The position numbers were made by a program, and so were the translations under genes. The notes beneath the pieces were generated by a model. It was not told the origin of the DNA. It searched no databases and worked only from the letters and a program-made list of their open reading frames with translations. From positions 496,001 through 560,000 of the forward strand of contig NZ_CP047204.1 of the NCBI RefSeq assembly GCF_030408735.1: a DNA stretch of 64,000 nucleotides, in the 5' to 3' direction. Shown here in pieces: positions 1-64,000 of the stretch (within the stretch, counting starts at the first letter, position 1; each line of letters starts with the position of its first letter). This DNA is from Corynebacterium faecale (GTDB taxonomy: Bacteria; Actinomycetota; Actinomycetes; Mycobacteriales; Mycobacteriaceae).

Positions 1-542
1 TGGATCAGACGGTCATAGTTCTCCAGAAGTACCTCAGTGCCGTCCTTGGCTTTCCCGGAGAGGATGTCCTCCAGCGGGACCATCTCCGGAAGTGGTTTGA
101 ACTCTAGGGATTCCAGCTCATCGATGGTACCCAAGACCCGCTTCTTCCAATCCGCGAGCATAGGCTCCCAGTTCTGGAAGTAGTGGGTGATGCGCTCCTG
201 GAAATGCGGCACGCGTTCCGCGATCTGCTCCTCCGGAACCGGAATGGGGGACATGTAGAGATATCCGAGGTGAACGCGGAATTCAATGCCGTTGGCATTC
301 GGGATCATCAGATGGCGGGCGTTGTACTGGCCCAGGCATTTCACGGCGAATTCTCCACCGATGGTCTCAAACGGCTTGAACACGGTTGGCCAGTGCTGGG
401 AATCGCAGAACCAGAACTTTTCGTTCTCCTGTTCCATCAGCTTGTCCTGGAACACCAGGTAGTACGGGTAGATGGACTCCCACCCCTCAGCACCTGCTGG
501 TACTGAAAGATCAGACGGCTTAGGGAAAGACTTGTTACCCAT
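1..542 (-). CDS. creH: PEP-synthase-like phosphotransferase subunit, partial (CreH-like)
   Basis: The first 180 codons of a leftward gene whose 3' end lies outside the window. It starts MGNKSFPKPSD, with AGGAG seven bases upstream of the ATG. The visible part is rich in aromatic and acidic residues and contains no ATP-grasp motifs, so it is not a second copy of the neighbouring nucleotide-binding subunit. In C. glutamicum, 4-cresol is first phosphorylated by a two-part enzyme, CreHI, whose parts correspond to a split PEP synthase, much like phenylphosphate synthase. The gene order read in the direction of transcription is P450, ATP-binding subunit, this gene (J, I, H), which fits the published cre order. 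The phosphohistidine domain expected in this subunit would lie beyond the window edge, so that assignment is inference from context. Confidence 0.7.
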   Translation of the reverse strand, partial: MGNKSFPKPSDLSVPAGAEGWESIYPYYLVFQDKLMEQENEKFWFCDSQHWPTVFKPFETIGGEFAVKCLGQYNARHLMIPNANGIEFRVHLGYLYMSPIPVPEEQIAERVPHFQERITHYFQNWEPMLADWKKRVLGTIDELESLEFKPLPEMVPLEDILSGKAKDGTEVLLENYDRLI

Positions 543-613
543 GATGACTCCTAGAGATTAAAAGATGCTTGACGACGAAAAGATGATCGCCGAGGTGGTC
601 TTAATGAAAGGGA

Positions 614-1708
614 TTATTTGGCGCCGGTCATTGCGGCGGTGATGGAGCTGAAATCAAAGGCCCCGGTTGGCACTGCTGCGGCAGGGGTGGGGGTTTCCTT
701 CTTCACACCGTTGGAGTGGATGGTCTCGGGGCGGGACTGCAGGAGCAGAAGGTTCTCACCGTCGGGGAGATCAGCGTCGAGGGCCCATTCGATGTCCTGC
801 GGGCATTTGTAATGCTTTTCTGCACGCTTGGCCATCTGTGCGACAGCCTCAAGTTCAGCGTCGGTGAGGCTGCGGATGTCGGCGCGCTCAGGTTCAACGG
901 TCTTTTCCACCAGGGCACCGGCCTGGGGGTCGGGAACCAGCTCGGCATGCTTTTCGCCGATGTGCTCGGAGACAACCTGGAGGGTGATCTTGTCCAGGAG
1001 GATATTGTCCGGGGTGACTTCACCGGAGACCACCATTTCACCGACACCCCAGGAGGAATCGATGGTGATCTTGGAGCGGTCCCCGTTGGAGGGATTCATG
1101 GTGATGGCCACACCGGCTACCCGTGCATTGACCATCTTCTGGACAACCACGGCCATGGACAGACCTTCATTGGGAATGTTGTTCTTGACGCGGTAGATGA
1201 TGGCGCGTGAGGTGAACAGCGATGCCCAGCACTGACGGATGTGCTCGGTGACAGCCTGGAGGCCGATCTGCCAGAGGTAGGTGTCCTGTTGGCCGGCGAA
1301 GGATGCATCCGGGAGGTCCTCGGCGGTGGCGGAGGAACGTACTGCCACCGGAACTTCTCCGCCACATTTCTCCATCAGTTCATGGAAGGCATTATGGACG
1401 GCATTACGGGCATTTTCCGGCACGGGGCGGCTGCACAGTTCATCACGGATGATGGCAGACACACGGTCAACTTCCTTGACGTCATCGGGATTCAGATCGC
1501 TGAGGTATTTTTCAATATCCTCGGCCACGCCGGCTTCCCGGATGAACTCATCGAAGGAGGCGGTGGTCACCACGAAACCCGGTGGGACAGGCATATCAGC
1601 ATCGGTCATGGAAACCAGAGATGCACCCTTGCCGCCCAGAATCTCGAGGAGGGGAGGGAGTCCTTCGTCGAAACGCTGCACAAATGGAATGTTGAGGCTG
1701 TTGGTCAT
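614..1708 (-). CDS. creI: ATP-binding subunit of split PEP-synthase-like enzyme (CreI-like)
   Basis: A 364-residue protein matching only the N-terminal nucleotide-binding (ATP-grasp) half of PEP synthase / pyruvate phosphate dikinase. Visible signatures are GGKGASL near residue 25, VPPGFVVT near 41, VRSSATAEDLP near 122 and the C-terminal LLLLQSRPET near 325. The swivelling phosphohistidine and PEP domains are absent, so it should work with the adjacent creH product to phosphorylate a phenolic hydroxyl using ATP. It lies 14 bases after creJ and 71 bases before creH, consistent with one operon. AAAGGA upstream of the ATG serves as ribosome-binding site. The family and split architecture are clear; the substrate (4-cresol or related phenols) is inferred from the known C. 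glutamicum cluster. Confidence 0.8.
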   Translation of the reverse strand: MTNSLNIPFVQRFDEGLPPLLEILGGKGASLVSMTDADMPVPPGFVVTTASFDEFIREAGVAEDIEKYLSDLNPDDVKEVDRVSAIIRDELCSRPVPENARNAVHNAFHELMEKCGGEVPVAVRSSATAEDLPDASFAGQQDTYLWQIGLQAVTEHIRQCWASLFTSRAIIYRVKNNIPNEGLSMAVVVQKMVNARVAGVAITMNPSNGDRSKITIDSSWGVGEMVVSGEVTPDNILLDKITLQVVSEHIGEKHAELVPDPQAGALVEKTVEPERADIRSLTDAELEAVAQMAKRAEKHYKCPQDIEWALDADLPDGENLLLLQSRPETIHSNGVKKETPTPAAAVPTGAFDFSSITAAMTGAK

Positions 1709-1722
1709 GGTTTTTCCTTTGC

Positions 1723-3039
1723 TTAAGTGTTCCAGGTAACCGGAACTGAGATCGGGACGCGGAAGGACAGGTTGTCCCGGAAATCAACGGGGGAATCACC
1801 GGCGAGTTCCAGTGAGGGGATGAGCTTGGTTGCTTCCTCCAGGCAGATCTTCGCCTGCAGTTTGGCCAGCATGTTTCCGAGGCAGTAGTGGATACCGAAA
1901 CCGAAGGAGAGGTGCTCGCGGGCGTTGGTGCGGGTGATGTCGAAGGATTCGCCGTTTTCGAAGCGCTCTTCATCGCGGTTGGCGGAACCCATGAGGAGCA
2001 GCACACCCTCTCCCTTCTTGATCTGAACGCCACCGATCTCAGTGTCCTTGAGCGCCTTGCGACGCCAACCGACGATGGATCCTGAATAGCGCAGCACTTC
2101 ATCTACAGCGGTCGGGATCTTCTTCGGATCCTCGATCAGTGCATTCCACTGGTCACGGTGGTTCAACAGCACGCGGAAACAGTTGGAGATCAGTGTGGTG
2201 GTGGTTTCATGACCGGCGAAGAGGAGGGAATACAAGAGTGAAGCGATCTCATGGTCGGTGATCTCCTGACCGGACTCCTGGGCTCGGACCAGATCAGCGG
2301 TGAGGTTGTCGCCACCATTTTCATGGGCATCAGCCACCATGCGCTGGCATTCCTGCCAATACTCCACCAGGTTGTGTGCATGTGGGATCTGCTCTTCATC
2401 AGAGAGGTCTCCCCAGGTCATAGCGGCTCGCGCATCTGACCAGCGCTTGTAGGTGTCCACCATGGACACATCCGCGCCGATGAGGGTGAGGATGGTGATG
2501 GTGGGGATATCGTAGGCAAGATCAGCGACCATGTCACCGGGAGCGCCGCGGTCCACCATCTTCTCCAGGGCGGCCACCACGTTGGCGCGGATATCTGGTT
2601 CGAGGGCCTTGTACCGGCGGGGTGTGAAGGCCTTCTGTGCGATGGCTCGAATGCGGGTGTGCTCCGGTGGGATGCGGGCGGAGAGACCAGAGTAGGCGGT
2701 GAAACCACCGTCGGTCATGATCTTCGTGGCCTGGGGGCCCCGCTTTCGGACCGGTGCCTGGGCATTCTCGGAGGAGAAGGTTTCCCAGTCATCGAAGGTG
2801 GCCTTGATGTCGTCATAACGGGTGACCACCCAGTAGCCGATGCGTTCATCAAACATGACAGGTTCTTCACGGCGAAGTTCCTCATACGCCGGAAAAGGGT
2901 CATTCATATTGAAAGGTTCGTAACCGTGATGGCCGGACGGGCTGGTAGCGGGTGCATCTTGGGTGCCGTGGCCGTAGGGGCAGCCTCCGGAAATGGTGTC
3001 GGGTGCCGTGGTGAGGGCCGTGGTTGACTCGGAAGTCAT
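1723..3039 (-). CDS. creJ: Cytochrome P450 (CreJ-like, acts on aryl phosphates)
   Basis: A 438-residue soluble class I P450. Oxygen-binding helix I motif AGHETTTT, the ExxR motif EVLR and the haem loop FGFGIHYCLG are all intact. I start it at MTSESTTALT because AGGAG lies five bases before that ATG; a longer frame to 3147 has no such site. In C. glutamicum the CreJ P450, with ferredoxin partners CreE/CreF, oxidises the methyl group of 4-cresyl phosphate made by CreHI. Here it is the first gene of the leftward transcription unit, with the redox partners presumably beyond the left edge. P450 identity is certain; the substrate is inferred from its location next to creI and creH. Confidence 0.88.
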   Translation of the reverse strand: MTSESTTALTTAPDTISGGCPYGHGTQDAPATSPSGHHGYEPFNMNDPFPAYEELRREEPVMFDERIGYWVVTRYDDIKATFDDWETFSSENAQAPVRKRGPQATKIMTDGGFTAYSGLSARIPPEHTRIRAIAQKAFTPRRYKALEPDIRANVVAALEKMVDRGAPGDMVADLAYDIPTITILTLIGADVSMVDTYKRWSDARAAMTWGDLSDEEQIPHAHNLVEYWQECQRMVADAHENGGDNLTADLVRAQESGQEITDHEIASLLYSLLFAGHETTTTLISNCFRVLLNHRDQWNALIEDPKKIPTAVDEVLRYSGSIVGWRRKALKDTEIGGVQIKKGEGVLLLMGSANRDEERFENGESFDITRTNAREHLSFGFGIHYCLGNMLAKLQAKICLEEATKLIPSLELAGDSPVDFRDNLSFRVPISVPVTWNT

Positions 3040-3182
3040 CTCATCTCCTGTCAGGACCTGGCGTGGCGGCGAGAGCCCAGCCAGGTTCATGTTATGAATC
3101 ACTCTTGGTTCCACATCGTGACGATCATCACGTGTTGTGTTGCTCAATTGTGAACCCGGGGGAGATGAAGATCTAATCCGAT

Positions 3183-3197
3183 TTCCACTCAGTGGAA
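3183..3197. promoter_or_regulatory. Perfect palindrome, candidate CreR/IclR operator
   Basis: TTCCACTCAGTGGAA is a perfect 7-1-7 inverted repeat between the 3' end of the IclR gene and the P450 start. IclR proteins bind short palindromes of this TGGAA/TTCCA type. A related, degraded sequence (TTCCACTGAGGGTA) lies at 4062-4075 in front of the regulator gene itself. Operator function is inference. Confidence 0.5.
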
Positions 3198-3231
3198 TCG
3201 AGGTGGATCGTTCCAGCTAGTTGGCCATGTG

Positions 3232-4038
3232 TCAGCTCCTGCTTTTCCGGGGCATGTTCCGATGGGAGGCCAACAGTGTGTCCAGAGGGATGTGTGCGGT
3301 GGCTTTGGTGATGCGCTGACTTGTTGCCTGGAGTACGGGGAGGAATCGCTCCAAATTTGTCGACTGCGATGTCGGCACCACCACACCGATGGCAGCCCCG
3401 AGGCTTCCGGTGTGCCATACGGGAACCGCGATGGACGTGGCGCCGATGCGCTGCTCATCCACGGAAATGGAATATCCCTGCGCCCTGATCTCCTTGAGCT
3501 GTTCGGCTAAGACCGCCGGGTCGGTGACGGATTGCTCCGTGGCTGCGCTCAGTTTCAGCTTGAGGTAGGAATCCCTGACCCAGGGTTCGTCGAAGGCGAG
3601 GAGTATCTTGCCCACCGCTGTGGAGTGGAGGGAGAGTCTGCCACCCACGCGGGAGGAGCGCGGCACCCTCTTTGACCCGTAGACCCGGTCGATGAGCAGG
3701 GCTTCGTTGTTATCGCGGACCACCAACTGGGAGGTCTCTCCAGTGAGTGAGTAGAGATCCTGCACATAAGGCTTGGCAGTGTCACGCAGTTGCCTGCCGG
3801 TATTCTGGGCGAGTTCCCAGATGCGCAGACCCAGTTGATAGCGACCATCTGACTTTCGGGTGAGCAGTCCTCCCTCGGTGAGTTCATTCACCAATCTGTG
3901 GGTGGTGCTTGCCGGGAGATCCGCCAATTCTGCAATCTCCGTCAGGCCGAGAGGTCGGGTGGATGTCTCGAAAGCGCCCAGGACAGCTATTACCTTTGAG
4001 GTGACTGTTCTCCCCGGGGTGCGATTACCGCCTGCCAT
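3232..4038 (-). CDS. creR: IclR-family transcriptional regulator (CreR-like)
   Basis: A 268-residue protein with an N-terminal winged helix-turn-helix (VIAVLGAFETSTRPLGLTEI, then LPASTTHRLVNELTEGGLL, residues about 15-65) and the C-terminal IclR effector domain (LHSTAVGKILLAF, ISVDEQRIGATSIAVPV). It stands directly upstream of the P450-creI-creH unit on the same strand with a gap of about 190 bases, so it is the obvious pathway regulator. The gap contains a perfect palindrome likely to be its operator. Whether it acts as activator or repressor cannot be seen from sequence. Family assignment is firm; the link to cresol is by context. Confidence 0.85.
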   Translation of the reverse strand: MAGGNRTPGRTVTSKVIAVLGAFETSTRPLGLTEIAELADLPASTTHRLVNELTEGGLLTRKSDGRYQLGLRIWELAQNTGRQLRDTAKPYVQDLYSLTGETSQLVVRDNNEALLIDRVYGSKRVPRSSRVGGRLSLHSTAVGKILLAFDEPWVRDSYLKLKLSAATEQSVTDPAVLAEQLKEIRAQGYSISVDEQRIGATSIAVPVWHTGSLGAAIGVVVPTSQSTNLERFLPVLQATSQRITKATAHIPLDTLLASHRNMPRKSRS

Positions 4039-4388
4039 GAGAGGCTCCTTTGTTTAGGGGTTTCCACTGAGGGTATTTAAGTATTCCCCACTTCTGATTT
4101 GTGGATGAGTGGTTGGTGTGGGCCAGCTCGCATTAAATTCATCTCCGTGGAAATTATGTGAACCAGTGGGGGAGGGGTCCGGGATCCGATAGCAGAACCC
4201 CTCAGGGTGGGTATGACACGTTTAACAATCCGCCGGTTGAAATGCCGGAACTTAATGGGTGCTGGTAGGGTAAAAAAGTCAATCATGCCCAATTTCTCAT
4301 TGGGGTAGGACCAGAAACACATTATCCCGCTGCTCACAGGTTGTTTTTCGAGATGAACCGCTGACTAAAACGGGATCCAGGAGGATAC
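4039..4388. other. Intergenic region between creR and secY
   Basis: About 350 bases between divergent genes, noticeably AT-richer than its surroundings. It should hold the creR and secY promoters. Visible elements are a degraded CreR-like half-site at 4062-4075 (TTCCACTGAGGG), a TGGAA half-site at 4148-4152, and AGGAGG just before the secY GTG. No open frame in it looks coding. Confidence 0.5.
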
Positions 4389-5711
4389 GTGTCCGCCATT
4401 ATCCAGGCATTCAGGGACGCCGATCTGCGCAAGAAGATTCTCTTCACTATTGCAATGATCATTTTGTACCGCATCGGTGCTCAGATCCCATCCCCGGGAG
4501 TTGATTACGCATCGATCAGCGGTCGTCTACGCGACCTGACTCAGGATCAGTCGAGTGTCTATTCACTGATCAACCTCTTCTCGGGTGGTGCGCTGCTGCA
4601 GCTGTCCGTCTTCGCCATCGGCATCATGCCGTTCATTACGGCGTCGATCATCGTGCAGCTGCTGACCGTGGTGATCCCGCACTTCGAGCAGCTGAAGAAG
4701 GAAGGGCAGTCCGGCCAGGCGAAGATGACGCAGTACACCAGGTATCTCACCCTGGCTCTGGCGCTCCTGCAGTCTGCCGGTATTGTCGCGCTCGCCGACC
4801 GTGAGCAGCTCCTGGGTGCGGGTATCCGCGTTCTGGATGCGGATCGCACCTTCTTTGACCTGTTGATCCTGGTCATCACCATGACAGCGGGTGCAATCCT
4901 GGTCATGTGGCTCGGCGAGCTGATCACGGAGAAGGGCGTGGGCAACGGTATGTCCCTGCTCATCTTCGCGGGTATCGCCACCCGCCTGCCTACCGACGGC
5001 ATGAACATCCTGGGCAACTCCGGTGGTGTGGTCTTCGCCGTTGTTCTGGCTTCTGTGCTGATCCTGGTCATCGGTGTTGTGTTCGTGGAGCAGGGCCAGC
5101 GTCGTATCCCCGTGCAGTATGCAAAGCGCATGGTGGGTCGTCGTCAGTACGGCGGTTCCTCAACCTACCTGCCGCTGAAGGTCAACCAGGCCGGCGTCAT
5201 CCCCGTGATCTTCGCATCCTCGCTGATCTACATGCCTGTTCTGATCACCCAGATCGTGAACTCGGGTTCCCTCGAGATAACCGATAACTGGTGGCAGCGC
5301 AATGTGATCGCCCATCTGCAGACCCCGTCCTCATGGCAGTACATTGTCATGTACTTCGCGCTGACGATCTTCTTCTCCTACTTCTACGTCTCGGTCCAGT
5401 ATGACCCTGCCGACCAGGCTGAGAACATGAAGAAGTACGGCGGGTTCATCCCCGGTATCCGCCCTGGGCGCCCCACCGCGGAGTACCTCGGTTTCGTTAT
5501 GAACCGACTTCTCTTCATCGGTTCCCTGTACCTGGCTCTCATCGCCGTTCTGCCAAACATTATGCTGGATCTAGGCGTTGACGCCGGTTCGGCAGGTGCC
5601 ACCCCATTCGGTGGTACCGCAATTCTGATTCTTGTTTCTGTTGCACTGACAACCGTCAAGCAGATCGAGAGCCAGCTCCTGCAAAGCAACTACGAAGGAC
5701 TTCTGAAATAA
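4389..5711 (+). CDS. secY: Protein translocase subunit SecY
   Basis: The 440-residue central channel of the Sec translocon, with the usual ten membrane segments. It begins with GTG preceded by AGGAGG, giving [18 protein letters not shown], the typical actinobacterial SecY N-terminus. Family marks include [12 protein letters not shown], the loop [15 protein letters not shown] near residue 180 and [15 protein letters not shown] in the C-terminal half. The stop overlaps the adk start by one base (TAATG), so secY and adk are translationally coupled. In Corynebacterium this trio secY-adk-map is the normal downstream end of the spc ribosomal protein region. Confidence 0.97.
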
Positions 5712-6256
5712 TGCGACTCGTACTCCTTGGACCTCCCGGTGCCGGCAAGGGCACCCAGGCCGTCATTCTCTCCGAGAAGCTCGGCATCCCCCATATCTCC
5801 ACCGGTGATCTGTTCCGTGCAAACATCGGCGAGGGCACCCCACTCGGCATCGAGGCGAAGCAGTACATCGACGCCGGCAAGCTGGTCCCCACCGATGTCA
5901 CCGCCCGCATGGTCCAGTCCCGCCTCGCAGAGGCTGATGCTGCTGAGGGTTTCCTCCTGGATGGTTTCCCACGCACCGTGGAGCAGGCCGATATCCTGGC
6001 CAACCTTCTCGATGAGGCCGGCCAGAATCTGGACGGTGTGGTCAACTACCAGGTGTCCGAGGACGTCGTGGTCGAGCGCATGCTGTCCCGTGGTCGCGCA
6101 GACGACAACGAGGAGACCATCCGCACCCGTCTCGGTGTGTACCGCGATGAGACCGCTCCGCTGATCAACCACTACGGTGACAAGATCATCAACATTGAGG
6201 CTGAGGGCACCGTTGATGAGATCGGCGCCCGCACCCTCGAGGCACTGGGGAAGTAG
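5711..6256 (+). CDS. adk: Adenylate kinase
   Basis: Interconverts ATP + AMP and 2 ADP in the cytoplasm. At 181 residues it is the short form, without the zinc-type LID insertion found in long adenylate kinases, which is normal for actinobacteria. The P-loop [11 protein letters not shown] (residues 7-17), AMP-site STGDLFR and DGFPRT motifs, and the arginine-rich lid region near residue 120 are intact. The ATG overlaps the last base of the secY stop codon. Confidence 0.97.
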
Positions 6257-6409
6257 TTCCCCTTCAGTCCCTCCCCTGAATGAGACTTCCGCGGGGGACA
6301 CAGGGACAATGACTCCGGCCGGTACCCGCATCAACCTGTGGGTGACCGGCTGCAGTCATTTTTACTGATAATTACTCCACACACTCTGAATCAGGGAGGA
6401 TCCCAAAAC

Positions 6410-7204
6410 ATGGGTTTCCGTTCGAAGAAACGCGCCATCGCCGCCAAAACCCCGGGCGAGCTTGATGCAATGCAGGCGTCCGGCGAGATCGTCGCGCGCG
6501 CTCTGCAGGCGGTCAAGGCCGAAGCGCGGGCAGGCATGACCACCCACGATCTCGACCAGATCGCCGAGGCCGTGATCCGCGATGCCGGGGCCATCCCGAC
6601 CTTCCTGGGCTACCAGGGTTTCCCCGCGTCGATTTGCACCTCCGTCAATGAGGTCATCGTGCACGGCATCCCCTCCAAGGACGATGTCCTGAAAGACGGA
6701 GACTTGGTCTCCGTCGACTGCGGCGCCACATTCGACGGCTGGGTGGGTGACTCGGCGTGGGCATTTGGCATCGGTGAGCTTGACGACGACGTGCAGTCCC
6801 TCAACGAAGCCACCGAATGGGTGCTCATGGAAGGTCTCAAGGCGATGGTCCCTGGGAACCGTCTGACTGATGTCTCCCACGCCCTGGAATTGGCCACCCG
6901 CAAGGCTGAACAGAAGTTCGGTGTCCACCTGGGCATCGTCGATGGCTACGGCGGGCACGGCATCGGCCGCACCATGCATGAGGATCCCTACCTGGCCAAC
7001 GAGGGAAAGCCCAACCGCGGGCCGCGGATTCAGGAGGGCTCCGTGCTGGCCATCGAGCCGATGCTCACCCTGGGCACCACTGATTCCGCCGTTCTTGAAG
7101 ATGACTGGACCGTGGTCACCCTCGACGGTTCCTACGCGGCGCACTGGGAGCACACCGTGGCAGCTACTTCCGGTGGACCACGGATTCTCACACCACGTAC
7201 CTGA
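6410..7204 (+). CDS. map: Methionine aminopeptidase, type I
   Basis: Removes the initiator methionine from nascent proteins. The 264-residue protein has the metal-site residues of the pita-bread fold: [13 protein letters not shown] (two Asp), [15 protein letters not shown] (His), VLAIEPM (Glu) and a final Glu in HWEHTVA. I start at ATG 6410 ([13 protein letters not shown]) with GGGAGGA nine bases upstream; an in-frame start at 6338 lacks a ribosome-binding site. It follows adk after a 150-base gap. Confidence 0.95.
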
Positions 7205-7232
7205 GATAAGCAGAACCGGGTGTGATGCTTGA

Positions 7233-7244
7233 TTGCTTAAGCAA
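7233..7244. repeat. 12-base perfect palindrome TTGCTTAAGCAA
   Basis: A self-complementary 12-mer about 100 bases upstream of the secreted L,D-transpeptidase gene and 29 bases after the map stop. It could be a regulator site or simply a weak transcript end; no function is shown. Confidence 0.35.
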
Positions 7245-7331
7245 AGGTTTGCGGCCCGCATCTTAAGGCAGCTGGGGTGCGTGGGTGCGAAAATCTTGTG
7301 ACAAAGCCTGCAGTATTTTCATATTGGCTTA

Positions 7332-7347
7332 TATACTGATTCACATG
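7332..7347 (+). promoter_or_regulatory. Leaderless -10 element for L,D-transpeptidase
   Basis: TATACT at 7332-7337 is followed by seven bases and then the ATG at 7345, with no purine-rich ribosome-binding site. This places the expected transcription start on the A of the start codon. Confidence 0.55.
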
Positions 7348-8106
7348 CAGAAGACATCCCGCACCCAGAAGACCGCCAAACGTGGTGTAACAGCGATTCT
7401 CACCACGGTTGCTGCAGCAGCCACCATTTTCGGTGCCGTACCAGCAGCCTCCGCGCAGGACTTCACCGCCGGGAGCTCTGGCATCAACGAAGCCATCGCA
7501 GCAGCCACCAATGACGCCCGTGAAGGCGCCTGGGTGACCCGCAACAACCTCCATGCCCAGATTGATCCGATGGGGCCATCAGGCCTCCCGATCAAGCAGG
7601 CTGTGGATGGGGCCATCAATGGAGTTTTCCCGGGCCTCCTCGAGGAGAAGGCCGCGGCCAATGAAGCAGCCCGTCGCGCACAAGCTGAGGCAGAAGCTGC
7701 CCGGGTGCAGGCTGAGGCGGCACAGCGTGCAGCTGAAGAGGCCGCCCGTTTCAACCGCGGTTCCTGCCCGGCAAGCGCAGATGTCTGCGTGGACATTGAC
7801 GGCGGACGCTCCTGGCTGCAGGAGAACGGCCAGGTTGTCTACGGAGCCGTTCCTGTTTCCTCAGGTGGAGTCACCCAGGAGACCCCTCGTGGCACCTTCT
7901 ACATCAACCGCAAGGTGAAGGACGAGGTGTCCTACATCTTCAATAATGCTCCGATGCCGTATGCCATGTACTTCACCTACAACGGCCACGCTTTCCACCA
8001 GGGCAACGTCGCACGTACCTCTGCAGGTTGTGTCCGTCTCAATCAGCAGGATGCGATCCACTACTTCAACAATGTCCACATCGGGGACATGGTCTACATT
8101 TACTAG
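7345..8106 (+). CDS. Secreted L,D-transpeptidase (YkuD domain)
   Basis: A 253-residue exported protein. Residues 1-37 form a signal peptide (basic start, hydrophobic Ala/Thr-rich core, cleavage after AASA near 37). An alanine/glutamate-rich segment with repeated AEAAR-like units (about residues 95-135) looks like a helical linker. The C-terminal half is a YkuD/ErfK catalytic domain: INRKVKDE, HAFHQGN and the nucleophile motif SAGCVRL. Such enzymes cross-link peptidoglycan (3-3 links) or attach proteins to it. I prefer ATG 7345 over the longer frame from 7285 because the signal peptide then starts cleanly and a -10 box lies seven bases upstream. A strong terminator follows, so it is probably monocistronic. 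Confidence 0.85.
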   Translation: MQKTSRTQKTAKRGVTAILTTVAAAATIFGAVPAASAQDFTAGSSGINEAIAAATNDAREGAWVTRNNLHAQIDPMGPSGLPIKQAVDGAINGVFPGLLEEKAAANEAARRAQAEAEAARVQAEAAQRAAEEAARFNRGSCPASADVCVDIDGGRSWLQENGQVVYGAVPVSSGGVTQETPRGTFYINRKVKDEVSYIFNNAPMPYAMYFTYNGHAFHQGNVARTSAGCVRLNQQDAIHYFNNVHIGDMVYIY

Positions 8107-8143
8107 CAGACTCAGTTCCAAAGGGCCTTGAAAGTTTCATAAA

Positions 8144-8190
8144 CCAGCGCACCCGGCAGATGACCTGCCGGGTGCGCTGGCTTTATTTCT
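8144..8190 (+). terminator. Intrinsic terminator after L,D-transpeptidase
   Basis: A perfect 16-base stem (8144-8159 with 8165-8180, loop ATGAC) followed by CTTTATTTCTTT. It separates the transpeptidase from the infA-rpsM unit. Confidence 0.9.
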
Positions 8191-8286
8191 TTGAGGGTAT
8201 TTCCGAGAAGTGGCAGGTCGTCGAGCTTTCCGGGGCGGGCAAACCCCTTCCTGAACCCCGGTATGAATTGTGTGGTATGAGGTCAT

Positions 8287-8315
8287 TTGGTATCCGGCTG
8301 CAGAACGTGTAACCT
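8287..8315 (+). promoter_or_regulatory. Candidate infA promoter
   Basis: TTGGTA at 8287-8292, exactly 17 bases, then TAACCT at 8310-8315. It lies about 100 bases before the infA start and just after the preceding terminator. Confidence 0.55.
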
Positions 8316-8413
8316 TAGACGACGGTGTATGTGCAGTTCGCGTATCACCGCACTTTTGCAGTGGAAAACTTAAGGGGCCGGACGGAAGTCGCGGTCCTGG
8401 AAATGTGGAGGAT

Positions 8414-8632
8414 ATGGCTAAGGAAGGCGCTATTGAGGTTGAGGGTCGCATTGTCGAACCTCTGCCAAATGCAATGTTCCGTGTCGAGCTCGACAACGGA
8501 CACAAGGTACTCGCCCACATCAGTGGAAAGATGCGCCAGCACTACATCCGTATCCTTCCTGAGGACCGCGTTGTTGTAGAGCTCTCGCCCTACGACCTTA
8601 CTCGCGGTCGTATCGTTTACCGCTACAAGTAA
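8414..8632 (+). CDS. infA: Translation initiation factor IF-1
   Basis: A 72-residue OB-fold protein, full family length, starting [19 protein letters not shown] with GGAGG three bases before the ATG. It contains [20 protein letters not shown] and ends in RGRIVYRYK, both diagnostic. It binds the 30S A site during initiation. It opens the infA-rpsM-rpsK-rpsD-rpoA-rplQ cluster. Confidence 0.97.
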
Positions 8633-8817
8633 ATCTTTAAGCCTCCGTACTTCAGGGCGCAGGCGGGGCATCCGTCTGTGCTGACACACCTCCAGGTAAC
8701 GATGGCTGGAGCCTTGCGAATCACAACCCACATCCCGGTTTCCGTCCGGGGAAAGCGTTGTTTGGCGAGGACGAATGCGGAGAAAACCATCGCAACAACC
8801 GGAAAGGTTACTGCCAT

Positions 8818-9186
8818 ATGGCACGTCTAGCTGGTGTTGACCTCCCGCGCAACAAGCGCATGGAAGTCGCTCTCACCTACATCTACGGCATCGGCCCAGC
8901 CCGAGCCAAGCAGCTTCTCGAGGAGACCGGCGTCTCTCCTGACCTGCGCACCGACAACCTCACGGACGAGCAGATCGCTTCCCTTCGTGACGTCATTGAA
9001 GCCACCTGGAAGGTAGAGGGTGACCTCCGCCGCGAGGTGCAGGCTGATATCCGTCGCAAGATCGAGATCGGTTCCTACCAGGGTCTGCGTCACCGTCGTG
9101 GCCTTCCTGTTCGTGGTCAGCGCACCAAGACCAATGCACGTACACGCAAGGGTCCTAAGAAGACGATCGCCGGAAAGAAGAAGTAG
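8818..9186 (+). CDS. rpsM: 30S ribosomal protein S13
   Basis: A 122-residue protein starting [14 protein letters not shown] with the S13 signature [17 protein letters not shown] and a basic tail ending [14 protein letters not shown] 8818 is chosen over an upstream in-frame codon because it gives the conserved N-terminus, with GGAAAGG upstream. It contacts 16S rRNA in the head of the 30S subunit. rpsK begins three bases after its stop. Confidence 0.97.
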
Positions 9187-9189
9187 AAA

Positions 9190-9594
9190 ATGCCTCCTAA
9201 AGCACGCTCTGGCGCGCGCCGTACAGGCCGTCGCGTCGTAAAGAAGAATGTGGCCCAGGGCCACGCATACATCAAGTCCACCTTTAACAACACCATCGTG
9301 TCAATCACCGACCCGAGCGGCGCCGTTATCTCCTGGGCTTCATCTGGACACGTCGGATTCAAGGGCTCACGTAAGTCCACTCCGTTCGCTGCTCAGATGG
9401 CCGCTGAGAACGCTGCCCGCAAGGCAATGGATCACGGCATGAAGAAGGTTGACGTTTTCGTCAAGGGCCCAGGCTCGGGTCGCGAAACCGCTATCCGTTC
9501 CCTCCAGGCCGCCGGCCTCGAGGTCAGCTCGATCTCCGACGTGACTCCACAGCCACACAACGGCTGCCGTCCGGCGAAGCGCCGTCGCGTTTAA
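9190..9594 (+). CDS. rpsK: 30S ribosomal protein S11
   Basis: A 134-residue S11. It has the basic start [19 protein letters not shown], the conserved [14 protein letters not shown] block and the C-terminal [15 protein letters not shown]. Located three bases after rpsM and 22 before rpsD in the alpha operon. Confidence 0.97.
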
Positions 9595-9616
9595 TAGGGA
9601 AGGAAGAGGATAAATA

Positions 9617-10222
9617 ATGGCTCGTTATACCGGCCCAGCAACCCGTAAATCCCGTCGCCTGCGCGTCGACCTCATCGGCGGAGACATGGCCTTTGAGCGT
9701 CGCCCGTACCCTCCGGGACAGGCAGGACGCGCACGAATCAAGGAATCTGAGTACCTGCTGCAGCTCCAGGAGAAGCAGAAGGCTCGTTTCATCTATGGCG
9801 TCATGGAGAAGCAGTTCCGTCGCTACTACGCCGAGGCAAACCGTCGCCCGGGCAAGACCGGTGAAAACCTGGTCGTTCTGCTCGAGTCCCGCCTCGACAA
9901 CGTCGTTTACCGCGCAGGTCTCGCACGCACCCGCCGCCAGGCACGTCAGCTCGTCTCCCACGGCCACTTCCAGGTCAACGGCAAGGCAGTCGACGTTCCG
10001 TCCTTCCGCGTTTCTCAGTACGACATCATCGATGTCCGTGAGAAGTCACAGAAGATGAACTGGTACGAAGAGGCTCAGGATAACCTCGTCGACGCCATCG
10101 TTCCGGCATGGCTGCAGGTCGTTCCGGCATCCCTGCGCATCCTCGTGCACCAGCTGCCCGAGCGTGCTCAGATCGACGTTCCGCTGCAGGAGCAGCTCAT
10201 CGTCGAGTTTTACTCGAAGTAA
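9617..10222 (+). CDS. rpsD: 30S ribosomal protein S4 (zinc-free form)
   Basis: A 201-residue S4 with the S4 RNA-binding domain (LESRLDNVVYRAGLARTRRQ, residues about 91-150). The N-terminal region has no cysteines, so it is the form lacking the zinc site seen in many S4 proteins. GAAGGAAGAGGA precedes the ATG. S4 initiates 30S assembly and in some bacteria represses its own operon; no such site was identified here. Confidence 0.97.
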   Translation: MARYTGPATRKSRRLRVDLIGGDMAFERRPYPPGQAGRARIKESEYLLQLQEKQKARFIYGVMEKQFRRYYAEANRRPGKTGENLVVLLESRLDNVVYRAGLARTRRQARQLVSHGHFQVNGKAVDVPSFRVSQYDIIDVREKSQKMNWYEEAQDNLVDAIVPAWLQVVPASLRILVHQLPERAQIDVPLQEQLIVEFYSK

Positions 10223-10231
10223 TTTCTGCGC

Positions 10232-10256
10232 GAGCCCGCCGCATCCGGTCGGGCTC
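10232..10256 (+). other. Hairpin between rpsD and rpoA
   Basis: GAGCCCG at 10232-10238 pairs with CGGGCTC at 10250-10256 across an 11-base loop. There is no U-run, so it may only attenuate or stabilise the operon transcript. Confidence 0.35.
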
Positions 10257-10335
10257 ATGCAGGGGTCTCTTCGGTACTTCATCATCCTTTCCGTCTACCG
10301 ACGTCAAATAGTGGGCGTCACATTAGGAGAGTTCA

Positions 10336-11352
10336 ATGCTCATTTCACAGCGACCAACCCTCACCGAGGAATTCGTCGATTCTTCCCGTTCCAAGTTCAT
10401 CATTGAGCCACTGGAGCCCGGTTTCGGCTACACCCTCGGTAACTCCCTCCGCCGCACCCTGCTGTCCTCCATTCCCGGAGCTGCAGTCACCAGCGTGAAG
10501 ATCGGTGGCGTTCTCCACGAGTTCACCACCATCAACGGTATCAAGGAGGATGTCTCTGACATCATCCTGAATATCAAGGGACTGGTTCTGTCCTCCGACT
10601 CTGATGAGCCGGTGGTCATGCATCTGGCCAAGGAAGGTCCGGGTCTCGTCACTGCTGGCGATATCCAGCCACCCGCCGGTGTGGAGATCCATAACCCGGA
10701 TCTGCACATCGCCACCCTGAACGAGACTGCAAAGCTGGAAATCGAGTTCGTCGTCGAGCGTGGACGTGGCTACGTCCCGTCCACCATGACCGCTACCGGT
10801 GGTGACATCGGCCGTATCCCGGTCGATCAGATCTACTCCCCGGTTTTGAAGGTCAGCTACAAGGTTGAGGCCACTCGTGTTGAGCAGCGCACCGACTTCG
10901 ACAAGCTGATCATTGACGTCGAGACCAAGAACTCCATCTCCGCACGTGACGCCCTGGCGTCGGCAGGCAAGACCCTGGTTGAGCTGTTCGGCCTCGCTCG
11001 CGAGCTGAACACCGCAGCTGAAGGCATCGAGATCGGACCCTCCCCACAGGAGACCGAGTACATCGCCGCCTACAGCATGCCGATCGAGGATCTGGACTTC
11101 TCCGTCCGTTCCTACAACTGCCTCAAGCGCGAGGACATCCACACCGTGGGTGAACTTGCTGAGCGTGCTGAGTCCGATCTGCTGGATATCCGCAACTTCG
11201 GACAGAAGTCGATCAATGAGGTCAAGATCAAGCTCGCTGGCCTGGGTCTCACCCTGAAGGATGCTCCTGAAGACTTCGATCCATCCACCCTGGAAGGCTA
11301 TGACGCCGAGACCGGTGGCTACATCGATGTTGAGCCGGAAGATTCCGAGTAA
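10336..11352 (+). CDS. rpoA: RNA polymerase subunit alpha
   Basis: A 338-residue alpha subunit. The N-terminal dimerisation domain shows [20 protein letters not shown], and the C-terminal DNA- and activator-binding domain shows [20 protein letters not shown] and [16 protein letters not shown]. An acidic tail (DVEPEDSE) ends the protein. GGAGAG precedes the ATG. It nucleates polymerase assembly. Confidence 0.97.
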
Positions 11353-11407
11353 TTCGCAATAGGCCCCTCCGGCCGCGCTCACAACATACGTACACGAGGA
11401 GTACATC

Positions 11408-11962
11408 ATGCCTACACCAAAGAAGGGCACCCGTCTCGGCGGTTCCGCGAGCCACCAGAAGAAGATTCTTTCTAACCTGGCTGCTTCGCTGTTCGAGCAC
11501 GGCGCAATCAAGACCACTGATGCCAAGGCGAAGACTCTGCGTCCATACGCTGAGAAGCTGATCACCAAGGCTAAGTCCGGTTCCGTCGCAGACCGTCGTA
11601 ACGTTCTGGCTCTGATCCCTAACAAGGACATCGTTGCCTACCTGTTCGACGAGCTTGCACCGAAGTTCGAGAACCGCGCTGGTGGCTACACCCGCATCAT
11701 CAAGCTGGAGAACCGTAAGGGCGACAACGCCCCTATGTCCCAGATCTCCCTCGTTCTCGAGGAGACTGTCTCCGCAGAAGCTGGCCGCGCCGCACGCGCT
11801 GCCGCTTCCAAGCAGGCTGCTGAAGAAGCTCAGGCTGAAGAAGCCCCAGCTGAAGAGGTAGCCGAGGAGACCGCTGCAGAAGAGACCACCGAAGCCCCTG
11901 AGGCTGACGAGGCTCCTGCAGAAGAGACTCCAGCTGAGGAGAAGAAGGACGAAGAGAAGTAA
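11408..11962 (+). CDS. rplQ: 50S ribosomal protein L17 with acidic tail
   Basis: Residues 1-120 are a standard L17 ([38 protein letters not shown]). Beyond that is a tail of about 60 residues made almost entirely of Ala, Glu, Thr and Pro, with repeated EEAPAEE-type units. Such tails occur on L17 of other actinobacteria but vary in length; this one is long and strongly acidic, unlike the basic core. It is the last gene of the alpha operon before a hairpin region. Confidence 0.95.
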
Positions 11963-11992
11963 TTCTCCTTCCCCCTCTTTTCTGAAAAACAC

Positions 11993-12040
11993 ACACCCCG
12001 CACCATCCATGGGAGAAATCCGGTGGAGGGCGCGGGGTGT
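11993..12040 (+). terminator. Imperfect hairpin after rplQ
   Basis: ACACCCCGC (11993-12001) pairs with GCGGGGTGT (12032-12040); the inner part pairs only partly. Only TTGT follows, so termination would be weak or factor-assisted. Confidence 0.45.
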
Positions 12041-12057
12041 TGTCATGCCATCAGCAC

Positions 12058-12112
12058 AACGTCACAAGCATTGCGGAAAAGCACACCCTTTTCGCCGAAT
12101 CCTTGTGACGTT
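12058..12112. repeat. 11-base inverted repeat between rplQ and truA
   Basis: AACGTCACAAG (12058-12068) and CTTGTGACGTT (12102-12112) are exact inverse copies 33 bases apart. The interior also pairs in part (GGAAAAG with CTTTTC). The arms straddle the likely -35 zone of the truA promoter. It could be an operator pair, a small RNA or a transcript end. Confidence 0.5.
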
Positions 12113-12144
12113 ATGCAGGCGGCGGACTGACCTCCACGAAGGTC

Positions 12145-12150
12145 TAAGCT
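12145..12150 (+). promoter_or_regulatory. Candidate -10 box for truA
   Basis: TAAGCT, 36 bases before the truA GTG start. It would give a short leader of about 30 bases carrying the GAAAGGA ribosome-binding site. Confidence 0.4.
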
Positions 12151-12186
12151 CAACTATGAAAAACCGCCCCATCCGAAAGGACACTC

Positions 12187-13077
12187 GTGACTATTCCCGG
12201 CTCCACCGTGCGAATCAGACTGGATCTGGATTATGACGGCACTGATTTCCACGGCTGGGCCAAACAGGGCACCAGTGATCTGAGGACGGTGCAGAAGGTC
12301 CTGGAGGACAACCTCAGCATGGTGCTGCGGGAAACAATCGAACTGACCGTGGCCGGTCGTACCGACGCGGGGGTTCATGCCGCGGGTCAGGTTGCGCATT
12401 GCGATGTTTCCCCGGAATCCCTTCAGCAGCGTTCCATCGATGGGGATCCGGCCAAACTCGTGCGTCGTCTGGCACGACTGTTACCGGATGATATCCGTGT
12501 GCACGGGGTGACTGTGGCACCGGAGGGTTTTGATGCCCGCTTCTCCGCTTTGCGCCGGCATTATGTCTATCGCATCACCACGCATCCGGCGGGGCCCCTG
12601 CCCACGCGCAACAGGGATACCGCGACGTGGCCGAAACCTGTGGATCTCGATGCCATGCAGTTCGCGGCGGACACCCTCATCGGGCTCCATGATTTCGTGG
12701 CTTTCTGCAAAGCCAAGCCGAATGCCACCACCATCCGGGAGTTACAGGAATTCACCTGGCATGACGTATCCACCCCCACTGAGCCACAGCTATATGAGGC
12801 CCATGTTGTTGCGGATGCCTTCTGCTGGTCCATGGTGCGCTCCCTGGTGGGATCCTGCATGGCGGTGGGGGAGGGCCGCCGGAGTCAGGACTTCACCGCC
12901 ACGCTGCTCACCGCCACCCAGCGCAGTCCGGATGTCCCCGTGGCGCCGGCGAAAGGTTTGAGTCTGGTGGGGGTGGACTACCCTGAACCGGACAAGCTCA
13001 TGGCCCGTGCGCGGGAAACCCGGGCGGTGCGCGGGACTGTGACGGAGATACCCGCGAGCCTTAACCTTGAGGATTGA
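12187..13077 (+). CDS. truA: tRNA pseudouridine synthase A
   Basis: Converts U38-40 of the tRNA anticodon arm to pseudouridine. The 296-residue protein starts with GTG after GAAAGGA and shows [17 protein letters not shown], the catalytic aspartate loop [14 protein letters not shown] and the C-terminal [15 protein letters not shown]. Following rplQ is the normal place for truA. Confidence 0.94.
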
Positions 13078-13094
13078 ACGGGCAGCGTTAGACT
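13067..13094 (+). promoter_or_regulatory. Candidate promoter for the DUF6541-type gene
   Basis: TTGAGG at 13067-13072, 16 bases, TAGACT at 13089-13094. It overlaps the end of truA and lies about 40 bases before the next gene. Confidence 0.5.
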
Positions 13095-13135
13095 CGTTGC
13101 GTGGTAAATAACAACAAAGTGGTGAGTGGAGCCTG

Positions 13136-15475
13136 ATGCTGACGACAGTGTGGATAGCAGTCCTCGTCTTCACCGTTCCCGGTTTGCTCGTGTCGTGGAT
13201 CTCCGGACTCAAGTTTCCGTGGGCCGCAGCCGCGTCCATTCCGGTGTCGTTCGGCATCTACGGCATGGCGGCCTGGGTGCTGGGCATGGCGGACATGCGT
13301 TTCGACGTCCGGTCGGTCGCCATCTCCACACTCCTGGTGTCGGTCCTTGCGCTCGTCTGGCGCCTGGGGTTTGCCACCGTGGCGGTGGTGAGACGGCGTC
13401 GGTCGGGGCGTCGAGAAGCATCTGATGAGGCCAGTGTGTGGTGGCGCGCACCGCTTGACTACGCGCGCCAGGGCGGCCTGCTGGATCCCCGCTGGTTGTT
13501 GCCGGCGGCGGGCGTGGGTGCCGGCGCATGGTTGATCATTGACCGCGCCGTGGATCTGCTGCTGACCACCCGCCACGGACTGGATGATTTCTACCAGGGC
13601 TGGGATGTGCACTGGCACGCCTCCACGGTGAGGTTCATCGCCGACACCGGCATCGCCTCCTCAACGCGCATGGGTGAATTGCGCAATATTGAGACGCAGC
13701 AGGAACTCTTCTACCCCTCCGCCTGGCATGCAGGCGCCTTCCTGGTATCTGACTTAGCCGACCTGACCCCGAATGAGGCCACCAACCTCACGGGTATCGT
13801 GCTGTCCGGTCTGTTGATCCCGCTGGCGGTGGCACTGATCGCCTGGCGCCTGATCAACAACCGTGGTCTGACCGCGCAGATCGGTGCAGGGTTCGCAGGT
13901 CTTGCTGTCATCGGTTCGCCGGTGCTGTTCTGGATCGGCAACTATGTGGGCGCGTGGCCATACCTGGCCGCCATCGGCGCCGCGGGTGTGGTGCTGGCAC
14001 TGTACATGTCCACCCCTGCGGTTCCGGTGCGCATGTTGGCGGCGATGCTGGCGTTCATCGGTATGTTCCAGTTGCACCCGTCGGCGGTGACCATTGTGGT
14101 GCTGGCGCTGATCCTGTGGTGGCTGCTGTACCTGCTGTGGAAGCCGAGCCGGAAGGCCGGGACCGCCGCCGGTGCGGCTCTGGTGCGCCTGCGTGATGTG
14201 GGCATCCTGGCCGCCACCGGCATCGTGGGTGTGCTGTTGGTGCTGCCCCAGGTGCTCTCCGGTGCGGAACAGACCGAGGATGTCATGTCCTATTCCGCGG
14301 AGGTGGATGTCACCCGCTCGGAATCATGGTTGAAGGCCCTGCACATGGAGACCCGCCACGTGGACTCCTTCGGGGAGATCGATCTGACCTGGGTGCTGAT
14401 CTTCGCGGCGATCGGTGGTGTGGTGGCCCTGATCTGGCGCATCAATCTGTGGGCGCCGTTGTTCTACTTCGTCAGCCTGGCCCTGACTGTTAACTCCCTC
14501 AAACCTTTCGAGGAGCCGTGGGGCGAGTGGTTGGGCATCATCGGTGGTCTGCATTATTCGACCGGACACCGGCTCATCATGCCGGTGGCACTGTTCACCT
14601 TCGCCGCCGCCGGCATCGGCCTGGCCGCGGTGATTCGCCTGGTGTGTCTGGGACCGGTGAAGCAGTTCGCCGCGGTCTCCGGTGTGGTGTCGGTGGTGAT
14701 GGCACTCGTGGTCGCAGTCCCGCTGCAGTCCTGGGTACGTGATCTGGTGGAGGAGGGGTCGGAATTCTCCATCCTGGCACCCCATGATGACCGCATGATC
14801 AATGACGCCGACCGTGCTGCCTGGGACTGGTTGATTGAGCAGCCACGGGGCACAGAACTGCGCGTGATGGGTGATCCGGCCGATGGGCACGGCTGGATGT
14901 ACGCCTATAACGGACTCCAGTCAGTCAATCGCCACTACGCCTGGCCCGCCGCCGGTGAGGGCACCGCCACCGCTTTTCTCTACTGGTGGCCACAGCTGCT
15001 CGGTGTGGGCAATGATGGTGATCTGACCGAGGCAAATGATGTGGACCAGGCAGCCGAGGATCTCAACGTCGGTTTCTTCGCAGCGTCCCCGTGGCCGTTC
15101 TGGGCTTTCCAGGACCCCAACTTCCGTATCTACGATGAGCTGTGGAGCACCCCGGGTGTGACCCCGGTGTACCAGCTGGACAATGTCACCCTCTTCGCTG
15201 TGAACCAGATGTTCACCGATGAGGAATTGGATCAGATGCGGGCTCCGGGTAACTCCCCGCAGCCATTACCCCCACTGCCCACCAAGGGTGAACTCGGCCT
15301 GGCGGAGGGCATGGATGACTGGGATGACACCTATTACCATCGCCCCACCACCCCGCAGTCAACTGATGCGGATGCCGGGCCGTTTGCCCCGGATCCGCAG
15401 TTGACCACCACCGAGGAGGTCATGTCGCAGAACTCCTGGACCCCTGGTGTGCAAGCAGCCTCCACCGAGGGTTAG
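13136..15475 (+). CDS. Large polytopic membrane protein (DUF6541-like)
   Basis: A 779-residue protein. Roughly the first 520 residues contain a dozen hydrophobic segments; the remaining 260 are hydrophilic and probably outside the membrane. Acidic and aromatic residues in an early outer loop (LDDFYQGWDVHWHASTVRF) and the overall layout resemble GT-C glycosyltransferases, and I recall the DUF6541 name for this neighbour of truA in Corynebacterium. A role in cell-envelope sugar transfer is inference. The C-terminal part has Pro-rich and Asp-rich stretches. A terminator follows, so it is transcribed apart from eccB. Confidence 0.6.
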   Translation: MLTTVWIAVLVFTVPGLLVSWISGLKFPWAAAASIPVSFGIYGMAAWVLGMADMRFDVRSVAISTLLVSVLALVWRLGFATVAVVRRRRSGRREASDEASVWWRAPLDYARQGGLLDPRWLLPAAGVGAGAWLIIDRAVDLLLTTRHGLDDFYQGWDVHWHASTVRFIADTGIASSTRMGELRNIETQQELFYPSAWHAGAFLVSDLADLTPNEATNLTGIVLSGLLIPLAVALIAWRLINNRGLTAQIGAGFAGLAVIGSPVLFWIGNYVGAWPYLAAIGAAGVVLALYMSTPAVPVRMLAAMLAFIGMFQLHPSAVTIVVLALILWWLLYLLWKPSRKAGTAAGAALVRLRDVGILAATGIVGVLLVLPQVLSGAEQTEDVMSYSAEVDVTRSESWLKALHMETRHVDSFGEIDLTWVLIFAAIGGVVALIWRINLWAPLFYFVSLALTVNSLKPFEEPWGEWLGIIGGLHYSTGHRLIMPVALFTFAAAGIGLAAVIRLVCLGPVKQFAAVSGVVSVVMALVVAVPLQSWVRDLVEEGSEFSILAPHDDRMINDADRAAWDWLIEQPRGTELRVMGDPADGHGWMYAYNGLQSVNRHYAWPAAGEGTATAFLYWWPQLLGVGNDGDLTEANDVDQAAEDLNVGFFAASPWPFWAFQDPNFRIYDELWSTPGVTPVYQLDNVTLFAVNQMFTDEELDQMRAPGNSPQPLPPLPTKGELGLAEGMDDWDDTYYHRPTTPQSTDADAGPFAPDPQLTTTEEVMSQNSWTPGVQAASTEG

Positions 15476-15531
15476 ACTCCGCGAAACGCTAAAAGGTTCC
15501 CTGCCGTGGACAACCTCACATGAGCGCGACA

Positions 15532-15575
15532 ACCGCCTCTGACCTGCACTAAGGTCAGGGGCGGTCAACTTTTTC
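15532..15575 (+). terminator. Terminator before eccB
   Basis: ACCGCCTCTGACCT (15532-15545) pairs with AGGTCAGGGGCGGT (15552-15565), one wobble pair, loop GCACTA, then CAACTTTTT. Because eccB starts only 20 bases later, its promoter must overlap this structure or transcription must read through. Confidence 0.75.
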
Positions 15576-15595
15576 CACATGGGGGAGGCAAAGCC

Positions 15596-16861
15596 ATGGC
15601 CAATGGGATACTCATGCCCACCACCAGCGCACAGGTGTCCGGGCATAAATTTCTAGTTCGTCGGATTGAACACGGTCTGGTGCTCGGTGATGTGCGGATG
15701 ATCCACGATCCGTTGAGCCGCCGCCGTCGCGCGGTGATTTTTGGAGTGGTCGCCTGTGTGCTCATGGGGGTCGCCTCCGTGGCGATGGCACTGTTTCGCC
15801 CCATGATCGATCCCGGTGATGCCCCCATCATCCGCGCTGAATCAGGTGCGCTCTTTGTGCGCATTGATGATGCGGTGCACCCCGTGGCCAATCTCGCATC
15901 CGCACGTCTGATCGTGGGGGAGGCGGCGGAGCCGGTAGCAGCCAGTGATGCCGTCATCATGGGCACACCCCGGGGTGTGCCCATCGGGCTTGTCGACGCC
16001 CCGGCGATCATCTCCCCGGGTGGTTCGGAAGAGTCCGGCGATGTGTGGTGGCTGGGGTGCCAGGACACCACCTCCGGCGATATGCACGTGGCGGTGCTGG
16101 GGGCGCAACCCCCACGGCTGAGGGCGGGGGAGGCGGTGGTGGGGGCGTCGCAAAGCACCACCGGTGAGGTGACCTGGCACCTGATCACCGACCGGGGCCG
16201 CGCTGCGCTCCCCGGGGAGGACACACACGAGGGCCGTGTGGTGCGACGCCACCTTGGCATCACCGCGGACACACCGGTATGGCACCTGACCCCTGAGATG
16301 CTCAACCTCATTCCGGAGCAGTCAGGTGTGGTTTTCCCGGATCCGCTGCCGGAGGTGGTCCAGGCCGGGGCGCGGTCCTGGATGCGTGTGGGGGACGCGC
16401 TGCAGGTGATCACCCCGCTGCAGCACGGCATGCTCATCGACGCCGGCGCGCACACCGTCCATGAGATCCGGCCCGCCATCGGTGGTTATCCGGAGACAAA
16501 CGCGCTGCCACTCACCCTGCCGGACACACTCGTGGAGTGGGTGGATACCACCGGCATGGTGGTGTGCGCGGATGGAGAAGGCCCGGTGATGGTGTCGGAC
16601 GGACTGGAACCCGGTGTGGCGCTGTCCGGGGAATCAGTGGCCGTGGAGTTCCACTCAGGCCTGGGCGGAGCCGTAGGCGTGGACAGTGGATTCGGCTACT
16701 ACCTGGTGGATGACACCGGTATGGTGCATGCGGTGGCGGATGGTGAAACGATGACCGCGCTGGGGATTTCTGAAGTTTTTGAGGTACCGTGGCTGGTTTT
16801 GGGGCTGCTCCCGGGAGGTAGTGATCTGTCACAGACCGCTGCGCTGCAACCGATGTACTGA
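15596..16861 (+). CDS. eccB: Type VII secretion core protein EccB
   Basis: A 421-residue member of the membrane complex that exports WXG100 proteins. A cytoplasmic N-terminus containing the typical TTSAQVSGHKFLVRRIEHGL is followed by one membrane segment (about residues 45-64) and a long periplasmic part with repeated beta motifs. Two cysteines (WWLGCQD and MVVCADG) sit where EccB proteins form a disulphide. The order and content around it match the ESX-4 locus of mycobacteria. GGGGGAGG precedes the ATG. Confidence 0.92.
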   Translation: MANGILMPTTSAQVSGHKFLVRRIEHGLVLGDVRMIHDPLSRRRRAVIFGVVACVLMGVASVAMALFRPMIDPGDAPIIRAESGALFVRIDDAVHPVANLASARLIVGEAAEPVAASDAVIMGTPRGVPIGLVDAPAIISPGGSEESGDVWWLGCQDTTSGDMHVAVLGAQPPRLRAGEAVVGASQSTTGEVTWHLITDRGRAALPGEDTHEGRVVRRHLGITADTPVWHLTPEMLNLIPEQSGVVFPDPLPEVVQAGARSWMRVGDALQVITPLQHGMLIDAGAHTVHEIRPAIGGYPETNALPLTLPDTLVEWVDTTGMVVCADGEGPVMVSDGLEPGVALSGESVAVEFHSGLGGAVGVDSGFGYYLVDDTGMVHAVADGETMTALGISEVFEVPWLVLGLLPGGSDLSQTAALQPMY

Positions 16862-16862
16862 G

Positions 16863-16879
16863 TACGATGACATCATATG
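16863..16879 (+). promoter_or_regulatory. Leaderless -10 element for the FAD oxidase gene
   Basis: TACGAT at 16863-16868, eight bases before the ATG at 16877. No ribosome-binding site is visible, and the eccB stop is only 15 bases upstream. Confidence 0.4.
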
Positions 16880-18412
16880 AGCACAGTGAATCGTCCGGAG
16901 AACACCATCATCAGGATGCTGGCACGATTGACCAGGAGCCTGCCCATCGGTAGGGGCATGGACCAGAGGAGGATCCAGGCCACGGGCTGGTCAGCGCATC
17001 AGGACGCCGTCGGTGACCTGGTGTACCACCTGCGTGAGATCCCCTCCGACCGCATGGTGCGACTGAAGAAGAAAACATCCAACCTGTTCCGGGGACGTCC
17101 CGGATCCACCGCTGACCCCCTCGACGTGGAGGGACTGCGTGGCGTCATCGCGATCGACCCCTTCCAGGCCACTGCTGATGTCCAGGGGATGTGTACCTTC
17201 GAAGACCTGGTGGACGCCACCCTACCCTTCGGTCTGATGCCCCTGGTGGTGCCCAATCTGAAGACGATCACCATCGGTGGCGCGGTGGCGGGACTGGGGG
17301 TGGAATCCACCAGTTTCCGCAACGGCCTGTCCCATGAATCGGTCCTGGAGATGGACATCCTGACCGGCACCGGTGAGGTGGTGACCTGCTCGCCGGAGGA
17401 AAATGAAGATCTCTACCGCGGGTTCCCGAACTCCCATGGATCACTTGGTTACGCGGTGCGGGTGAAGATCGAGTTGGAACCCGTCCTGGACTATGTGGAA
17501 CTGCGACACGTGCGTTTTGATGACCTGGCGGTCCTGGTGTGGGTTCTCACGGAAGTCTCTGAGACCGGCCGTTATGAGGGACAGCAGGTGGACTATCTGG
17601 ATGGCGTGGTGCTCTCACCCACAGAGACATATCTGATCATGGGCACCCAGACCGCCGAACCCGGACCGGTCAGTAACTACACCCGGGATAGGATTTATTA
17701 CCGATCCATCAAGCACCCCACCGGCATCACCCATGACCGGTTGAACATCCGTGACTATATCTGGCGCTGGGATACCGACTGGTTATGGGGCTTGCATACC
17801 CAGGACCCCCAGGACGCCCAGGGATCGCGCCACCTCACCAGCAGGAAGTTCTGGCCACGTGACCTGCTGCACTCCAGCTTCTATTGGAAACTCATCGGAT
17901 TGGACCGGAAGTTCCACGTCACGGACCGCCTGGAGAAGCGCGCCGGGCGACCAGCCCGCGAACATGTGGTGCACAACATTGAGATCACCACCGACCGACT
18001 GGAGGAGTTCCTCACCTGGGTTCTGGACACCCCCGGCATCGCACCGCTGTGGTTGTGCCCGATCCGGTTGCGGGACGGGGCAGACACCTCCACCACCCGC
18101 CCGTGGTCGCTCTATCCTGCCACGTCCGGGGTGACCTGGGTGATGGTGGGCATCTTGTCATCGGTGCCGGTCGGGTCGGTGGCCCCGCCGGGCCCGGTCG
18201 GTGGCGATGAACCCGTCGGGTCTCTCAGCCGGGAGATTGAGAAGCGGGTCGCTGCACTGGGCGGACACACCTCGTTGTTCTCTGAGTCGTTCTACACCCG
18301 TGAGCACTTTGAGGAACTATACGGCGGTGGGGTGCTGGAGCAGTTGAAGAAGAAATTCGATCCCGGGGAACGGTTCCCAGGGCTGTATGAGAAAACAGTT
18401 GGCGGGCAGTAG
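16877..18412 (+). CDS. FAD-binding oxidoreductase (DHCR24/GlcD-like)
   Basis: A 511-residue flavoprotein. The FAD-binding (PCMH-type) domain is visible as FGLMPLVVPNLKTITIGGAV, GVESTSFRNGLSHESVLEMD and NSHGSLGYAV (residues about 115-195). The C-terminal half resembles the sterol-reductase (diminuto) class more than glycolate oxidases. It contains no signal peptide. It lies inside the type VII locus between eccB and the membrane protein gene. A direct role in secretion is not supported; its substrate is unknown. Confidence 0.75.
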   Translation: MSTVNRPENTIIRMLARLTRSLPIGRGMDQRRIQATGWSAHQDAVGDLVYHLREIPSDRMVRLKKKTSNLFRGRPGSTADPLDVEGLRGVIAIDPFQATADVQGMCTFEDLVDATLPFGLMPLVVPNLKTITIGGAVAGLGVESTSFRNGLSHESVLEMDILTGTGEVVTCSPEENEDLYRGFPNSHGSLGYAVRVKIELEPVLDYVELRHVRFDDLAVLVWVLTEVSETGRYEGQQVDYLDGVVLSPTETYLIMGTQTAEPGPVSNYTRDRIYYRSIKHPTGITHDRLNIRDYIWRWDTDWLWGLHTQDPQDAQGSRHLTSRKFWPRDLLHSSFYWKLIGLDRKFHVTDRLEKRAGRPAREHVVHNIEITTDRLEEFLTWVLDTPGIAPLWLCPIRLRDGADTSTTRPWSLYPATSGVTWVMVGILSSVPVGSVAPPGPVGGDEPVGSLSREIEKRVAALGGHTSLFSESFYTREHFEELYGGGVLEQLKKKFDPGERFPGLYEKTVGGQ

Positions 18413-18639
18413 GGCTGGGGATTTCCGTTGAATCCCGTGTGAAGTTACCCGACGGGTGAACAACCGGTGGGAAATCAACCAGTAGGAAACAGCTCCGTTG
18501 CTAAGCTGGATCACTATTGTTTCATTCGCTTGATGAGTTGGCAGGATTAAAAAGCATGACCCGGTCCGGAACAGTCGGTCCCGCGAGAAGGGCGGACTGC
18601 ACACTGTGTTCCCCCGCCCTGCAGGGGCGGTGTTGATCC

Positions 18640-19068
18640 ATGGGCACTATGCGGGAACTGGTCCAGGACCGGATTGAACGGTTACAGGACGCCCACCAGC
18701 GTCAGAAACAGAAGAAATACGGTTTCCTGGTCCGACCGATCACCCTGATCAGCGGATGGGTGGTCATGATCATCGGCCTCATCACCATCCCACTGCCGGG
18801 ACAGGGATGGCTGACCACATTCATCGGCGTGGGCATTCTCTCCCTGGAACAGAACTGGGCCAAGCGACTCCTGGGATGGGGTGTGCACCAGTATGACCGG
18901 TTCTTCGCCTGGTACGCCACCAGATCCTTCCGTTTCCGGATGCTCATGCTCCTGGCGTTGCTGATCGTGATCTGGATCGTATTCATGGTGACGTTCTGGG
19001 CCATGTGGTACTACGGCACCCTGCCGTGGGCGGATGAGTTCATGGAGTGGCTTGGTTTGACCCGCTGA
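18640..19068 (+). CDS. PGPGW-family small membrane protein
   Basis: A 142-residue protein with three membrane segments. The central motif PLPGQGWLTTFIGVGILSLE is the actinobacterial PGPGW (TIGR02611-type) signature. The charged N-terminus (RERLQDAHQRQKQKKYG-like) should be cytoplasmic. It ends six bases before the convergent mycP gene. Function unknown. Start at ATG 18640; an in-frame ATG at 18649 is possible. Confidence 0.75.
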   Translation: MGTMRELVQDRIERLQDAHQRQKQKKYGFLVRPITLISGWVVMIIGLITIPLPGQGWLTTFIGVGILSLEQNWAKRLLGWGVHQYDRFFAWYATRSFRFRMLMLLALLIVIWIVFMVTFWAMWYYGTLPWADEFMEWLGLTR

Positions 19069-19074
19069 TGTCAT

Positions 19075-20358
19075 TCACTGGCGGTTCAGGGGGCGTCGAC
19101 GGGTCTGAAACCACCATCCGGTGAGCACGGTGATCAGCGTCATCACCACGCAGATCCCGATCATGACCAGCAGTGATCTGTGGGCCACCGAGTTGTCCGG
19201 GGGAGTGGGTGCCGCCACGGTCACCTCATGGGGAACGGCTGGGTGATGGGACGGTTCCAGCGTGAGCGCCCGGTAGGGATCCACCGCGCCCCGGGCGGGA
19301 TCCACACTGCCCAGAATTCTCATACGTATCTCCTCCGGTGAGGCATGCGGGTGGCGTTGTTTGATCAGGGCTGCGGTGGCGCTGACTACGGGGGCTGCGA
19401 AGCTGGTGCCCTCGAAGGGACTGAGACCGGAGGGGGTGAGCATCCCGGCCACGAAACCATCGCCACGCGGTGACAGACCTGCGGTGATGAGCCCCTGCGC
19501 CGAGAGCAGATGCTGATTCACCGGAATGGAATAACTGGCGATGGTGTGGGGATCAAAACGAGCGGAGACAGCCAGCACGGTATCAGCATGCGCCGGGTAC
19601 ACCGTGGACCCGTCAGGGCAGTCCTGTCCGAGGTTCCCGGCAGCGACCACGACCACCACTCCCATGTGCTCGGCGTGGCGCAGCGCCTCGTCCAGAGGTG
19701 TGACCACATGTTCCGGGGCGTGGCCGGCGGGGATGCACGACACCACCGAGATATTGATGATGTTGGCACCCTGGTCGATGGCCCGATGGATGGCCTCGGC
19801 GAGGGTACCGAGGGTGCCCACCCCGGTATCGCCGGAGGTACGCACGAAGGCACTGGTTTGTTTAATGGAGAGAATAGTGGCGTCGGGAGCAATGCCGGTG
19901 TGGGTATCCCCCGTGCCGTCATAGGGCCACCCGGAACCCGGGTCCGGGCGCATGGCGATGATGCCGGCCACGATCGTCCCGTGCCCGTCACAGTCGATGA
20001 GCTCACCGGGGGTTCCCTCCTCCAGGTGGCCCCGCACCAGATCGCCACCCGGAATCACTGCTGGAAGACGGGGATGGGGTGCCACACCGGTGTCAATGAC
20101 CGCGACGGTGACGTCCCTACCCGTGGCGATCCGGTGGGCCTGCTCCAGGGATTGGGTCAGCTCCTCATCCTGGGGATGCACCGAAGGATCCACCGGCATC
20201 ACCCCGGGGCAGTCCAGGGGTTCAACCTGCCCCTGGGCGTTGGCAGTGGGTACTGCAGGTCCACCGGGTCCACCGGGGACACCCACCCCCAGAAGGACAA
20301 GGAAGCCGGCGGTGAGCAGCAGAAGTAAAAGCCTGGGAAGCGCCACGGTGACACTCAA
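19075..20358 (-). CDS. mycP: Mycosin, type VII secretion subtilisin-like protease
   Basis: A 427-residue membrane-anchored serine protease. An N-terminal signal segment (residues 10-30) is followed by an S8 domain with all catalytic residues: Asp89 (VAVIDTG), His126 (CDGHGT), Asn242 (AAGN) and Ser319 (FEGTSFAAP). A C-terminal membrane helix (about 395-417) is followed by a basic tail. Mycosins stabilise the ESX complex and process some substrates. It overlaps the end of eccD by four bases (ATGA), so the two are co-translated. Confidence 0.93.
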   Translation of the reverse strand: MSVTVALPRLLLLLLTAGFLVLLGVGVPGGPGGPAVPTANAQGQVEPLDCPGVMPVDPSVHPQDEELTQSLEQAHRIATGRDVTVAVIDTGVAPHPRLPAVIPGGDLVRGHLEEGTPGELIDCDGHGTIVAGIIAMRPDPGSGWPYDGTGDTHTGIAPDATILSIKQTSAFVRTSGDTGVGTLGTLAEAIHRAIDQGANIINISVVSCIPAGHAPEHVVTPLDEALRHAEHMGVVVVVAAGNLGQDCPDGSTVYPAHADTVLAVSARFDPHTIASYSIPVNQHLLSAQGLITAGLSPRGDGFVAGMLTPSGLSPFEGTSFAAPVVSATAALIKQRHPHASPEEIRMRILGSVDPARGAVDPYRALTLEPSHHPAVPHEVTVAAPTPPDNSVAHRSLLVMIGICVVMTLITVLTGWWFQTRRRPLNRQ

Positions 20359-21764
20359 CCTCCCAGTCCGATATTGAGAGCCCGGAGCATCCCGAACACA
20401 TCAAGAAGATGGAACGCCAGCGGTAGGACGGCGGCTACGCTGAGGGATTCGATCCGTTCCACCCAGACGATGGTGGTGGGTTCCGGTGTGGGTATCCGTG
20501 GTATCCAGAGTGCGATGCTGACTGTGATGCCGGCGAGGATGATCCCCAGGATCAACGCCGCCCAGGATTCCTCCTGACGTGTGGCCGAGACCACGGCCGA
20601 GATGATGCCCGCGCAGGCCAGGGCCATCAGCGACCAGGTGGGAACGGCCCGACTCTGCCGGATGGAGTGCAACAGGGCGGCCAGGGCCGTGGCGAAGGCG
20701 AAGAGCGTGGAGAACCACGTTCCCGGTTGGGTGGTGAAGATGATCAGCATGGTGGCGGTGAGGGAGAAGGCGAGGATCTGGGCGTCGTAAAGCGTCTGGG
20801 CCCGGGAGGCTGAGGCCGTGGGGTCAACCTGGTCGCCGTCGCTGACGGAGAGATCCTGGCCTGCAGTCGGCAGTGCGGGCACACGCAGGCCCGCCAGTGA
20901 GGCCGCGAGTTTGGGTGCTGTGCTTATCAGGATCATGATCACCGCGATGGTGATGGCTGCCGGACCACTGAAATCACCCTCCACACCTGAGACAGCGGCG
21001 CCTGCAGCGGGCACCGACAGCACCAGCAGCAACGCGGTGAGCGCGGCGCTGATCAGAAGGGGTGGACGGAAGAACAGCTGAAGGATGATCACGGTGGTGA
21101 AACCGGCGGCGGAGGCACACAGCAGACCCCATGCGAGCTGATCAGATGAGCCGCTCAGCGGACCGGTGACGGTGAGCATCGCGGACACCGAGATCAATCC
21201 AGTGATCACCACCGGCAAAAGGGCGCGCGTGATGGGGACTCCCGCCTGGGGCTGGTGTGCCTGGAGTTGGCGTGCCCCGGGTAGCCAGGCGAGGATGACC
21301 ACGCAGACGCCCGCCATGATGAGCAGGCGGATATTCACCCCGACTGTGTTCAACATCGGACTGGTGAGCAGTACTGCGGTGGTGATGAAACCGGTGAGGG
21401 TGAGAAGATCCACCAGGCCGCTGGTGCGGGTGGTGGAGGACAGCTCGACCAGGGCCTCCGCGGCGTCCCGGATCACGGGTGAGGGGAGGTCACGCTCCGG
21501 GGAGAGAACCAGAACCCCACCCTGTTCCAGCTGGGTTTGAGACAGCGGAACCCCCGGGTCGATGGGGATACCCGCGGCGGTGCGGGCCACCCACGGCCGC
21601 GAGATGGTCGGCGCACCGGTGAGATCCAGGACCTCATCGAGTATCTCCGCGAGACTGGACCAGGCCGGTAACGACAGATCAGCCATGGCAAAGGGCATGG
21701 TGCCCACGGTGAGATCGATGCGGACGCTGATGCGCAGGACATTGTCGATCGCCAAAACTTCCAT
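20355..21764 (-). CDS. eccD: Type VII secretion channel protein EccD
   Basis: A 469-residue protein. The first 95 residues form a ubiquitin-like (YukD) domain, and the rest carry about eleven membrane segments, the standard EccD layout. It begins at the first ATG after AGGAGGGGG, and its end overlaps mycP. Transcribed away from eccC, with which it shares a 217-base divergent region containing a long palindrome. Confidence 0.92.
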   Translation of the reverse strand: MEVLAIDNVLRISVRIDLTVGTMPFAMADLSLPAWSSLAEILDEVLDLTGAPTISRPWVARTAAGIPIDPGVPLSQTQLEQGGVLVLSPERDLPSPVIRDAAEALVELSSTTRTSGLVDLLTLTGFITTAVLLTSPMLNTVGVNIRLLIMAGVCVVILAWLPGARQLQAHQPQAGVPITRALLPVVITGLISVSAMLTVTGPLSGSSDQLAWGLLCASAAGFTTVIILQLFFRPPLLISAALTALLLVLSVPAAGAAVSGVEGDFSGPAAITIAVIMILISTAPKLAASLAGLRVPALPTAGQDLSVSDGDQVDPTASASRAQTLYDAQILAFSLTATMLIIFTTQPGTWFSTLFAFATALAALLHSIRQSRAVPTWSLMALACAGIISAVVSATRQEESWAALILGIILAGITVSIALWIPRIPTPEPTTIVWVERIESLSVAAVLPLAFHLLDVFGMLRALNIGLGG

Positions 21765-21777
21765 CCCCCTCCTGTGT

Positions 21778-21807
21778 CTGATGGGATCCTCGTGAAGATC
21801 CCATCAG
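21778..21807. promoter_or_regulatory. Palindromic operator candidate between eccD and eccC
   Basis: CTGATGGGATC (21778-21788) and GATCCCATCAG (21797-21807) form a perfect 11-8-11 inverted repeat 14 bases upstream of the eccD start. The half-site CCATCAGG occurs again at 21945-21952 and 21957-21964, close to the eccC start. This spacing suggests a regulator that controls both arms of the secretion locus; no regulator gene is nearby. Confidence 0.5.
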
Positions 21808-21981
21808 GTGTGTTGCTGGGAATTCTGCCAAAAAACCAGGTCAGAAACCGGTTTGGTGAGAAGAAACCCACTTTGACCCCGAGAGGGAACCTTCGGCGGG
21901 GTTTCGCAGTCCAACCATGGATGAGAGAGACACGTCTGCGCACACCATCAGGGTGGCCATCAGGTTGGGGAGAGATTACTT

Positions 21982-24900
21982 ATGACCGCTGTTACCGCTG
22001 CCACCGCTGCCACCGCTGCCACCGCTGAAGAGGGGGAGCAGGAAGCGCGTACGACAGCGCGGATCGTCTACCCGCAGGGTTCGGGAACGCCGGCTCCGGA
22101 ATCACCTGGGGAGGCGTGGAGAAGCACCCGCGCCGGCGATCCCGCACGCATCGCAGGTTATGTGGTGGAGCAGATGGGCTGGTCTGAGCGTGATCCCGCG
22201 CCACCGCTGCCCACGGCACCGCTGGTTGCTGAGCCGGTGCCACCCGCAGAAAGGCCCACCCCCAAACCGTTGATCAAGGTGCTGCTCCCGGTGATCATGG
22301 TGGCGGCGGTGCTGGCGATGGTGGCGCTCATGGTGATGATGAGCGGTCGTATCAACCCGATGGTGATGATCTTCCCGTTGATGATGATCATGTCCATGGC
22401 CATGATGTTCACCCCACCGGAGGGGCAGGATACGGATGAGACACGTCGGACCTATATGCGTCACCTGGTGGCATTGCGCAAACAGGCATTGGATCATGCC
22501 CAGGCGCAGCGCCACCATGAGCTACACCGGCACCCGGAACCGGCGACGCTGTGGGCACAACTGGGATCGCGGAGGATGTGGGAGCGTTCCACCCCGGACC
22601 AGGACTGTCTGGAGATCCGTTTCGGTCTGGGCACCACCAGCCTGCAACCAGGGATCGAGGTGCAGGATTCCGGTGCGCCGGAGGACCTGGATCCCGTGTG
22701 TGCGGTGTCCCTGCGACACACGGTGCGGGCGGTGGGGTCGGTGCAGGGGATGCCGGTGGCGGTGCAGCTGCAGGCGTTCAGGTTCCTCGGCCTCAACGGG
22801 CCGGGTGCCCATGACCTTGCCCGCGCGATTGTGGTGCAGTTGCTGTATCACCACGGTCCTGAAACAGTCAGTGTCACCGCCCGTGGCAGCACACCGGGGG
22901 ATGAGGGGTGGGAATGGTTGAAGTGGGTTCCACACTCCAGGGATCCGGACGCCGCCGCGCACCGCATCCTCATCGTGGACTCTGAGCTGACCAACGGCAC
23001 CGAGGAGTTCATTGATGATCCACAGTGGACGTGCATCATCAACGTCGGGGCTTTAACGAGCACCGAACTGGGCCGGCGCGCAGAGGAGGAGGGGTTGCTG
23101 CTGCATGTGGATTCAGAACTCAACGTGTTCACCGCCCAGGGGGTTGAGACCCTCGGCACCCCGGACGCGGTCACCCACTCCACGGCGGCCACCTTCGGAA
23201 GGATGCTCACCGCCTACCGCCGAGCCGGAACCAGCGAGGCCCGAGTCTCCGGTGAACTTCTTCCCCTGCTGGGCATCCCCGACCACACCCACCTCAACCC
23301 GGAGACACTCTGGCCTGATCAGACCGGGCAGGCGGGACACGCGGGTCAATCGGGCCTCCGGAAGAACCCGCGAACCCGACTGACTGTGCCGCTGGGCCTG
23401 ACAGATCAGGGCACACCCATGATCCTGGACCTCAAGGAATCCGCGCACGGCGGCATGGGCCCGCACGGGCTGTGCATCGGCGCCACCGGAAGTGGCAAAT
23501 CTGAGCTGCTGCGCACATTGGTGTCCGGCCTGATTCTCACCCATTCGCCTGCGGAGCTCAACCTGGTGCTGGTGGATTTCAAGGGTGGCGCCACCTTTTT
23601 AGGGTTTGAGACATTGCCCCATACCTCGGCGGTGATCACCAACCTGGAGGAGGAATCCATTCTGGTGGAGCGCATGCACGATGCCATCAGTGGGGAGATG
23701 AACCGCCGGCAGGAACAGCTTCGGCGCGCCGGGGGGTTTGCCAATGTGGATGAGTACAACACCGCCGCGCCCACCGATGGTCATGACCCGATGCCGGCGC
23801 TGCTCATTGTGCTGGATGAGTTCTCCGAACTGCTGGGGCAGCACCCGGATTTCGCGGATCTGTTTGTCGCGGTCGGCAGGCTCGGTCGTTCGCTTCACAT
23901 CCATCTGCTGCTGTCCAGCCAGCGACTGGAGGAGGGACGTCTGCGTGGTCTGGACTCCCACCTGTCCTACCGGATCGGTCTCAAGACCTTCTCCGCCACC
24001 GAATCCCGCCAGGTTCTGGGCATCACGGATGCCTATCATCTGCCTGCGCAACCGGGGGCGGGTTATTTGAAGTCCACAGCCGACACGGTCACCCGTTTCC
24101 AGGCCAGCTATGTCTCCGGTCCGGTGAGTCACCAGGTTGAACTCACCGATGCGCCCCAGCAGGTGCGCCCGTTCACAGGCTGGGAGGCTGACCCGGGCAC
24201 CGTTGTGATCCAGCAGGGTGAAACCACGCTTATCGACGCCGTGGTCACCGCCTCAACCACCGCTGCCACAGCGCGCGGGTTGCGCGCCCACCGCATCTGG
24301 CTGCCACCGCTGCCCACCGAGGTGTCCATCGGTGGGGTTGCTGATCCCGTGGGGCATCTGGCCGCGGCGGTCGGTATCATCGACCGCCCCTACCATCAGC
24401 GCCAGGACCCGCTGGTGGTGGACTTTTCACCGTCCGGTGGATCCGGACACCTGGTGGTGTGTGGTGGCCCGCAGACCGGTAAATCCACCGCCCTGCGCAG
24501 CATCGTCGTCTCCCTCGCCGCCACCCACACCACAGCTGAAGTGCGTTTCTACATCCTTGATCTGTCCGGCACCACCCTGGATCATCTGAGCCGACTTCCG
24601 CATGTCGCCGGGGTCGCACACCGCAGCGACCCGGAGCGGGTGCGGCGAGTACTCGATGAGGTCACCGCGCTCATCGACACCCCGGAGGACCGGCACACCT
24701 TTTTGGTGGTGGATGGTTGGCAGAGCATTCCCCAGGATTTCGAGGACCTCTTCGACTCCTTCGTCCACATCGCAGCCCACGGACTGGCCTCCCGGGTTCA
24801 TCTGATTTTAAGCACCCAACGGTGGAGTTCGATCCGACCGGCGATCAGGGATCTGATACCGGGCCGGGTGGAGTTGAAACTGGGGGAGGCCATGGATTCC

Positions 24901-25794
24901 GTCATTGACCGGAAGGCACAACTGCGGATCCCCTCGGCGCCGGGCAGGGGATTGAACCTTCAGGGCGAGCAGATCCTCATCGCAAACTCCACCGCCCAGG
25001 ACATCGCCCATGTGAGTACCCGGGCCACGGAGATCGGACAGGAACCAGTGCCCAGACTCACCATCCTGCCCACTGACATCACCCTGCACGAACTGGCTCC
25101 CACCGCTGCGCCGGGTATTCCACTGGCACGAGGTGGCATGGAATTGTCCACCCTCACCTGGGATCCGGACACCAACAGACACCTCGTGGCCTTCGGGTCG
25201 CAGGGATGTGGCAAAACCACCCTCATCCGCACCATCGTGGCGGGGCTGAGCATTCTGGGCAGGGAACAGATCCGGATGGTGGTGATGGATTTCCGGCGTG
25301 CTCACCTGGGCATGTTGGATGAGTCCATGGTGGCTGCCTACTGCGCCACCTCCACCGCGGCGCAGGCGACAGTGACGGACATGGTGACCACCCTCAGCGG
25401 GCGCCTGCCCGGCCCCGATGTCACCCCGGCGCAGCTCAGACAACGATCCTGGTGGACCGGGCCGGACATCTACCTGATCATTGATGATTATGACCTGCTG
25501 CCCGCCGGTCTGTTGCACCCGTTGAAGGACATCATGCCCCACGCCCGTGATGTGGGACTGCATGTGGTGCTCACCCGGAAATCAGGTGGTGTCTCCCGTG
25601 CACTCTATGACCCGGTGCTCACCGAGATCAAGGATCAATCACCCCAGGTCCTGTTGTTTGATTCAGACCGGGAGGAAGGGTCAGTTCTCGGACTCAAACC
25701 TTCAGCGCAGCCACCGGGACGTGCCCAGATCAGTATCCGGGGGACCCGGGTGGGGGTCTGCCAGGTGGCACGGATCGGAGGGGAACAACAATGA
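21982..25794 (+). CDS. eccC: Type VII secretion ATPase EccC (FtsK/SpoIIIE family)
   Basis: A fused 1270-residue EccC. After an Ala/Thr-repeat start come two membrane helices with a very methionine-rich second segment (residues about 92-140), then three ATPase domains. Walker A motifs are GATGSGKS (near 500), GGPQTGKST (near 827) and GSQGCGKTT (near 1071); matching Walker B strands are LLIVLDEFS, TFLVVDGWQ and IYLIIDDYD. All three sites look intact. The third domain would recognise the C-terminal signal of WXG100 cargo. GGGGAGAG lies eight bases before the ATG. The stop overlaps the next gene by four bases. Confidence 0.95.
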   Translation: MTAVTAATAATAATAEEGEQEARTTARIVYPQGSGTPAPESPGEAWRSTRAGDPARIAGYVVEQMGWSERDPAPPLPTAPLVAEPVPPAERPTPKPLIKVLLPVIMVAAVLAMVALMVMMSGRINPMVMIFPLMMIMSMAMMFTPPEGQDTDETRRTYMRHLVALRKQALDHAQAQRHHELHRHPEPATLWAQLGSRRMWERSTPDQDCLEIRFGLGTTSLQPGIEVQDSGAPEDLDPVCAVSLRHTVRAVGSVQGMPVAVQLQAFRFLGLNGPGAHDLARAIVVQLLYHHGPETVSVTARGSTPGDEGWEWLKWVPHSRDPDAAAHRILIVDSELTNGTEEFIDDPQWTCIINVGALTSTELGRRAEEEGLLLHVDSELNVFTAQGVETLGTPDAVTHSTAATFGRMLTAYRRAGTSEARVSGELLPLLGIPDHTHLNPETLWPDQTGQAGHAGQSGLRKNPRTRLTVPLGLTDQGTPMILDLKESAHGGMGPHGLCIGATGSGKSELLRTLVSGLILTHSPAELNLVLVDFKGGATFLGFETLPHTSAVITNLEEESILVERMHDAISGEMNRRQEQLRRAGGFANVDEYNTAAPTDGHDPMPALLIVLDEFSELLGQHPDFADLFVAVGRLGRSLHIHLLLSSQRLEEGRLRGLDSHLSYRIGLKTFSATESRQVLGITDAYHLPAQPGAGYLKSTADTVTRFQASYVSGPVSHQVELTDAPQQVRPFTGWEADPGTVVIQQGETTLIDAVVTASTTAATARGLRAHRIWLPPLPTEVSIGGVADPVGHLAAAVGIIDRPYHQRQDPLVVDFSPSGGSGHLVVCGGPQTGKSTALRSIVVSLAATHTTAEVRFYILDLSGTTLDHLSRLPHVAGVAHRSDPERVRRVLDEVTALIDTPEDRHTFLVVDGWQSIPQDFEDLFDSFVHIAAHGLASRVHLILSTQRWSSIRPAIRDLIPGRVELKLGEAMDSVIDRKAQLRIPSAPGRGLNLQGEQILIANSTAQDIAHVSTRATEIGQEPVPRLTILPTDITLHELAPTAAPGIPLARGGMELSTLTWDPDTNRHLVAFGSQGCGKTTLIRTIVAGLSILGREQIRMVVMDFRRAHLGMLDESMVAAYCATSTAAQATVTDMVTTLSGRLPGPDVTPAQLRQRSWWTGPDIYLIIDDYDLLPAGLLHPLKDIMPHARDVGLHVVLTRKSGGVSRALYDPVLTEIKDQSPQVLLFDSDREEGSVLGLKPSAQPPGRAQISIRGTRVGVCQVARIGGEQQ
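21985..22029 (+). repeat. 9-base tandem repeats at the start of eccC
   Basis: Five consecutive units of ACCGCTGNN (three are exactly ACCGCTGCC) begin right after the eccC ATG, encoding TAV-TAA-TAA-TAA-TAE. Being nine bases long, copy-number change would keep the frame. Confidence 0.9.
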
Positions 25795-26714
25795 CTGAGG
25801 TGTTGACGGTGACGGTGTTGGAAACCGCCACCATCTTTGAGGGGCCGGACACCGTCTATCGCTATGACATCATGGCCACGGGCATCCTGGAGGGCTGGGC
25901 CATCCCGGCGGTGGTGGATCAGGTGCAACAGCTGTCCTCGGTGTACTGGCCGGAGGTTGAGGTGATCATCGATGCTGATGACAAGGTTACCGACATGCTG
26001 ACCAAGACCTTCATCGGCAAGGGCGTGACCTCCTATCCCATCGAGACCCTCCGGGAGCATCCCCTGCCTGAATCCGAGCAGGATCCTGACCCAGATCCTG
26101 GCCCGGTGGTGATGAGACCAACCAGGGGGAGGACCCACCGTGATTTCTTCGGCATCAGGCCCGTCCATCTGATTCTGACAACGTTGTTTGCCAGTGCGGT
26201 GGCAGCTGTCTGGATGTTGGTGGGCGGAGGCGACGCTCCGGCATCACCTCCGCCGCAGGCAGAGACACTGACGCCCACCGGCACTCCCGCTGAGAGGGCG
26301 GGGACGGGGATGGGGAGGGCGTCGATAAGCGTCCTGGAAGGCAGGGGTTTCCGGGTGGAGGCACCACCGGGGTTTCAGATGCATGAGGATGATGATGCCC
26401 ATGTGATGACCGGGCAGGACCCGGATGTGCGCATCCGGATCGCTCTTGACCCGCTGCACGGGGTGGACCCGCAGCTGGTGGAGCAGGAGATGAACCAGCT
26501 CATCACAGCGGATCCGGTGCTGGAACCGCAGGTGATGGTGGAGCCTGGGCGGATCGGCTACAGGGAGGATCCCGGTGATGGGTCAGAGGTGGCGTGGGTG
26601 ACCTGGTTTGAAGACGACACCCAGATCACCGTGGGGTGCCACACCCGGTTGGAACCCACGGTGGTGCAGAAGGCCGTCTGCCGGCAGGTGACAGATTCGC
26701 TTGAGATCGGATGA
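25791..26714 (+). CDS. Type VII secretion-associated protein (Rv3446c-like)
   Basis: A 307-residue single-pass membrane protein. The cytoplasmic N-terminal 115 residues are followed by one helix (HLILTTLFASAVAAVWMLVG, about residues 126-145), a low-complexity linker and an outer domain of about 130 residues with two cysteines near the end. Position between eccC and the WXG100 genes and overall design match the TIGR03931 family found in ESX-4 loci. It overlaps eccC by four bases, so it is translationally coupled. Biochemical role unknown. Confidence 0.8.
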   Translation: MTEVLTVTVLETATIFEGPDTVYRYDIMATGILEGWAIPAVVDQVQQLSSVYWPEVEVIIDADDKVTDMLTKTFIGKGVTSYPIETLREHPLPESEQDPDPDPGPVVMRPTRGRTHRDFFGIRPVHLILTTLFASAVAAVWMLVGGGDAPASPPPQAETLTPTGTPAERAGTGMGRASISVLEGRGFRVEAPPGFQMHEDDDAHVMTGQDPDVRIRIALDPLHGVDPQLVEQEMNQLITADPVLEPQVMVEPGRIGYREDPGDGSEVAWVTWFEDDTQITVGCHTRLEPTVVQKAVCRQVTDSLEIG

Positions 26715-26828
26715 TTGAGGCATACCGGTGGGCTGGCAGTGGCGGGGGAATCTTTCGGGGGCAGGGAACCGTGGAGGGGTTTGCGCAGTCTTACTAAGCA
26801 GGAAAGGTAATAAGGCCTTTTCGGGGGA

Positions 26829-26902
26829 AGGTGCACCGCGGGTGGATACCCGGGGGATAGTGCACCTGACTGACACACCAACTAGTTCGAGGAGGGGCGA
26901 AC
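26829..26902 (+). promoter_or_regulatory. Structured leader in front of the WXG100 genes
   Basis: Two hairpins precede the first WXG100 gene. AGGTGCAC (26829-26836) pairs with GTGCACCT (26860-26867), enclosing CGGGT/ACCCG. Then GTTCG (26885-26889) pairs with CGAAC (26898-26902), placing the ribosome-binding site AGGAGGGG in the eight-base loop, three bases before the ATG. Confidence 0.5.
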
Positions 26903-26905
26903 CCA

Positions 26906-27229
26906 ATGTCGAATCTTTTTAGGACAGAATCCGATGTCATGCTGGCCACCGCAGGCCAGGTCGATGACACCAATGATCAGGTTCAGAATGAGCTGAGCCG
27001 TCTGCGTGGCGTGGTTGATTCCGTGCGTGGCAGCTGGGCAGGCCAGGCGCAGGTGAGTTTTGATGCGCTGATGAACCGCTGGAATGACTCCGCACGCCAA
27101 CTGCAGGAGGCGCTGGATTCCATTTCCACCAATATCCGCGCGAATGCCAGGTCATTTGAGAACACTGAAGCTGATAACTCGCAGGCTTTCAGCGCCGTCG
27201 GTGGCGGTGGCTCCGGCCTGGCCCTCTAG
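26906..27229 (+). CDS. WXG100 protein, ESX-4 substrate (EsxU-like)
   Basis: A 107-residue helical-hairpin protein with SWAGQA as the WXG turn near residue 43. No signal peptide. The C-terminus contains FENTEADN, a close match to the YxxxD/E secretion signal with Phe in place of Tyr, and ends in a Gly/Ser-rich tail. It should pair with the next gene product and be exported by EccC. The first of two adjacent genes, 39 bases apart. Confidence 0.88.
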   Translation: MSNLFRTESDVMLATAGQVDDTNDQVQNELSRLRGVVDSVRGSWAGQAQVSFDALMNRWNDSARQLQEALDSISTNIRANARSFENTEADNSQAFSAVGGGGSGLAL

Positions 27230-27268
27230 TTCACCGAAGCAACAAACGAAAAGTTAAGGATAAGACAC

Positions 27269-27559
27269 ATGGACATGATCCGCTATGAATTCGGTGCCAT
27301 CCAGGGTGCCGCCACCGATATCAATTCCACGTCGGGCCGCATCAATTCTCTGTTGGATGGCCTGAAGCAGCAGCTGCAGCCGATGGTCTCCACATGGGAG
27401 GGCGATTCGGCCGCAGCTTATGCCGAGGCGCAGCTGAAGTGGGATAACGCCGCAGCAGAACTCAACACCATCCTGGCCACCATCTCCCAGACCGTCCAGC
27501 AGGGAGCCGAGCGCATGAGTGACGTTAACCGGCAGGCTGCAGCCAGCTGGGGAGGATAG
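27269..27559 (+). CDS. WXG100 protein, ESX-4 substrate (EsxT-like)
   Basis: A 96-residue WXG100 protein with STWEGDSAAAY around residue 45 and no obvious YxxxD/E motif at the C-terminus, so the secretion signal of the heterodimer is probably supplied by the upstream partner. TTAAGGAT precedes the ATG. It is the last gene of the locus before a 480-base non-coding stretch. Confidence 0.88.
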   Translation: MDMIRYEFGAIQGAATDINSTSGRINSLLDGLKQQLQPMVSTWEGDSAAAYAEAQLKWDNAAAELNTILATISQTVQQGAERMSDVNRQAAASWGG

Positions 27560-27648
27560 CCACGTGCCCGGTATCCAGATTCCACCGGGATCGAGGTGGT
27601 GTATCAACGGTTCCTGATCCAGCTGCTGCACCTCTCAAGTTCTTTTAC

Positions 27649-27714
27649 CCACCCATCTCCGTTCCATTGAATCCTAAGGTTCAGGACAGACCCCCACGTT
27701 GTGGAGATGGGTGG
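27649..27714. repeat. 12-base inverted repeat downstream of the WXG100 genes
   Basis: CCACCCATCTCC (27649-27660) and GGAGATGGGTGG (27703-27714), 42 bases apart. No U-run follows. Confidence 0.6.
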
Positions 27715-27846
27715 TTAGAGGAAGGGGTGGCAGGCAGCTAGTTTCCCCGGTGCCCATCATGAGAGGGTTCCCCCCGGCCTGTTCACCCGTGGGAACACTC
27801 GTGGCCCCCGGTGTCTGTGGTGGCACCGGAGGTGGGCACAAGACGA

Positions 27847-27895
27847 GCACACCCTTCCCATCCGTGTCCCCTGAACATGGATGGGGAGGGTGTGC
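27847..27895. repeat. 17-base hairpin
   Basis: Arms 27847-27863 and 27879-27895 match in 16 of 17 positions (the remaining pair is G-U-like), with a 15-base loop. It contains CACACCC/GGGTGTG ends. It lacks a T-run on either side. Confidence 0.7.
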
Positions 27896-28043
27896 CGAAT
27901 CACGGGGTGAGCGACTCGCGTGGTCACAGCAACAGTTCTTTTTTGATCCAGAGATCACCTGTGAATCCAGTCAGGGGGCCACCGTGGGGGAGGTGGTGGG
28001 AGCGGTGTCCGTATCCTGGCTATGAATAGAGCCTCTTCCAAGA

Positions 28044-28955
28044 TTGGTTGTATCTTCCTTGACTGCGTTAAACACCGCCCGGCCGAACCCTGTCCGCTGC
28101 TCCGACACCGGAGTGGAACCACTGCCCGGTACCGCGAAGACCGGTGACCGGTTTGTCCTCCTGGAACATCCCGGGGCCTGGAGTCGCGATGTCCTGGACG
28201 GTGACACCTTTGCACCGGAGTTCACCGGTCGGCTGAAGAAACACCTCAAGGCATCCGGTATGGGATTACAGCTCATCCGTAAACCCGGGCGTGAAGGCCG
28301 TCAGATCACCGGGCACACCGTGTACCTGGTGTTCAGTGATCAACAGGTCATGGAACGGCTGGTCCTGGACAGCGTGGAGCAGATCATGGACCTGGATCTG
28401 AGCGCTCCGGGCCAAAATGATGCAGAGTTCGGCGCCCGTCCGGTAGCTCACCCGGTGCTTCTCATTTGTACGCACGCCAAAAGGGATGTCTGCTGCGCAC
28501 TCAAGGGGCGCCCACTGGCCGCTGAACTGGTTGCTGACTTCCCGTCTGACTATGTATGGGAGTCCTCGCACACCAAGGGGCACCGCTTCGCACCGTCCAT
28601 GATGTTGATGCCGTGGAATTACTCCTTCGGGCAGCTGAACCGGGAAGCCACCACCGACATGCTCATGGCAGCGCAGAAGGGTGAGTTCTTCCTCCCCGGC
28701 AACCGTGGGCGTGGCACGGTGGATGCCCGCAGCCAGGTGGTGGAGTTGGCTGTTGCCGGGCACCTGATCAGCCGGGGTGAAACAGTGGGGCTGTCTGGAT
28801 TCCAGGTGGATGGCACCCAGGTGCGACTCCCCGATGGTCGCGTTTTTGAGGTGGAGGTCTCCCAAGAAGACGTCGACGGCGTCATCTCCTCCTGCGGTGA
28901 TGCGCCCAAGGTGGCTAAGTCCTGGGTGGCCACGGCGGTGACCCTGAGCTCCTGA
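28044..28955 (+). CDS. Sucrase/ferredoxin-like (Apd1-type) protein
   Basis: A 303-residue cytoplasmic protein of the Suc_Fer-like family, a thioredoxin-like fold. Family marks are CTHAKRDVCC (cysteines near residue 150) and SSHTKGHRFAPSMMLMP (paired histidines near 177), the residues that hold a [2Fe-2S] cluster with Cys/His ligands in the yeast relative Apd1. The probable start is TTG at 28044; a second TTG at 28059 is equally possible and neither has a strong ribosome-binding site. It stands alone between the ESX locus and rplM. Substrate unknown. Confidence 0.72.
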   Translation: MVVSSLTALNTARPNPVRCSDTGVEPLPGTAKTGDRFVLLEHPGAWSRDVLDGDTFAPEFTGRLKKHLKASGMGLQLIRKPGREGRQITGHTVYLVFSDQQVMERLVLDSVEQIMDLDLSAPGQNDAEFGARPVAHPVLLICTHAKRDVCCALKGRPLAAELVADFPSDYVWESSHTKGHRFAPSMMLMPWNYSFGQLNREATTDMLMAAQKGEFFLPGNRGRGTVDARSQVVELAVAGHLISRGETVGLSGFQVDGTQVRLPDGRVFEVEVSQEDVDGVISSCGDAPKVAKSWVATAVTLSS

Positions 28956-29196
28956 TCCTGAACCCTGGCGCTGCGGTCTGGCATCGAATCCTCAACCCGG
29001 CACGGCAGGCGATTTTGGTTTCTGTGGTGGAAAAGAGTACTCTTATATCTCTGTGTGTGGAGTCCGGATCACCCCTTTTTAAGGCGCGGTCCTGACAGCA
29101 GAGCATGAATTTGGGTCACCACCGGCCGCCGTCATTGATTCTTCCGCACATGTTCCTGGCTGGCAGTTCCTAGACAGACTTATTTAAGGAGTCATA

Positions 29197-29640
29197 GTGT
29201 CTACTTACCACCCGAAGAGCGGTGACATCACCCGCAAGTGGTACGTCATCGACGCCACTGACGTGGTCCTGGGTCGCCTGGCTACCCACGCCGCCGACCT
29301 GCTTCGCGGCAAGGGCAAGCCCCTGTACGCACCAAACGTCGACTGTGGTGACCACGTCATCATCATCAACGCTGACAAGATTGCAGTCACCTCCAACAAG
29401 CGCGATCGCGAGATGCGCTACCGCCACTCCGGTTACCCGGGTGGTCTGAAGTCCATGACCCTGGGCCGTTCCCTGGAACTGCACCCGGAGCGTGTGCTTG
29501 AGGAATCCATCGTCGGCATGATGCCGCACACCAAGCTGACCGCCGCTTCCGCAAAGAAGCTGCACGTCTTCGCTGGTTCCGAGCACCCTTACGCTGCTCA
29601 GAAGCCTGAGACCTACGAGATCAAGAAGGTGGCCCAGTAA
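29197..29640 (+). CDS. rplM: 50S ribosomal protein L13
   Basis: A 147-residue L13 starting with GTG ([19 protein letters not shown]) after [26 protein letters not shown] and [20 protein letters not shown] are conserved. Its stop overlaps the rpsI start by one base. About 240 bases of leader lie upstream, possibly including an autoregulatory site. Confidence 0.97.
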
Positions 29641-30188
29641 TGTCCGAGCCTATCCAGAACGAGAACGTAGAAAGCAACGTCGCAGACGCTGCTGACATCG
29701 CTGCAGCAGCCGCTGCCACCGAGGAGTTCACCAACACCATCGGTGATGCGATTGCCACTCCTTCCGAGGAAGAGACCTTCGAGGCTGCACCAGCAGTTCT
29801 CGACGGCCCGATCCAGACCGTTGGTCGCCGTAAGCGCGCCATCGTCCGCGTCCGCCTGGTCGCCGGTTCCGGCGAGATCACCTGCAACGGTCGCTCCCTG
29901 GAGGATTACTTCCCGAACAAGCTGCACCAGCAGCTGATCAAGGCGCCTCTGGTCCTCCTGGACCGCGAGAACCAGTTCGACATCCAGGCAAACCTGGGTG
30001 GCGGCGGACCTACCGGTCAGGCTGGCGCTTTCCGCCTCGCCATCGCCCGCGCACTGAACGCCTACAACCCGGCTGAGCGCCCTGCCCTGAAGAAGGCTGG
30101 CTTCCTCACCCGTGACGCTCGTGCAGTTGAGCGTAAGAAGGCTGGTCTGCACAAGGCACGTCGTGCCCCGCAGTACTCCAAGCGCTGA
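29640..30188 (+). CDS. rpsI: 30S ribosomal protein S9 with acidic N-terminal extension
   Basis: Of 182 residues the last 130 are standard S9 ([20 protein letters not shown] to RRAPQYSKR). The first 50 form an Ala/Glu-rich acidic extension, as in other actinobacteria. Coupled to rplM by TAATG. Its C-terminal Lys/Arg tail reaches the P-site tRNA. Confidence 0.96.
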
Positions 30189-30209
30189 TTTTTCTCCGCT
30201 TGCCTCGTT

Positions 30210-30246
30210 CAACCCGCTTCACCGTTTCATCACGGTGGGCGGGTTG
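30210..30246 (+). terminator. Hairpin after rpsI
   Basis: CAACCCGC (30210-30217) pairs with GCGGGTTG (30239-30246), with an inner CACCG/CGGTG pairing. No clear T-run follows. Confidence 0.6.
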
Positions 30247-30344
30247 TCCGCTTTCTACGATGTTTTTCCACGCACCCCTCCCTTTCCTACGGAGGAAAGT
30301 GGTCAGCACACGGTGTTCAAACATGTGAAATGCCCCAGTACGTG

Positions 30345-30360
30345 CATAATGTTAGACATG
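30345..30360 (+). promoter_or_regulatory. Leaderless -10 element for glmM
   Basis: CATAAT at 30345-30350, seven bases before the glmM ATG, with no ribosome-binding site between. Confidence 0.5.
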
Positions 30361-31701
30361 ACTCGACTTTTTGGAACAGACGGCGTTCGCGGTCTTGCGA
30401 ATGAAGCCCTCACCGCCCCGCTTGCCCTCAAACTGGGTGCAGCAGCTGCCCATGTCTTAACGGCGGGCAATCGGAGCACCGGCCGTCGGCCCGTGGCTAT
30501 CGTGGGCCGGGACCCGCGCGTCTCCGGTGAGATGCTCGCCGCCGCGCTCGCTGCCGGTATGGCCAGCCGTGGCGTGGATGTTCTCCGGGTCGGTGTGATC
30601 CCCACCCCGGGTGTCGCATTCCTCACCGATGATTATGGTGCGGACATGGGTGTCATGATCTCTGCATCCCACAACCCGATGCCGGACAACGGAATCAAGT
30701 TCTTCTCTGCCGGCGGACACAAGCTTCCCGATGAGATCGAGGATGAGATCGAGCGCGTCATGGATGATCTCCCCGAGGAAGGCCCCACCGGACATGGCAT
30801 CGGACGCGTCATCGAGGAAGCCCCGGATGCACAGGACCGCTACCTGCAGCACCTGGCCGATGCGGTATCCACCAGCATCAAGGGGATCACCGTGGTGGTG
30901 GACGCCGCCAACGGTGCTGCCAGCGAGGTCGCACCCAAGGCCTATGAAGCTGCGGGTGCCACAGTGATTACCATCCACGACCAGCCGAATGCCTACAATA
31001 TCAATGAAAAGTGTGGCTCCACCCACATGGACCAGGTCCAGGCAGCGGTCCTGGAACACGGTGCTGATCTGGGTCTCGCCCATGATGGCGACGCCGACCG
31101 TTGTCTCGCGGTGGACAAGGACGGCAACATCGTCGACGGTGACCAGATCATGGCCATCCTGGCGATCGCCATGAAGGAGAACTCCGAGCTCCGCAAGAAC
31201 ACCCTGGTGGCCACGGTTATGTCCAACCTGGGTCTGAAGCTTGCCATGGAGAAGGCCGGCATCAATCTGCGCACCACCAAGGTCGGCGACCGCTATGTCC
31301 TGGCTGACCTCAACGCGGGTGGTTTCGCTCTCGGTGGTGAGCAGTCCGGCCACATCGTGCTCCCGGATCACGGCACCACCGGTGATGGCACCCTGACCGG
31401 CCTGGCACTGATGGCGCGCATGGCGGATACCGGACAGTCCCTGGCTGAACTGGCGGCGGCCATGACCGTTCTGCCGCAGGTTCTCATCAACGTCCCCGTG
31501 TCTGACAAATCCTGCATCATGAACGACACCAACGTTCAGTCCTCCATCGCGGCCGCGGAGAATGAGCTGGGTGAGACCGGTCGCGTGCTGCTGCGTGCCT
31601 CCGGCACCGAGGAACTGTTCCGCGTCATGGTTGAGGCAGCAGACGAGGAGCAGGCACGCCGCGTCGCTGGCCGTCTCGCGGCGGTGGTCGCTGAGGTTTA
31701 A
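30358..31701 (+). CDS. glmM: Phosphoglucosamine mutase
   Basis: Converts glucosamine-6-phosphate to glucosamine-1-phosphate for peptidoglycan synthesis. The 447-residue protein starts [16 protein letters not shown]. The phosphoserine loop is [13 protein letters not shown] (active Ser near residue 104), the Mg loop is [13 protein letters not shown] and the sugar loop is GGEQSGHI; the C-terminal [12 protein letters not shown] binds phosphate. I reject longer in-frame starts that would overlap rpsI because the family N-terminus begins here. Confidence 0.96.
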
Positions 31702-31809
31702 GCTCCTCACATTCCGGGTTCCCAGGGAACCGTTTGTCCCCCTGCGCAGTCCAACACTGGTGTAAGACACATTCTTGTCAACCATTGTTCATTGCACAGG
31801 GGGATTATC

Positions 31810-32121
31810 ATGTCGGGATTCAAGCTCGACGCGGAGGGGGCGTTGTCATCGCTGCGCATGATGCTGGGCGAGACCACACACCAACGCGAACACCATACCG
31901 CCGCACCGCCGGTCTACCCGGCGGCAGCGGCGGGCCGTGATTTTTCGGCGCTGGGAGCTGAGGTGGCAACGATGTTGGGGGCGCTGCACCGGAGCGTCGA
32001 CAAGCGTCTGGAGGCGGTGGAAGCCACCACCGGCGCGGCCACCCGCCAGGTGAAGCATTTTGTCGAAGTGGACCACACATTCGCCGAAGAGCTCGGTGCC
32101 GTGGACGGTGAGGGGCGGTGA
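31810..32121 (+). CDS. Small helical protein, EspC-like (Rv3440c position)
   Basis: A 103-residue protein, MSGFKLDAEGALSSLRMML..., mostly helical with a Pro/Ala break near residue 40 and no signal peptide. Size, lack of signal and genomic place (right after glmM, before a long low-complexity protein) match mycobacterial Rv3440c and the EspC-like type VII partner proteins. The start ATG at 31810 follows GGGGGATTATC. GTGA overlap couples it to the next gene. Export by the nearby ESX-4 system is a hypothesis. Confidence 0.55.
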   Translation: MSGFKLDAEGALSSLRMMLGETTHQREHHTAAPPVYPAAAAGRDFSALGAEVATMLGALHRSVDKRLEAVEATTGAATRQVKHFVEVDHTFAEELGAVDGEGR

Positions 32122-33710
32122 CTGAACTGATCGCGGGTTATGGGCGGGCGGTGCAGCAGTTACGGAGCGTGGGCCGCGGACGTTATCCTGGGCCAGCGGT
32201 GACCGAAACCGTGTTGGACCGAGCCTTCACATCCATCGCGGGACTTGATACGGGTGCCTTGCGGGGTAGCGCGCAGCTGGCGGCGGGGAATGCGGACACC
32301 GCGGGCGTGCAGGGATTTTTGGGGCCGTTGATGAAATTCTTCGGCAGCGTGGGGGCTGGATTGGTGGTTTCTGAACTGATTGAAAAGGTTGAGGACTGGG
32401 TAACCAACCGGGGTGAGGCGACCGAGGTGGCTGATGCCGCGGACCGAGCCGCGGACGCCATTGACACCACCGTGCTGGAATCCGATGGAGGGATCGAGGC
32501 GATCCTCCTGCAGTTGGCTGAAATTATCGGCCAGATCTCATCTCATCTCGCCACCATCGACCCGGAGAAGCACCCGGAACTGTTCATGACCACGCTTCAA
32601 GCCGGAGCAGACATTATCGATGATGCTGCCGCCATGGTGCTGGGTTTGTGCGCTGATCGGGATCGCGCGATCGAAGATTGCTATTGCGCCCTCATCGATC
32701 ACGGCAACCGGGTCTGTGGACAACCCGATCCGGCGTTGGCCCCTGCTGTGACTGCTCCCCAGGCGACGGGCACGCCGGGTAGTGGGGTTGACGGTGGAAC
32801 CGGAGGGACTGGTGGTTCAGGGGGATCTGGTGGATCTAATGGGAGCGATGCAGGTCTGGAGACATCCAGGGCGACCTCCCCGGTGACCTCCCCCGTCCCC
32901 TCGCCGGCATCGGCGCCACCAATGGAGGGTGACGCCGGGGACGAGCTCAATGCGGTGACCAAGGAAAGTGGAGAGGATCTCAGGGACTGCAGTGAGGACA
33001 CCGAGAAGGAGCAGTCTGACTGCCCACCGGACCCACCGCACACCGAAAAATCCTCCGGAGTGGAGATCCCCGATACGGAGATCCCCGATACAGAGACCCC
33101 TGATACGGAGACACCGGAGGAGGACTTGACCGGGGATGGGGTTATGGACACCGCTGACAGTGAAGGCATGCTACTAGGGGTGCTCGGTGCTGGGCTGTTG
33201 GTTGCGGGGGTTGGTCTGATCGTCGATTTCCTGGAAGACGCGGTGCAGGATCTGGTGGCAGGGGTGGGTCAGGAGATGCCGGTTGATATGGCCACGGACA
33301 TGACACCTCAGACGCCAACGGAGGCAACTGGACAGCTGCCTGCGGACGCAATTTCGCCAGACCACAGCCCGGCGCCCGCTGAATCGCAGGATAATGAGAC
33401 AGAGGCGACGAGTGTGGCCACACCGGAGGAGCAACTCCACCTGGTTCCTGAACCCGCTCCCAAACCATCACCGAATGTGGTGTCTGCAGCCGCGGTGGAC
33501 GACCCGACACCCGTGATGCCATCATCTGAGTCAACGCCGGTTGCCCACCAGGCGCCGGTCACGCCGGTTGCCCCGGTGGCCGTGGCACAGCAGACATCAG
33601 CTCAGCCAGCGCAACCGATGCAACCGATGCAACCGCCGTTACCTGATCCAGCAGGACCGCCGGGTTCCCCTGATACTCAACCCCGGATACACAAGGCAGG
33701 CGGGTGGTGA
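32118..33710 (+). CDS. Large low-complexity protein, candidate type VII-linked cargo (Rv3439c position)
   Basis: A 530-residue protein with no signal peptide. Residues 1-215 are a helical domain containing a hydrophobic stretch (FLGPLMKFFGSVGAGLVVSE) and cysteines CADRD, CYCA, VCGQ near 175-200. Residues 220-330 are Gly/Ser- then acidic-rich, including an IPDTE repeat and cysteines in DCSED and DCPPD. A second hydrophobic segment (MLLGVLGAGLLVAGVGLIVDF) lies near 355-375, followed by a Pro/Ala/Gln-rich tail with QPMQPMQPP. It begins inside the stop of the previous gene. No enzymatic domain recognised. Confidence 0.6.
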   Translation: MTELIAGYGRAVQQLRSVGRGRYPGPAVTETVLDRAFTSIAGLDTGALRGSAQLAAGNADTAGVQGFLGPLMKFFGSVGAGLVVSELIEKVEDWVTNRGEATEVADAADRAADAIDTTVLESDGGIEAILLQLAEIIGQISSHLATIDPEKHPELFMTTLQAGADIIDDAAAMVLGLCADRDRAIEDCYCALIDHGNRVCGQPDPALAPAVTAPQATGTPGSGVDGGTGGTGGSGGSGGSNGSDAGLETSRATSPVTSPVPSPASAPPMEGDAGDELNAVTKESGEDLRDCSEDTEKEQSDCPPDPPHTEKSSGVEIPDTEIPDTETPDTETPEEDLTGDGVMDTADSEGMLLGVLGAGLLVAGVGLIVDFLEDAVQDLVAGVGQEMPVDMATDMTPQTPTEATGQLPADAISPDHSPAPAESQDNETEATSVATPEEQLHLVPEPAPKPSPNVVSAAAVDDPTPVMPSSESTPVAHQAPVTPVAPVAVAQQTSAQPAQPMQPMQPPLPDPAGPPGSPDTQPRIHKAGGW

Positions 33711-34042
33711 CCATGGAATATGAGGATTTTGTGGCGCAGTTCCGGGCACGGGCACGTTCCCGGATGGAGGAATTTGAAAAGGCACTGGCGAGAACTCAGA
33801 AGGGATTGGCTGAAACCAGGGCGCAGGCGGAAACACCAACTCGGCAGGGGAGAAAGCAACAAGGGCCACCGGGGACCGGGCAGGTGCCGGCGCCCGTGTC
33901 TGGCTCGGTGCATGTGGCTAGGGCGACGCCTGTGGAGAATCACACCACCCAGCCTGCTCAGCCGCTAAAGAAACCGGTGCAATCTGGGCGTGCGCGGACC
34001 CGTGGCCGGGGGCCCGTGCAGTCGATACTGCGGAAGGCCTGA
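33707..34042 (+). CDS. Small basic protein, third gene of the module
   Basis: A 111-residue protein: an acidic-basic helical N-terminus (EYEDFVAQFRARARSRMEEF) followed by a disordered, Arg/Pro/Gln-rich tail. GTG at 33707 overlaps the upstream stop as GTGA; an ATG at 33713 is an alternative. It resembles no known immunity protein or chaperone, but its position suggests it works with the two upstream products. Confidence 0.5.
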   Translation: MTMEYEDFVAQFRARARSRMEEFEKALARTQKGLAETRAQAETPTRQGRKQQGPPGTGQVPAPVSGSVHVARATPVENHTTQPAQPLKKPVQSGRARTRGRGPVQSILRKA

Positions 34043-34072
34043 CTGGAATGATCGTGTCAGGCGGATGTACTG

Positions 34073-34960
34073 CTAGCTGTTGTTCTTATTCAGGAACGCA
34101 AGCGGGGAGTCATCATCAGGGTAGGCCTTCTTCTGAAGCTCCTCACCCCAGTAGGAAGTGACCTTCTTCGCCTCAGCGGTGGGGTCGGAGAACGCCTTGT
34201 ACTTGCGCTCACCATCGAGCTGGTGGAGGAGGAACCCGGTGAGTAATCCCCGGGCTGTTTCCTGACCGGAGGTCTGGGGTCGGCCGAGACCGACCAGAAT
34301 CTTAAACAGGGTGTCTTCGGAGAATCCCTGCTGGTTTCCATTCTTCAACTCGCGGTAGGCGACCTCGCCACCCCAGTTGGCGGCGACCTTGGAGGCATCA
34401 CCGGCATCAAACATGCCGATGTCCGCACTACCGATGATCAGGCCGGGGGCCTTCACCGCTGGTGCGGCATCCACGGAGGACGGGGAGGTCACTGCCGGGT
34501 AGAGAGCACCCACGGCGCGGACGGCTTCACGGTTGGCGGAGGCGAGGATGGCGGCGCCTGCTCCCATGCCATGGCCGACCATGCCCAGACTTCCCGGGCT
34601 GACGGTCACGTTGCCGGCACCGAGTTTCACGCCCGCCAGGATCTGCAGGGCGGATTCCAGATCGGCGGCCAGGCCACGGTGATCGGGCATGGGGCCGGTT
34701 TCAGTATTGGGGGCGGCCACGGCGATACCCCAGCTGGCCAGGTGACGCAGGGTCTGATGATAGTACTTGATGGGTTTCAGCCAGTCGTGTCCGAAGGCTA
34801 CGCCGGGGACGCCGTTGCCCTCAGCGGGGGTGTAGATCTTGCCGGGCAGGCCGGCGTAATCGAGGTCACCCACCAGTACCCGGTGCGGTCCGCGCTTGGA
34901 GAGCTTTGCAAGGTGTTTTTTCAGATTGTCAGCCACACGCTCAAGAATAGTGGAAAGCAC
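34073..34960 (-). CDS. Alpha/beta hydrolase fold protein lacking the nucleophile
   Basis: A 295-residue cytoplasmic protein of the dienelactone-hydrolase/chlorophyllase type: GVAFGHDWLKPIKYYHQTLR (oxyanion side), ASWGIAVAAPNTETG, and the elbow LGMVGHGMGAGAAIL near residue 131. The position normally holding Ser or Cys (G-H-S-x-G) is Gly; I confirmed the codon GGC in the DNA. The acid (GSADIGMFD) region is present. It convergently faces the previous module. It may be a binding protein rather than an enzyme. Similar placement to Rv3438 in mycobacteria. Confidence 0.7.
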   Translation of the reverse strand: MLSTILERVADNLKKHLAKLSKRGPHRVLVGDLDYAGLPGKIYTPAEGNGVPGVAFGHDWLKPIKYYHQTLRHLASWGIAVAAPNTETGPMPDHRGLAADLESALQILAGVKLGAGNVTVSPGSLGMVGHGMGAGAAILASANREAVRAVGALYPAVTSPSSVDAAPAVKAPGLIIGSADIGMFDAGDASKVAANWGGEVAYRELKNGNQQGFSEDTLFKILVGLGRPQTSGQETARGLLTGFLLHQLDGERKYKAFSDPTAEAKKVTSYWGEELQKKAYPDDDSPLAFLNKNNS

Positions 34961-35089
34961 CAGGCATGACGGGGAGGTTGTCCTGGCCGAGTCATTATCC
35001 AGCTTGTTTCCTGTGCACCCACTCGACTTCCGGCGCTGGGCGCCCCGCCTGAGATCCCCCCTTGCACCATTGTGTACCGGAGCTGGTGG

Positions 35090-35106
35090 CAGAATGAGAA
35101 ACCATG
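35090..35106 (+). promoter_or_regulatory. Possible leaderless -10 element for alr
   Basis: CAGAAT at 35090-35095, eight bases before the alr ATG, and no ribosome-binding site. Confidence 0.35.
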
Positions 35107-36207
35107 AATCTCTTGACCACCCGCATCGATCTGGATGCCATCGCCCACAACACCCGTCTGCTGAAAGCCAGGGCGGGCACGGCGAAGCTGATGGCTGTGG
35201 TCAAGGCGGACGGATACAACCACGGCATGAATCAGGTGGCGCCGGTCATGGCTGCCAATGGCGCGGATGCCTTCGGTGTGGCCACCCTCGATGAGGCACT
35301 CGCCCTGCGCGCCGGCGGCATCACCCAGCCCATCCTGTGCTGGATATGGGGCCCGGAACAGGACTGGGCCGCGGCGGTTGCCGCCGACATTGATCTTGCG
35401 GTGATCTCCCCGCACCATGCCAGAGTGCTTGTCGACGCACCCCCCACCTCCCGCAGGATCCGCGTATCCATCAAGGTGGATACTAACCTGCATCGTTCCG
35501 GTCTTGATGAGGAGGACTGGGATGAGGTGTTTTCCCTACTCCGCGATGCCGAACATATCGAGGTCACCGGTGTGTTCTCCCATCTGTCCTGTGCCGATGA
35601 CCCGGATGACGGGGAGACTGACCGCCAGGCGGAGGTGTTCCGTCGCAGCATCACCCGGGCCCGCGAACTCGGCCTGGAGGTGAAGGAGAACCATCTGTGC
35701 AACTCTCCGGCCACCCTCACCCGCCAGGACCTCCACTTTGACCTGGTCCGCCCCGGCGTGGCGCTGTATGGCATGGAACCGGTCAGCGGACTGGATCACG
35801 GCTTACGTCCCGCCATGACCTGGGTCGGGGCGGTCACCGTGGTGAAGCCCATAGCCCAGGGGGAGGGCACTTCCTATGGCCTCACGTGGCGCGCAGACTC
35901 CGATGGTTTCCTCGCCGTGGTGCCAGCAGGTTATGCCGATGGTGTGCCTCGCATGGCACAGGACCATCTCCGGGTGAACATCAACGGCCACTATTATCCC
36001 CAGGTGGGCAGGGTGTGCATGGATCAGTTCGTCATCTTCCTGGGCAGCAATCCCCACGATGTCAGTGCGGGTGATGAGGCGGTCATCTTCGGTTCAGGAG
36101 GTATGTCCGCCACCGAGCTGGCAGATTCCCTGGGCACCATCAACTATGAGGTCATCTGTCGTCCCACCGGACGGACCGTCCGCGAATACACAGGAGAAGG
36201 TCAATGA
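35104..36207 (+). CDS. alr: Alanine racemase
   Basis: Makes D-alanine for peptidoglycan. The 367-residue protein has the PLP lysine in AVVKADGYNHG (near residue 36) and the second catalytic tyrosine in VPAGYADGVPRM (near 280), with GRVCMDQFV completing the active site. The start follows a -10-like hexamer. Its last codons overlap tsaE by four bases. Confidence 0.95.
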   Translation: MNLLTTRIDLDAIAHNTRLLKARAGTAKLMAVVKADGYNHGMNQVAPVMAANGADAFGVATLDEALALRAGGITQPILCWIWGPEQDWAAAVAADIDLAVISPHHARVLVDAPPTSRRIRVSIKVDTNLHRSGLDEEDWDEVFSLLRDAEHIEVTGVFSHLSCADDPDDGETDRQAEVFRRSITRARELGLEVKENHLCNSPATLTRQDLHFDLVRPGVALYGMEPVSGLDHGLRPAMTWVGAVTVVKPIAQGEGTSYGLTWRADSDGFLAVVPAGYADGVPRMAQDHLRVNINGHYYPQVGRVCMDQFVIFLGSNPHDVSAGDEAVIFGSGGMSATELADSLGTINYEVICRPTGRTVREYTGEGQ

Positions 36208-36707
36208 AACCAGGTTTCCCCGAATCCGGTACCCAGCGATTCGAGACAGCCCCCGACACCCAGGCCTTCGGGGAGCAGCTCGGTGGTGTTCTCGAAGCAG
36301 GCGATGTGGTCATTCTCGATGGGCCACTCGGTGCGGGTAAGACCACCTTCACCCAGGGCATCGCCCGCGGACTGCAGGTCAGGGGTCGGGTGACCTCACC
36401 CACCTTCGTGATCGCCCGCGAACACCGTTCAGAGGTGTCCGGTCCCGCGCTCATCCACGTGGATGCCTACCGTCTCCTGGGTGAAGACCCGGACGATGTG
36501 GATTCCGACCCCATCGGTGCACTGGATTCCCTCGATCTGGACACGGACCTGGACACCGCAGTGGTGGTCGCCGAGTGGGGCGGGGGACTGGTGGAGCAGA
36601 TCTCCGACGCCTATCTGCTCATCTCCATCGACAGGGAAACCGCGGTTGCGCAAGACCCTGATTCGGAGGCGCGCATCTTCACCTGGCGCTGGGTTTCCGG
36701 ACACTGA
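36204..36707 (+). CDS. tsaE: tRNA t6A synthesis ATPase TsaE
   Basis: A 167-residue P-loop ATPase (DGPLGAGKTTFTQGIARGL, residues about 38-56; SPTFVIAREH; HVDAYRL) that works with TsaB and TsaD in threonylcarbamoyl-adenosine formation at position 37 of ANN-decoding tRNAs. Here tsaB and tsaD lie 3-5 kb downstream. ATGA overlap with alr. Confidence 0.93.
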   Translation: MKPGFPESGTQRFETAPDTQAFGEQLGGVLEAGDVVILDGPLGAGKTTFTQGIARGLQVRGRVTSPTFVIAREHRSEVSGPALIHVDAYRLLGEDPDDVDSDPIGALDSLDLDTDLDTAVVVAEWGGGLVEQISDAYLLISIDRETAVAQDPDSEARIFTWRWVSGH

Positions 36708-36885
36708 CCCGCACAGCGCCCGGCAGTTCTGTATGTGTTGTTTTATGTCTGACACTGCGGGATTATGGGGAGTAGTGAAAAATTACTCCTGAAGCCCGTG
36801 GTGAAAGTGGAGTTGGGATCACGGGACGCTCGGAGTTACCCCCATTCGGTGAGAGTCCCCTGACCTGTTGAGGAGTGGTCTAATC

Positions 36886-38478
36886 GTGCTCGATTTCTTC
36901 GCGGCGAACCCCCTGATCGCACTGGCTGTGATCCTGGCTGTGGGTCTGGCCATCGGACGGATACGCTTCTTCGGCCTGTCCCTCGGTGCCGCTGCGGTCC
37001 TATTCGTGGCATTGGCGGTGTCCACCCTGAACCCGGATATCCAGATCCCGGCATTCGTGTACCAGCTCGGCCTGGCGATGTTCGTTTATGTCATCGGGAT
37101 CTCCGCTGGACCAGCCTTCTTCCGCGAGTTCCGATCGCGGGGATGGAAACTCACCGTCTTCATGATTCTCCTGCTGATATCCATGACAGCGCTGGCCTGG
37201 GTCCTGGTTCGGATCTTCGGACTGGGTGCGGGCGCCGGCGCAGGCATGTTCGCTGGTGCCCTGACCTCCACCCCGGGTATGGCCGCGGTGGTCCAACTCA
37301 TCGACCCTGCGCAGGCGGGTGAACCGGTCATCGGATATTCGCTGGCCTATCCCGGCGCGGTACTGGGGTCGATCCTGGTGGCGGCGATCGGTGCGAAACT
37401 CCTCAAGGTGGATCACCGGGAGGATGCGCGCACCGAAGGGCTTGTGTCAGAGCCGCTGGTGTGGAAAGGGTTGAGGATCGGGGAGGGGATCACCGGCAAC
37501 ATCGGTGACCTTGCACGGTTGTCCGGCCAGGAGATTATCGCCACCCGCATCGTGGAGGATCCGCACGAACACCGTCTGGCGGATCCCTCCCTGCCGGTGA
37601 AGCCGGGGATGGAGCTGGTGATCAACGGAACGGTCAATGCTGTTGATCGGGCGATCGAGGCCCTGGGTGCGGAATGCGACACCAAGATCGAGGACACCGA
37701 GCTCGTCTACTCCCGCTTCACCGTATCCAACCCGGACATCGTGGGGCATACCGTCGCTGAGTTGGACCCGGTGGCCAATGGTTTCATGATCGCCCGGATT
37801 CGCCAGGGCGACACCGAGATCGTCCCGCACCGGGACACCGTGCTCAACTACTCCGACCGCGTCCGCGTTGTGGCTGCCCCGGGTCGTATGAGTGATGTGA
37901 GGCGCTTTCTCGGGGATTCTGAGAAGTCTCTCGGTGATGTCAACCTGCTGCCCTTCGCCATCGGCCTGTCACTCGGTCTGCTGCTCGGTGCCATCCCGAT
38001 CCCACTTCCAGGTGGCACCACCATGTATCTCGGTTTCGGTGGTGGACCCATCGTGGTCGGGCTCATCCTCGGTGCCCTGAACCGCTCCGGCCCCATCACC
38101 TGGCAGCTGCCCTTCCATGCCAACAGGACCATCTCCACGTTGGGGCTGGCACTGTTCCTGGCAGGTGTGGGCACGTCTGCGGGTGTGGGTTTCCGCGAGG
38201 CCCTGACTGACCCGAAGTCCTTCGTGTACATGGGTGCGGGTTTCCTCATCACCATCACCTCGGCGTTGGTGTGTGCAGCGGTCGGCATGTGGCTGCTGAA
38301 ACTGCGGTGGGATGAATCCATGGGTGTGGCCGCCGGCGCCACCACCAACCCGGCGATCATTTCCTATCTCAACGATCAGACCGGAACAGACCTGGCGAAC
38401 AGAGGTTATGCCACGGTGTATCCCACAGCAATGATCGGCAAGATCCTGGCCTGCCAGGTGTTGTTCCTCCTGTTGTAG
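36886..38478 (+). CDS. AAE-type permease (AspT/YidE family)
   Basis: A 530-residue transporter. Two blocks of about five membrane helices flank a soluble region carrying two TrkA-C-like domains (residues about 195-360), the layout of the AspT/YidE/YbjL duplication family that includes the C. glutamicum succinate exporter SucE. GTG 36886 is chosen as start since AGGAG lies 10 bases upstream; an upstream TTG is less likely. The substrate, presumably an amino acid or dicarboxylate, cannot be read from sequence. Confidence 0.82.
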   Translation: MLDFFAANPLIALAVILAVGLAIGRIRFFGLSLGAAAVLFVALAVSTLNPDIQIPAFVYQLGLAMFVYVIGISAGPAFFREFRSRGWKLTVFMILLLISMTALAWVLVRIFGLGAGAGAGMFAGALTSTPGMAAVVQLIDPAQAGEPVIGYSLAYPGAVLGSILVAAIGAKLLKVDHREDARTEGLVSEPLVWKGLRIGEGITGNIGDLARLSGQEIIATRIVEDPHEHRLADPSLPVKPGMELVINGTVNAVDRAIEALGAECDTKIEDTELVYSRFTVSNPDIVGHTVAELDPVANGFMIARIRQGDTEIVPHRDTVLNYSDRVRVVAAPGRMSDVRRFLGDSEKSLGDVNLLPFAIGLSLGLLLGAIPIPLPGGTTMYLGFGGGPIVVGLILGALNRSGPITWQLPFHANRTISTLGLALFLAGVGTSAGVGFREALTDPKSFVYMGAGFLITITSALVCAAVGMWLLKLRWDESMGVAAGATTNPAIISYLNDQTGTDLANRGYATVYPTAMIGKILACQVLFLLL

Positions 38479-38558
38479 TACCGCGGTGGCCCGGCACGCC
38501 CAAAGCCGGATCACCAGGAAGAATCGTGCGGGGGCAGGACCGTGTCCACCCCCGCGCG

Positions 38559-38574
38559 TAACCTTGGGGTCATG
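38559..38574 (+). promoter_or_regulatory. Leaderless -10 element for the iminopeptidase gene
   Basis: TAACCT at 38559-38564, seven bases before the ATG at 38572. Confidence 0.55.
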
Positions 38575-39828
38575 ACTGACATGACCACCATCCACCTGGG
38601 CGATCTCCGTCTGGATTCCCTCACCCTCACTGTCCCACTGACCGCCGACGACACCGATGACCGCACCATCGATATCTTCTCCCGCATCGTGACAAAGAAG
38701 GGTGGGGAGGACCTTCCGTACCTGGTGTTCCTTCAGGGTGGTCCGGGTGTTGAGGCCCCCCGCCCCAGCCTTGAGCCCCTGAACCCGAGTTGGCTGGGAA
38801 CAGCCCTGACACATTTCCGGGTGGTCATGCTGGATCAGCGTGGCACCGGCCTGTCCACCCCGGTGGGGGACGCGCTCCTGGCTGAGCACAGCACAGGGGA
38901 CATCGTTGACTACCTCAGCCATCTGCGGGCCGATGGCATTGTCCGTGACTGCGAGGCAGTCAGGGAGGCACTCGGGGTCCGGACCTGGAATGTGCTCGGT
39001 CAATCCTTCGGGGGTTTCACCACCCTGCATTATCTCTCCACACACCCTGATTCACTGGATCAGGTGTTCATCACCGGTGGCCTCAGCGCGATTGACCGGC
39101 CGGCCGAGGACATCTACGCCAATTCCTACCGGCGCATGCACCGCAACTCAGAGCAGTACTACCGGCGTTTCCCCGAACACCGTGCCATCATCGGTGACCT
39201 GGTCGCCCGGGCACGCGCCGGGGAGATCGTCCTGCCCACCGGCGAGGTGGTCTCTGAATCCAGGTTCCGCTCCTTAGGTCATCTGCTCGGCAGCAATGAC
39301 GGCTGGCTGGATCTCTACACTCTCCTGGAACTGGATCCGGCCTCCAACGCCTTCCTCCACGATTTGAGCACCCTGCTGCCCTATGGCAACCGCAACCCCC
39401 TCTACTACGTCCTCCATGAATCGTCCTATGCCGATGGCGTGGTCACCGACTGGGCAGCCGAACGCGTTTACCCGGAGGAGTTCCAGGCGGATCCCACCCT
39501 GCTCACCGGCGAGCATGTCTTCCGGGAGTGGGCCGATACCGTGCCGGCCCTGCGCCCCTGGAAGGATGTGGCACTCGCGCTCGCACAACAGGAATGGCCG
39601 AAACTCTACGATGCCCGGGCACTACAGGCATCAGGTGCCAGGGGCGCCGCGGCTGTCTATGTCAACGATGTCTTCGTGCCCCTGGACTACTCACTGGACA
39701 CCGCGGAATACCTGCCCGGCGTGCAGCTCCACATCACCAGCGAACATGAGCACAATGGCCTGCGTGCCAGCGACGGCGCTGTACTCGCTCACCTCATCGA
39801 TCTCGCGCATGGCCGGAAGGTACGCTGA
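38572..39828 (+). CDS. pip: Proline iminopeptidase (alpha/beta hydrolase, S33)
   Basis: Releases N-terminal proline from peptides. A 418-residue S33 hydrolase with FLQGGPG near residue 55, DQRGTGLS near 86, nucleophile elbow GQSFGG (Ser near 144) and a cap domain rich in aromatic and acidic residues; the catalytic His is in SEHEHNG near the C-terminus. Larger than single-domain esterases, as usual for this family. An upstream GTG at 38542 exists, but the -10 box points to ATG 38572. Confidence 0.82.
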   Translation: MTDMTTIHLGDLRLDSLTLTVPLTADDTDDRTIDIFSRIVTKKGGEDLPYLVFLQGGPGVEAPRPSLEPLNPSWLGTALTHFRVVMLDQRGTGLSTPVGDALLAEHSTGDIVDYLSHLRADGIVRDCEAVREALGVRTWNVLGQSFGGFTTLHYLSTHPDSLDQVFITGGLSAIDRPAEDIYANSYRRMHRNSEQYYRRFPEHRAIIGDLVARARAGEIVLPTGEVVSESRFRSLGHLLGSNDGWLDLYTLLELDPASNAFLHDLSTLLPYGNRNPLYYVLHESSYADGVVTDWAAERVYPEEFQADPTLLTGEHVFREWADTVPALRPWKDVALALAQQEWPKLYDARALQASGARGAAAVYVNDVFVPLDYSLDTAEYLPGVQLHITSEHEHNGLRASDGAVLAHLIDLAHGRKVR

Positions 39829-39837
39829 CTCCCTGTG
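39821..39837 (+). promoter_or_regulatory. Possible leaderless -10 element for tsaB
   Basis: TACGCT at 39821-39826, eight bases before the tsaB GTG at 39835; it overlaps the end of the upstream gene. Confidence 0.35.
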
Positions 39838-40509
39838 TTAGTACTAGCGATCGACACCTCAACCCCGGACCTCATCGTCGGCATCGTCAACTCCGAGACC
39901 GGAGATACCGTTGGCCAGCGCATCATCGAAGACACCCGGGAGCACAATGAACAGCTCACCCCGATGGTGCAGGAAGCCCTCTCTGACGCCGGCCTGACCT
40001 TCCCTGACCTCGGAGCCGTGGTGGTCGGATGTGGGCCCGGCCCGTTCACCGGACTGCGCGTGGGAATGGTCTCCGCCGCAGCCTTCGGCGATGCACTGGG
40101 CATCCCGGTGCACGGTGTATGTTCCCTCGATGCCATTGCCCAGGGCATTGATTTCGACGCCACCCCCCACGCACTGGTGGCCACTGACGCCCGCCGCAGG
40201 GAGATCTACTGGGCCACCTATACCCAGGGCATCCGCACTGATGGGCCCGATGTGGTCGCGCCGGGACAGTTGGAGCTTGACCGGGCGGTCGATGTCATTT
40301 CCATCCCGGAGCACCTGGGGGAGAAGTTGCCGGAGGGGCTCGGGGGCGTCGACAAGCTCACGTTGAAACCGCTACCCGCCAACCTGGTGGCGGTGGCCGA
40401 CCTCGCCACCACTCCCGAGGCACTGGTGCCGATGTATCTGCGCCGACCCGATGCCAAGGAACCGAAACCAAAACCGAAGTCACCGGCCATCCCGGAGGTG
40501 GAGCTATGA
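39835..40509 (+). CDS. tsaB: tRNA t6A synthesis protein TsaB
   Basis: A 224-residue ASKHA-fold protein without the metal site of TsaD: starts MLVLAIDTSTPDLIVGIV, and GCGPGPFTGLRVGMVSAAAF near residue 62 is the family signature. It serves as scaffold for TsaD. GTG start; it overlaps rimI by four bases. Confidence 0.92.
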   Translation: MLVLAIDTSTPDLIVGIVNSETGDTVGQRIIEDTREHNEQLTPMVQEALSDAGLTFPDLGAVVVGCGPGPFTGLRVGMVSAAAFGDALGIPVHGVCSLDAIAQGIDFDATPHALVATDARRREIYWATYTQGIRTDGPDVVAPGQLELDRAVDVISIPEHLGEKLPEGLGGVDKLTLKPLPANLVAVADLATTPEALVPMYLRRPDAKEPKPKPKSPAIPEVEL

Positions 40510-41018
40510 GCACCGAACAGTTTGAACTCCGTGAACTACGCCGTGAGGATGCCCAGCGCTGCGCCGACCTGGAACGGCAACTGTTCCCCGGTGACAATCC
40601 GTGGCCCCGGGATGTGTTCCTGGTGGAGTTTTCACACCCCACCACGTTGTATCTCGGAGCCTTCGAGGACGGGTTCCTGGTCGCCTATGCGGGTCTGGCG
40701 ATGATGGGGCCGGTGGAGGATCCTGAATTTGAGATCCACACCGTCGGCGTGGATCCGGAGTACCAGCGTCGGGGCCTGGGGCGGGTGCTCATGGATCAGA
40801 TGATGACCATGGCGGACAGTCACGACGGCCCGGTATTCCTTGAGGTCCGGACCGACAATGATGCCGCGATCGCGATGTATGAGGCCTTTGGTTTCACCAC
40901 CCTGGCCACACGCAAGAATTACTACCGGCCCTCCGGTGCGGACGCATACACCATGCAGCGCCCGCGGTTGAGTGACCGGCGGAGTTCCGGGAATTCAGGG
41001 GACAGGACTAACCTCTAA
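40506..41018 (+). CDS. rimI: Ribosomal-protein-alanine acetyltransferase (GNAT)
   Basis: A 170-residue GNAT acetyltransferase. The acetyl-CoA motif is VDPEYQRRGLGRVLMDQ (near residue 80) and the C-terminal LEVRTDNDAAIAMYEAFGF is typical of RimI. Likely N-acetylates ribosomal protein S18 or other N-termini. It sits between tsaB and tsaD, as in mycobacteria. Confidence 0.88.
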   Translation: MSTEQFELRELRREDAQRCADLERQLFPGDNPWPRDVFLVEFSHPTTLYLGAFEDGFLVAYAGLAMMGPVEDPEFEIHTVGVDPEYQRRGLGRVLMDQMMTMADSHDGPVFLEVRTDNDAAIAMYEAFGFTTLATRKNYYRPSGADAYTMQRPRLSDRRSSGNSGDRTNL

Positions 41019-41024
41019 GTCATG
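41009..41024 (+). promoter_or_regulatory. Leaderless -10 element for tsaD
   Basis: TAACCT at 41009-41014, seven bases before the ATG at 41022. The hexamer lies inside the last codons of rimI. Confidence 0.5.
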
Positions 41025-42065
41025 ATTGTCCTGGGTATTGAGAGCTCCTGTGATGAAACCGGCGTCGGCGTGGTCAGGTTGGATGAGCAGGGACATCTGA
41101 CCATCCTGGCGGATGCCGTCGCCTCATCCATGCAGGACCATGCGCGTTTCGGTGGTGTCGTGCCGGAGATTGCCTCCCGTGCGCATCTGGAATCCATGGT
41201 TCCTGTCATGCGTGAGGCACTCAACCGTGCGGGTATCGCCAAGCCAGATGCCGTGGCCGCCACCGTCGGGCCAGGTCTGGCTGGTGCGCTGTTGGTGGGG
41301 GCGAGTGCCGCCAAGGCCTATGCCGCGGCCTGGGGTGTGCCGTTCTACGCGGTAAACCACCTCGGCGGCCACGTCGCAGTAGCCAATCTGGAAGGTGAAA
41401 CCCTCCCGCATTCGGTGGCTCTGCTGGTCTCCGGCGGGCACACCCAACTCCTTGAGGTGGATGCTGTGGGATTGCCCATGAAGGAACTCGGGTCCACCCT
41501 CGATGACGCCGCCGGTGAGGCCTATGACAAGGTCTCCAGGCTGCTCGGTCTGGGTTATCCGGGCGGGCCGGTCATTGATAAACTGGCGCGCCGTGGCAAC
41601 CCGGAGGCCATAAAGTTCCCACGCGGGTTGACCAAGAAATCAGACTCCCGCCACGATTTCTCCTTCTCCGGACTCAAAACCGCGGTCGCCCGGTATGTGG
41701 AGGCAGCCGAGCGCAACGGGGAGATCATCTCAGTGGAGGATGTGTGCGCCAGCTTCCAGGAGGCGGTGTGTGATGTACTCACCTTCAAAGCGGTGCGTGC
41801 CTGCCAGGATGTGGGCGCTCGTGTGTTGTTGCTCGGTGGTGGTGTGGCTGCGAACTCCCGGCTCAGGGAACTGGCGCAGGAACGCTGTGCCGCCGCAGGC
41901 ATCGAATTACGCGTTCCCCGTTTCAACCTGTGCACCGATAACGGCGTGATGATCGCGGCGCTCGCGGCCCAACGCATTCACGAGGGCGCCGGTGGTTCAC
42001 AACTCAGTGTGGGAACTGATCCTTCTTTATCCGTTGAGACCCCACAGGTGTTTTCAACAGCCTAG
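41022..42065 (+). CDS. tsaD: tRNA t6A transferase TsaD
   Basis: A 347-residue ASKHA enzyme transferring threonylcarbamoyl to A37 of tRNA. It starts [18 protein letters not shown], with metal ligands in NHLGGH near residue 112, substrate loop VSGGHTQL near 134 and FSFSGLKTA near 210. It completes the tsaE-tsaB-tsaD set in this window; tsaC is not here. Confidence 0.95.
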
Positions 42066-42079
42066 ACTTAATCGGCATG
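42063..42079 (+). promoter_or_regulatory. Leaderless -10 element for nnr
   Basis: TAGACT at 42063-42068, eight bases before the ATG at 42077. Confidence 0.5.
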
Positions 42080-43807
42080 AAGTCTGTGTTCACCGTCGGC
42101 CAGATCCGACGTGCAGAAGAACGACTATTCGCAATACAAAACGACCCCGATGAACTGATGATCTCCGCTGCCGCCGCCGTGGCCGATGTGGCTCTGGCGA
42201 TGGTGGATGGGCCCGCTGCCGACGACAGCGGTGAGGACCACTTTGGCGAAGACCGTATTCTCCTCCTCGTCGGCTCCGGCGGCAACGGCGGTGATGCACT
42301 TTATGCCGGTGCCTTCCTCCGCGAGGAGGGTTATCAGGTGGATGCCCTACTGCTGGGCGGGGACCGGGTGCATGAGCCCGCCCTCCGGCATTTTCACCAC
42401 CTCGGTGGCACCGTGGTGGACACCAGCCCCGATCCCGCTTCCTATGATCTGGTCATCGACGGCATCCTCGGCATCGGTGGGCGCGGGGGAATTGATGCGG
42501 ATACCGCCCAGTTCGTGGAACGTATCTACTCCGCCGGTGTGCCGATCCTGTCGGTCGACGTCCCCAGTGGCATTGAGGCGGACACCGGCTCCGTTCCGGA
42601 ACCCATCATGATGCAGCTGGCGGGATACGCCGAGGGAGCGCCCATTGCCCGGCAGTGCATCCCCACCCACATCAATGCTGATGTCACCGTCACCTTCGGT
42701 GGTCTGCGTCGCGCGCACGCGGTATCCATGGCCTGCGGTTATGTGTTGTGTGCTGATATCCGTGTGGAGGGCGGCGGGGGTCTTAATCTCTCCACCGCGC
42801 TGCAGGACATCCAGCTCAAGGACGCCAGCCCCACGCTGTACGCCTCCACCGCCTGGCGTGATGTCAGTGCGGAGATATCGGTGCCTGGCGCCTCACCCAT
42901 CGGGGCCCAGTTCATCATGCTGGATGTGGAACCGGCCCCTGATTCCGATAAATACACCGGGGGAGTGGTGGGCATCGCCGCGGGCAGCGAGGACTACCCC
43001 GGCGCAGCGATTCTCGCATGTGCTGGTGCGGTGCGCGCAACCAGCTCCATGGTGCGGTTCGTCGGGGACAGCGTCGCCCGCAACCAGGTGATCGCCGCGT
43101 TGCCTGAGGTGGTCGTGTCCCCGTCGGTGGAGGAGGCCGGCCGCGTCCAGGCATGGGTCTACGGACCCGGTCGGGGCACAGGTGCTGGCCAGGCGGCAGA
43201 ACTCGCCGGGCTCCTGGCATCCCCCGAGCCCGTGCTTATCGACGCCGATGGCATCACCCTCATCGCCCAGTCGCCGGAGTTACGGTCCACGGTGCGCCAT
43301 CGCTCATCCCCCACCGTTCTCACTCCCCACAAAGGGGAGTTCGAACGGTTGGCGGAACCACTGCGCGCCGACGGCAGTGAGATCCCCTCCGCCGACACTG
43401 ACCCCATCGGTGCCACCCTGGCGATGGCGGTGGCACTCGACTGTTGTGTGCTCCTCAAGGGCAGATTCACCATCGTGGCGACCACCGATTACGCCTATGT
43501 GGTCAATGCCGGTCATTCGTGGTCGGCCACCCCTGGTTCCGGGGATGTGCTCTCCGGTCTCATCGGTGCGCACCTGGCACAGAGTTATGTGGAGCTGACC
43601 CGCCTGCCGGAGTTCATTCCGGACATGGAGCTGCCTCCAACAGCGGTGTATTCATTGGTGGCGCCCGCGGTGAGTATTCATGCGGTGGCGGCGGCTTTGT
43701 CGGCGCGTACCGAGTTCGGTCCGGCACCCACCTCTGCATCCCGCATCGCTGAGGCCATCTCCGCGGCGACCGCCCGGGTCAACATCAACCGGATCATGAA
43801 CGCCTGA
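42077..43807 (+). CDS. nnr: Bifunctional NAD(P)H-hydrate epimerase/dehydratase
   Basis: Repairs hydrated NADH and NADPH. A 576-residue fusion: the N-terminal YjeF domain (residues 1-230; GSGGNGGDALYAGAFL, then the NAD-binding VPSGI loop) is the epimerase; the C-terminal ribokinase-like domain (about 290-576; VLTPHKGEFERL, SATPGSGDVLSGLIG) is the ADP-dependent dehydratase. Both halves look complete. The first ATG follows TAGACT by eight bases. Confidence 0.92.
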   Translation: MKSVFTVGQIRRAEERLFAIQNDPDELMISAAAAVADVALAMVDGPAADDSGEDHFGEDRILLLVGSGGNGGDALYAGAFLREEGYQVDALLLGGDRVHEPALRHFHHLGGTVVDTSPDPASYDLVIDGILGIGGRGGIDADTAQFVERIYSAGVPILSVDVPSGIEADTGSVPEPIMMQLAGYAEGAPIARQCIPTHINADVTVTFGGLRRAHAVSMACGYVLCADIRVEGGGGLNLSTALQDIQLKDASPTLYASTAWRDVSAEISVPGASPIGAQFIMLDVEPAPDSDKYTGGVVGIAAGSEDYPGAAILACAGAVRATSSMVRFVGDSVARNQVIAALPEVVVSPSVEEAGRVQAWVYGPGRGTGAGQAAELAGLLASPEPVLIDADGITLIAQSPELRSTVRHRSSPTVLTPHKGEFERLAEPLRADGSEIPSADTDPIGATLAMAVALDCCVLLKGRFTIVATTDYAYVVNAGHSWSATPGSGDVLSGLIGAHLAQSYVELTRLPEFIPDMELPPTAVYSLVAPAVSIHAVAAALSARTEFGPAPTSASRIAEAISAATARVNINRIMNA

Positions 43808-43861
43808 TGAATTCTTAGGCCCCAGGTCGCTGTTTCCCGGCCCACCCGGTTAATTGAAGGC

Positions 43862-44305
43862 ATGACCAGAGGATTTCTTGTTAACCCCGACCTGACCCAC
43901 CGTTCCGTTGAGTTTGAGCTTGTATCGGCTGCACAGTTCCTGGGTGGGGCCGATGATGCCCGGGTATCGGTAGCTTTCCAGGAAGATGGCTCCACCTACG
44001 CAGCTCTGTACAATTCCGAGGCCAGGGCGCTTGGTGCCCACGCCAATCCGGTGGCTTCCCTGGGGCGGATGGAAGCCGCCACCGGAGATTCTGCGTTCTT
44101 CAGTGATCCCACCACCGCCATCTGTGGTTCGGTGATCTTCATCGGCGCGGAGGGTGATGATGTCGGTGATGCGGAGATTGAACGCATCATGGATGGTATC
44201 CGTGCAGCCAGGCATTACCGTGAGGATTATCCGGAGGAGTTCCAGCTCTGGCGCAACGCGGTGTACAACATGCGTGACCGGGACCTGGAGGCCCACTCGT
44301 CTTAG
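43862..44305 (+). CDS. Hypothetical cytoplasmic protein
   Basis: A 147-residue acidic protein with no signal peptide or membrane segment. I do not recognise a family. The GC-rich codon use matches its neighbours, TTAATT lies six bases before the ATG (another leaderless-type start), and a clean terminator follows, which together support a real gene. A helical C-terminal region contains DIGRAARHY-like basic and acidic clusters (MDGIRAARHYREDYPEEF). Confidence 0.7.
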   Translation: MTRGFLVNPDLTHRSVEFELVSAAQFLGGADDARVSVAFQEDGSTYAALYNSEARALGAHANPVASLGRMEAATGDSAFFSDPTTAICGSVIFIGAEGDDVGDAEIERIMDGIRAARHYREDYPEEFQLWRNAVYNMRDRDLEAHSS

Positions 44306-44322
44306 TCAGAGCAAATCTGTTG

Positions 44323-44367
44323 CAGCAGGCCTCCACATCCGGGTGTGTGCGGGGCCTGCTGATTTTT
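44323..44367 (+). terminator. Terminator before the groES region
   Basis: CAGCAGGCC (44323-44331) pairs with GGCCTGCTG (44353-44361), followed by ATTTTTAG. Confidence 0.85.
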
Positions 44368-44379
44368 AGTGGCTGTGGG

Positions 44380-44402
44380 GGTGTTCGCGACCAGCGAACA
44401 CC
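44380..44402. promoter_or_regulatory. Perfect palindrome upstream of CIRCE
   Basis: GGTGTTCGC (44380-44388) and GCGAACACC (44394-44402) with a five-base centre GACCA. It lies 25 bases before the CIRCE element in the groES promoter region, in a place suited to a second regulator. Function unknown. Confidence 0.5.
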
Positions 44403-44426
44403 TTTAGCACCCTCTGCGGTTGAGTG

Positions 44427-44453
44427 CTGGCACTCGCGAAGGTAGAGTGCCAG
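44427..44453 (+). promoter_or_regulatory. CIRCE element (HrcA operator)
   Basis: CTGGCACTC, nine bases, GAGTGCCAG is a perfect CIRCE-type inverted repeat upstream of groES. An additional GAGTGC half-site at 44422-44427 adjoins it, so GAGTGC-TG-GCACTC forms a second overlapping palindrome. HrcA repression of groESL is the known role. Confidence 0.9.
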
Positions 44454-44553
44454 TAGGTTGTTTGACACACAGTTGTTCACCCGCGACGACGGCTGTGCTG
44501 GAAATCCACAACCGGCACAACAATCACACTCTTTTCTCATGGAAGGATTCATC

Positions 44554-44853
44554 GTGGCAAACGTCAACATCAAGCCGCTCGAAGACAAGATCCTGGTTCA
44601 GATCAACGAGGCTGAGACCACCACCGCCTCCGGTCTGGTCATCCCGGACTCCGCTAAGGAAAAGCCACAGGAAGCCACCGTCATCGCCGTGGGCCCAGGC
44701 CGTTTCGATGACCAGGGCAACCGCATCCCACTGGACATCAAGGAAGACGACGTTGTCATCTTCTCCCGTTACGGTGGCACCGAGATCAAGTTCGACGGCG
44801 TGGAGTACCTCCTGCTGTCCGCACGTGACATCCTCGCCATCGTCGAGAAGTAG
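44554..44853 (+). CDS. groES: Co-chaperonin GroES
   Basis: A 99-residue Hsp10 starting with GTG after GGAAGGA ([16 protein letters not shown]). The mobile loop [19 protein letters not shown] and the dome region VGPGRFD are conserved. It caps the GroEL ring. The CIRCE element about 100 bases upstream implies heat-shock control by HrcA. Confidence 0.97.
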
Positions 44854-44860
44854 GGGATAG

Positions 44861-46480
<1,620 letters not shown>

Positions 46481-46501
46481 TCGCACACGGTGACGTGAAC
46501 T

Positions 46502-46530
46502 GACCGGCCTGGTTTCCAGGCCGGTCTTTT
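46502..46530 (+). terminator. Terminator after groEL
   Basis: GACCGGCCTGG (46502-46512) pairs perfectly with CCAGGCCGGTC (46516-46526), loop TTT, then TTTTGC. Confidence 0.93.
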
Positions 46531-46532
46531 GC

Positions 46533-48101
46533 TTATCGACGCATCACTGCCATCGCCTTCAATACCACCGTCATGATTTCCGCGTAGGCCTTACGATTCA
46601 GCGATCGTGGCCCACGCAGCTGCATGAGCTTCTGCTCAGAGATATTTTGCACCTGGGTGTATTTCAGTAGGCCGTCCGCGCCATGGCGGGCAGCGAGGCC
46701 TGAATCCTTGGAACCGCCCAGTGGTGTATCCAGATTTCCCCAGGTAGCTGTGTAGGCATCATTGATGTTCACTCCACCGGACTTGATCAGGGGAGCGGCA
46801 GCACGGGCCGTTTCTGGGGAGGCGAATATGGCGGCGTTGAGACCATAATCCGTGTCATTTGCACGGACGATGGCTTCGGCGAGGTCCTCCACAACCTCGA
46901 TATAGACCACCGGCCCGAATACCTCATTGCGGTAAAGTTCCATGTCCCCGGTGGCGCCGGTGATGACGGTGGGCTCAAAGAAATAGGGGCCCAGATCAGG
47001 ACGCGCCTTGCCACCGCAGAGCACCGTGGCACCCTTGTCCACGGCATCATCCACCATTGTCTGGACGTTATCCAATTGTTGGCGGGATGCCAAGGAACCC
47101 ATCTCCACCTCCCAGTTGAAACCGGCGCCGATCCGTGAGTGCCTGATCCGGTCGACATAGGCGTCCACAAACTTCTGATAAACAGAATCCACCACGTAGA
47201 TCCGCTCTATGGAGACACATAGCTGGCCCGAGTTGGAAAGTGTGCCATGGACGGCACCATCCACGGCTTTGTCAAGGTCAGCATCACCCGCAACGATGAG
47301 CGGGTTCTTGCCACCCAGCTCCGCGGAGAAATCGATGAGCCGACGGCCGGCGGTCTCGCCCAGGATGCGGCCGGTCTTGGTGGAACCCGTGAACATGAGG
47401 TAATCACAGTGCTCCGAAATGGCACCACCCACCACTGGCCCCTCACCGGTGACGGTCTGAAAGAGGTCACGTGGGAGGCCGGCATCATAAAGCAGGCTGG
47501 TTACCAGGAGAGATGTGAAAGGGGTTTTGGCGTCTGGCTTGGATACCACTGCATTACCTGCCAGTAGGGCGGGAATCGCGTCGGAAATGGCCAGGGTCAG
47601 GGGATAGTTCCATGGGCTGATCTGCCCCACCACACCAAGCGGATAGTGATGCTCAAAGGTGGAGGATAGGAAAGGGACGGTACCGTGGCGGCGTTTCGGC
47701 TTGAGTAGTTTCTCGGCTGTCCTGCCGTAATAATCAGCGGTGGCGGCGACATCCATCACCTCATCGAAGGCTGCTGCACGGTTCTTGCCCGTTTCCAGCT
47801 GCACCACGTCCATGAGCAGTTCCCGGTGCTTCAGCACCGATGAATGAAAGGTGCGGAAGATGGAACGTCGTAAAGCATGGGGAGTCTCATCCCAGGAACG
47901 CTGCGCCACGCGGGCGAGTCCGAAAGCCTTGTCCACACACCTGGCGTCACCTTCCGGGATCTGTCCAATGGTGTCACCGTTGAAAGGAGATTCCACGGCG
48001 ATCCGCGTGGTCGAATCAGAGGTGATCAGACCAGTCAGGTGTTGGTGCAGGTCGTGGGGGAGGGCTTCGAGTTTGAGTCGGCGTGGGTACATCCACCCCA
48101 C
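46533..48101 (-). CDS. gabD2: Succinate-semialdehyde dehydrogenase (GabD2-like)
   Basis: A 522-residue aldehyde dehydrogenase. GQISPWNYPLTLAISDAIPA, the cofactor loop FTGSTKTGR, catalytic Glu in AELGGKNPL (near residue 270) and catalytic Cys in SGQLCVSIERIY (near 304) are all present. Length and N-terminal basic extension resemble mycobacterial GabD2 rather than the shorter GabD1. Oxidises succinate semialdehyde to succinate with NADP. The frame opens with GTG at 48101; an ATG three codons later (48092) is an alternative. Convergent with groEL. Confidence 0.8.
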   Translation of the reverse strand: MGWMYPRRLKLEALPHDLHQHLTGLITSDSTTRIAVESPFNGDTIGQIPEGDARCVDKAFGLARVAQRSWDETPHALRRSIFRTFHSSVLKHRELLMDVVQLETGKNRAAAFDEVMDVAATADYYGRTAEKLLKPKRRHGTVPFLSSTFEHHYPLGVVGQISPWNYPLTLAISDAIPALLAGNAVVSKPDAKTPFTSLLVTSLLYDAGLPRDLFQTVTGEGPVVGGAISEHCDYLMFTGSTKTGRILGETAGRRLIDFSAELGGKNPLIVAGDADLDKAVDGAVHGTLSNSGQLCVSIERIYVVDSVYQKFVDAYVDRIRHSRIGAGFNWEVEMGSLASRQQLDNVQTMVDDAVDKGATVLCGGKARPDLGPYFFEPTVITGATGDMELYRNEVFGPVVYIEVVEDLAEAIVRANDTDYGLNAAIFASPETARAAAPLIKSGGVNINDAYTATWGNLDTPLGGSKDSGLAARHGADGLLKYTQVQNISEQKLMQLRGPRSLNRKAYAEIMTVVLKAMAVMRR

Positions 48102-48112
48102 AATAGAGAATG

Positions 48113-48143
48113 AAAAAAGACCCGGGTTGAAAACCCTGGGTCT
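48113..48143 (-). terminator. Terminator of the WhiB gene
   Basis: Read leftward, AGACCCAGGGTT pairs with AACCCGGGTCT and is followed by TTTTTT. The U-run ends only 12 bases before the gabD2 start codon, so gabD2 either overlaps a promoter with this structure or depends on read-through. Confidence 0.85.
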
Positions 48144-48150
48144 GTACTGG

Positions 48151-48450
48151 TTACACAGCTACCGGCTGTTTGCGGTCGATCTTTCGTAGAATTCCGAGGC
48201 GTTCGGATTCTGATAAGCCACCCCAGACGCCGTATGGTTCGGCTACTGAGAGTGCATGTCTGCGACAAGCTTCCAAGACGGGGCAGGCGGTGCAGATGGC
48301 CTTCGCGCGCAGCTCACGACGTTGACGGGCTCGTCCACGCTCGCCATCCGGGTGATAAAACACGTCCGAGGTTTCGCCGCGGCATGAACCGTGCAGCTGC
48401 CAGTCCCAGAAGTCTGCGTTAGGTCCCGGAAGTTGGTGGGGCAATGTCAT
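48151..48450 (-). CDS. whcB: WhiB-family iron-sulphur regulator (WhcB/WhiB3-like)
   Basis: A 99-residue WhiB protein. The four cluster cysteines lie in GSCRG, CTACPVLEAC (CxxCxxxxxC), and the turn GVWGG precedes the basic C-terminal helix. Position between groEL and sigD matches WhiB3 of mycobacteria and whcB of C. glutamicum, a redox and stationary-phase regulator. GGGAG lies nine bases before the ATG. A terminator directly follows. Confidence 0.85.
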   Translation of the reverse strand: MTLPHQLPGPNADFWDWQLHGSCRGETSDVFYHPDGERGRARQRRELRAKAICTACPVLEACRRHALSVAEPYGVWGGLSESERLGILRKIDRKQPVAV

Positions 48451-48853
48451 CTTGAAATACTCCCTATTCAGCGAGTTTGTATTACTGAGGTGGGTTGTTC
48501 ACCCGAGGAGATAGTGTCGACTGCCTCGGTGAACGGTTGGTGTCCTGTTGGTGGCCGTTTTGTAGACAGGTGTTGATTTAATGGGAAACTGTCTAGTCCT
48601 TACCCCCCGCGACCTGCAGATTTGGCGATAGGTGAATCTCGGGTGAATTCTTTCCCACGGCGTATAAACCCAGGTAAAGGGGTGATTCAGGCCACTGTTT
48701 CGGGGGTTGGTCCGGCGGGTTTGTCCCACAAGGGGCAGGATGTGTGACCGGTGTTGTTAGTATGAACGGATATCCGGGTAGACGATCATCTCGGGCAGGC
48801 GCCCTCCCATGGGGAGCCTGATGAAGTGTTTTTTGGCAGGAAGGTACGGGACG
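48451..48853. other. Divergent promoter region between whcB and sigD
   Basis: About 400 bases without a gene; the overlapping open frames here lack family features. It should contain the whcB promoter (TAATAC around 48483 on the reverse strand) and the sigD promoter (TAGTAT at 48758-48763). No autoregulatory SigD-type promoter with correct spacing was found. Confidence 0.5.
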
Positions 48854-49420
48854 GTGGCAGATTCCGAGCGTGAGCTGGCGGACCTTGTTCCCCGGGCAAC
48901 GGCAGGGGATCGCCGGGCGCTCCAGCGCATCATGGAAATCATCCATCCGGTGGTCCTGCGTTATGCCCGAGCCCGCATTGGCGGAGGTCGGCAACCAACC
49001 CCGGAGGATGTGGCGCAGGAGATCTGTCTGGCGGTGGCCACCTCGATCGGGAATTTCGTGGATCAGGGTCGTCCGTTCATGGCTTTTGTCTACGGTATCG
49101 CCTCCAATAAGGTCGCCGATGCGCATCGCGCCATGTCGCGGGACAAGTCCACTCCCACGGAAGACGTTCCGGACACTGAGCCAGACTCCAATACTCCTGA
49201 GGAGTTTGCGCTGGTCACTGACGGAAGTAACAGAGTGAGGGCTCTTCTCGATCTACTTAGTGAGAAGGCACGCGACATTCTTATTCTGAGAGTGATGGTG
49301 GGCCTTTCCGCAGAAGAAACTGCAGAGATGGTAGGCAGCACCCCGGGTGCTGTGCGAGTAGCTCAACACAGAGCGCTCACGACACTTCGAAGCGCACTTG
49401 AGCAGCAGGAGAAAAAGTAA
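48854..49420 (+). CDS. sigD: ECF sigma factor SigD
   Basis: A 188-residue extracytoplasmic-function sigma factor. Sigma-2 (VLRYARARIGGGRQPTPEDVAQEIC, shown here in part; PFMAFVYGIASNKVADAHR) and sigma-4 (LLSEKARDILILRVMVGLSA, TPGAVRVAQHRALTTLR) domains are complete. GTG 48854 is chosen because it gives VADSERELADL with AGGAAGG upstream; a longer frame from 48809 is unlikely. In C. glutamicum SigD controls genes of the mycomembrane and cell envelope. It is translationally coupled to its anti-sigma factor (TAATG). Confidence 0.9.
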   Translation: MADSERELADLVPRATAGDRRALQRIMEIIHPVVLRYARARIGGGRQPTPEDVAQEICLAVATSIGNFVDQGRPFMAFVYGIASNKVADAHRAMSRDKSTPTEDVPDTEPDSNTPEEFALVTDGSNRVRALLDLLSEKARDILILRVMVGLSAEETAEMVGSTPGAVRVAQHRALTTLRSALEQQEKK

Positions 49421-50415
49421 TGACTCGACGTCATAATGGTGGTGACCCGGATGGTCAGGACATTGTCAACGGACAGCTGAAGCAGCTGTTCGTCGATGAT
49501 GAGTTTCTGACTGATCTGTCCCGCGGCGTTGATCCCTCCGCGGGGGAGGATCCCCTGGCAGGTCTCCTCCTCGACATGAATAAGGAAATAACCGAGGATA
49601 TGCCGGCGGCGCCGGATCTGTCCGTCCTGCTCCCCGGTTTCGGTGAGGGTGGTGCCGCGGACGTCGATCCCGGAACCACCGAATTCGCCCCGATCAGCAC
49701 CCCGTCCGGAGACAACTCCGACGAGTCCGGAGCCGTGGTGGCACTGGATTCCCGCAGGGGACGTCGTGGAGCGGTTAAGGCCTCCGGAGCAGGGCGCCGT
49801 ACCTCGCACCCATTCCTCCATGGACTGGTGGGTGCCGCAGCGGCCACTCTGGTCATCGCCGGCGGCGGCACCGCCATCTACAACGCCGATGCGGATTCAC
49901 CCCTGCATGGATTGAGCACCACACTGTTTGGCAATACCGACAACCCGAGTGTTGTCGAGCTCGCCTCCACCCTGGAGGAAGTGGATAGCCGCACCGCCAA
50001 CGGTGATGTTGAGGGAGCCCGTGAGCTTCTTGAACAGGCCCGAAGCATGCTAGCCACCATGGATGAGCGTCAGCGCAACTCCGCCCCACGGGAGGCTGCC
50101 ACCCCGGTTCCTGTCACAGAGACAGCCACCGCCACGGTCACCGAGACTGCCATTCCGGAGGAACCAGCCCCGGAGACGGTCACCGAGACCTCTGTGCAGA
50201 CACAGATCCAGACCCAGACCCAGACTCAAACCGTGGTGTCCACCGTGGTGCAGCCTCCGGTGTGGACCCCTGAACCGACCCAGACCTTCCAGCCTCCGGC
50301 ACCGCCCACCCAGCAGATTCCACCTGTCGATGATGGAGGCGGCGAAGGCGAAGGCGGCGAAGGCGGAAACACTGATGGTGGGGAAGTAGCACCACCACAA
50401 TTCTTCGGGAACTAA
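49420..50415 (+). CDS. rsdA: Anti-sigma-D factor RsdA
   Basis: A 331-residue membrane protein. The cytoplasmic N-terminal part (residues 1-128) contains the sigma-binding region; FLHGLVGAAAATLVIAGGGT (about 130-150) is the single membrane helix; the outer part is Thr/Pro/Gln-rich, with VTET repeats and an alternating QT run, ending in a Gly/Glu-rich segment. The start overlaps the sigD stop. It presumably tethers SigD at the membrane. Confidence 0.87.
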   Translation: MTRRHNGGDPDGQDIVNGQLKQLFVDDEFLTDLSRGVDPSAGEDPLAGLLLDMNKEITEDMPAAPDLSVLLPGFGEGGAADVDPGTTEFAPISTPSGDNSDESGAVVALDSRRGRRGAVKASGAGRRTSHPFLHGLVGAAAATLVIAGGGTAIYNADADSPLHGLSTTLFGNTDNPSVVELASTLEEVDSRTANGDVEGARELLEQARSMLATMDERQRNSAPREAATPVPVTETATATVTETAIPEEPAPETVTETSVQTQIQTQTQTQTVVSTVVQPPVWTPEPTQTFQPPAPPTQQIPPVDDGGGEGEGGEGGNTDGGEVAPPQFFGN

Positions 50416-50429
50416 ATTCCCCACGATGA

Positions 50430-50468
50430 AAAAGAGGCTGTTGCGTTAAGCGACAGCCTCTTTTGGGT
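50430..50468 (+). terminator. Terminator after sigD-rsdA
   Basis: A 15-base stem (50430-50444 with 50450-50464, one G-U pair), loop GTTAA, with A-run before and T-run after; it could act in both directions. Confidence 0.92.
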
Positions 50469-50500
50469 GTTTCTTGAGCTCTAAAAGTGATTGAAGGGGG

Positions 50501-50875
50501 TCAGCGTGCCTCCAGGCCGTCCAGGTAGCCCAGGCAATAATCCCATGGCACATAAGCCTCAACATTCGGATGCAGGCTCGGCTCATGCACAGGACTCAAC
50601 TCACCGGCGAGGGTGGCCCTCATATTGGAGGCCATGATGTCCCAGTCGTAATAGTGGAGTTCCTCGCAGTCCTCACACATGAAGAAGATTCCCTCAATGC
50701 CGCGGGGACGCAGCACACGCTTGAACTCCTCGACGAGTTTCAGGTCCTGCTGCACATGACTGCGCTCCTCATCGGACAACGGCTCCATATGGTCGTTGTC
50801 ATCGGTCAGGAAGGATGCCGGGTCGTTGGGATCGTCGGCAAACGGGTCGCGGGGCATCATCGCATCAAAGTTCAC
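50501..50875 (-). CDS. DUF5319 protein (Rv3412-like)
   Basis: A 124-residue cytoplasmic protein with CEDCEELHYYDWD near residue 80 and a further Cys in PWDYCLGYL, suggesting a metal site. A conserved actinobacterial family of unknown function always found near guaB and sigD. I start it at GTG 50875 (VNFDAMMPRDPF), where TAGGGT lies seven bases upstream; a longer frame from 51004 has no such signal. Confidence 0.78.
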   Translation of the reverse strand: MNFDAMMPRDPFADDPNDPASFLTDDNDHMEPLSDEERSHVQQDLKLVEEFKRVLRPRGIEGIFFMCEDCEELHYYDWDIMASNMRATLAGELSPVHEPSLHPNVEAYVPWDYCLGYLDGLEAR

Positions 50876-50888
50876 ACCCGTTACCCTA
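50873..50888 (-). promoter_or_regulatory. Leaderless -10 element for the DUF5319 gene
   Basis: On the reverse strand TAGGGT (50888-50883), seven bases, then GTG (50875-50873). Confidence 0.5.
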
Positions 50889-51087
50889 TTGCCCACGAGG
50901 TGCAATGGGCAACCAGGAGACCAACCCGTGCCTGCGTGAAGCGCCACAGATAGTTCCGGTTGGGTGAGGCCCGTCCCTGCGGGATGAGATGTACAACACG
51001 TCAAGGTGAGTGCATATCGTCACCGGGAATCAGGAAGGTGCGGACACGGTTATCTGAAATGAGGATTTGGCATTAAGGTTTAGATAA

Positions 51088-52641
<1,554 letters not shown>

Positions 52642-52687
52642 AAGGTTCGGAGGCGATCGTCTGGGCGTCGTCAAGCAGCAACAACCG

Positions 52688-52722
52688 GCAGCCTGCCACC
52701 GTAACGGTGGCAGGCTGCTTAC
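52688..52722 (+). terminator. Hairpin between guaB and guaB3
   Basis: A 13-15-base perfect stem (GCAGCCTGCCACC, 52688-52700, with its complement at 52706-52718), then TTACC. The T-run is weak, so some read-through into guaB3 is possible. Confidence 0.8.
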
Positions 52723-52787
52723 CTCTCTGCCTGCCAGCTCGGGTAAAGTCCTTGAGGTATACGAACTTCAAGGGAGGCCTGTCACAG

Positions 52788-53960
52788 ATGCGTGACTACG
52801 TAGAAATCGGCATCGGCCGCGAGGCACGACGCACTTATAGCCTGGACGATATCTCTGTCGTTGCCAGCCGCCGTACCCGTTCTTCCAAGGACGTTGACAC
52901 CAACTGGCACATTGATGCCTATAAGTTTGATCTGCCCTTCATGAACCATCCCACCGACGCGCTGGCCAGCCCCGAGTTCGTCATCGAGATGGGCCGACAG
53001 GGCGGGCTCGGTGTGATCAATGCGGAAGGTCTCTGGGGCCGTCACGCTGATCTTGATGGGGCCATTGCCAAGGTCATCGCCGCCTACGAGGGCGAGGACG
53101 GCCGCGACGGTGCCTCCGACCTGGAGATCATCGGCGGTGGCGACCAGGCCGCGGCCACCCGAACCCTGCAGGAATTGCACGCCGCGCCACTGGACACGGA
53201 GCTGCTCGCCGAGCGGATCGGCCAGGTCCGTGAATCCGGTGAGATCGTCGCTGTGCGGGTCTCCCCACAGAACGCCCGCGAGTTGGCACCCGTGGTGGCC
53301 AAGGCCGGTGCGGATCTCCTGGTCATCCAGGGCACGCTCATCTCCGCGGAACACGTCAACACCGGTGGTGAGCCGCTGAACCTCAAGGAATTCATCGGTT
53401 CCATCGAGATTCCCGTCATCGCCGGCGGCGTCTATGACTACACCACCGCGCTGCACATGATGCGCACCGGTGCCGTGGGCATCATCGTCGGCGGTGGCGA
53501 GAACACCAATGACCTCGCGCTGGGCATGGATGTACCCATGGCCACCGCGATCGCCGATGTGGCCGCCGCCCGCCGCGATTACCTGGATGAAACCGGTGGC
53601 CGCAACGTGCACATCATCGCCGACGGTGAGATCTACAACTCCGGTGACGTGGTCAAGGCTATTGCCTGCGGTGCTGATGCCGTGGTGCTCGGTTCCCCCC
53701 TGGCACGCGCCAAGGAAGCTGCCGGTAAGGGATACTTCTGGCCTGCGGTTGCCGCGCACCCTCGTTTCCCCCGTGGCATCGTGGCTGATTCGGGTTACCT
53801 CGATGACGCCGTTCCATCCCTGGCGCAGATCCTCAACGGTCCCTCCACCCTTCCGTGGGGCGTGGAGAACTTCAGCGGCGGCCTCAAGCGTGCCCTGGCC
53901 AAGTGCGGGTTCACCGATCTGAAGAGCTTCCAGAAGGTGCCGCTGCACTTTAACGGCTAG
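52788..53960 (+). CDS. guaB3: IMP-dehydrogenase-related protein GuaB3
   Basis: A 390-residue barrel protein of the IMPDH/GMP reductase superfamily, without CBS domains. The phosphate and sugar loops (VIAGGVYDYTTALHMMRTGA, IADGEIYNSGDVVKAIACGA, VVLGSPLARA) are present, but at the position of the catalytic GSxCTTR loop it reads VGGGENTNDLALGMDVPMAT, with no cysteine. The same loss is seen in mycobacterial GuaB3 as I recall it. It follows guaB, suggesting a link to purine synthesis, possibly regulatory. Start at ATG 52788 after GGGAGG. Confidence 0.88.
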   Translation: MRDYVEIGIGREARRTYSLDDISVVASRRTRSSKDVDTNWHIDAYKFDLPFMNHPTDALASPEFVIEMGRQGGLGVINAEGLWGRHADLDGAIAKVIAAYEGEDGRDGASDLEIIGGGDQAAATRTLQELHAAPLDTELLAERIGQVRESGEIVAVRVSPQNARELAPVVAKAGADLLVIQGTLISAEHVNTGGEPLNLKEFIGSIEIPVIAGGVYDYTTALHMMRTGAVGIIVGGGENTNDLALGMDVPMATAIADVAAARRDYLDETGGRNVHIIADGEIYNSGDVVKAIACGADAVVLGSPLARAKEAAGKGYFWPAVAAHPRFPRGIVADSGYLDDAVPSLAQILNGPSTLPWGVENFSGGLKRALAKCGFTDLKSFQKVPLHFNG

Positions 53961-53986
53961 GCCTTAAGCCTGCCCACCCCGCCCAC

Positions 53987-54059
53987 CACGACATCGCATC
54001 ACAGACATCAGTGCACTGAACCACGACATCAGTGCCGATGTCGGTGATGCGATGTCGTG
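53987..54059. repeat. Long inverted repeat after guaB3
   Basis: CACGACATCGCATCAC (53987-54002) is exactly complementary to 54044-54059; pairing continues, after one mismatch, with GACATC (54004-54009) and GATGTC (54037-54042). The result is a near-perfect 23-base stem without a T-run. Confidence 0.75.
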
Positions 54060-54086
54060 TCTTGGGGCGCGATCGGGTGGGCCACA

Positions 54087-54172
54087 CTTAACCCAGAGAT
54101 CCTGTTCCCAGAAACCACTGTGCTTAACCCAGAGATCGCTGGTGCTTTCTGGACATAGGATTTCTGGGTTAA
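54087..54172. repeat. Three copies of a TTAACCCAGA motif
   Basis: CTTAACCCAGAGATC at 54087-54101 and again at 54123-54137, then the inverse GATTTCTGGGTTAA at 54159-54172. The copies are 36 bases apart. Confidence 0.75.
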
Positions 54173-54271
54173 TCACGTGCATGCGTTTCCCGGCGGATTG
54201 CCCGTGGTGGATACCCGGATGCTGCTGGTAGTCTCATCACCGGACTCGGGGAGCATCAGTGATGGGACGGC

Positions 54272-54880
54272 ATGGGGATCAGACAGCGAAAACGTATCAA
54301 CAGCACCGGCGTGGTCACTGCGACCATCCGGGCGGCGCTGGTGATGGTGGTGTCGCTGACCATGGCTGCCATCATGGGTTTCACCGCTTTTACGTTCTGG
54401 ACGGTTTACCCACCCAATGAGCGGTCGGAAAATGCCGATGTGGTGGTGGTTATCGCGGGCGCATCCGATGGGCGCCATGAGCTGGGTGCGGACATCGTCA
54501 GGAAATATGGAATTGAGAACTTCGTGGTGTCCAATCCCGCAGGTGCCCGGGACAAGGTGGGATACAGTCACTGCCAGGGGGAGGATCGCCCCGAGGGGAC
54601 TAGGACCTGGTGCATGGATTCCTATCCTGTGATCACCTCCGGTGAGGCCAGAACCTTCCACGAGCTGGCAGAGGAGGAGAACTGGGATTCAGCGATCATG
54701 GTGACGAGCCGACCACACACCAGACGGGTGAACTACTTCTTCGAGCAGTGCACCAATCTATCTGAGGTCAAGGTGGCCAATGTTCGCAATATCAATGAGA
54801 ACACCATCATCTACCAGGTGTTTCATGAAGTAGCTGGATTCATCAAATTCTGGATCACCAATCCCTGTGGCAACAGTTAA
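54272..54880 (+). CDS. YdcF/SanA-type (DUF218) membrane protein
   Basis: A 202-residue protein with one N-terminal membrane helix (about residues 18-45) and an outer DUF218-like domain: ADVVVVIAGASDGRHELGAD, then GEARTFHELAEEENWDSAIM and SRPHTRRVNYFFEQC. Three cysteines lie in the outer part (CQG, CMD, EQC). DUF218 proteins affect envelope processes, but no biochemical activity can be assigned. The ribosome-binding site is weak. Confidence 0.75.
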   Translation: MGIRQRKRINSTGVVTATIRAALVMVVSLTMAAIMGFTAFTFWTVYPPNERSENADVVVVIAGASDGRHELGADIVRKYGIENFVVSNPAGARDKVGYSHCQGEDRPEGTRTWCMDSYPVITSGEARTFHELAEEENWDSAIMVTSRPHTRRVNYFFEQCTNLSEVKVANVRNINENTIIYQVFHEVAGFIKFWITNPCGNS

Positions 54881-54983
54881 GGTGTCTGCTCGCAGTGCGC
54901 TGAGCTGGGGTAGCCGCGACACTAGGATCGGGGGCTATTTCAGGTGCATATGGCCGAAAAATAGTATCCGCGGGCGCGTCTAG

Positions 54984-55000
54984 TAGAGTGATGTTCTGTG
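54984..55000 (+). promoter_or_regulatory. Leaderless -10 element for guaA
   Basis: TAGAGT at 54984-54989, eight bases before the guaA GTG at 54998. No ribosome-binding site. Confidence 0.55.
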
Positions 55001-56569
55001 AGTCTTACACCTAATCATCGCCCCGTACTCGTCGTGGACTTCGGCGCACAGTACGCGCAGCTGATCGCACGTCGTGTGCGTGAGGCTGGAATCTACTCCG
55101 AAGTTGTCCCGCACACCGCCACCGCGCAGGAAATCCAGGAAAAGGATGCTGTTGCGCTGGTGCTGTCCGGTGGACCGTCGTCTGTGTATTCAGAAGACGC
55201 ACCGTCTCTGGATCCTGAAATCCTCAAGCTGGGGCTGCCGGTATTCGGCATCTGCTACGGCTTCCAGGCCATGACCCACGCCCTCGGTGGCACTGTTGCC
55301 CACACGGGTAAGCGCGAGTTCGGTCGCACCGACCTCACCGTCGAAGGTGGCGTGCTGCATGACGGCCTCGAGTTGTCCCACAAGGTCTGGATGAGCCATG
55401 GTGACGCCGTGTCTGAGGCACCCGAGGGTTTCACCGTCACCGCATCCTCCGAAGGGGCACCGGTTGCCGCCTTCGAGAATCATGACCTGAAGATGGCCGG
55501 TGTGCAGTACCACCCTGAGGTACTGCATTCTCCGCACGGCCAGCAGGTGCTCACCCGCTTCCTCACTGAGATCGCCGGCCTGGAGCAGAACTGGACCGCT
55601 GCCAACATTGCAGAAGAGCTCATTGAGAAGATCCGCGAGCAGGTCGGCCCTGAAGGTCGCGCCATCTGTGGACTCTCCGGTGGCGTTGACTCCGCCGTGG
55701 CGGCCGCCCTGGTGCAGCGTGCCATTGGTGATCGTCTGACCTGTGTCTTTGTTGATCACGGTCTGCTGCGTGCCGGCGAGCGTGAGCAGGTGGAGAAGGA
55801 CTTCGTGGCGGCCACCGGCGCGAAGCTCATCACCGTTGATGAGCGCAAGGCGTTCCTGGATAAGCTGGCTGGTGTCACTGAGCCTGAGGCCAAGCGTAAG
55901 GCCATCGGCGCGGAGTTCATCCGTTCCTTCGAGCGTGCTGTCACCGGTGTGCTTGAAGATGCCCCAGAAGGTTCCACCGTGGACTTCCTGGTCCAGGGCA
56001 CCCTCTACCCGGATGTGGTTGAGTCCGGCGGCGGATCCGGTACCGCCAACATCAAGAGCCATCACAACGTGGGCGGCCTGCCTGATGATGTCGAGTTCGA
56101 ACTCGTCGAACCTCTCCGCCTGCTGTTCAAGGATGAGGTCCGTGCGGTTGGTCGCGAGCTCAACCTGCCTGAGGTCATCGTCGCCCGCCAGCCATTCCCC
56201 GGCCCAGGCCTGGGCATCCGCATCATCGGTGAGGTCACCGAGGAGCGTCTGGAGACTCTCCGTCACGCCGACCTGATCGCGCGTACCGAGCTCACCGCAG
56301 CCGGCCTCGATGGCATCATCTGGCAGTGCCCGGTGGTGCTGCTCGCCGATGTCCGCTCCGTCGGTGTCCAGGGCGATGGCCGTACCTACGGTCACCCGAT
56401 CGTGCTGCGTCCGGTGTCCTCCGAGGATGCCATGACCGCCGACTGGACCCGCCTGCCCTATGAGGTGCTTGAGCGCATTTCCACCCGCATCACCAATGAG
56501 GTTGCTGATGTCAACCGCGTGGTGCTGGACGTAACCTCCAAGCCACCGGGAACCATCGAGTGGGAGTAG
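54998..56569 (+). CDS. guaA: GMP synthase (glutamine-hydrolysing)
   Basis: Aminates XMP to GMP. A 523-residue two-domain enzyme: glutaminase (residues 1-200; catalytic Cys in [10 protein letters not shown] near 88, His and Glu in [10 protein letters not shown] near 173) and synthetase (PP-loop [14 protein letters not shown] near 225; C-terminal PPGTIEWE). With guaB and guaB3 it forms the purine block of the window. The GTG start is supported by conserved length. Confidence 0.96.
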
Positions 56570-56585
56570 ATCCCCACAGCTCTTA

Positions 56586-56634
56586 CCAATGGGCGGCGCA
56601 CAGCTTCACGGCTGTGCGCCGCCCATTGGGTTTT
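56586..56634 (+). terminator. Terminator after guaA
   Basis: A perfect 19-base stem (56586-56604 with 56611-56629, loop TTCACG), followed by GTTTT. Confidence 0.95.
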
Positions 56635-56720
56635 AACAGCTTTGCTTCACGACGCCCCGCCCACCCCGGCGTAATGTGGGGCGCACAAGTTACGGCCATC
56701 TGATCTTAGGAGAGACAACC

Positions 56721-57104
56721 ATGAGCAACCTGGACACGGTATTCGGTACCTCTGAGGAGGCTCAGGCGCTGATCAACCATGTGAAAGAGCGCTCCGGCGA
56801 GACGATCGATGTGACGGCTCTGTTTGCTGAGCTGGGTCTGGATAAGCTCTCTGGCAACTACACCGACACGCAGCTGGATGGATACGGTGATGCCTTCATG
56901 GTGGTGGCAGCCCTGGCCACGCTGATTGTGGACAAGGGTGAGGTGAAATTCCAGGTTGATGCCAAGGAAAACACCCAGATCAGCACCGCCCTGAAGTATT
57001 TTGCATTCTCCCCGGAGGAGCACACCGTGGCGGAACGCTTCGGCGAGGATGAGCTCTATGATGTGGCTGACCTGGCTGAGGAGCTGCGGGGGCAGTTGGA
57101 TTAA
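56721..57104 (+). CDS. Hypothetical acidic protein
   Basis: A 127-residue acidic cytoplasmic protein (MSNLDTVFGTSEEAQALINH...). GGAGAG lies six bases before the ATG. No domain recognised. Codon use is like the surrounding core genes, unlike the AT-richer cassette that follows, so it seems resident rather than part of it. Confidence 0.7.
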   Translation: MSNLDTVFGTSEEAQALINHVKERSGETIDVTALFAELGLDKLSGNYTDTQLDGYGDAFMVVAALATLIVDKGEVKFQVDAKENTQISTALKYFAFSPEEHTVAERFGEDELYDVADLAEELRGQLD

Positions 57105-57229
57105 GAAATACCTGATCGCTTTTGTTCGATGTCTTTACCTTGGTTGTCCTGCATGGAAAGTAAGCTGCTCTGATATTACTGGTGGTCCCTCTGCCATTAG
57201 TTTTTAGCGCGAGTAGAAAGCAGTTTCCG

Positions 57230-58633
57230 ATGGAAGAGCTGTACAAAGTTTTTCAGGCATCCAAAGATGCCTACCAGGAGTTGATCTCCAGGGATTTTCC
57301 GGATTTCGATATAGATGAGTACATCGAAGAGCAGCGTCTGGAAGCTGAACAAGCCGGGGTTGAACCTGAAATCAAGGTTGTTGAAGCCACGGATGCAGAA
57401 CAAGTTGAGGGCAAACGCCGAAAGTTTGGAAAGAAAATAGTCTCTAAACTTGATTTCAGCGGTGATGGAAAACTGGGTTTTGATGATTTTGCCAGTGGCG
57501 CTAAGCGAGCAGGTAGGGCGACTAGCTCAGCAGCCAAAGATGCAGGCCAGTCCATCAAGGATCTGGAAGCTTCTGCTCTCAAAGCTGGTGCTCAGAATGT
57601 GGTTTCCGGAGCGGGTAAAGCGATCGGAAGTGTGGATCCTAAAGGCATTGCCGGGGCAACGGTGCGAATTGGCAAGAGCGCGGTTGGAATCCAGGGCATT
57701 CAGAACAGAAAATCCGCCAAGAACATTGAAAGAGTGTGTTCTGAGTACTACGAGTGCGCAGAGGAGATCACGGAGGAAAAGCGACGTGACCTTAACTATG
57801 TGATCACGGATTTCGGAGAGTATCGCCTGCGGGTCCTTCACCTTACGGTGGGGCGATTCCTGGAGTACCTCACAGAGCTCAAGCAGAACAACGCCGCCAA
57901 GGAATATGAGATCCTCATGGGAGCGGAGTTCAGCTTTGAGAAGCTGGCTGAGATGGAACACCTGGACATGGCTGCCAGTGAGGCACTGCGTTCCACGGCC
58001 GTGGCGGGTGCCTTTGGACTCGCTGCATTGGTTGGTACCCCTGCAGCGGTGACCGGTGCCGTCGGAACGTTTGCCGCAGCATCAACAGGAACCGCAATCT
58101 CCACTCTCAGTGGTGCTGCTGCCACCAATGCCACGATGGCCTGGCTGGGTGGTGGGAGCCTGGTAGCAGGAGGCGGCGGAGTAGCTGCGGGTACGGCTGT
58201 GCTGACAACTATCACCGCCAGCACTACCGGAGTTTTTGCAATCCTGGCGGCAGGAACAATTGTCTCCGTTCACTACGGAAAGAAACTTACTGAGGCGAAA
58301 GAGTACGAAAAGAAGATCGGTGTTGCAGTTGCCGGTCTGGAGAAATCATGGGTGGTGATGGATGGAATCAAGACCCGCACCGTGGAACTCCGGGAGGTTA
58401 CCGAGGAGCTGAAGTGGAAGACGATTTTCGAGTTGGATAACTTGGAAAGCCTCATTAAGGATTTTGATTTCCAGGATCCCGATCATGTCGTGGTCTTTAA
58501 TAAGTGTGGCGTGCTGATTAAGACGATGGTGACGCTCGCTCAGATTCCCCTGCTGGATGAGGATGGAAACCTGAGCTATGAGAGCATGAAGATTTCCAGC
58601 AAGGTCCGTTCAGTGCTGAACACGGAGGTTTAG
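57230..58633 (+). CDS. EF-hand / glycine-zipper membrane protein, unknown function
   Basis: A 467-residue protein, first gene of a two-gene cassette. Residues 1-70 are charged and helical. DFSGDGKLGFDD (about 75-86) fits a calcium-binding EF-hand loop (Asp, Ser, Asp, Gly and a final acidic residue in place). Residues about 90-165 are Ala/Gly/Ser/Lys-rich. A long Gly/Ala hydrophobic block follows (about 255-345), including TNATMAWLGGGSLVAGGGG, which looks like a glycine zipper able to enter membranes. The C-terminal 110 residues are helical. No signal peptide. I do not recognise a named family. Upstream of the ATG there is no strong ribosome-binding site (AAAGCAG). Composition is AT-richer than neighbours. 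Confidence 0.65.
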   Translation: MEELYKVFQASKDAYQELISRDFPDFDIDEYIEEQRLEAEQAGVEPEIKVVEATDAEQVEGKRRKFGKKIVSKLDFSGDGKLGFDDFASGAKRAGRATSSAAKDAGQSIKDLEASALKAGAQNVVSGAGKAIGSVDPKGIAGATVRIGKSAVGIQGIQNRKSAKNIERVCSEYYECAEEITEEKRRDLNYVITDFGEYRLRVLHLTVGRFLEYLTELKQNNAAKEYEILMGAEFSFEKLAEMEHLDMAASEALRSTAVAGAFGLAALVGTPAAVTGAVGTFAAASTGTAISTLSGAAATNATMAWLGGGSLVAGGGGVAAGTAVLTTITASTTGVFAILAAGTIVSVHYGKKLTEAKEYEKKIGVAVAGLEKSWVVMDGIKTRTVELREVTEELKWKTIFELDNLESLIKDFDFQDPDHVVVFNKCGVLIKTMVTLAQIPLLDEDGNLSYESMKISSKVRSVLNTEV

Positions 58634-58635
58634 GC

Positions 58636-59277
58636 ATGGCACAGGATTACAAACAACTGTTTCAGCTGCTGTATGAGGAGTTCGGCGATCAAATCATTGA
58701 ACTGGCCAGGGAAGCAGTTGATAATAGACGGCCACACCAGCCGAATCATTTGAACGGGACAGATGACGAGGTTGTCTCTGATAGTGATGAGAATCTGGGG
58801 GATGACCTGAGAGAAGATCTTGAGGGTTCATCACAAGTGAACTATCACGATGCTGCAGACTTCGAGAGAAACTTTGTGCAGCAGTTGCAGGTTAATGCGG
58901 TGAGGGACTCCGGCGATGTCGTAGTCGCACTGCAACATCTGATTCTGATGGCCGGCGAAGTGGCTAAGTTCGATTCTGCCCAGCAGACGGTTCGAGTAGG
59001 AATCGCAGCGGAGCGGGATGTGGCCCTAGCGAAGATCGAGATGCAGAAGACCGTATTAATCGACTACCTGGATAAGTCCTTTGATGAGCGGAAAGAGAAC
59101 TTCCGCCGGCTATTCACAGTGGTTGATGATGCTCTGGAAAAGGACAATATCCAGCAGCTGGCGATGGGACTGGATGGCATACTCCGACTGGCGGAAACTT
59201 CGCCGTTCAAGGACCTTGAGTCCATTGAATCAACAACGTCTGCGCTCAACGATCCCAATCATCAGTGGGATTTCTGA
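58636..59277 (+). CDS. Partner protein of the cassette, unknown function
   Basis: A 213-residue soluble, acidic protein starting two bases after the previous stop. N-terminal helix (DYKQLFQLLYEEFGDQII), a disordered acidic linker, then long helices (about 95-190) including EMQKTVLIDYLDKSFDERKE and NIQQLAMGLDGILRLAETSP. I recall similar C-terminal sequences in unannotated bacterial proteins beside glycine-zipper membrane proteins, which supports a conserved two-gene unit; no name is known to me. TTTAGGC-type spacing implies translational coupling. Confidence 0.62.
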   Translation: MAQDYKQLFQLLYEEFGDQIIELAREAVDNRRPHQPNHLNGTDDEVVSDSDENLGDDLREDLEGSSQVNYHDAADFERNFVQQLQVNAVRDSGDVVVALQHLILMAGEVAKFDSAQQTVRVGIAAERDVALAKIEMQKTVLIDYLDKSFDERKENFRRLFTVVDDALEKDNIQQLAMGLDGILRLAETSPFKDLESIESTTSALNDPNHQWDF

Positions 59278-60447
59278 CTAGTCTGCATACTCAACCTTTA
59301 CCTCGCCGATGCCTGAGTTGATGTGGATGTTCAGCGGTGGGGCATCCATATCGGCACGAGCATTGAGGCCCTCCACGTCACAGTGTGCGGTGCCGATCCC
59401 GGTTGTGCAGGTGAGGTTGACGGGGATATTTTCTGGGAGGGTCACGTTGACTTCGCCCACCCCTGAGGACACCTGGAGGCTGTGTTCCTGCTCCAATGGT
59501 GTCAGGGCAGTCAGATCCAGGTTCAGTTCACCGATCCCGGAATTGTAGGTGTCCTGGAGATTGCCGTTGGTGGGGGTCAGTGACAACTCTCCGAGTGCAG
59601 TCCCGTCGCCCAGGTCCGTGTCAATGTTGTACACCACTGCTCCGAGCATCATTGAAGACACCACGCCAGCCACCAGGAACCCGCCGAGCACCCAGGGCCA
59701 GACGCGCTTCTTTTTCTTCTCCGGCGGTTGGGGAACGTGCTGGATATCCCAGGTGTTGTAGGTGGGTGCCAGGGGATCCCAGGCGGGGGTTTCCTCCCGG
59801 TACTGCTGGGCAAAGGGGGCACTGTATCCGCTGACCGGATCCATGCTGCTCAGATCCGGTTGGGGCTGTGGGTAGATATTGGGGTTGTGGTTGGGAGTAG
59901 TCATTGTGGGGTCCTGTGTCGGGTCGTAACCATTGGCAAGTAATCCGAGAGGTGGGAGGGGTTGTTTCCGGTGCAGTCCCCACCACATCGCACCGAGGAG
60001 CACATAGGTGAGCAGGGAGGCGGAACCGAAGAATTCCATGGCGCCGGAGGTGAAGACCCCTGAGAAGAGAAGGAAGAAGATCAGCAGCCACCAGCCGTGG
60101 GTGCGGTCCTGTGGGTGGTCTGGTTTCCAGGTCGCCTCGAGAGGTGAGACCGGAACGGAATAGCGGGGCATGAGCATCCACGCCAGGAGGTAGGCGGCGA
60201 CACCGGCGCCGAGGAAACCGAACACCACAAACGCCAGGCGGACCAGGATGGGATCAACCTGGTAGCGGACACCTATTCCTTCACACACACCGGCAACCTT
60301 GGCGTTGCCGCCCTGCCCGGAGGGGAGGCGGACAGGGCGGGTGTGCCACATCTGGCTGAGAGCCCCGGTGACTTCCACGGCAGGGGAAGGTTCGGGGGTT
60401 TCCTGAGCGAACGGCATGAACCGGGGCTGCTCCTCATAAGTGCTCAT
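59278..60447 (-). CDS. PspC-domain membrane protein with LiaF-like C-terminus
   Basis: A 389-residue protein: the N-terminal cytoplasmic PspC domain (VAGVCEGIGVRYQVDPILVR, residues about 51-110) with its membrane helix, two to three further helices, a Pro-rich linker, another helix after KKKKRVWPWV (near 255), then an outer beta-rich domain with repeated GIGELNLDL/GVGEVNVTL/GIGEVKVEY units typical of envelope-stress proteins of the LiaF/DUF2154 type. Faces the kinase gene across a 115-base divergent region; a joint envelope-stress role is likely. Confidence 0.78.
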   Translation of the reverse strand: MSTYEEQPRFMPFAQETPEPSPAVEVTGALSQMWHTRPVRLPSGQGGNAKVAGVCEGIGVRYQVDPILVRLAFVVFGFLGAGVAAYLLAWMLMPRYSVPVSPLEATWKPDHPQDRTHGWWLLIFFLLFSGVFTSGAMEFFGSASLLTYVLLGAMWWGLHRKQPLPPLGLLANGYDPTQDPTMTTPNHNPNIYPQPQPDLSSMDPVSGYSAPFAQQYREETPAWDPLAPTYNTWDIQHVPQPPEKKKKRVWPWVLGGFLVAGVVSSMMLGAVVYNIDTDLGDGTALGELSLTPTNGNLQDTYNSGIGELNLDLTALTPLEQEHSLQVSSGVGEVNVTLPENIPVNLTCTTGIGTAHCDVEGLNARADMDAPPLNIHINSGIGEVKVEYAD

Positions 60448-60562
60448 AACGTCAATTGTGGCCCGGCGGGTGCGAAAACAACATGGGGGGAAGCCCTGAA
60501 CTTGACCGCCTCAGGGTGTTCCCTGATGGCCGGGCGAGAAGGCCACATGACAAGATCGAGGC

Positions 60563-61765
60563 ATGAGTAATACACCCGCGCCGTATACCCCGCAGCCAGC
60601 GGGGCAGCAGCTAGAACCGTTATATCCCAAGTTCACGCGCTCCCGTGAGGGACGCGTGGTGGCCGGCGTGGCCTCCGGACTGGCGCAGCACCTGGGTGTG
60701 TCACTGTTCTGGGTCCGGGCGGTGCTGATCATCTCCTCCCTTCTCAACGGTGTGGGGTTGGTGGCCTACGCACTGGTGTGGATATTCACTAAGATCGGGG
60801 AGAAGAAGAGGGAGGCGTCGATAAGCACCCCGCGCCCCGCGCGGATCACGTCCTGGTCGCTGGTTGCGCTCGCCATTGTCGGCGCCGGTGCCTCGCTCAC
60901 GCTCACCACCGGTTTTGGCTTGGCGACGTTCATTCCAATCGCCATCGTGGGCATCGGTGTGTTGATGGTGTGGATCGCCTACGACAGGGGGCTGGAGTCC
61001 AACACCAATATCGCCATCATTGCCGCAGGCGGGGTGCTGGTGCTCTCCGCGATCGTGGTGGTGGTGATGAACTGGGACGGACAGGCGAATTTCGTTGCGT
61101 CCCTGGCCACCGTGGTTCTCACCCTGCTCGGTGTGGCAGCTCTGGGCGTGCCACTGTGGGTTCGTCTGTGGGATCAGCTGGGGGAGGAACGCGCGCAGAA
61201 AGCGGCCGCCGATGAACGCGCCGATATCGCCTCGCGCCTGCATGATTCCGTGCTGCAGACCTTGGCGCTGATCCAGAAGCGCGCAGAGGACCCCGGGGAG
61301 GTGATGCGTCTTGCGCGTGGTCAGGAACGTGAGCTGCGGCAGTGGTTGTTTGACTCGCAGGATAAAACCCCGCAGACCACCGGTACTGTCTTCACCGCCC
61401 TGGAACGGGCATGTGGTGAGGTGGAGGATCTCTACGGACTGCGTATCGTGCCGGTGACCGTGGGTACTGATGAACCACTGACCGATGAAACCCACGCCGC
61501 GGTGCTGGCAGCGAGGGAAGCGTTGGTGAATGTGGCCAAACACGCCGGTGTGGATACCGCAGATGTGTATGCGGAGATCATGCTCGGTGAGCTGAGTATT
61601 TTTGTGCGCGACCGCGGGTGCGGATTTGATCCGGACAATATTCCCGACGGACACCATGGTCTGGCGGAATCAGTGCATGGCCGCGTTGAACGCGCCGGGG
61701 GGACGGTCCGGATTAAATCCGCGATCGATGACGGCACTGAGGTTGCCATCACGATGGGGGTGTGA
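60563..61765 (+). CDS. PspC-domain sensor histidine kinase
   Basis: A 400-residue kinase of the NarL-partner class. PspC domain (EGRVVAGVASGLAQHLGVSL, residues about 30-85), four more membrane helices, a dimerisation helix with the phospho-accepting His in DIASRLHDSVLQTLAL (near 225), and an ATP domain (AREALVNVAKHAG; VRDRGCGFD; GLAESVHGRVERAGG). It resembles the CgtS8 kinase position of C. glutamicum. Its partner regulator gene is missing: only six codons remain after the overlapping stop. The kinase itself looks complete. Confidence 0.83.
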   Translation: MSNTPAPYTPQPAGQQLEPLYPKFTRSREGRVVAGVASGLAQHLGVSLFWVRAVLIISSLLNGVGLVAYALVWIFTKIGEKKREASISTPRPARITSWSLVALAIVGAGASLTLTTGFGLATFIPIAIVGIGVLMVWIAYDRGLESNTNIAIIAAGGVLVLSAIVVVVMNWDGQANFVASLATVVLTLLGVAALGVPLWVRLWDQLGEERAQKAAADERADIASRLHDSVLQTLALIQKRAEDPGEVMRLARGQERELRQWLFDSQDKTPQTTGTVFTALERACGEVEDLYGLRIVPVTVGTDEPLTDETHAAVLAAREALVNVAKHAGVDTADVYAEIMLGELSIFVRDRGCGFDPDNIPDGHHGLAESVHGRVERAGGTVRIKSAIDDGTEVAITMGV

Positions 61766-61779
61766 GGATTGTCTTAGAC
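61762..61779 (+). pseudogene. Remnant of a response-regulator gene
   Basis: GTG at 61762 overlaps the kinase stop as GTGA, the normal coupling of such gene pairs, and the next codons read M-R-I-V-L-D, the start of a NarL-type receiver domain (usually MRIVLADD). The homology then stops, and the sequence becomes the 3' end of galU on the other strand. The downstream frame stays open for 273 codons but only as the antisense of galU. Confidence 0.55.
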
Positions 61780-62691
61780 GGTGTTGAGCGTTGCCGCGGC
61801 CTTCGCGATTGCGTTGCGCACGGTCTCACCGTAGACAGGGTGCTCCATGCCGAGTTCAATGCAGGCGACGATATAACCGCCTGGGTTCCCCAGATCATGG
61901 CGCTGACCAGAGTGGATCAGGATATGGACCGGGTGGCCTTCCTGTATGAGCAGGTCAATAGCATCGGTGAGCTGGAGCTCCCCGCCCTTTCCCGGTGTGA
62001 TGCGACGCAGGGCATCAAAGATGTGGCGGTCGAAGAGGTAACGGCCCGTGGCCACGAATGTGGAGGGTGCCTCTTCGATGGAGGGCTTTTCCACCATGCC
62101 CTTGACCTGTTTGACGGTGGGTTGGCCCTCAACATCAGCGATATCGAAGACACCGTATTTGGAAACCTCTTCCAGTGCCACATCCATCGCACACAGCACG
62201 GTTCCGCCGAACTGCCGCTGGACCTTGAGCATCTGGGAGGTGACACCGATCGGGAGGACCAGATCATCGGGGAGCATCACGGCGAAGATATCTTCATCGT
62301 CATCGAGAGCATTCTCGGCGAGACCCACTGCATGGCCGAGGCCCAGTGGCTTGTCCTGGACCACTCCCTGAACGGTGATGATGTCCGCTGCGCGGGAAAC
62401 CTTGAGGGCTTCCGTGGTTTTTCCTTTTTCCGCGAGGTGTTCCTGCAGTTCGGTGAAATCACCGAAGTGGGCGAGAATTCCATCTTTGGACGGCGCCGTG
62501 ATCACAGCCAGTCTCTGGGCACCGGCCTCGGCGGCTTCTTCCGCAACGAGCTCAATGCCGGGGGTGTCCACGACTGGAAGTAGCTCCTTGGGCACCGTCT
62601 TGGTGGCTGGAAGGAACCTGGTGCCAAGACCAGCAGCAGGGACAACAACGGTACGCAGACCGCTGGTGGGGGTGTGATTCGCTTTAACCAT
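61774..62691 (-). CDS. galU: UTP-glucose-1-phosphate uridylyltransferase
   Basis: Makes UDP-glucose for wall polysaccharides and trehalose. 305 residues with the nucleotide loop PAAGLGTRFLPATKTVPKEL near residue 20, DDLVLPIGVTSQML near 108, and VEKPSIEEAPS near 175. Its stop codon lies inside the response-regulator stub. TAAGAT sits six bases before the ATG. Confidence 0.93.
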   Translation of the reverse strand: MVKANHTPTSGLRTVVVPAAGLGTRFLPATKTVPKELLPVVDTPGIELVAEEAAEAGAQRLAVITAPSKDGILAHFGDFTELQEHLAEKGKTTEALKVSRAADIITVQGVVQDKPLGLGHAVGLAENALDDDEDIFAVMLPDDLVLPIGVTSQMLKVQRQFGGTVLCAMDVALEEVSKYGVFDIADVEGQPTVKQVKGMVEKPSIEEAPSTFVATGRYLFDRHIFDALRRITPGKGGELQLTDAIDLLIQEGHPVHILIHSGQRHDLGNPGGYIVACIELGMEHPVYGETVRNAIAKAAATLNTV

Positions 62692-62703
62692 TCATCAATC
62701 TTA
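62689..62703 (-). promoter_or_regulatory. Leaderless -10 element for galU
   Basis: Read on the reverse strand: TAAGAT (62703-62698), six bases, then ATG (62691-62689). No ribosome-binding site. Confidence 0.45.
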
Positions 62704-62862
62704 AGCGGGTGTGGCGTGAAGCGCCTGATTAATAGGGAATCTGAGGACCTCCTCAGGGGGTATATCCGATGCAGTTCACCGAATGAGAAACACTGGTTGA
62801 CATGCGGGGAATGACAAGAATGCGCCAGGCGGAGTATCACGATAAAGGATCAAGGTAAAGCA

Positions 62863-63945
62863 TTAAGGCAGTGCGTCAAGGCCGAGTAGTCCCGCGCTGA
62901 TACCGACAGTTGCCAGAATGACAGCGATGATGACCAGGAGGGGATTGGAATCAGCACTGGAACCTGAGCTTGCATCAGGCCCTGAGGCTGCAGCGCGTTC
63001 TGCCACGGTGATGGAGGTGGAGTCGGAGAAATATTCATGATCACTCAGGAACCTGATGGTGGTTTTACCAAGATCAAGGGCGGTGACAGTGGTGCCCACC
63101 GCGGTGGCAATGCTGTTATCACTGGATTCAAGGGTCCCGGGGAGATCGAAACCCTGGCCATTATGCATGATCACATCAGTTGATTCACCCGGTGCCAACC
63201 TGGAACGTGAAGGTGTGAGAGAGAAATGGCGGGTGATGTCTTCTTCCGGCACAGCGAGGCTGAGGGGAGTGTAACCATCAGACAGAGGTTGGGTAGATGA
63301 AGGCGCAGAGGAGTGGTGGGTGACGTAGAACCGATCCACCGCCCCGACGCCCACGTGCGAGTTGCTGGGATTGAGCACGTTATAGAGATGACCTGAATCA
63401 TTGTTGGATATGCCGTTGGAACGTCGCAGATAACGCTCCTCCCCATAGGTCAAAGATTTGAGGCAGGCTTCCACCGTGGCATGTCCCTGACAGAGGTTTT
63501 CTGCATAGGACTGCGATCCACCTGGCACAAAGGCAGTGAAGGGGCTGGTGTCATTGGCACGATCATGGGTGATGCGCCCGGAGTATTTCTCCTCCACAGC
63601 CCGCTGCACCGCGATCCGCTCCATATCCCCACTCCACTGGAGACCATTGACGTAATCATCCCGGGTCAACCCCTTTGAAGCGACAGCCTCCCGAAGTGAT
63701 CTGCCGTTGAAGGGCACATTCCTGTCATACATATCTGCACGAACCTGACGCAGATAGGGCAGTGACACACTCTGAACCTCAGTCTGAGCCAGGTTCACGG
63801 TGGTGCCGATCTCCACACCCGGCCCCAACTCCACATTGAGGCTTGTCGACGGTGCTGCCCCCACCGGGGCAGCGAGACTCGTGGTGAGGGCCACTGCGGT
63901 GGTGATGGCCGTGGCTACAGATATGAACAAGGATCGGATCTTCAC
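62863..63945 (-). CDS. Secreted CAP-domain protein with C-terminal membrane anchor
   Basis: A 360-residue exported protein. Signal peptide 1-31 (cleavage near VGAAPS). Residues about 60-210 form a CAP/SCP-like domain: SYAENLCQGHATVEAC and DSGHLYNVLNPSNSHVGVGA carry the conserved His/Glu-bearing blocks. Residues 235-315 resemble a bacterial Ig-like (Big_2) domain. A Ser/Gly-rich stalk leads to a membrane helix (NPLLVIIAVILATVGISAGL). Its role at the cell surface is unknown. The ATG lies 55 bases from the right edge of the window. Confidence 0.82.
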   Translation of the reverse strand: MKIRSLFISVATAITTAVALTTSLAAPVGAAPSTSLNVELGPGVEIGTTVNLAQTEVQSVSLPYLRQVRADMYDRNVPFNGRSLREAVASKGLTRDDYVNGLQWSGDMERIAVQRAVEEKYSGRITHDRANDTSPFTAFVPGGSQSYAENLCQGHATVEACLKSLTYGEERYLRRSNGISNNDSGHLYNVLNPSNSHVGVGAVDRFYVTHHSSAPSSTQPLSDGYTPLSLAVPEEDITRHFSLTPSRSRLAPGESTDVIMHNGQGFDLPGTLESSDNSIATAVGTTVTALDLGKTTIRFLSDHEYFSDSTSITVAERAAASGPDASSGSSADSNPLLVIIAVILATVGISAGLLGLDALP

Positions 63946-64000
63946 GGGAGCAACCGTATCCCGGGCAGAGTGGGGGAGAAGAAAGACAGTGGGAGTGCTA

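Follow-up and report, generated by a model that had tools for sequence, protein, structure and literature searches.

What do two genes close to guaA in Corynebacterium faecale do; do they belong together, and if so, do they form a defence system, a stress response or maybe a means of looking after the membrane? The genes, called A and B here, lie in a stretch of 64,000 nucleotides that was analysed as a whole and is referred to as the window. An earlier note, made by reading the sequence, had described them as two bases apart and AT-richer than the core genes on both sides, and both points stand: the spacing is indeed two bases, and the GC contents of 52.7% (A) and 50.6% (B) rank below those of every other frame in a set of 55 non-overlapping window frames, each 120 residues or longer, the median being 61.4%. 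The ATG start given for A yields a length and an opening that are the same in near relatives; an alternative GTG at 57182 would make the protein longer. The gene order at this end of the window is a guaB-like gene, guaA, an Imm68-like gene, the A-B pair, pspC on the opposite strand and a gene for a PspC-domain histidine kinase, with guaA and guaB named here from their protein sequences. No PADLOC-type gene was recognised among the flanks of the pair in the window (guaA, the Imm68-like gene and pspC), and no mobile element was seen adjoining it there. The coordinates of the features discussed below are collected in Table 1.

Table 1. Features of the A-B locus, in positions of the window
Feature	Position	Strand	Remarks
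Gene A	57230..58633	+	ORF, 467 aa, ATG start
EF-hand-type loop DFSGDGKLGFDD, A residues 75-86	57452..57487	+	strict EF pattern
Predicted long helix 1, A residues 143-221	57656..57892	+	AlphaFold2; pLDDT 80-93 at 151-220, ~48 at 141-150
Hydrophobic Gly/Ala block, A residues 255-347	57992..58270	+	93 residues without D, E, K, R, H
Predicted long helix 2, A residues 341-409	58250..58456	+	AlphaFold2; block of pLDDT 86-97 for 351-410
Ribosome-binding-type site of B, GGAGG	58624..58628	+	7 bases before ATG, inside the end of A; read from sequence
Gene B	58636..59277	+	ORF, 213-aa helical partner
Acidic, partly disordered linker, B residues 37-75	58744..58860	+	net charge -12; pLDDT <50 at 37-55
Predicted 77-residue helix, B residues 92-168	58909..59139	+	model; holds conserved DKSFDERKENF motif

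The Imm68-family immunity-protein gene (window positions 56721-57104; Pfam 2.2e-27) lies between guaA and pspC, and no toxin gene was noticed beside it. We considered it as a possible part of the A-B pair and rejected it, as five of the 12 stretches fetched from the genus (G067, G032, G070, G008 and G026) have it between guaA and pspC but lack A-B.

Protein A is built from N-terminal helices, an EF-hand loop, a long helix, a Gly/Ala-rich hydrophobic block and a second long helix, and its conserved core (approximately residues 143-467) consists of the two long predicted helices around the uncharged block. The earlier description of an EF-hand loop together with a Gly/Ala hydrophobic block holding the segment TNATMAWLGGG was accurate in both parts, with the segment lying within the block. 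At 93 residues, the uncharged stretch is the longest among the 55 window frames (the next is 55), and 78 of 80 A frames, taken as the best 80 of 315 relatives, run for 60 residues or more without any D, E, K or R. The 14 columns invariant across 93 A sequences all fall inside the uncharged block. In the AlphaFold2 model of A, which has a mean pLDDT of 66, the hydrophobic block is a region of low confidence. No signal peptide or other export signal is evident by eye, and no match stands out in fold searches of A and B against the PDB. A may bear some likeness to the apolipoprotein L or interferon-induced IFI6 family; for A, Pfam lists no family of either type at E up to 1.

What might the N-terminal region contribute? 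The loop DFSGDGKLGFDD follows the 12-residue EF-hand rule, with ligand residues at positions 1, 3, 5 and 12 and glycine at position 6, and this strict pattern arises in 0.18% of shuffled A sequences (frequency 0.0018; 20,000 shuffles). A looser form of the pattern occurs in 51 of the 60 best matches to A, a set that includes the window protein itself and some fragments, versus four of the next 60. The Pfam EF-hand matches in A are weak (E 0.026 and 0.07; 15.3 bits against a cut-off of 30, and 13.1 against 25.4). Among the 51 loop-bearing relatives, a set chosen for having the loop, positions 1, 6 and 12 are D, G and D in 98-100%, and in the same selected set mean conservation is 0.76 for the loop versus 0.23 and 0.38 for the surrounding linkers; loop positions free of this selection are conserved as well, for example G78 (0.90) and K81 (0.82). 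The conservation of the loop suggests that A may respond to calcium. The named members of this EF-loop branch are Actinomycetota. Where the window branch has its EF-hand loop, other lineages of A have MORN-type repeats or nothing; the repeats are listed for 13 of the 120 A relatives shown, are weak in a direct scan, and are carried by relatives from Acinetobacter, Myroides and Pedobacter. It is probably because of these repeats that some A relatives are named YwqK family antitoxin in databases. Additionally, some sibling loci encode short forms of A with a hydrophobic start. The N-terminal part of A is exchanged between lineages.

Protein B had been characterized as soluble and helical with an acidic linker, and the analysis agrees: B is predicted to be all-helical (mean pLDDT 81.5), with a 77-residue helix followed by short helices, the linker has a net charge of -12, and no strongly hydrophobic 19-residue window was found when windows were sampled every 8 residues. 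The acidity is not universal, as the linker of one of seven relatives checked has a net charge of +3. The residues that are invariant in 62 B sequences are F149, E151, R152 and D164 in the long helix and P190 beyond it. Compared with PADLOC and Pfam, B gives no family above chance level; its sole PADLOC row is Specificity_I (0.015, chance level), and the PDC-M09B models discussed below do not recognise it. Viral models likewise yielded no outstanding match to the fold of B.

Do the two genes belong together outside this species? A-B is a true and widespread gene pair. We counted 2192 relatives of A at E up to 0.001 (7998 candidates scored) and 46 relatives of B (among 360 candidates); the closest named relatives of A among the matches listed come from a Corynebacterium sp. 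(80%) and C. callunae (63%). The locus comparison uses the best 80 of 315 confirmed A relatives from a genome scan, and these 80 represent Actinomycetota, Bacteroidota, Cyanobacteria, clostridia and their kin, Pseudomonadota, Campylobacterota, a spirochaete and others. In 55 of these 80 loci a B protein is encoded no more than two genes away from A, and for 52 of the 56 B members in the set B is the very next gene to A; a larger partner, of 366-803 residues, lies within three genes of A in 20 further loci, which brings the total with one or the other to 75 of 80. Among the remaining five, L054 has a fragment of B and L022 a 46-residue B-like scrap, and no partner was detected in L021, L075 and L076. 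The arrangement is also strict: in the 55 filtered A-B pairs, the genes are on the same strand in all 55, in the order A-B in 54, and overlapping or at most 20 bases apart in 49.

The two proteins have also diverged together. Tree distances of A and B correlate with r = 0.83 over 56 pairs (permutation maximum 0.25 in 2000 permutations), and the correlation holds both without cyanobacteria (r = 0.72, 30 pairs, permutation maximum 0.31) and within the 26 cyanobacteria (r = 0.82, permutation maximum 0.46). At the level of the phylum, three of 396 genomes are B-positive, each with A beside B, and a further three show an A match with no B detected, two of these matches being partial; the window genome is counted both in this set and in the genus set of 242 used below. 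As a separate observation, L020 and L028 (by profile) and L079 (10915-11787, by eye) each have another A-like gene adjacent or close to A, which suggests duplication of A.

How do the larger partners relate to B? The profile of the 20 larger partners aligns at its end with the B profile (hhalign probability 95.6 over 99 columns; E 1.2e-8, a value for a single comparison at profile level), and the larger-partner profile reaches 1e-10 and 4e-9 against two short B proteins. Taken individually, three of the 20 (L032, L072 and L080) match the B profile at approximately 4e-6 or better and L069, L055 and L068 at the weaker level of 0.005-0.011, for a total of six of 20 up to 0.011. Because the larger-partner family ends in a B-like domain, our working rule for this family is A plus a B-domain protein. 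The partners vary as A does: one of the larger ones (L032, 11050-12150) carries an LRAT domain at its N-terminus (Pfam 4.4e-19).

The larger partners also connect the pair to a named candidate. A matches the PADLOC PDC-M09A models at 3.8e-29 (residues 182-394) and 1.3e-26, and three of the four larger partners tested (L043, L072 and L032; not L080) match PDC-M09B. We conclude that A-B is a variant of the uncharacterised PADLOC candidate system PDC-M09: A is recognised as PDC-M09A, and the profile of the PDC-M09B-like larger partners ends in a B-like manner. The variant differs from the candidate as modelled in that B is short here and without PADLOC recognition, and in that the window A carries an EF-hand N-terminal region where short sibling forms of A do not. 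Neither gene falls in a characterised family, PDC-M09A being a candidate that covers A only. A 2026 paper describes such PDCs as putative candidates proposed via guilt by embedding, mostly without experiment (PMC12988326). Searches of the literature under the PDC-M09 name and its spelling variants returned no paper and no experiment, and among titles retrieved on PDC/PADLOC, LeoA, TerB/CxxCxxCC, tellurite, glycine zipper/anti-phage, YwqK and LRAT, none named the A-B pair.

What has happened at the guaA-pspC site within the genus? Intact A-B, with the two genes side by side, is present in three of 242 genus genomes (the window genome, G086 and G119), and a remnant in one; the count of A omits another ten genus matches, all short or partial (E 6e-9 to 5e-4). 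In G086 and G119, A has 29-30% identity to the window A and is located elsewhere in the genome. Repeated transposase-like frames and a gene for a DUF4062 protein surround the G119 pair, and the divergent pair of G086 has a type ISP restriction enzyme approximately 4 kb away. The site itself is empty in six relatives in all, namely the five regions with guaA, the Imm68-like gene and pspC mentioned above, and G019, in which guaA adjoins pspC. This comparison leaves out G018, G068 and G012, in which pspC is present and guaA falls outside the stretch, and G069, the nearest relative at pspC, in which contig ends separate the Imm68-like gene from pspC. In G084, the interval between guaA and pspC holds a short frame that resembles the EF-hand region of A (by eye) and a 47-residue frame that matches the end of B (56%; L128 1208-1467, the same as part of L149); these frames are evidently a decayed A-B pair. 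The empty sites, the G084 remnant and the rarity of the pair together mark A-B as accessory, present here in more than one lineage and lost at least once. The low GC content would fit acquisition. Of the earlier suggestion of acquisition, the accessory and patchy character of the pair is supported and a recent mobile arrival is not: no mobile element is seen beside the pair, and a decayed remnant occupies the same site in a relative.

A link to defence had been suggested as well, and here individual loci and systematic counts have to be read side by side. Several neighbourhoods are suggestive. For example, in Escherichia coli ET896 (L162 6680-10979) a WYL regulator gene overlaps a short A, followed by a larger partner and an unknown 346-residue protein, and the same island has a TrlF-type ATPase, with insertion sequences nearby; such a locus was found in one of 5426 E. 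coli genomes at the sensitivity used. One Azospirillum pair has a WYL regulator and a PD-(D/E)XK nuclease around it, type I restriction-modification genes lie just upstream of the pair on a Vitreoscilla plasmid, Acinetobacter loci have SIR2 and toxin-antitoxin genes in context, and an AbiEi gene adjoins a Bifidobacterium pair. The type ISP restriction enzyme near the G086 pair and the Leo-type dynamin that follows A in L062 are further contexts of this kind. In the enrichment test, 150 near genes from 51 non-cyanobacterial loci were compared with 114 edge genes from 37 of those loci, and at E 1e-8 PADLOC families numbered 137 from the near genes versus 143 from the edge genes. Since this output consists of family tallies rather than gene counts and shows no excess near A, we do not claim enrichment in defence islands. 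Clustering of the neighbours yielded no recurrent defence-like neighbours at many of the best 80 of 315 loci, cyanobacterial ones above all. Some individual neighbourhoods suggest defence, the systematic neighbour scan is neutral, and PADLOC lists A as a defence candidate. Mobile DNA is sparsely represented too: each of two proteobacterial A queries found A in five of 72,556 plasmid records and a third found two, and the window A had no match in these records; two A queries found no match in annotated phages; and viral contigs gave four short partial matches with the A alignment and none with the window A or with B.

Two kinds of gene recur near sibling A. Small CxxCxxCC (YkgJ-type) genes and TerB genes occur near A in L043, L063, L067 and others, amounting to 11 and 7 of the 150 near genes, respectively (E 1e-5 for TerB), and they may hint at a stress role. 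The TerB-family neighbours recall Ter-type stress modules; neither CxxCxxCC nor TerB genes are seen beside the window pair.

How, then, might the pair work? Given the defence-like contexts, the neutral scan and the CxxCxxCC and TerB neighbours, we place a membrane-inserting effector with B as its controller first and envelope maintenance as its main rival. We tentatively favour, with less than even confidence, a conserved two-protein module, a PDC-M09 variant, that acts at the membrane as a defence or stress switch, with B controlling A and calcium as the probable trigger. The observations behind this are the co-occurrence, order and co-divergence of the two genes, the B-like end of the larger partners, the conservation of the loop, the exchange of the N-terminal part and the sporadic presence of the pair. 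A, presumably cytoplasmic, would put its charge-free Gly/Ala block into the cell membrane as a hairpin; B, probably through direct binding, would keep A inactive or assemble it; a trigger, in the window version probably calcium bound by the EF-hand loop, would free A; and the outcome may be loss of membrane potential and growth arrest of the infected or damaged cell. A more specific form, in which phage entry or an envelope breach raises calcium, the EF loop reads it, B releases A and a glycine-zipper hairpin enters the inner membrane, making the pair a calcium-gated immune effector, strikes us as quite unlikely in all its particulars. If A-B instead remodels or repairs the membrane, so that the cell survives damage and is not killed, A might seal or curve the membrane, calcium entry would be the damage signal and B an assembly factor. 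The rarity of A on plasmids and phages, the adjoining pspC in the window, the recurrent CxxCxxCC and TerB domains near sibling A, and LRAT and MORN-type parts that would suit lipid contact all speak for such maintenance, but a presence as patchy as three intact pairs in 242 genus genomes would be unusual for it, and six relatives have the same site without the pair; we regard maintenance as somewhat unlikely, with a real chance of being right.

Could the pair be a classical toxin-antitoxin system, in which B neutralises a membrane toxin, A, and which persists mainly through addiction or release triggered by phage? The two-base spacing, the ribosome-binding-type site of B inside A, and the strict pairing and co-divergence would all be expected of one, yet the sibling partners of 366-803 residues, with a B-like end in the family profile, fit a sensor better, and A is rare on plasmids; this seems to us unlikely. 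Outline resemblance is also what connects A to LeoABC and the bacterial dynamin-like proteins, as both have a glycine-rich hydrophobic part between long helices. If A were a relative of bacterial dynamins that has lost the GTPase and kept trunk and paddle only, this shared plan would be accounted for, as would a weak sequence match of A to BDLP 2j68 (E 1.1) and the Leo-type dynamin GTPase gene that starts 7 bases after sibling A in L062 (9542-12557), with a larger B-type partner two genes on. A glycine-rich paddle is described in the LeoA paper (PMC4159319). Against such descent, Pfam gives no GTPase domain for A or B at E up to 1, the Leo-type neighbour is the one found among the best 80 of 315 loci, and a profile comparison with 33 Leo-type proteins aligned 38 columns only (probability 66.6; E 5.4e-5 for one comparison), which fall in helix 1 rather than the paddle, with nothing for B. 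Dynamin homology of A is thus unsupported by the profile comparison, which drew on 33 of 120 listed Leo-type relatives, there is no convincing profile match, and we judge a dynamin origin very unlikely. Least probable of all is export of A as an alpha-helical pore former resembling ClyA/HBL, with B supplying the second component and other cells as targets: A likewise has long helices that flank a hydrophobic segment, but there is no significant family or fold match, and in the fold search no match rose above unrelated long helices.

In closing, we return to the preferred reading of A-B as a two-protein module in which B controls a membrane-acting A. Distant phyla share the pair, its hydrophobic block is strikingly well conserved, and our searches found no known function for the pair. 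Linking the larger PDC-M09B-type protein with the small B through the same kind of end domain turns two unlinked unknowns into one testable module. For work in vitro, calcium would be an easy means of switching the calcium-loop branch. If the calcium-gated version were true, the window pair would represent one arm of a phylum-wide modular system that combines the same membrane core and B domain with exchangeable sensors (EF hand, MORN repeats and LRAT).
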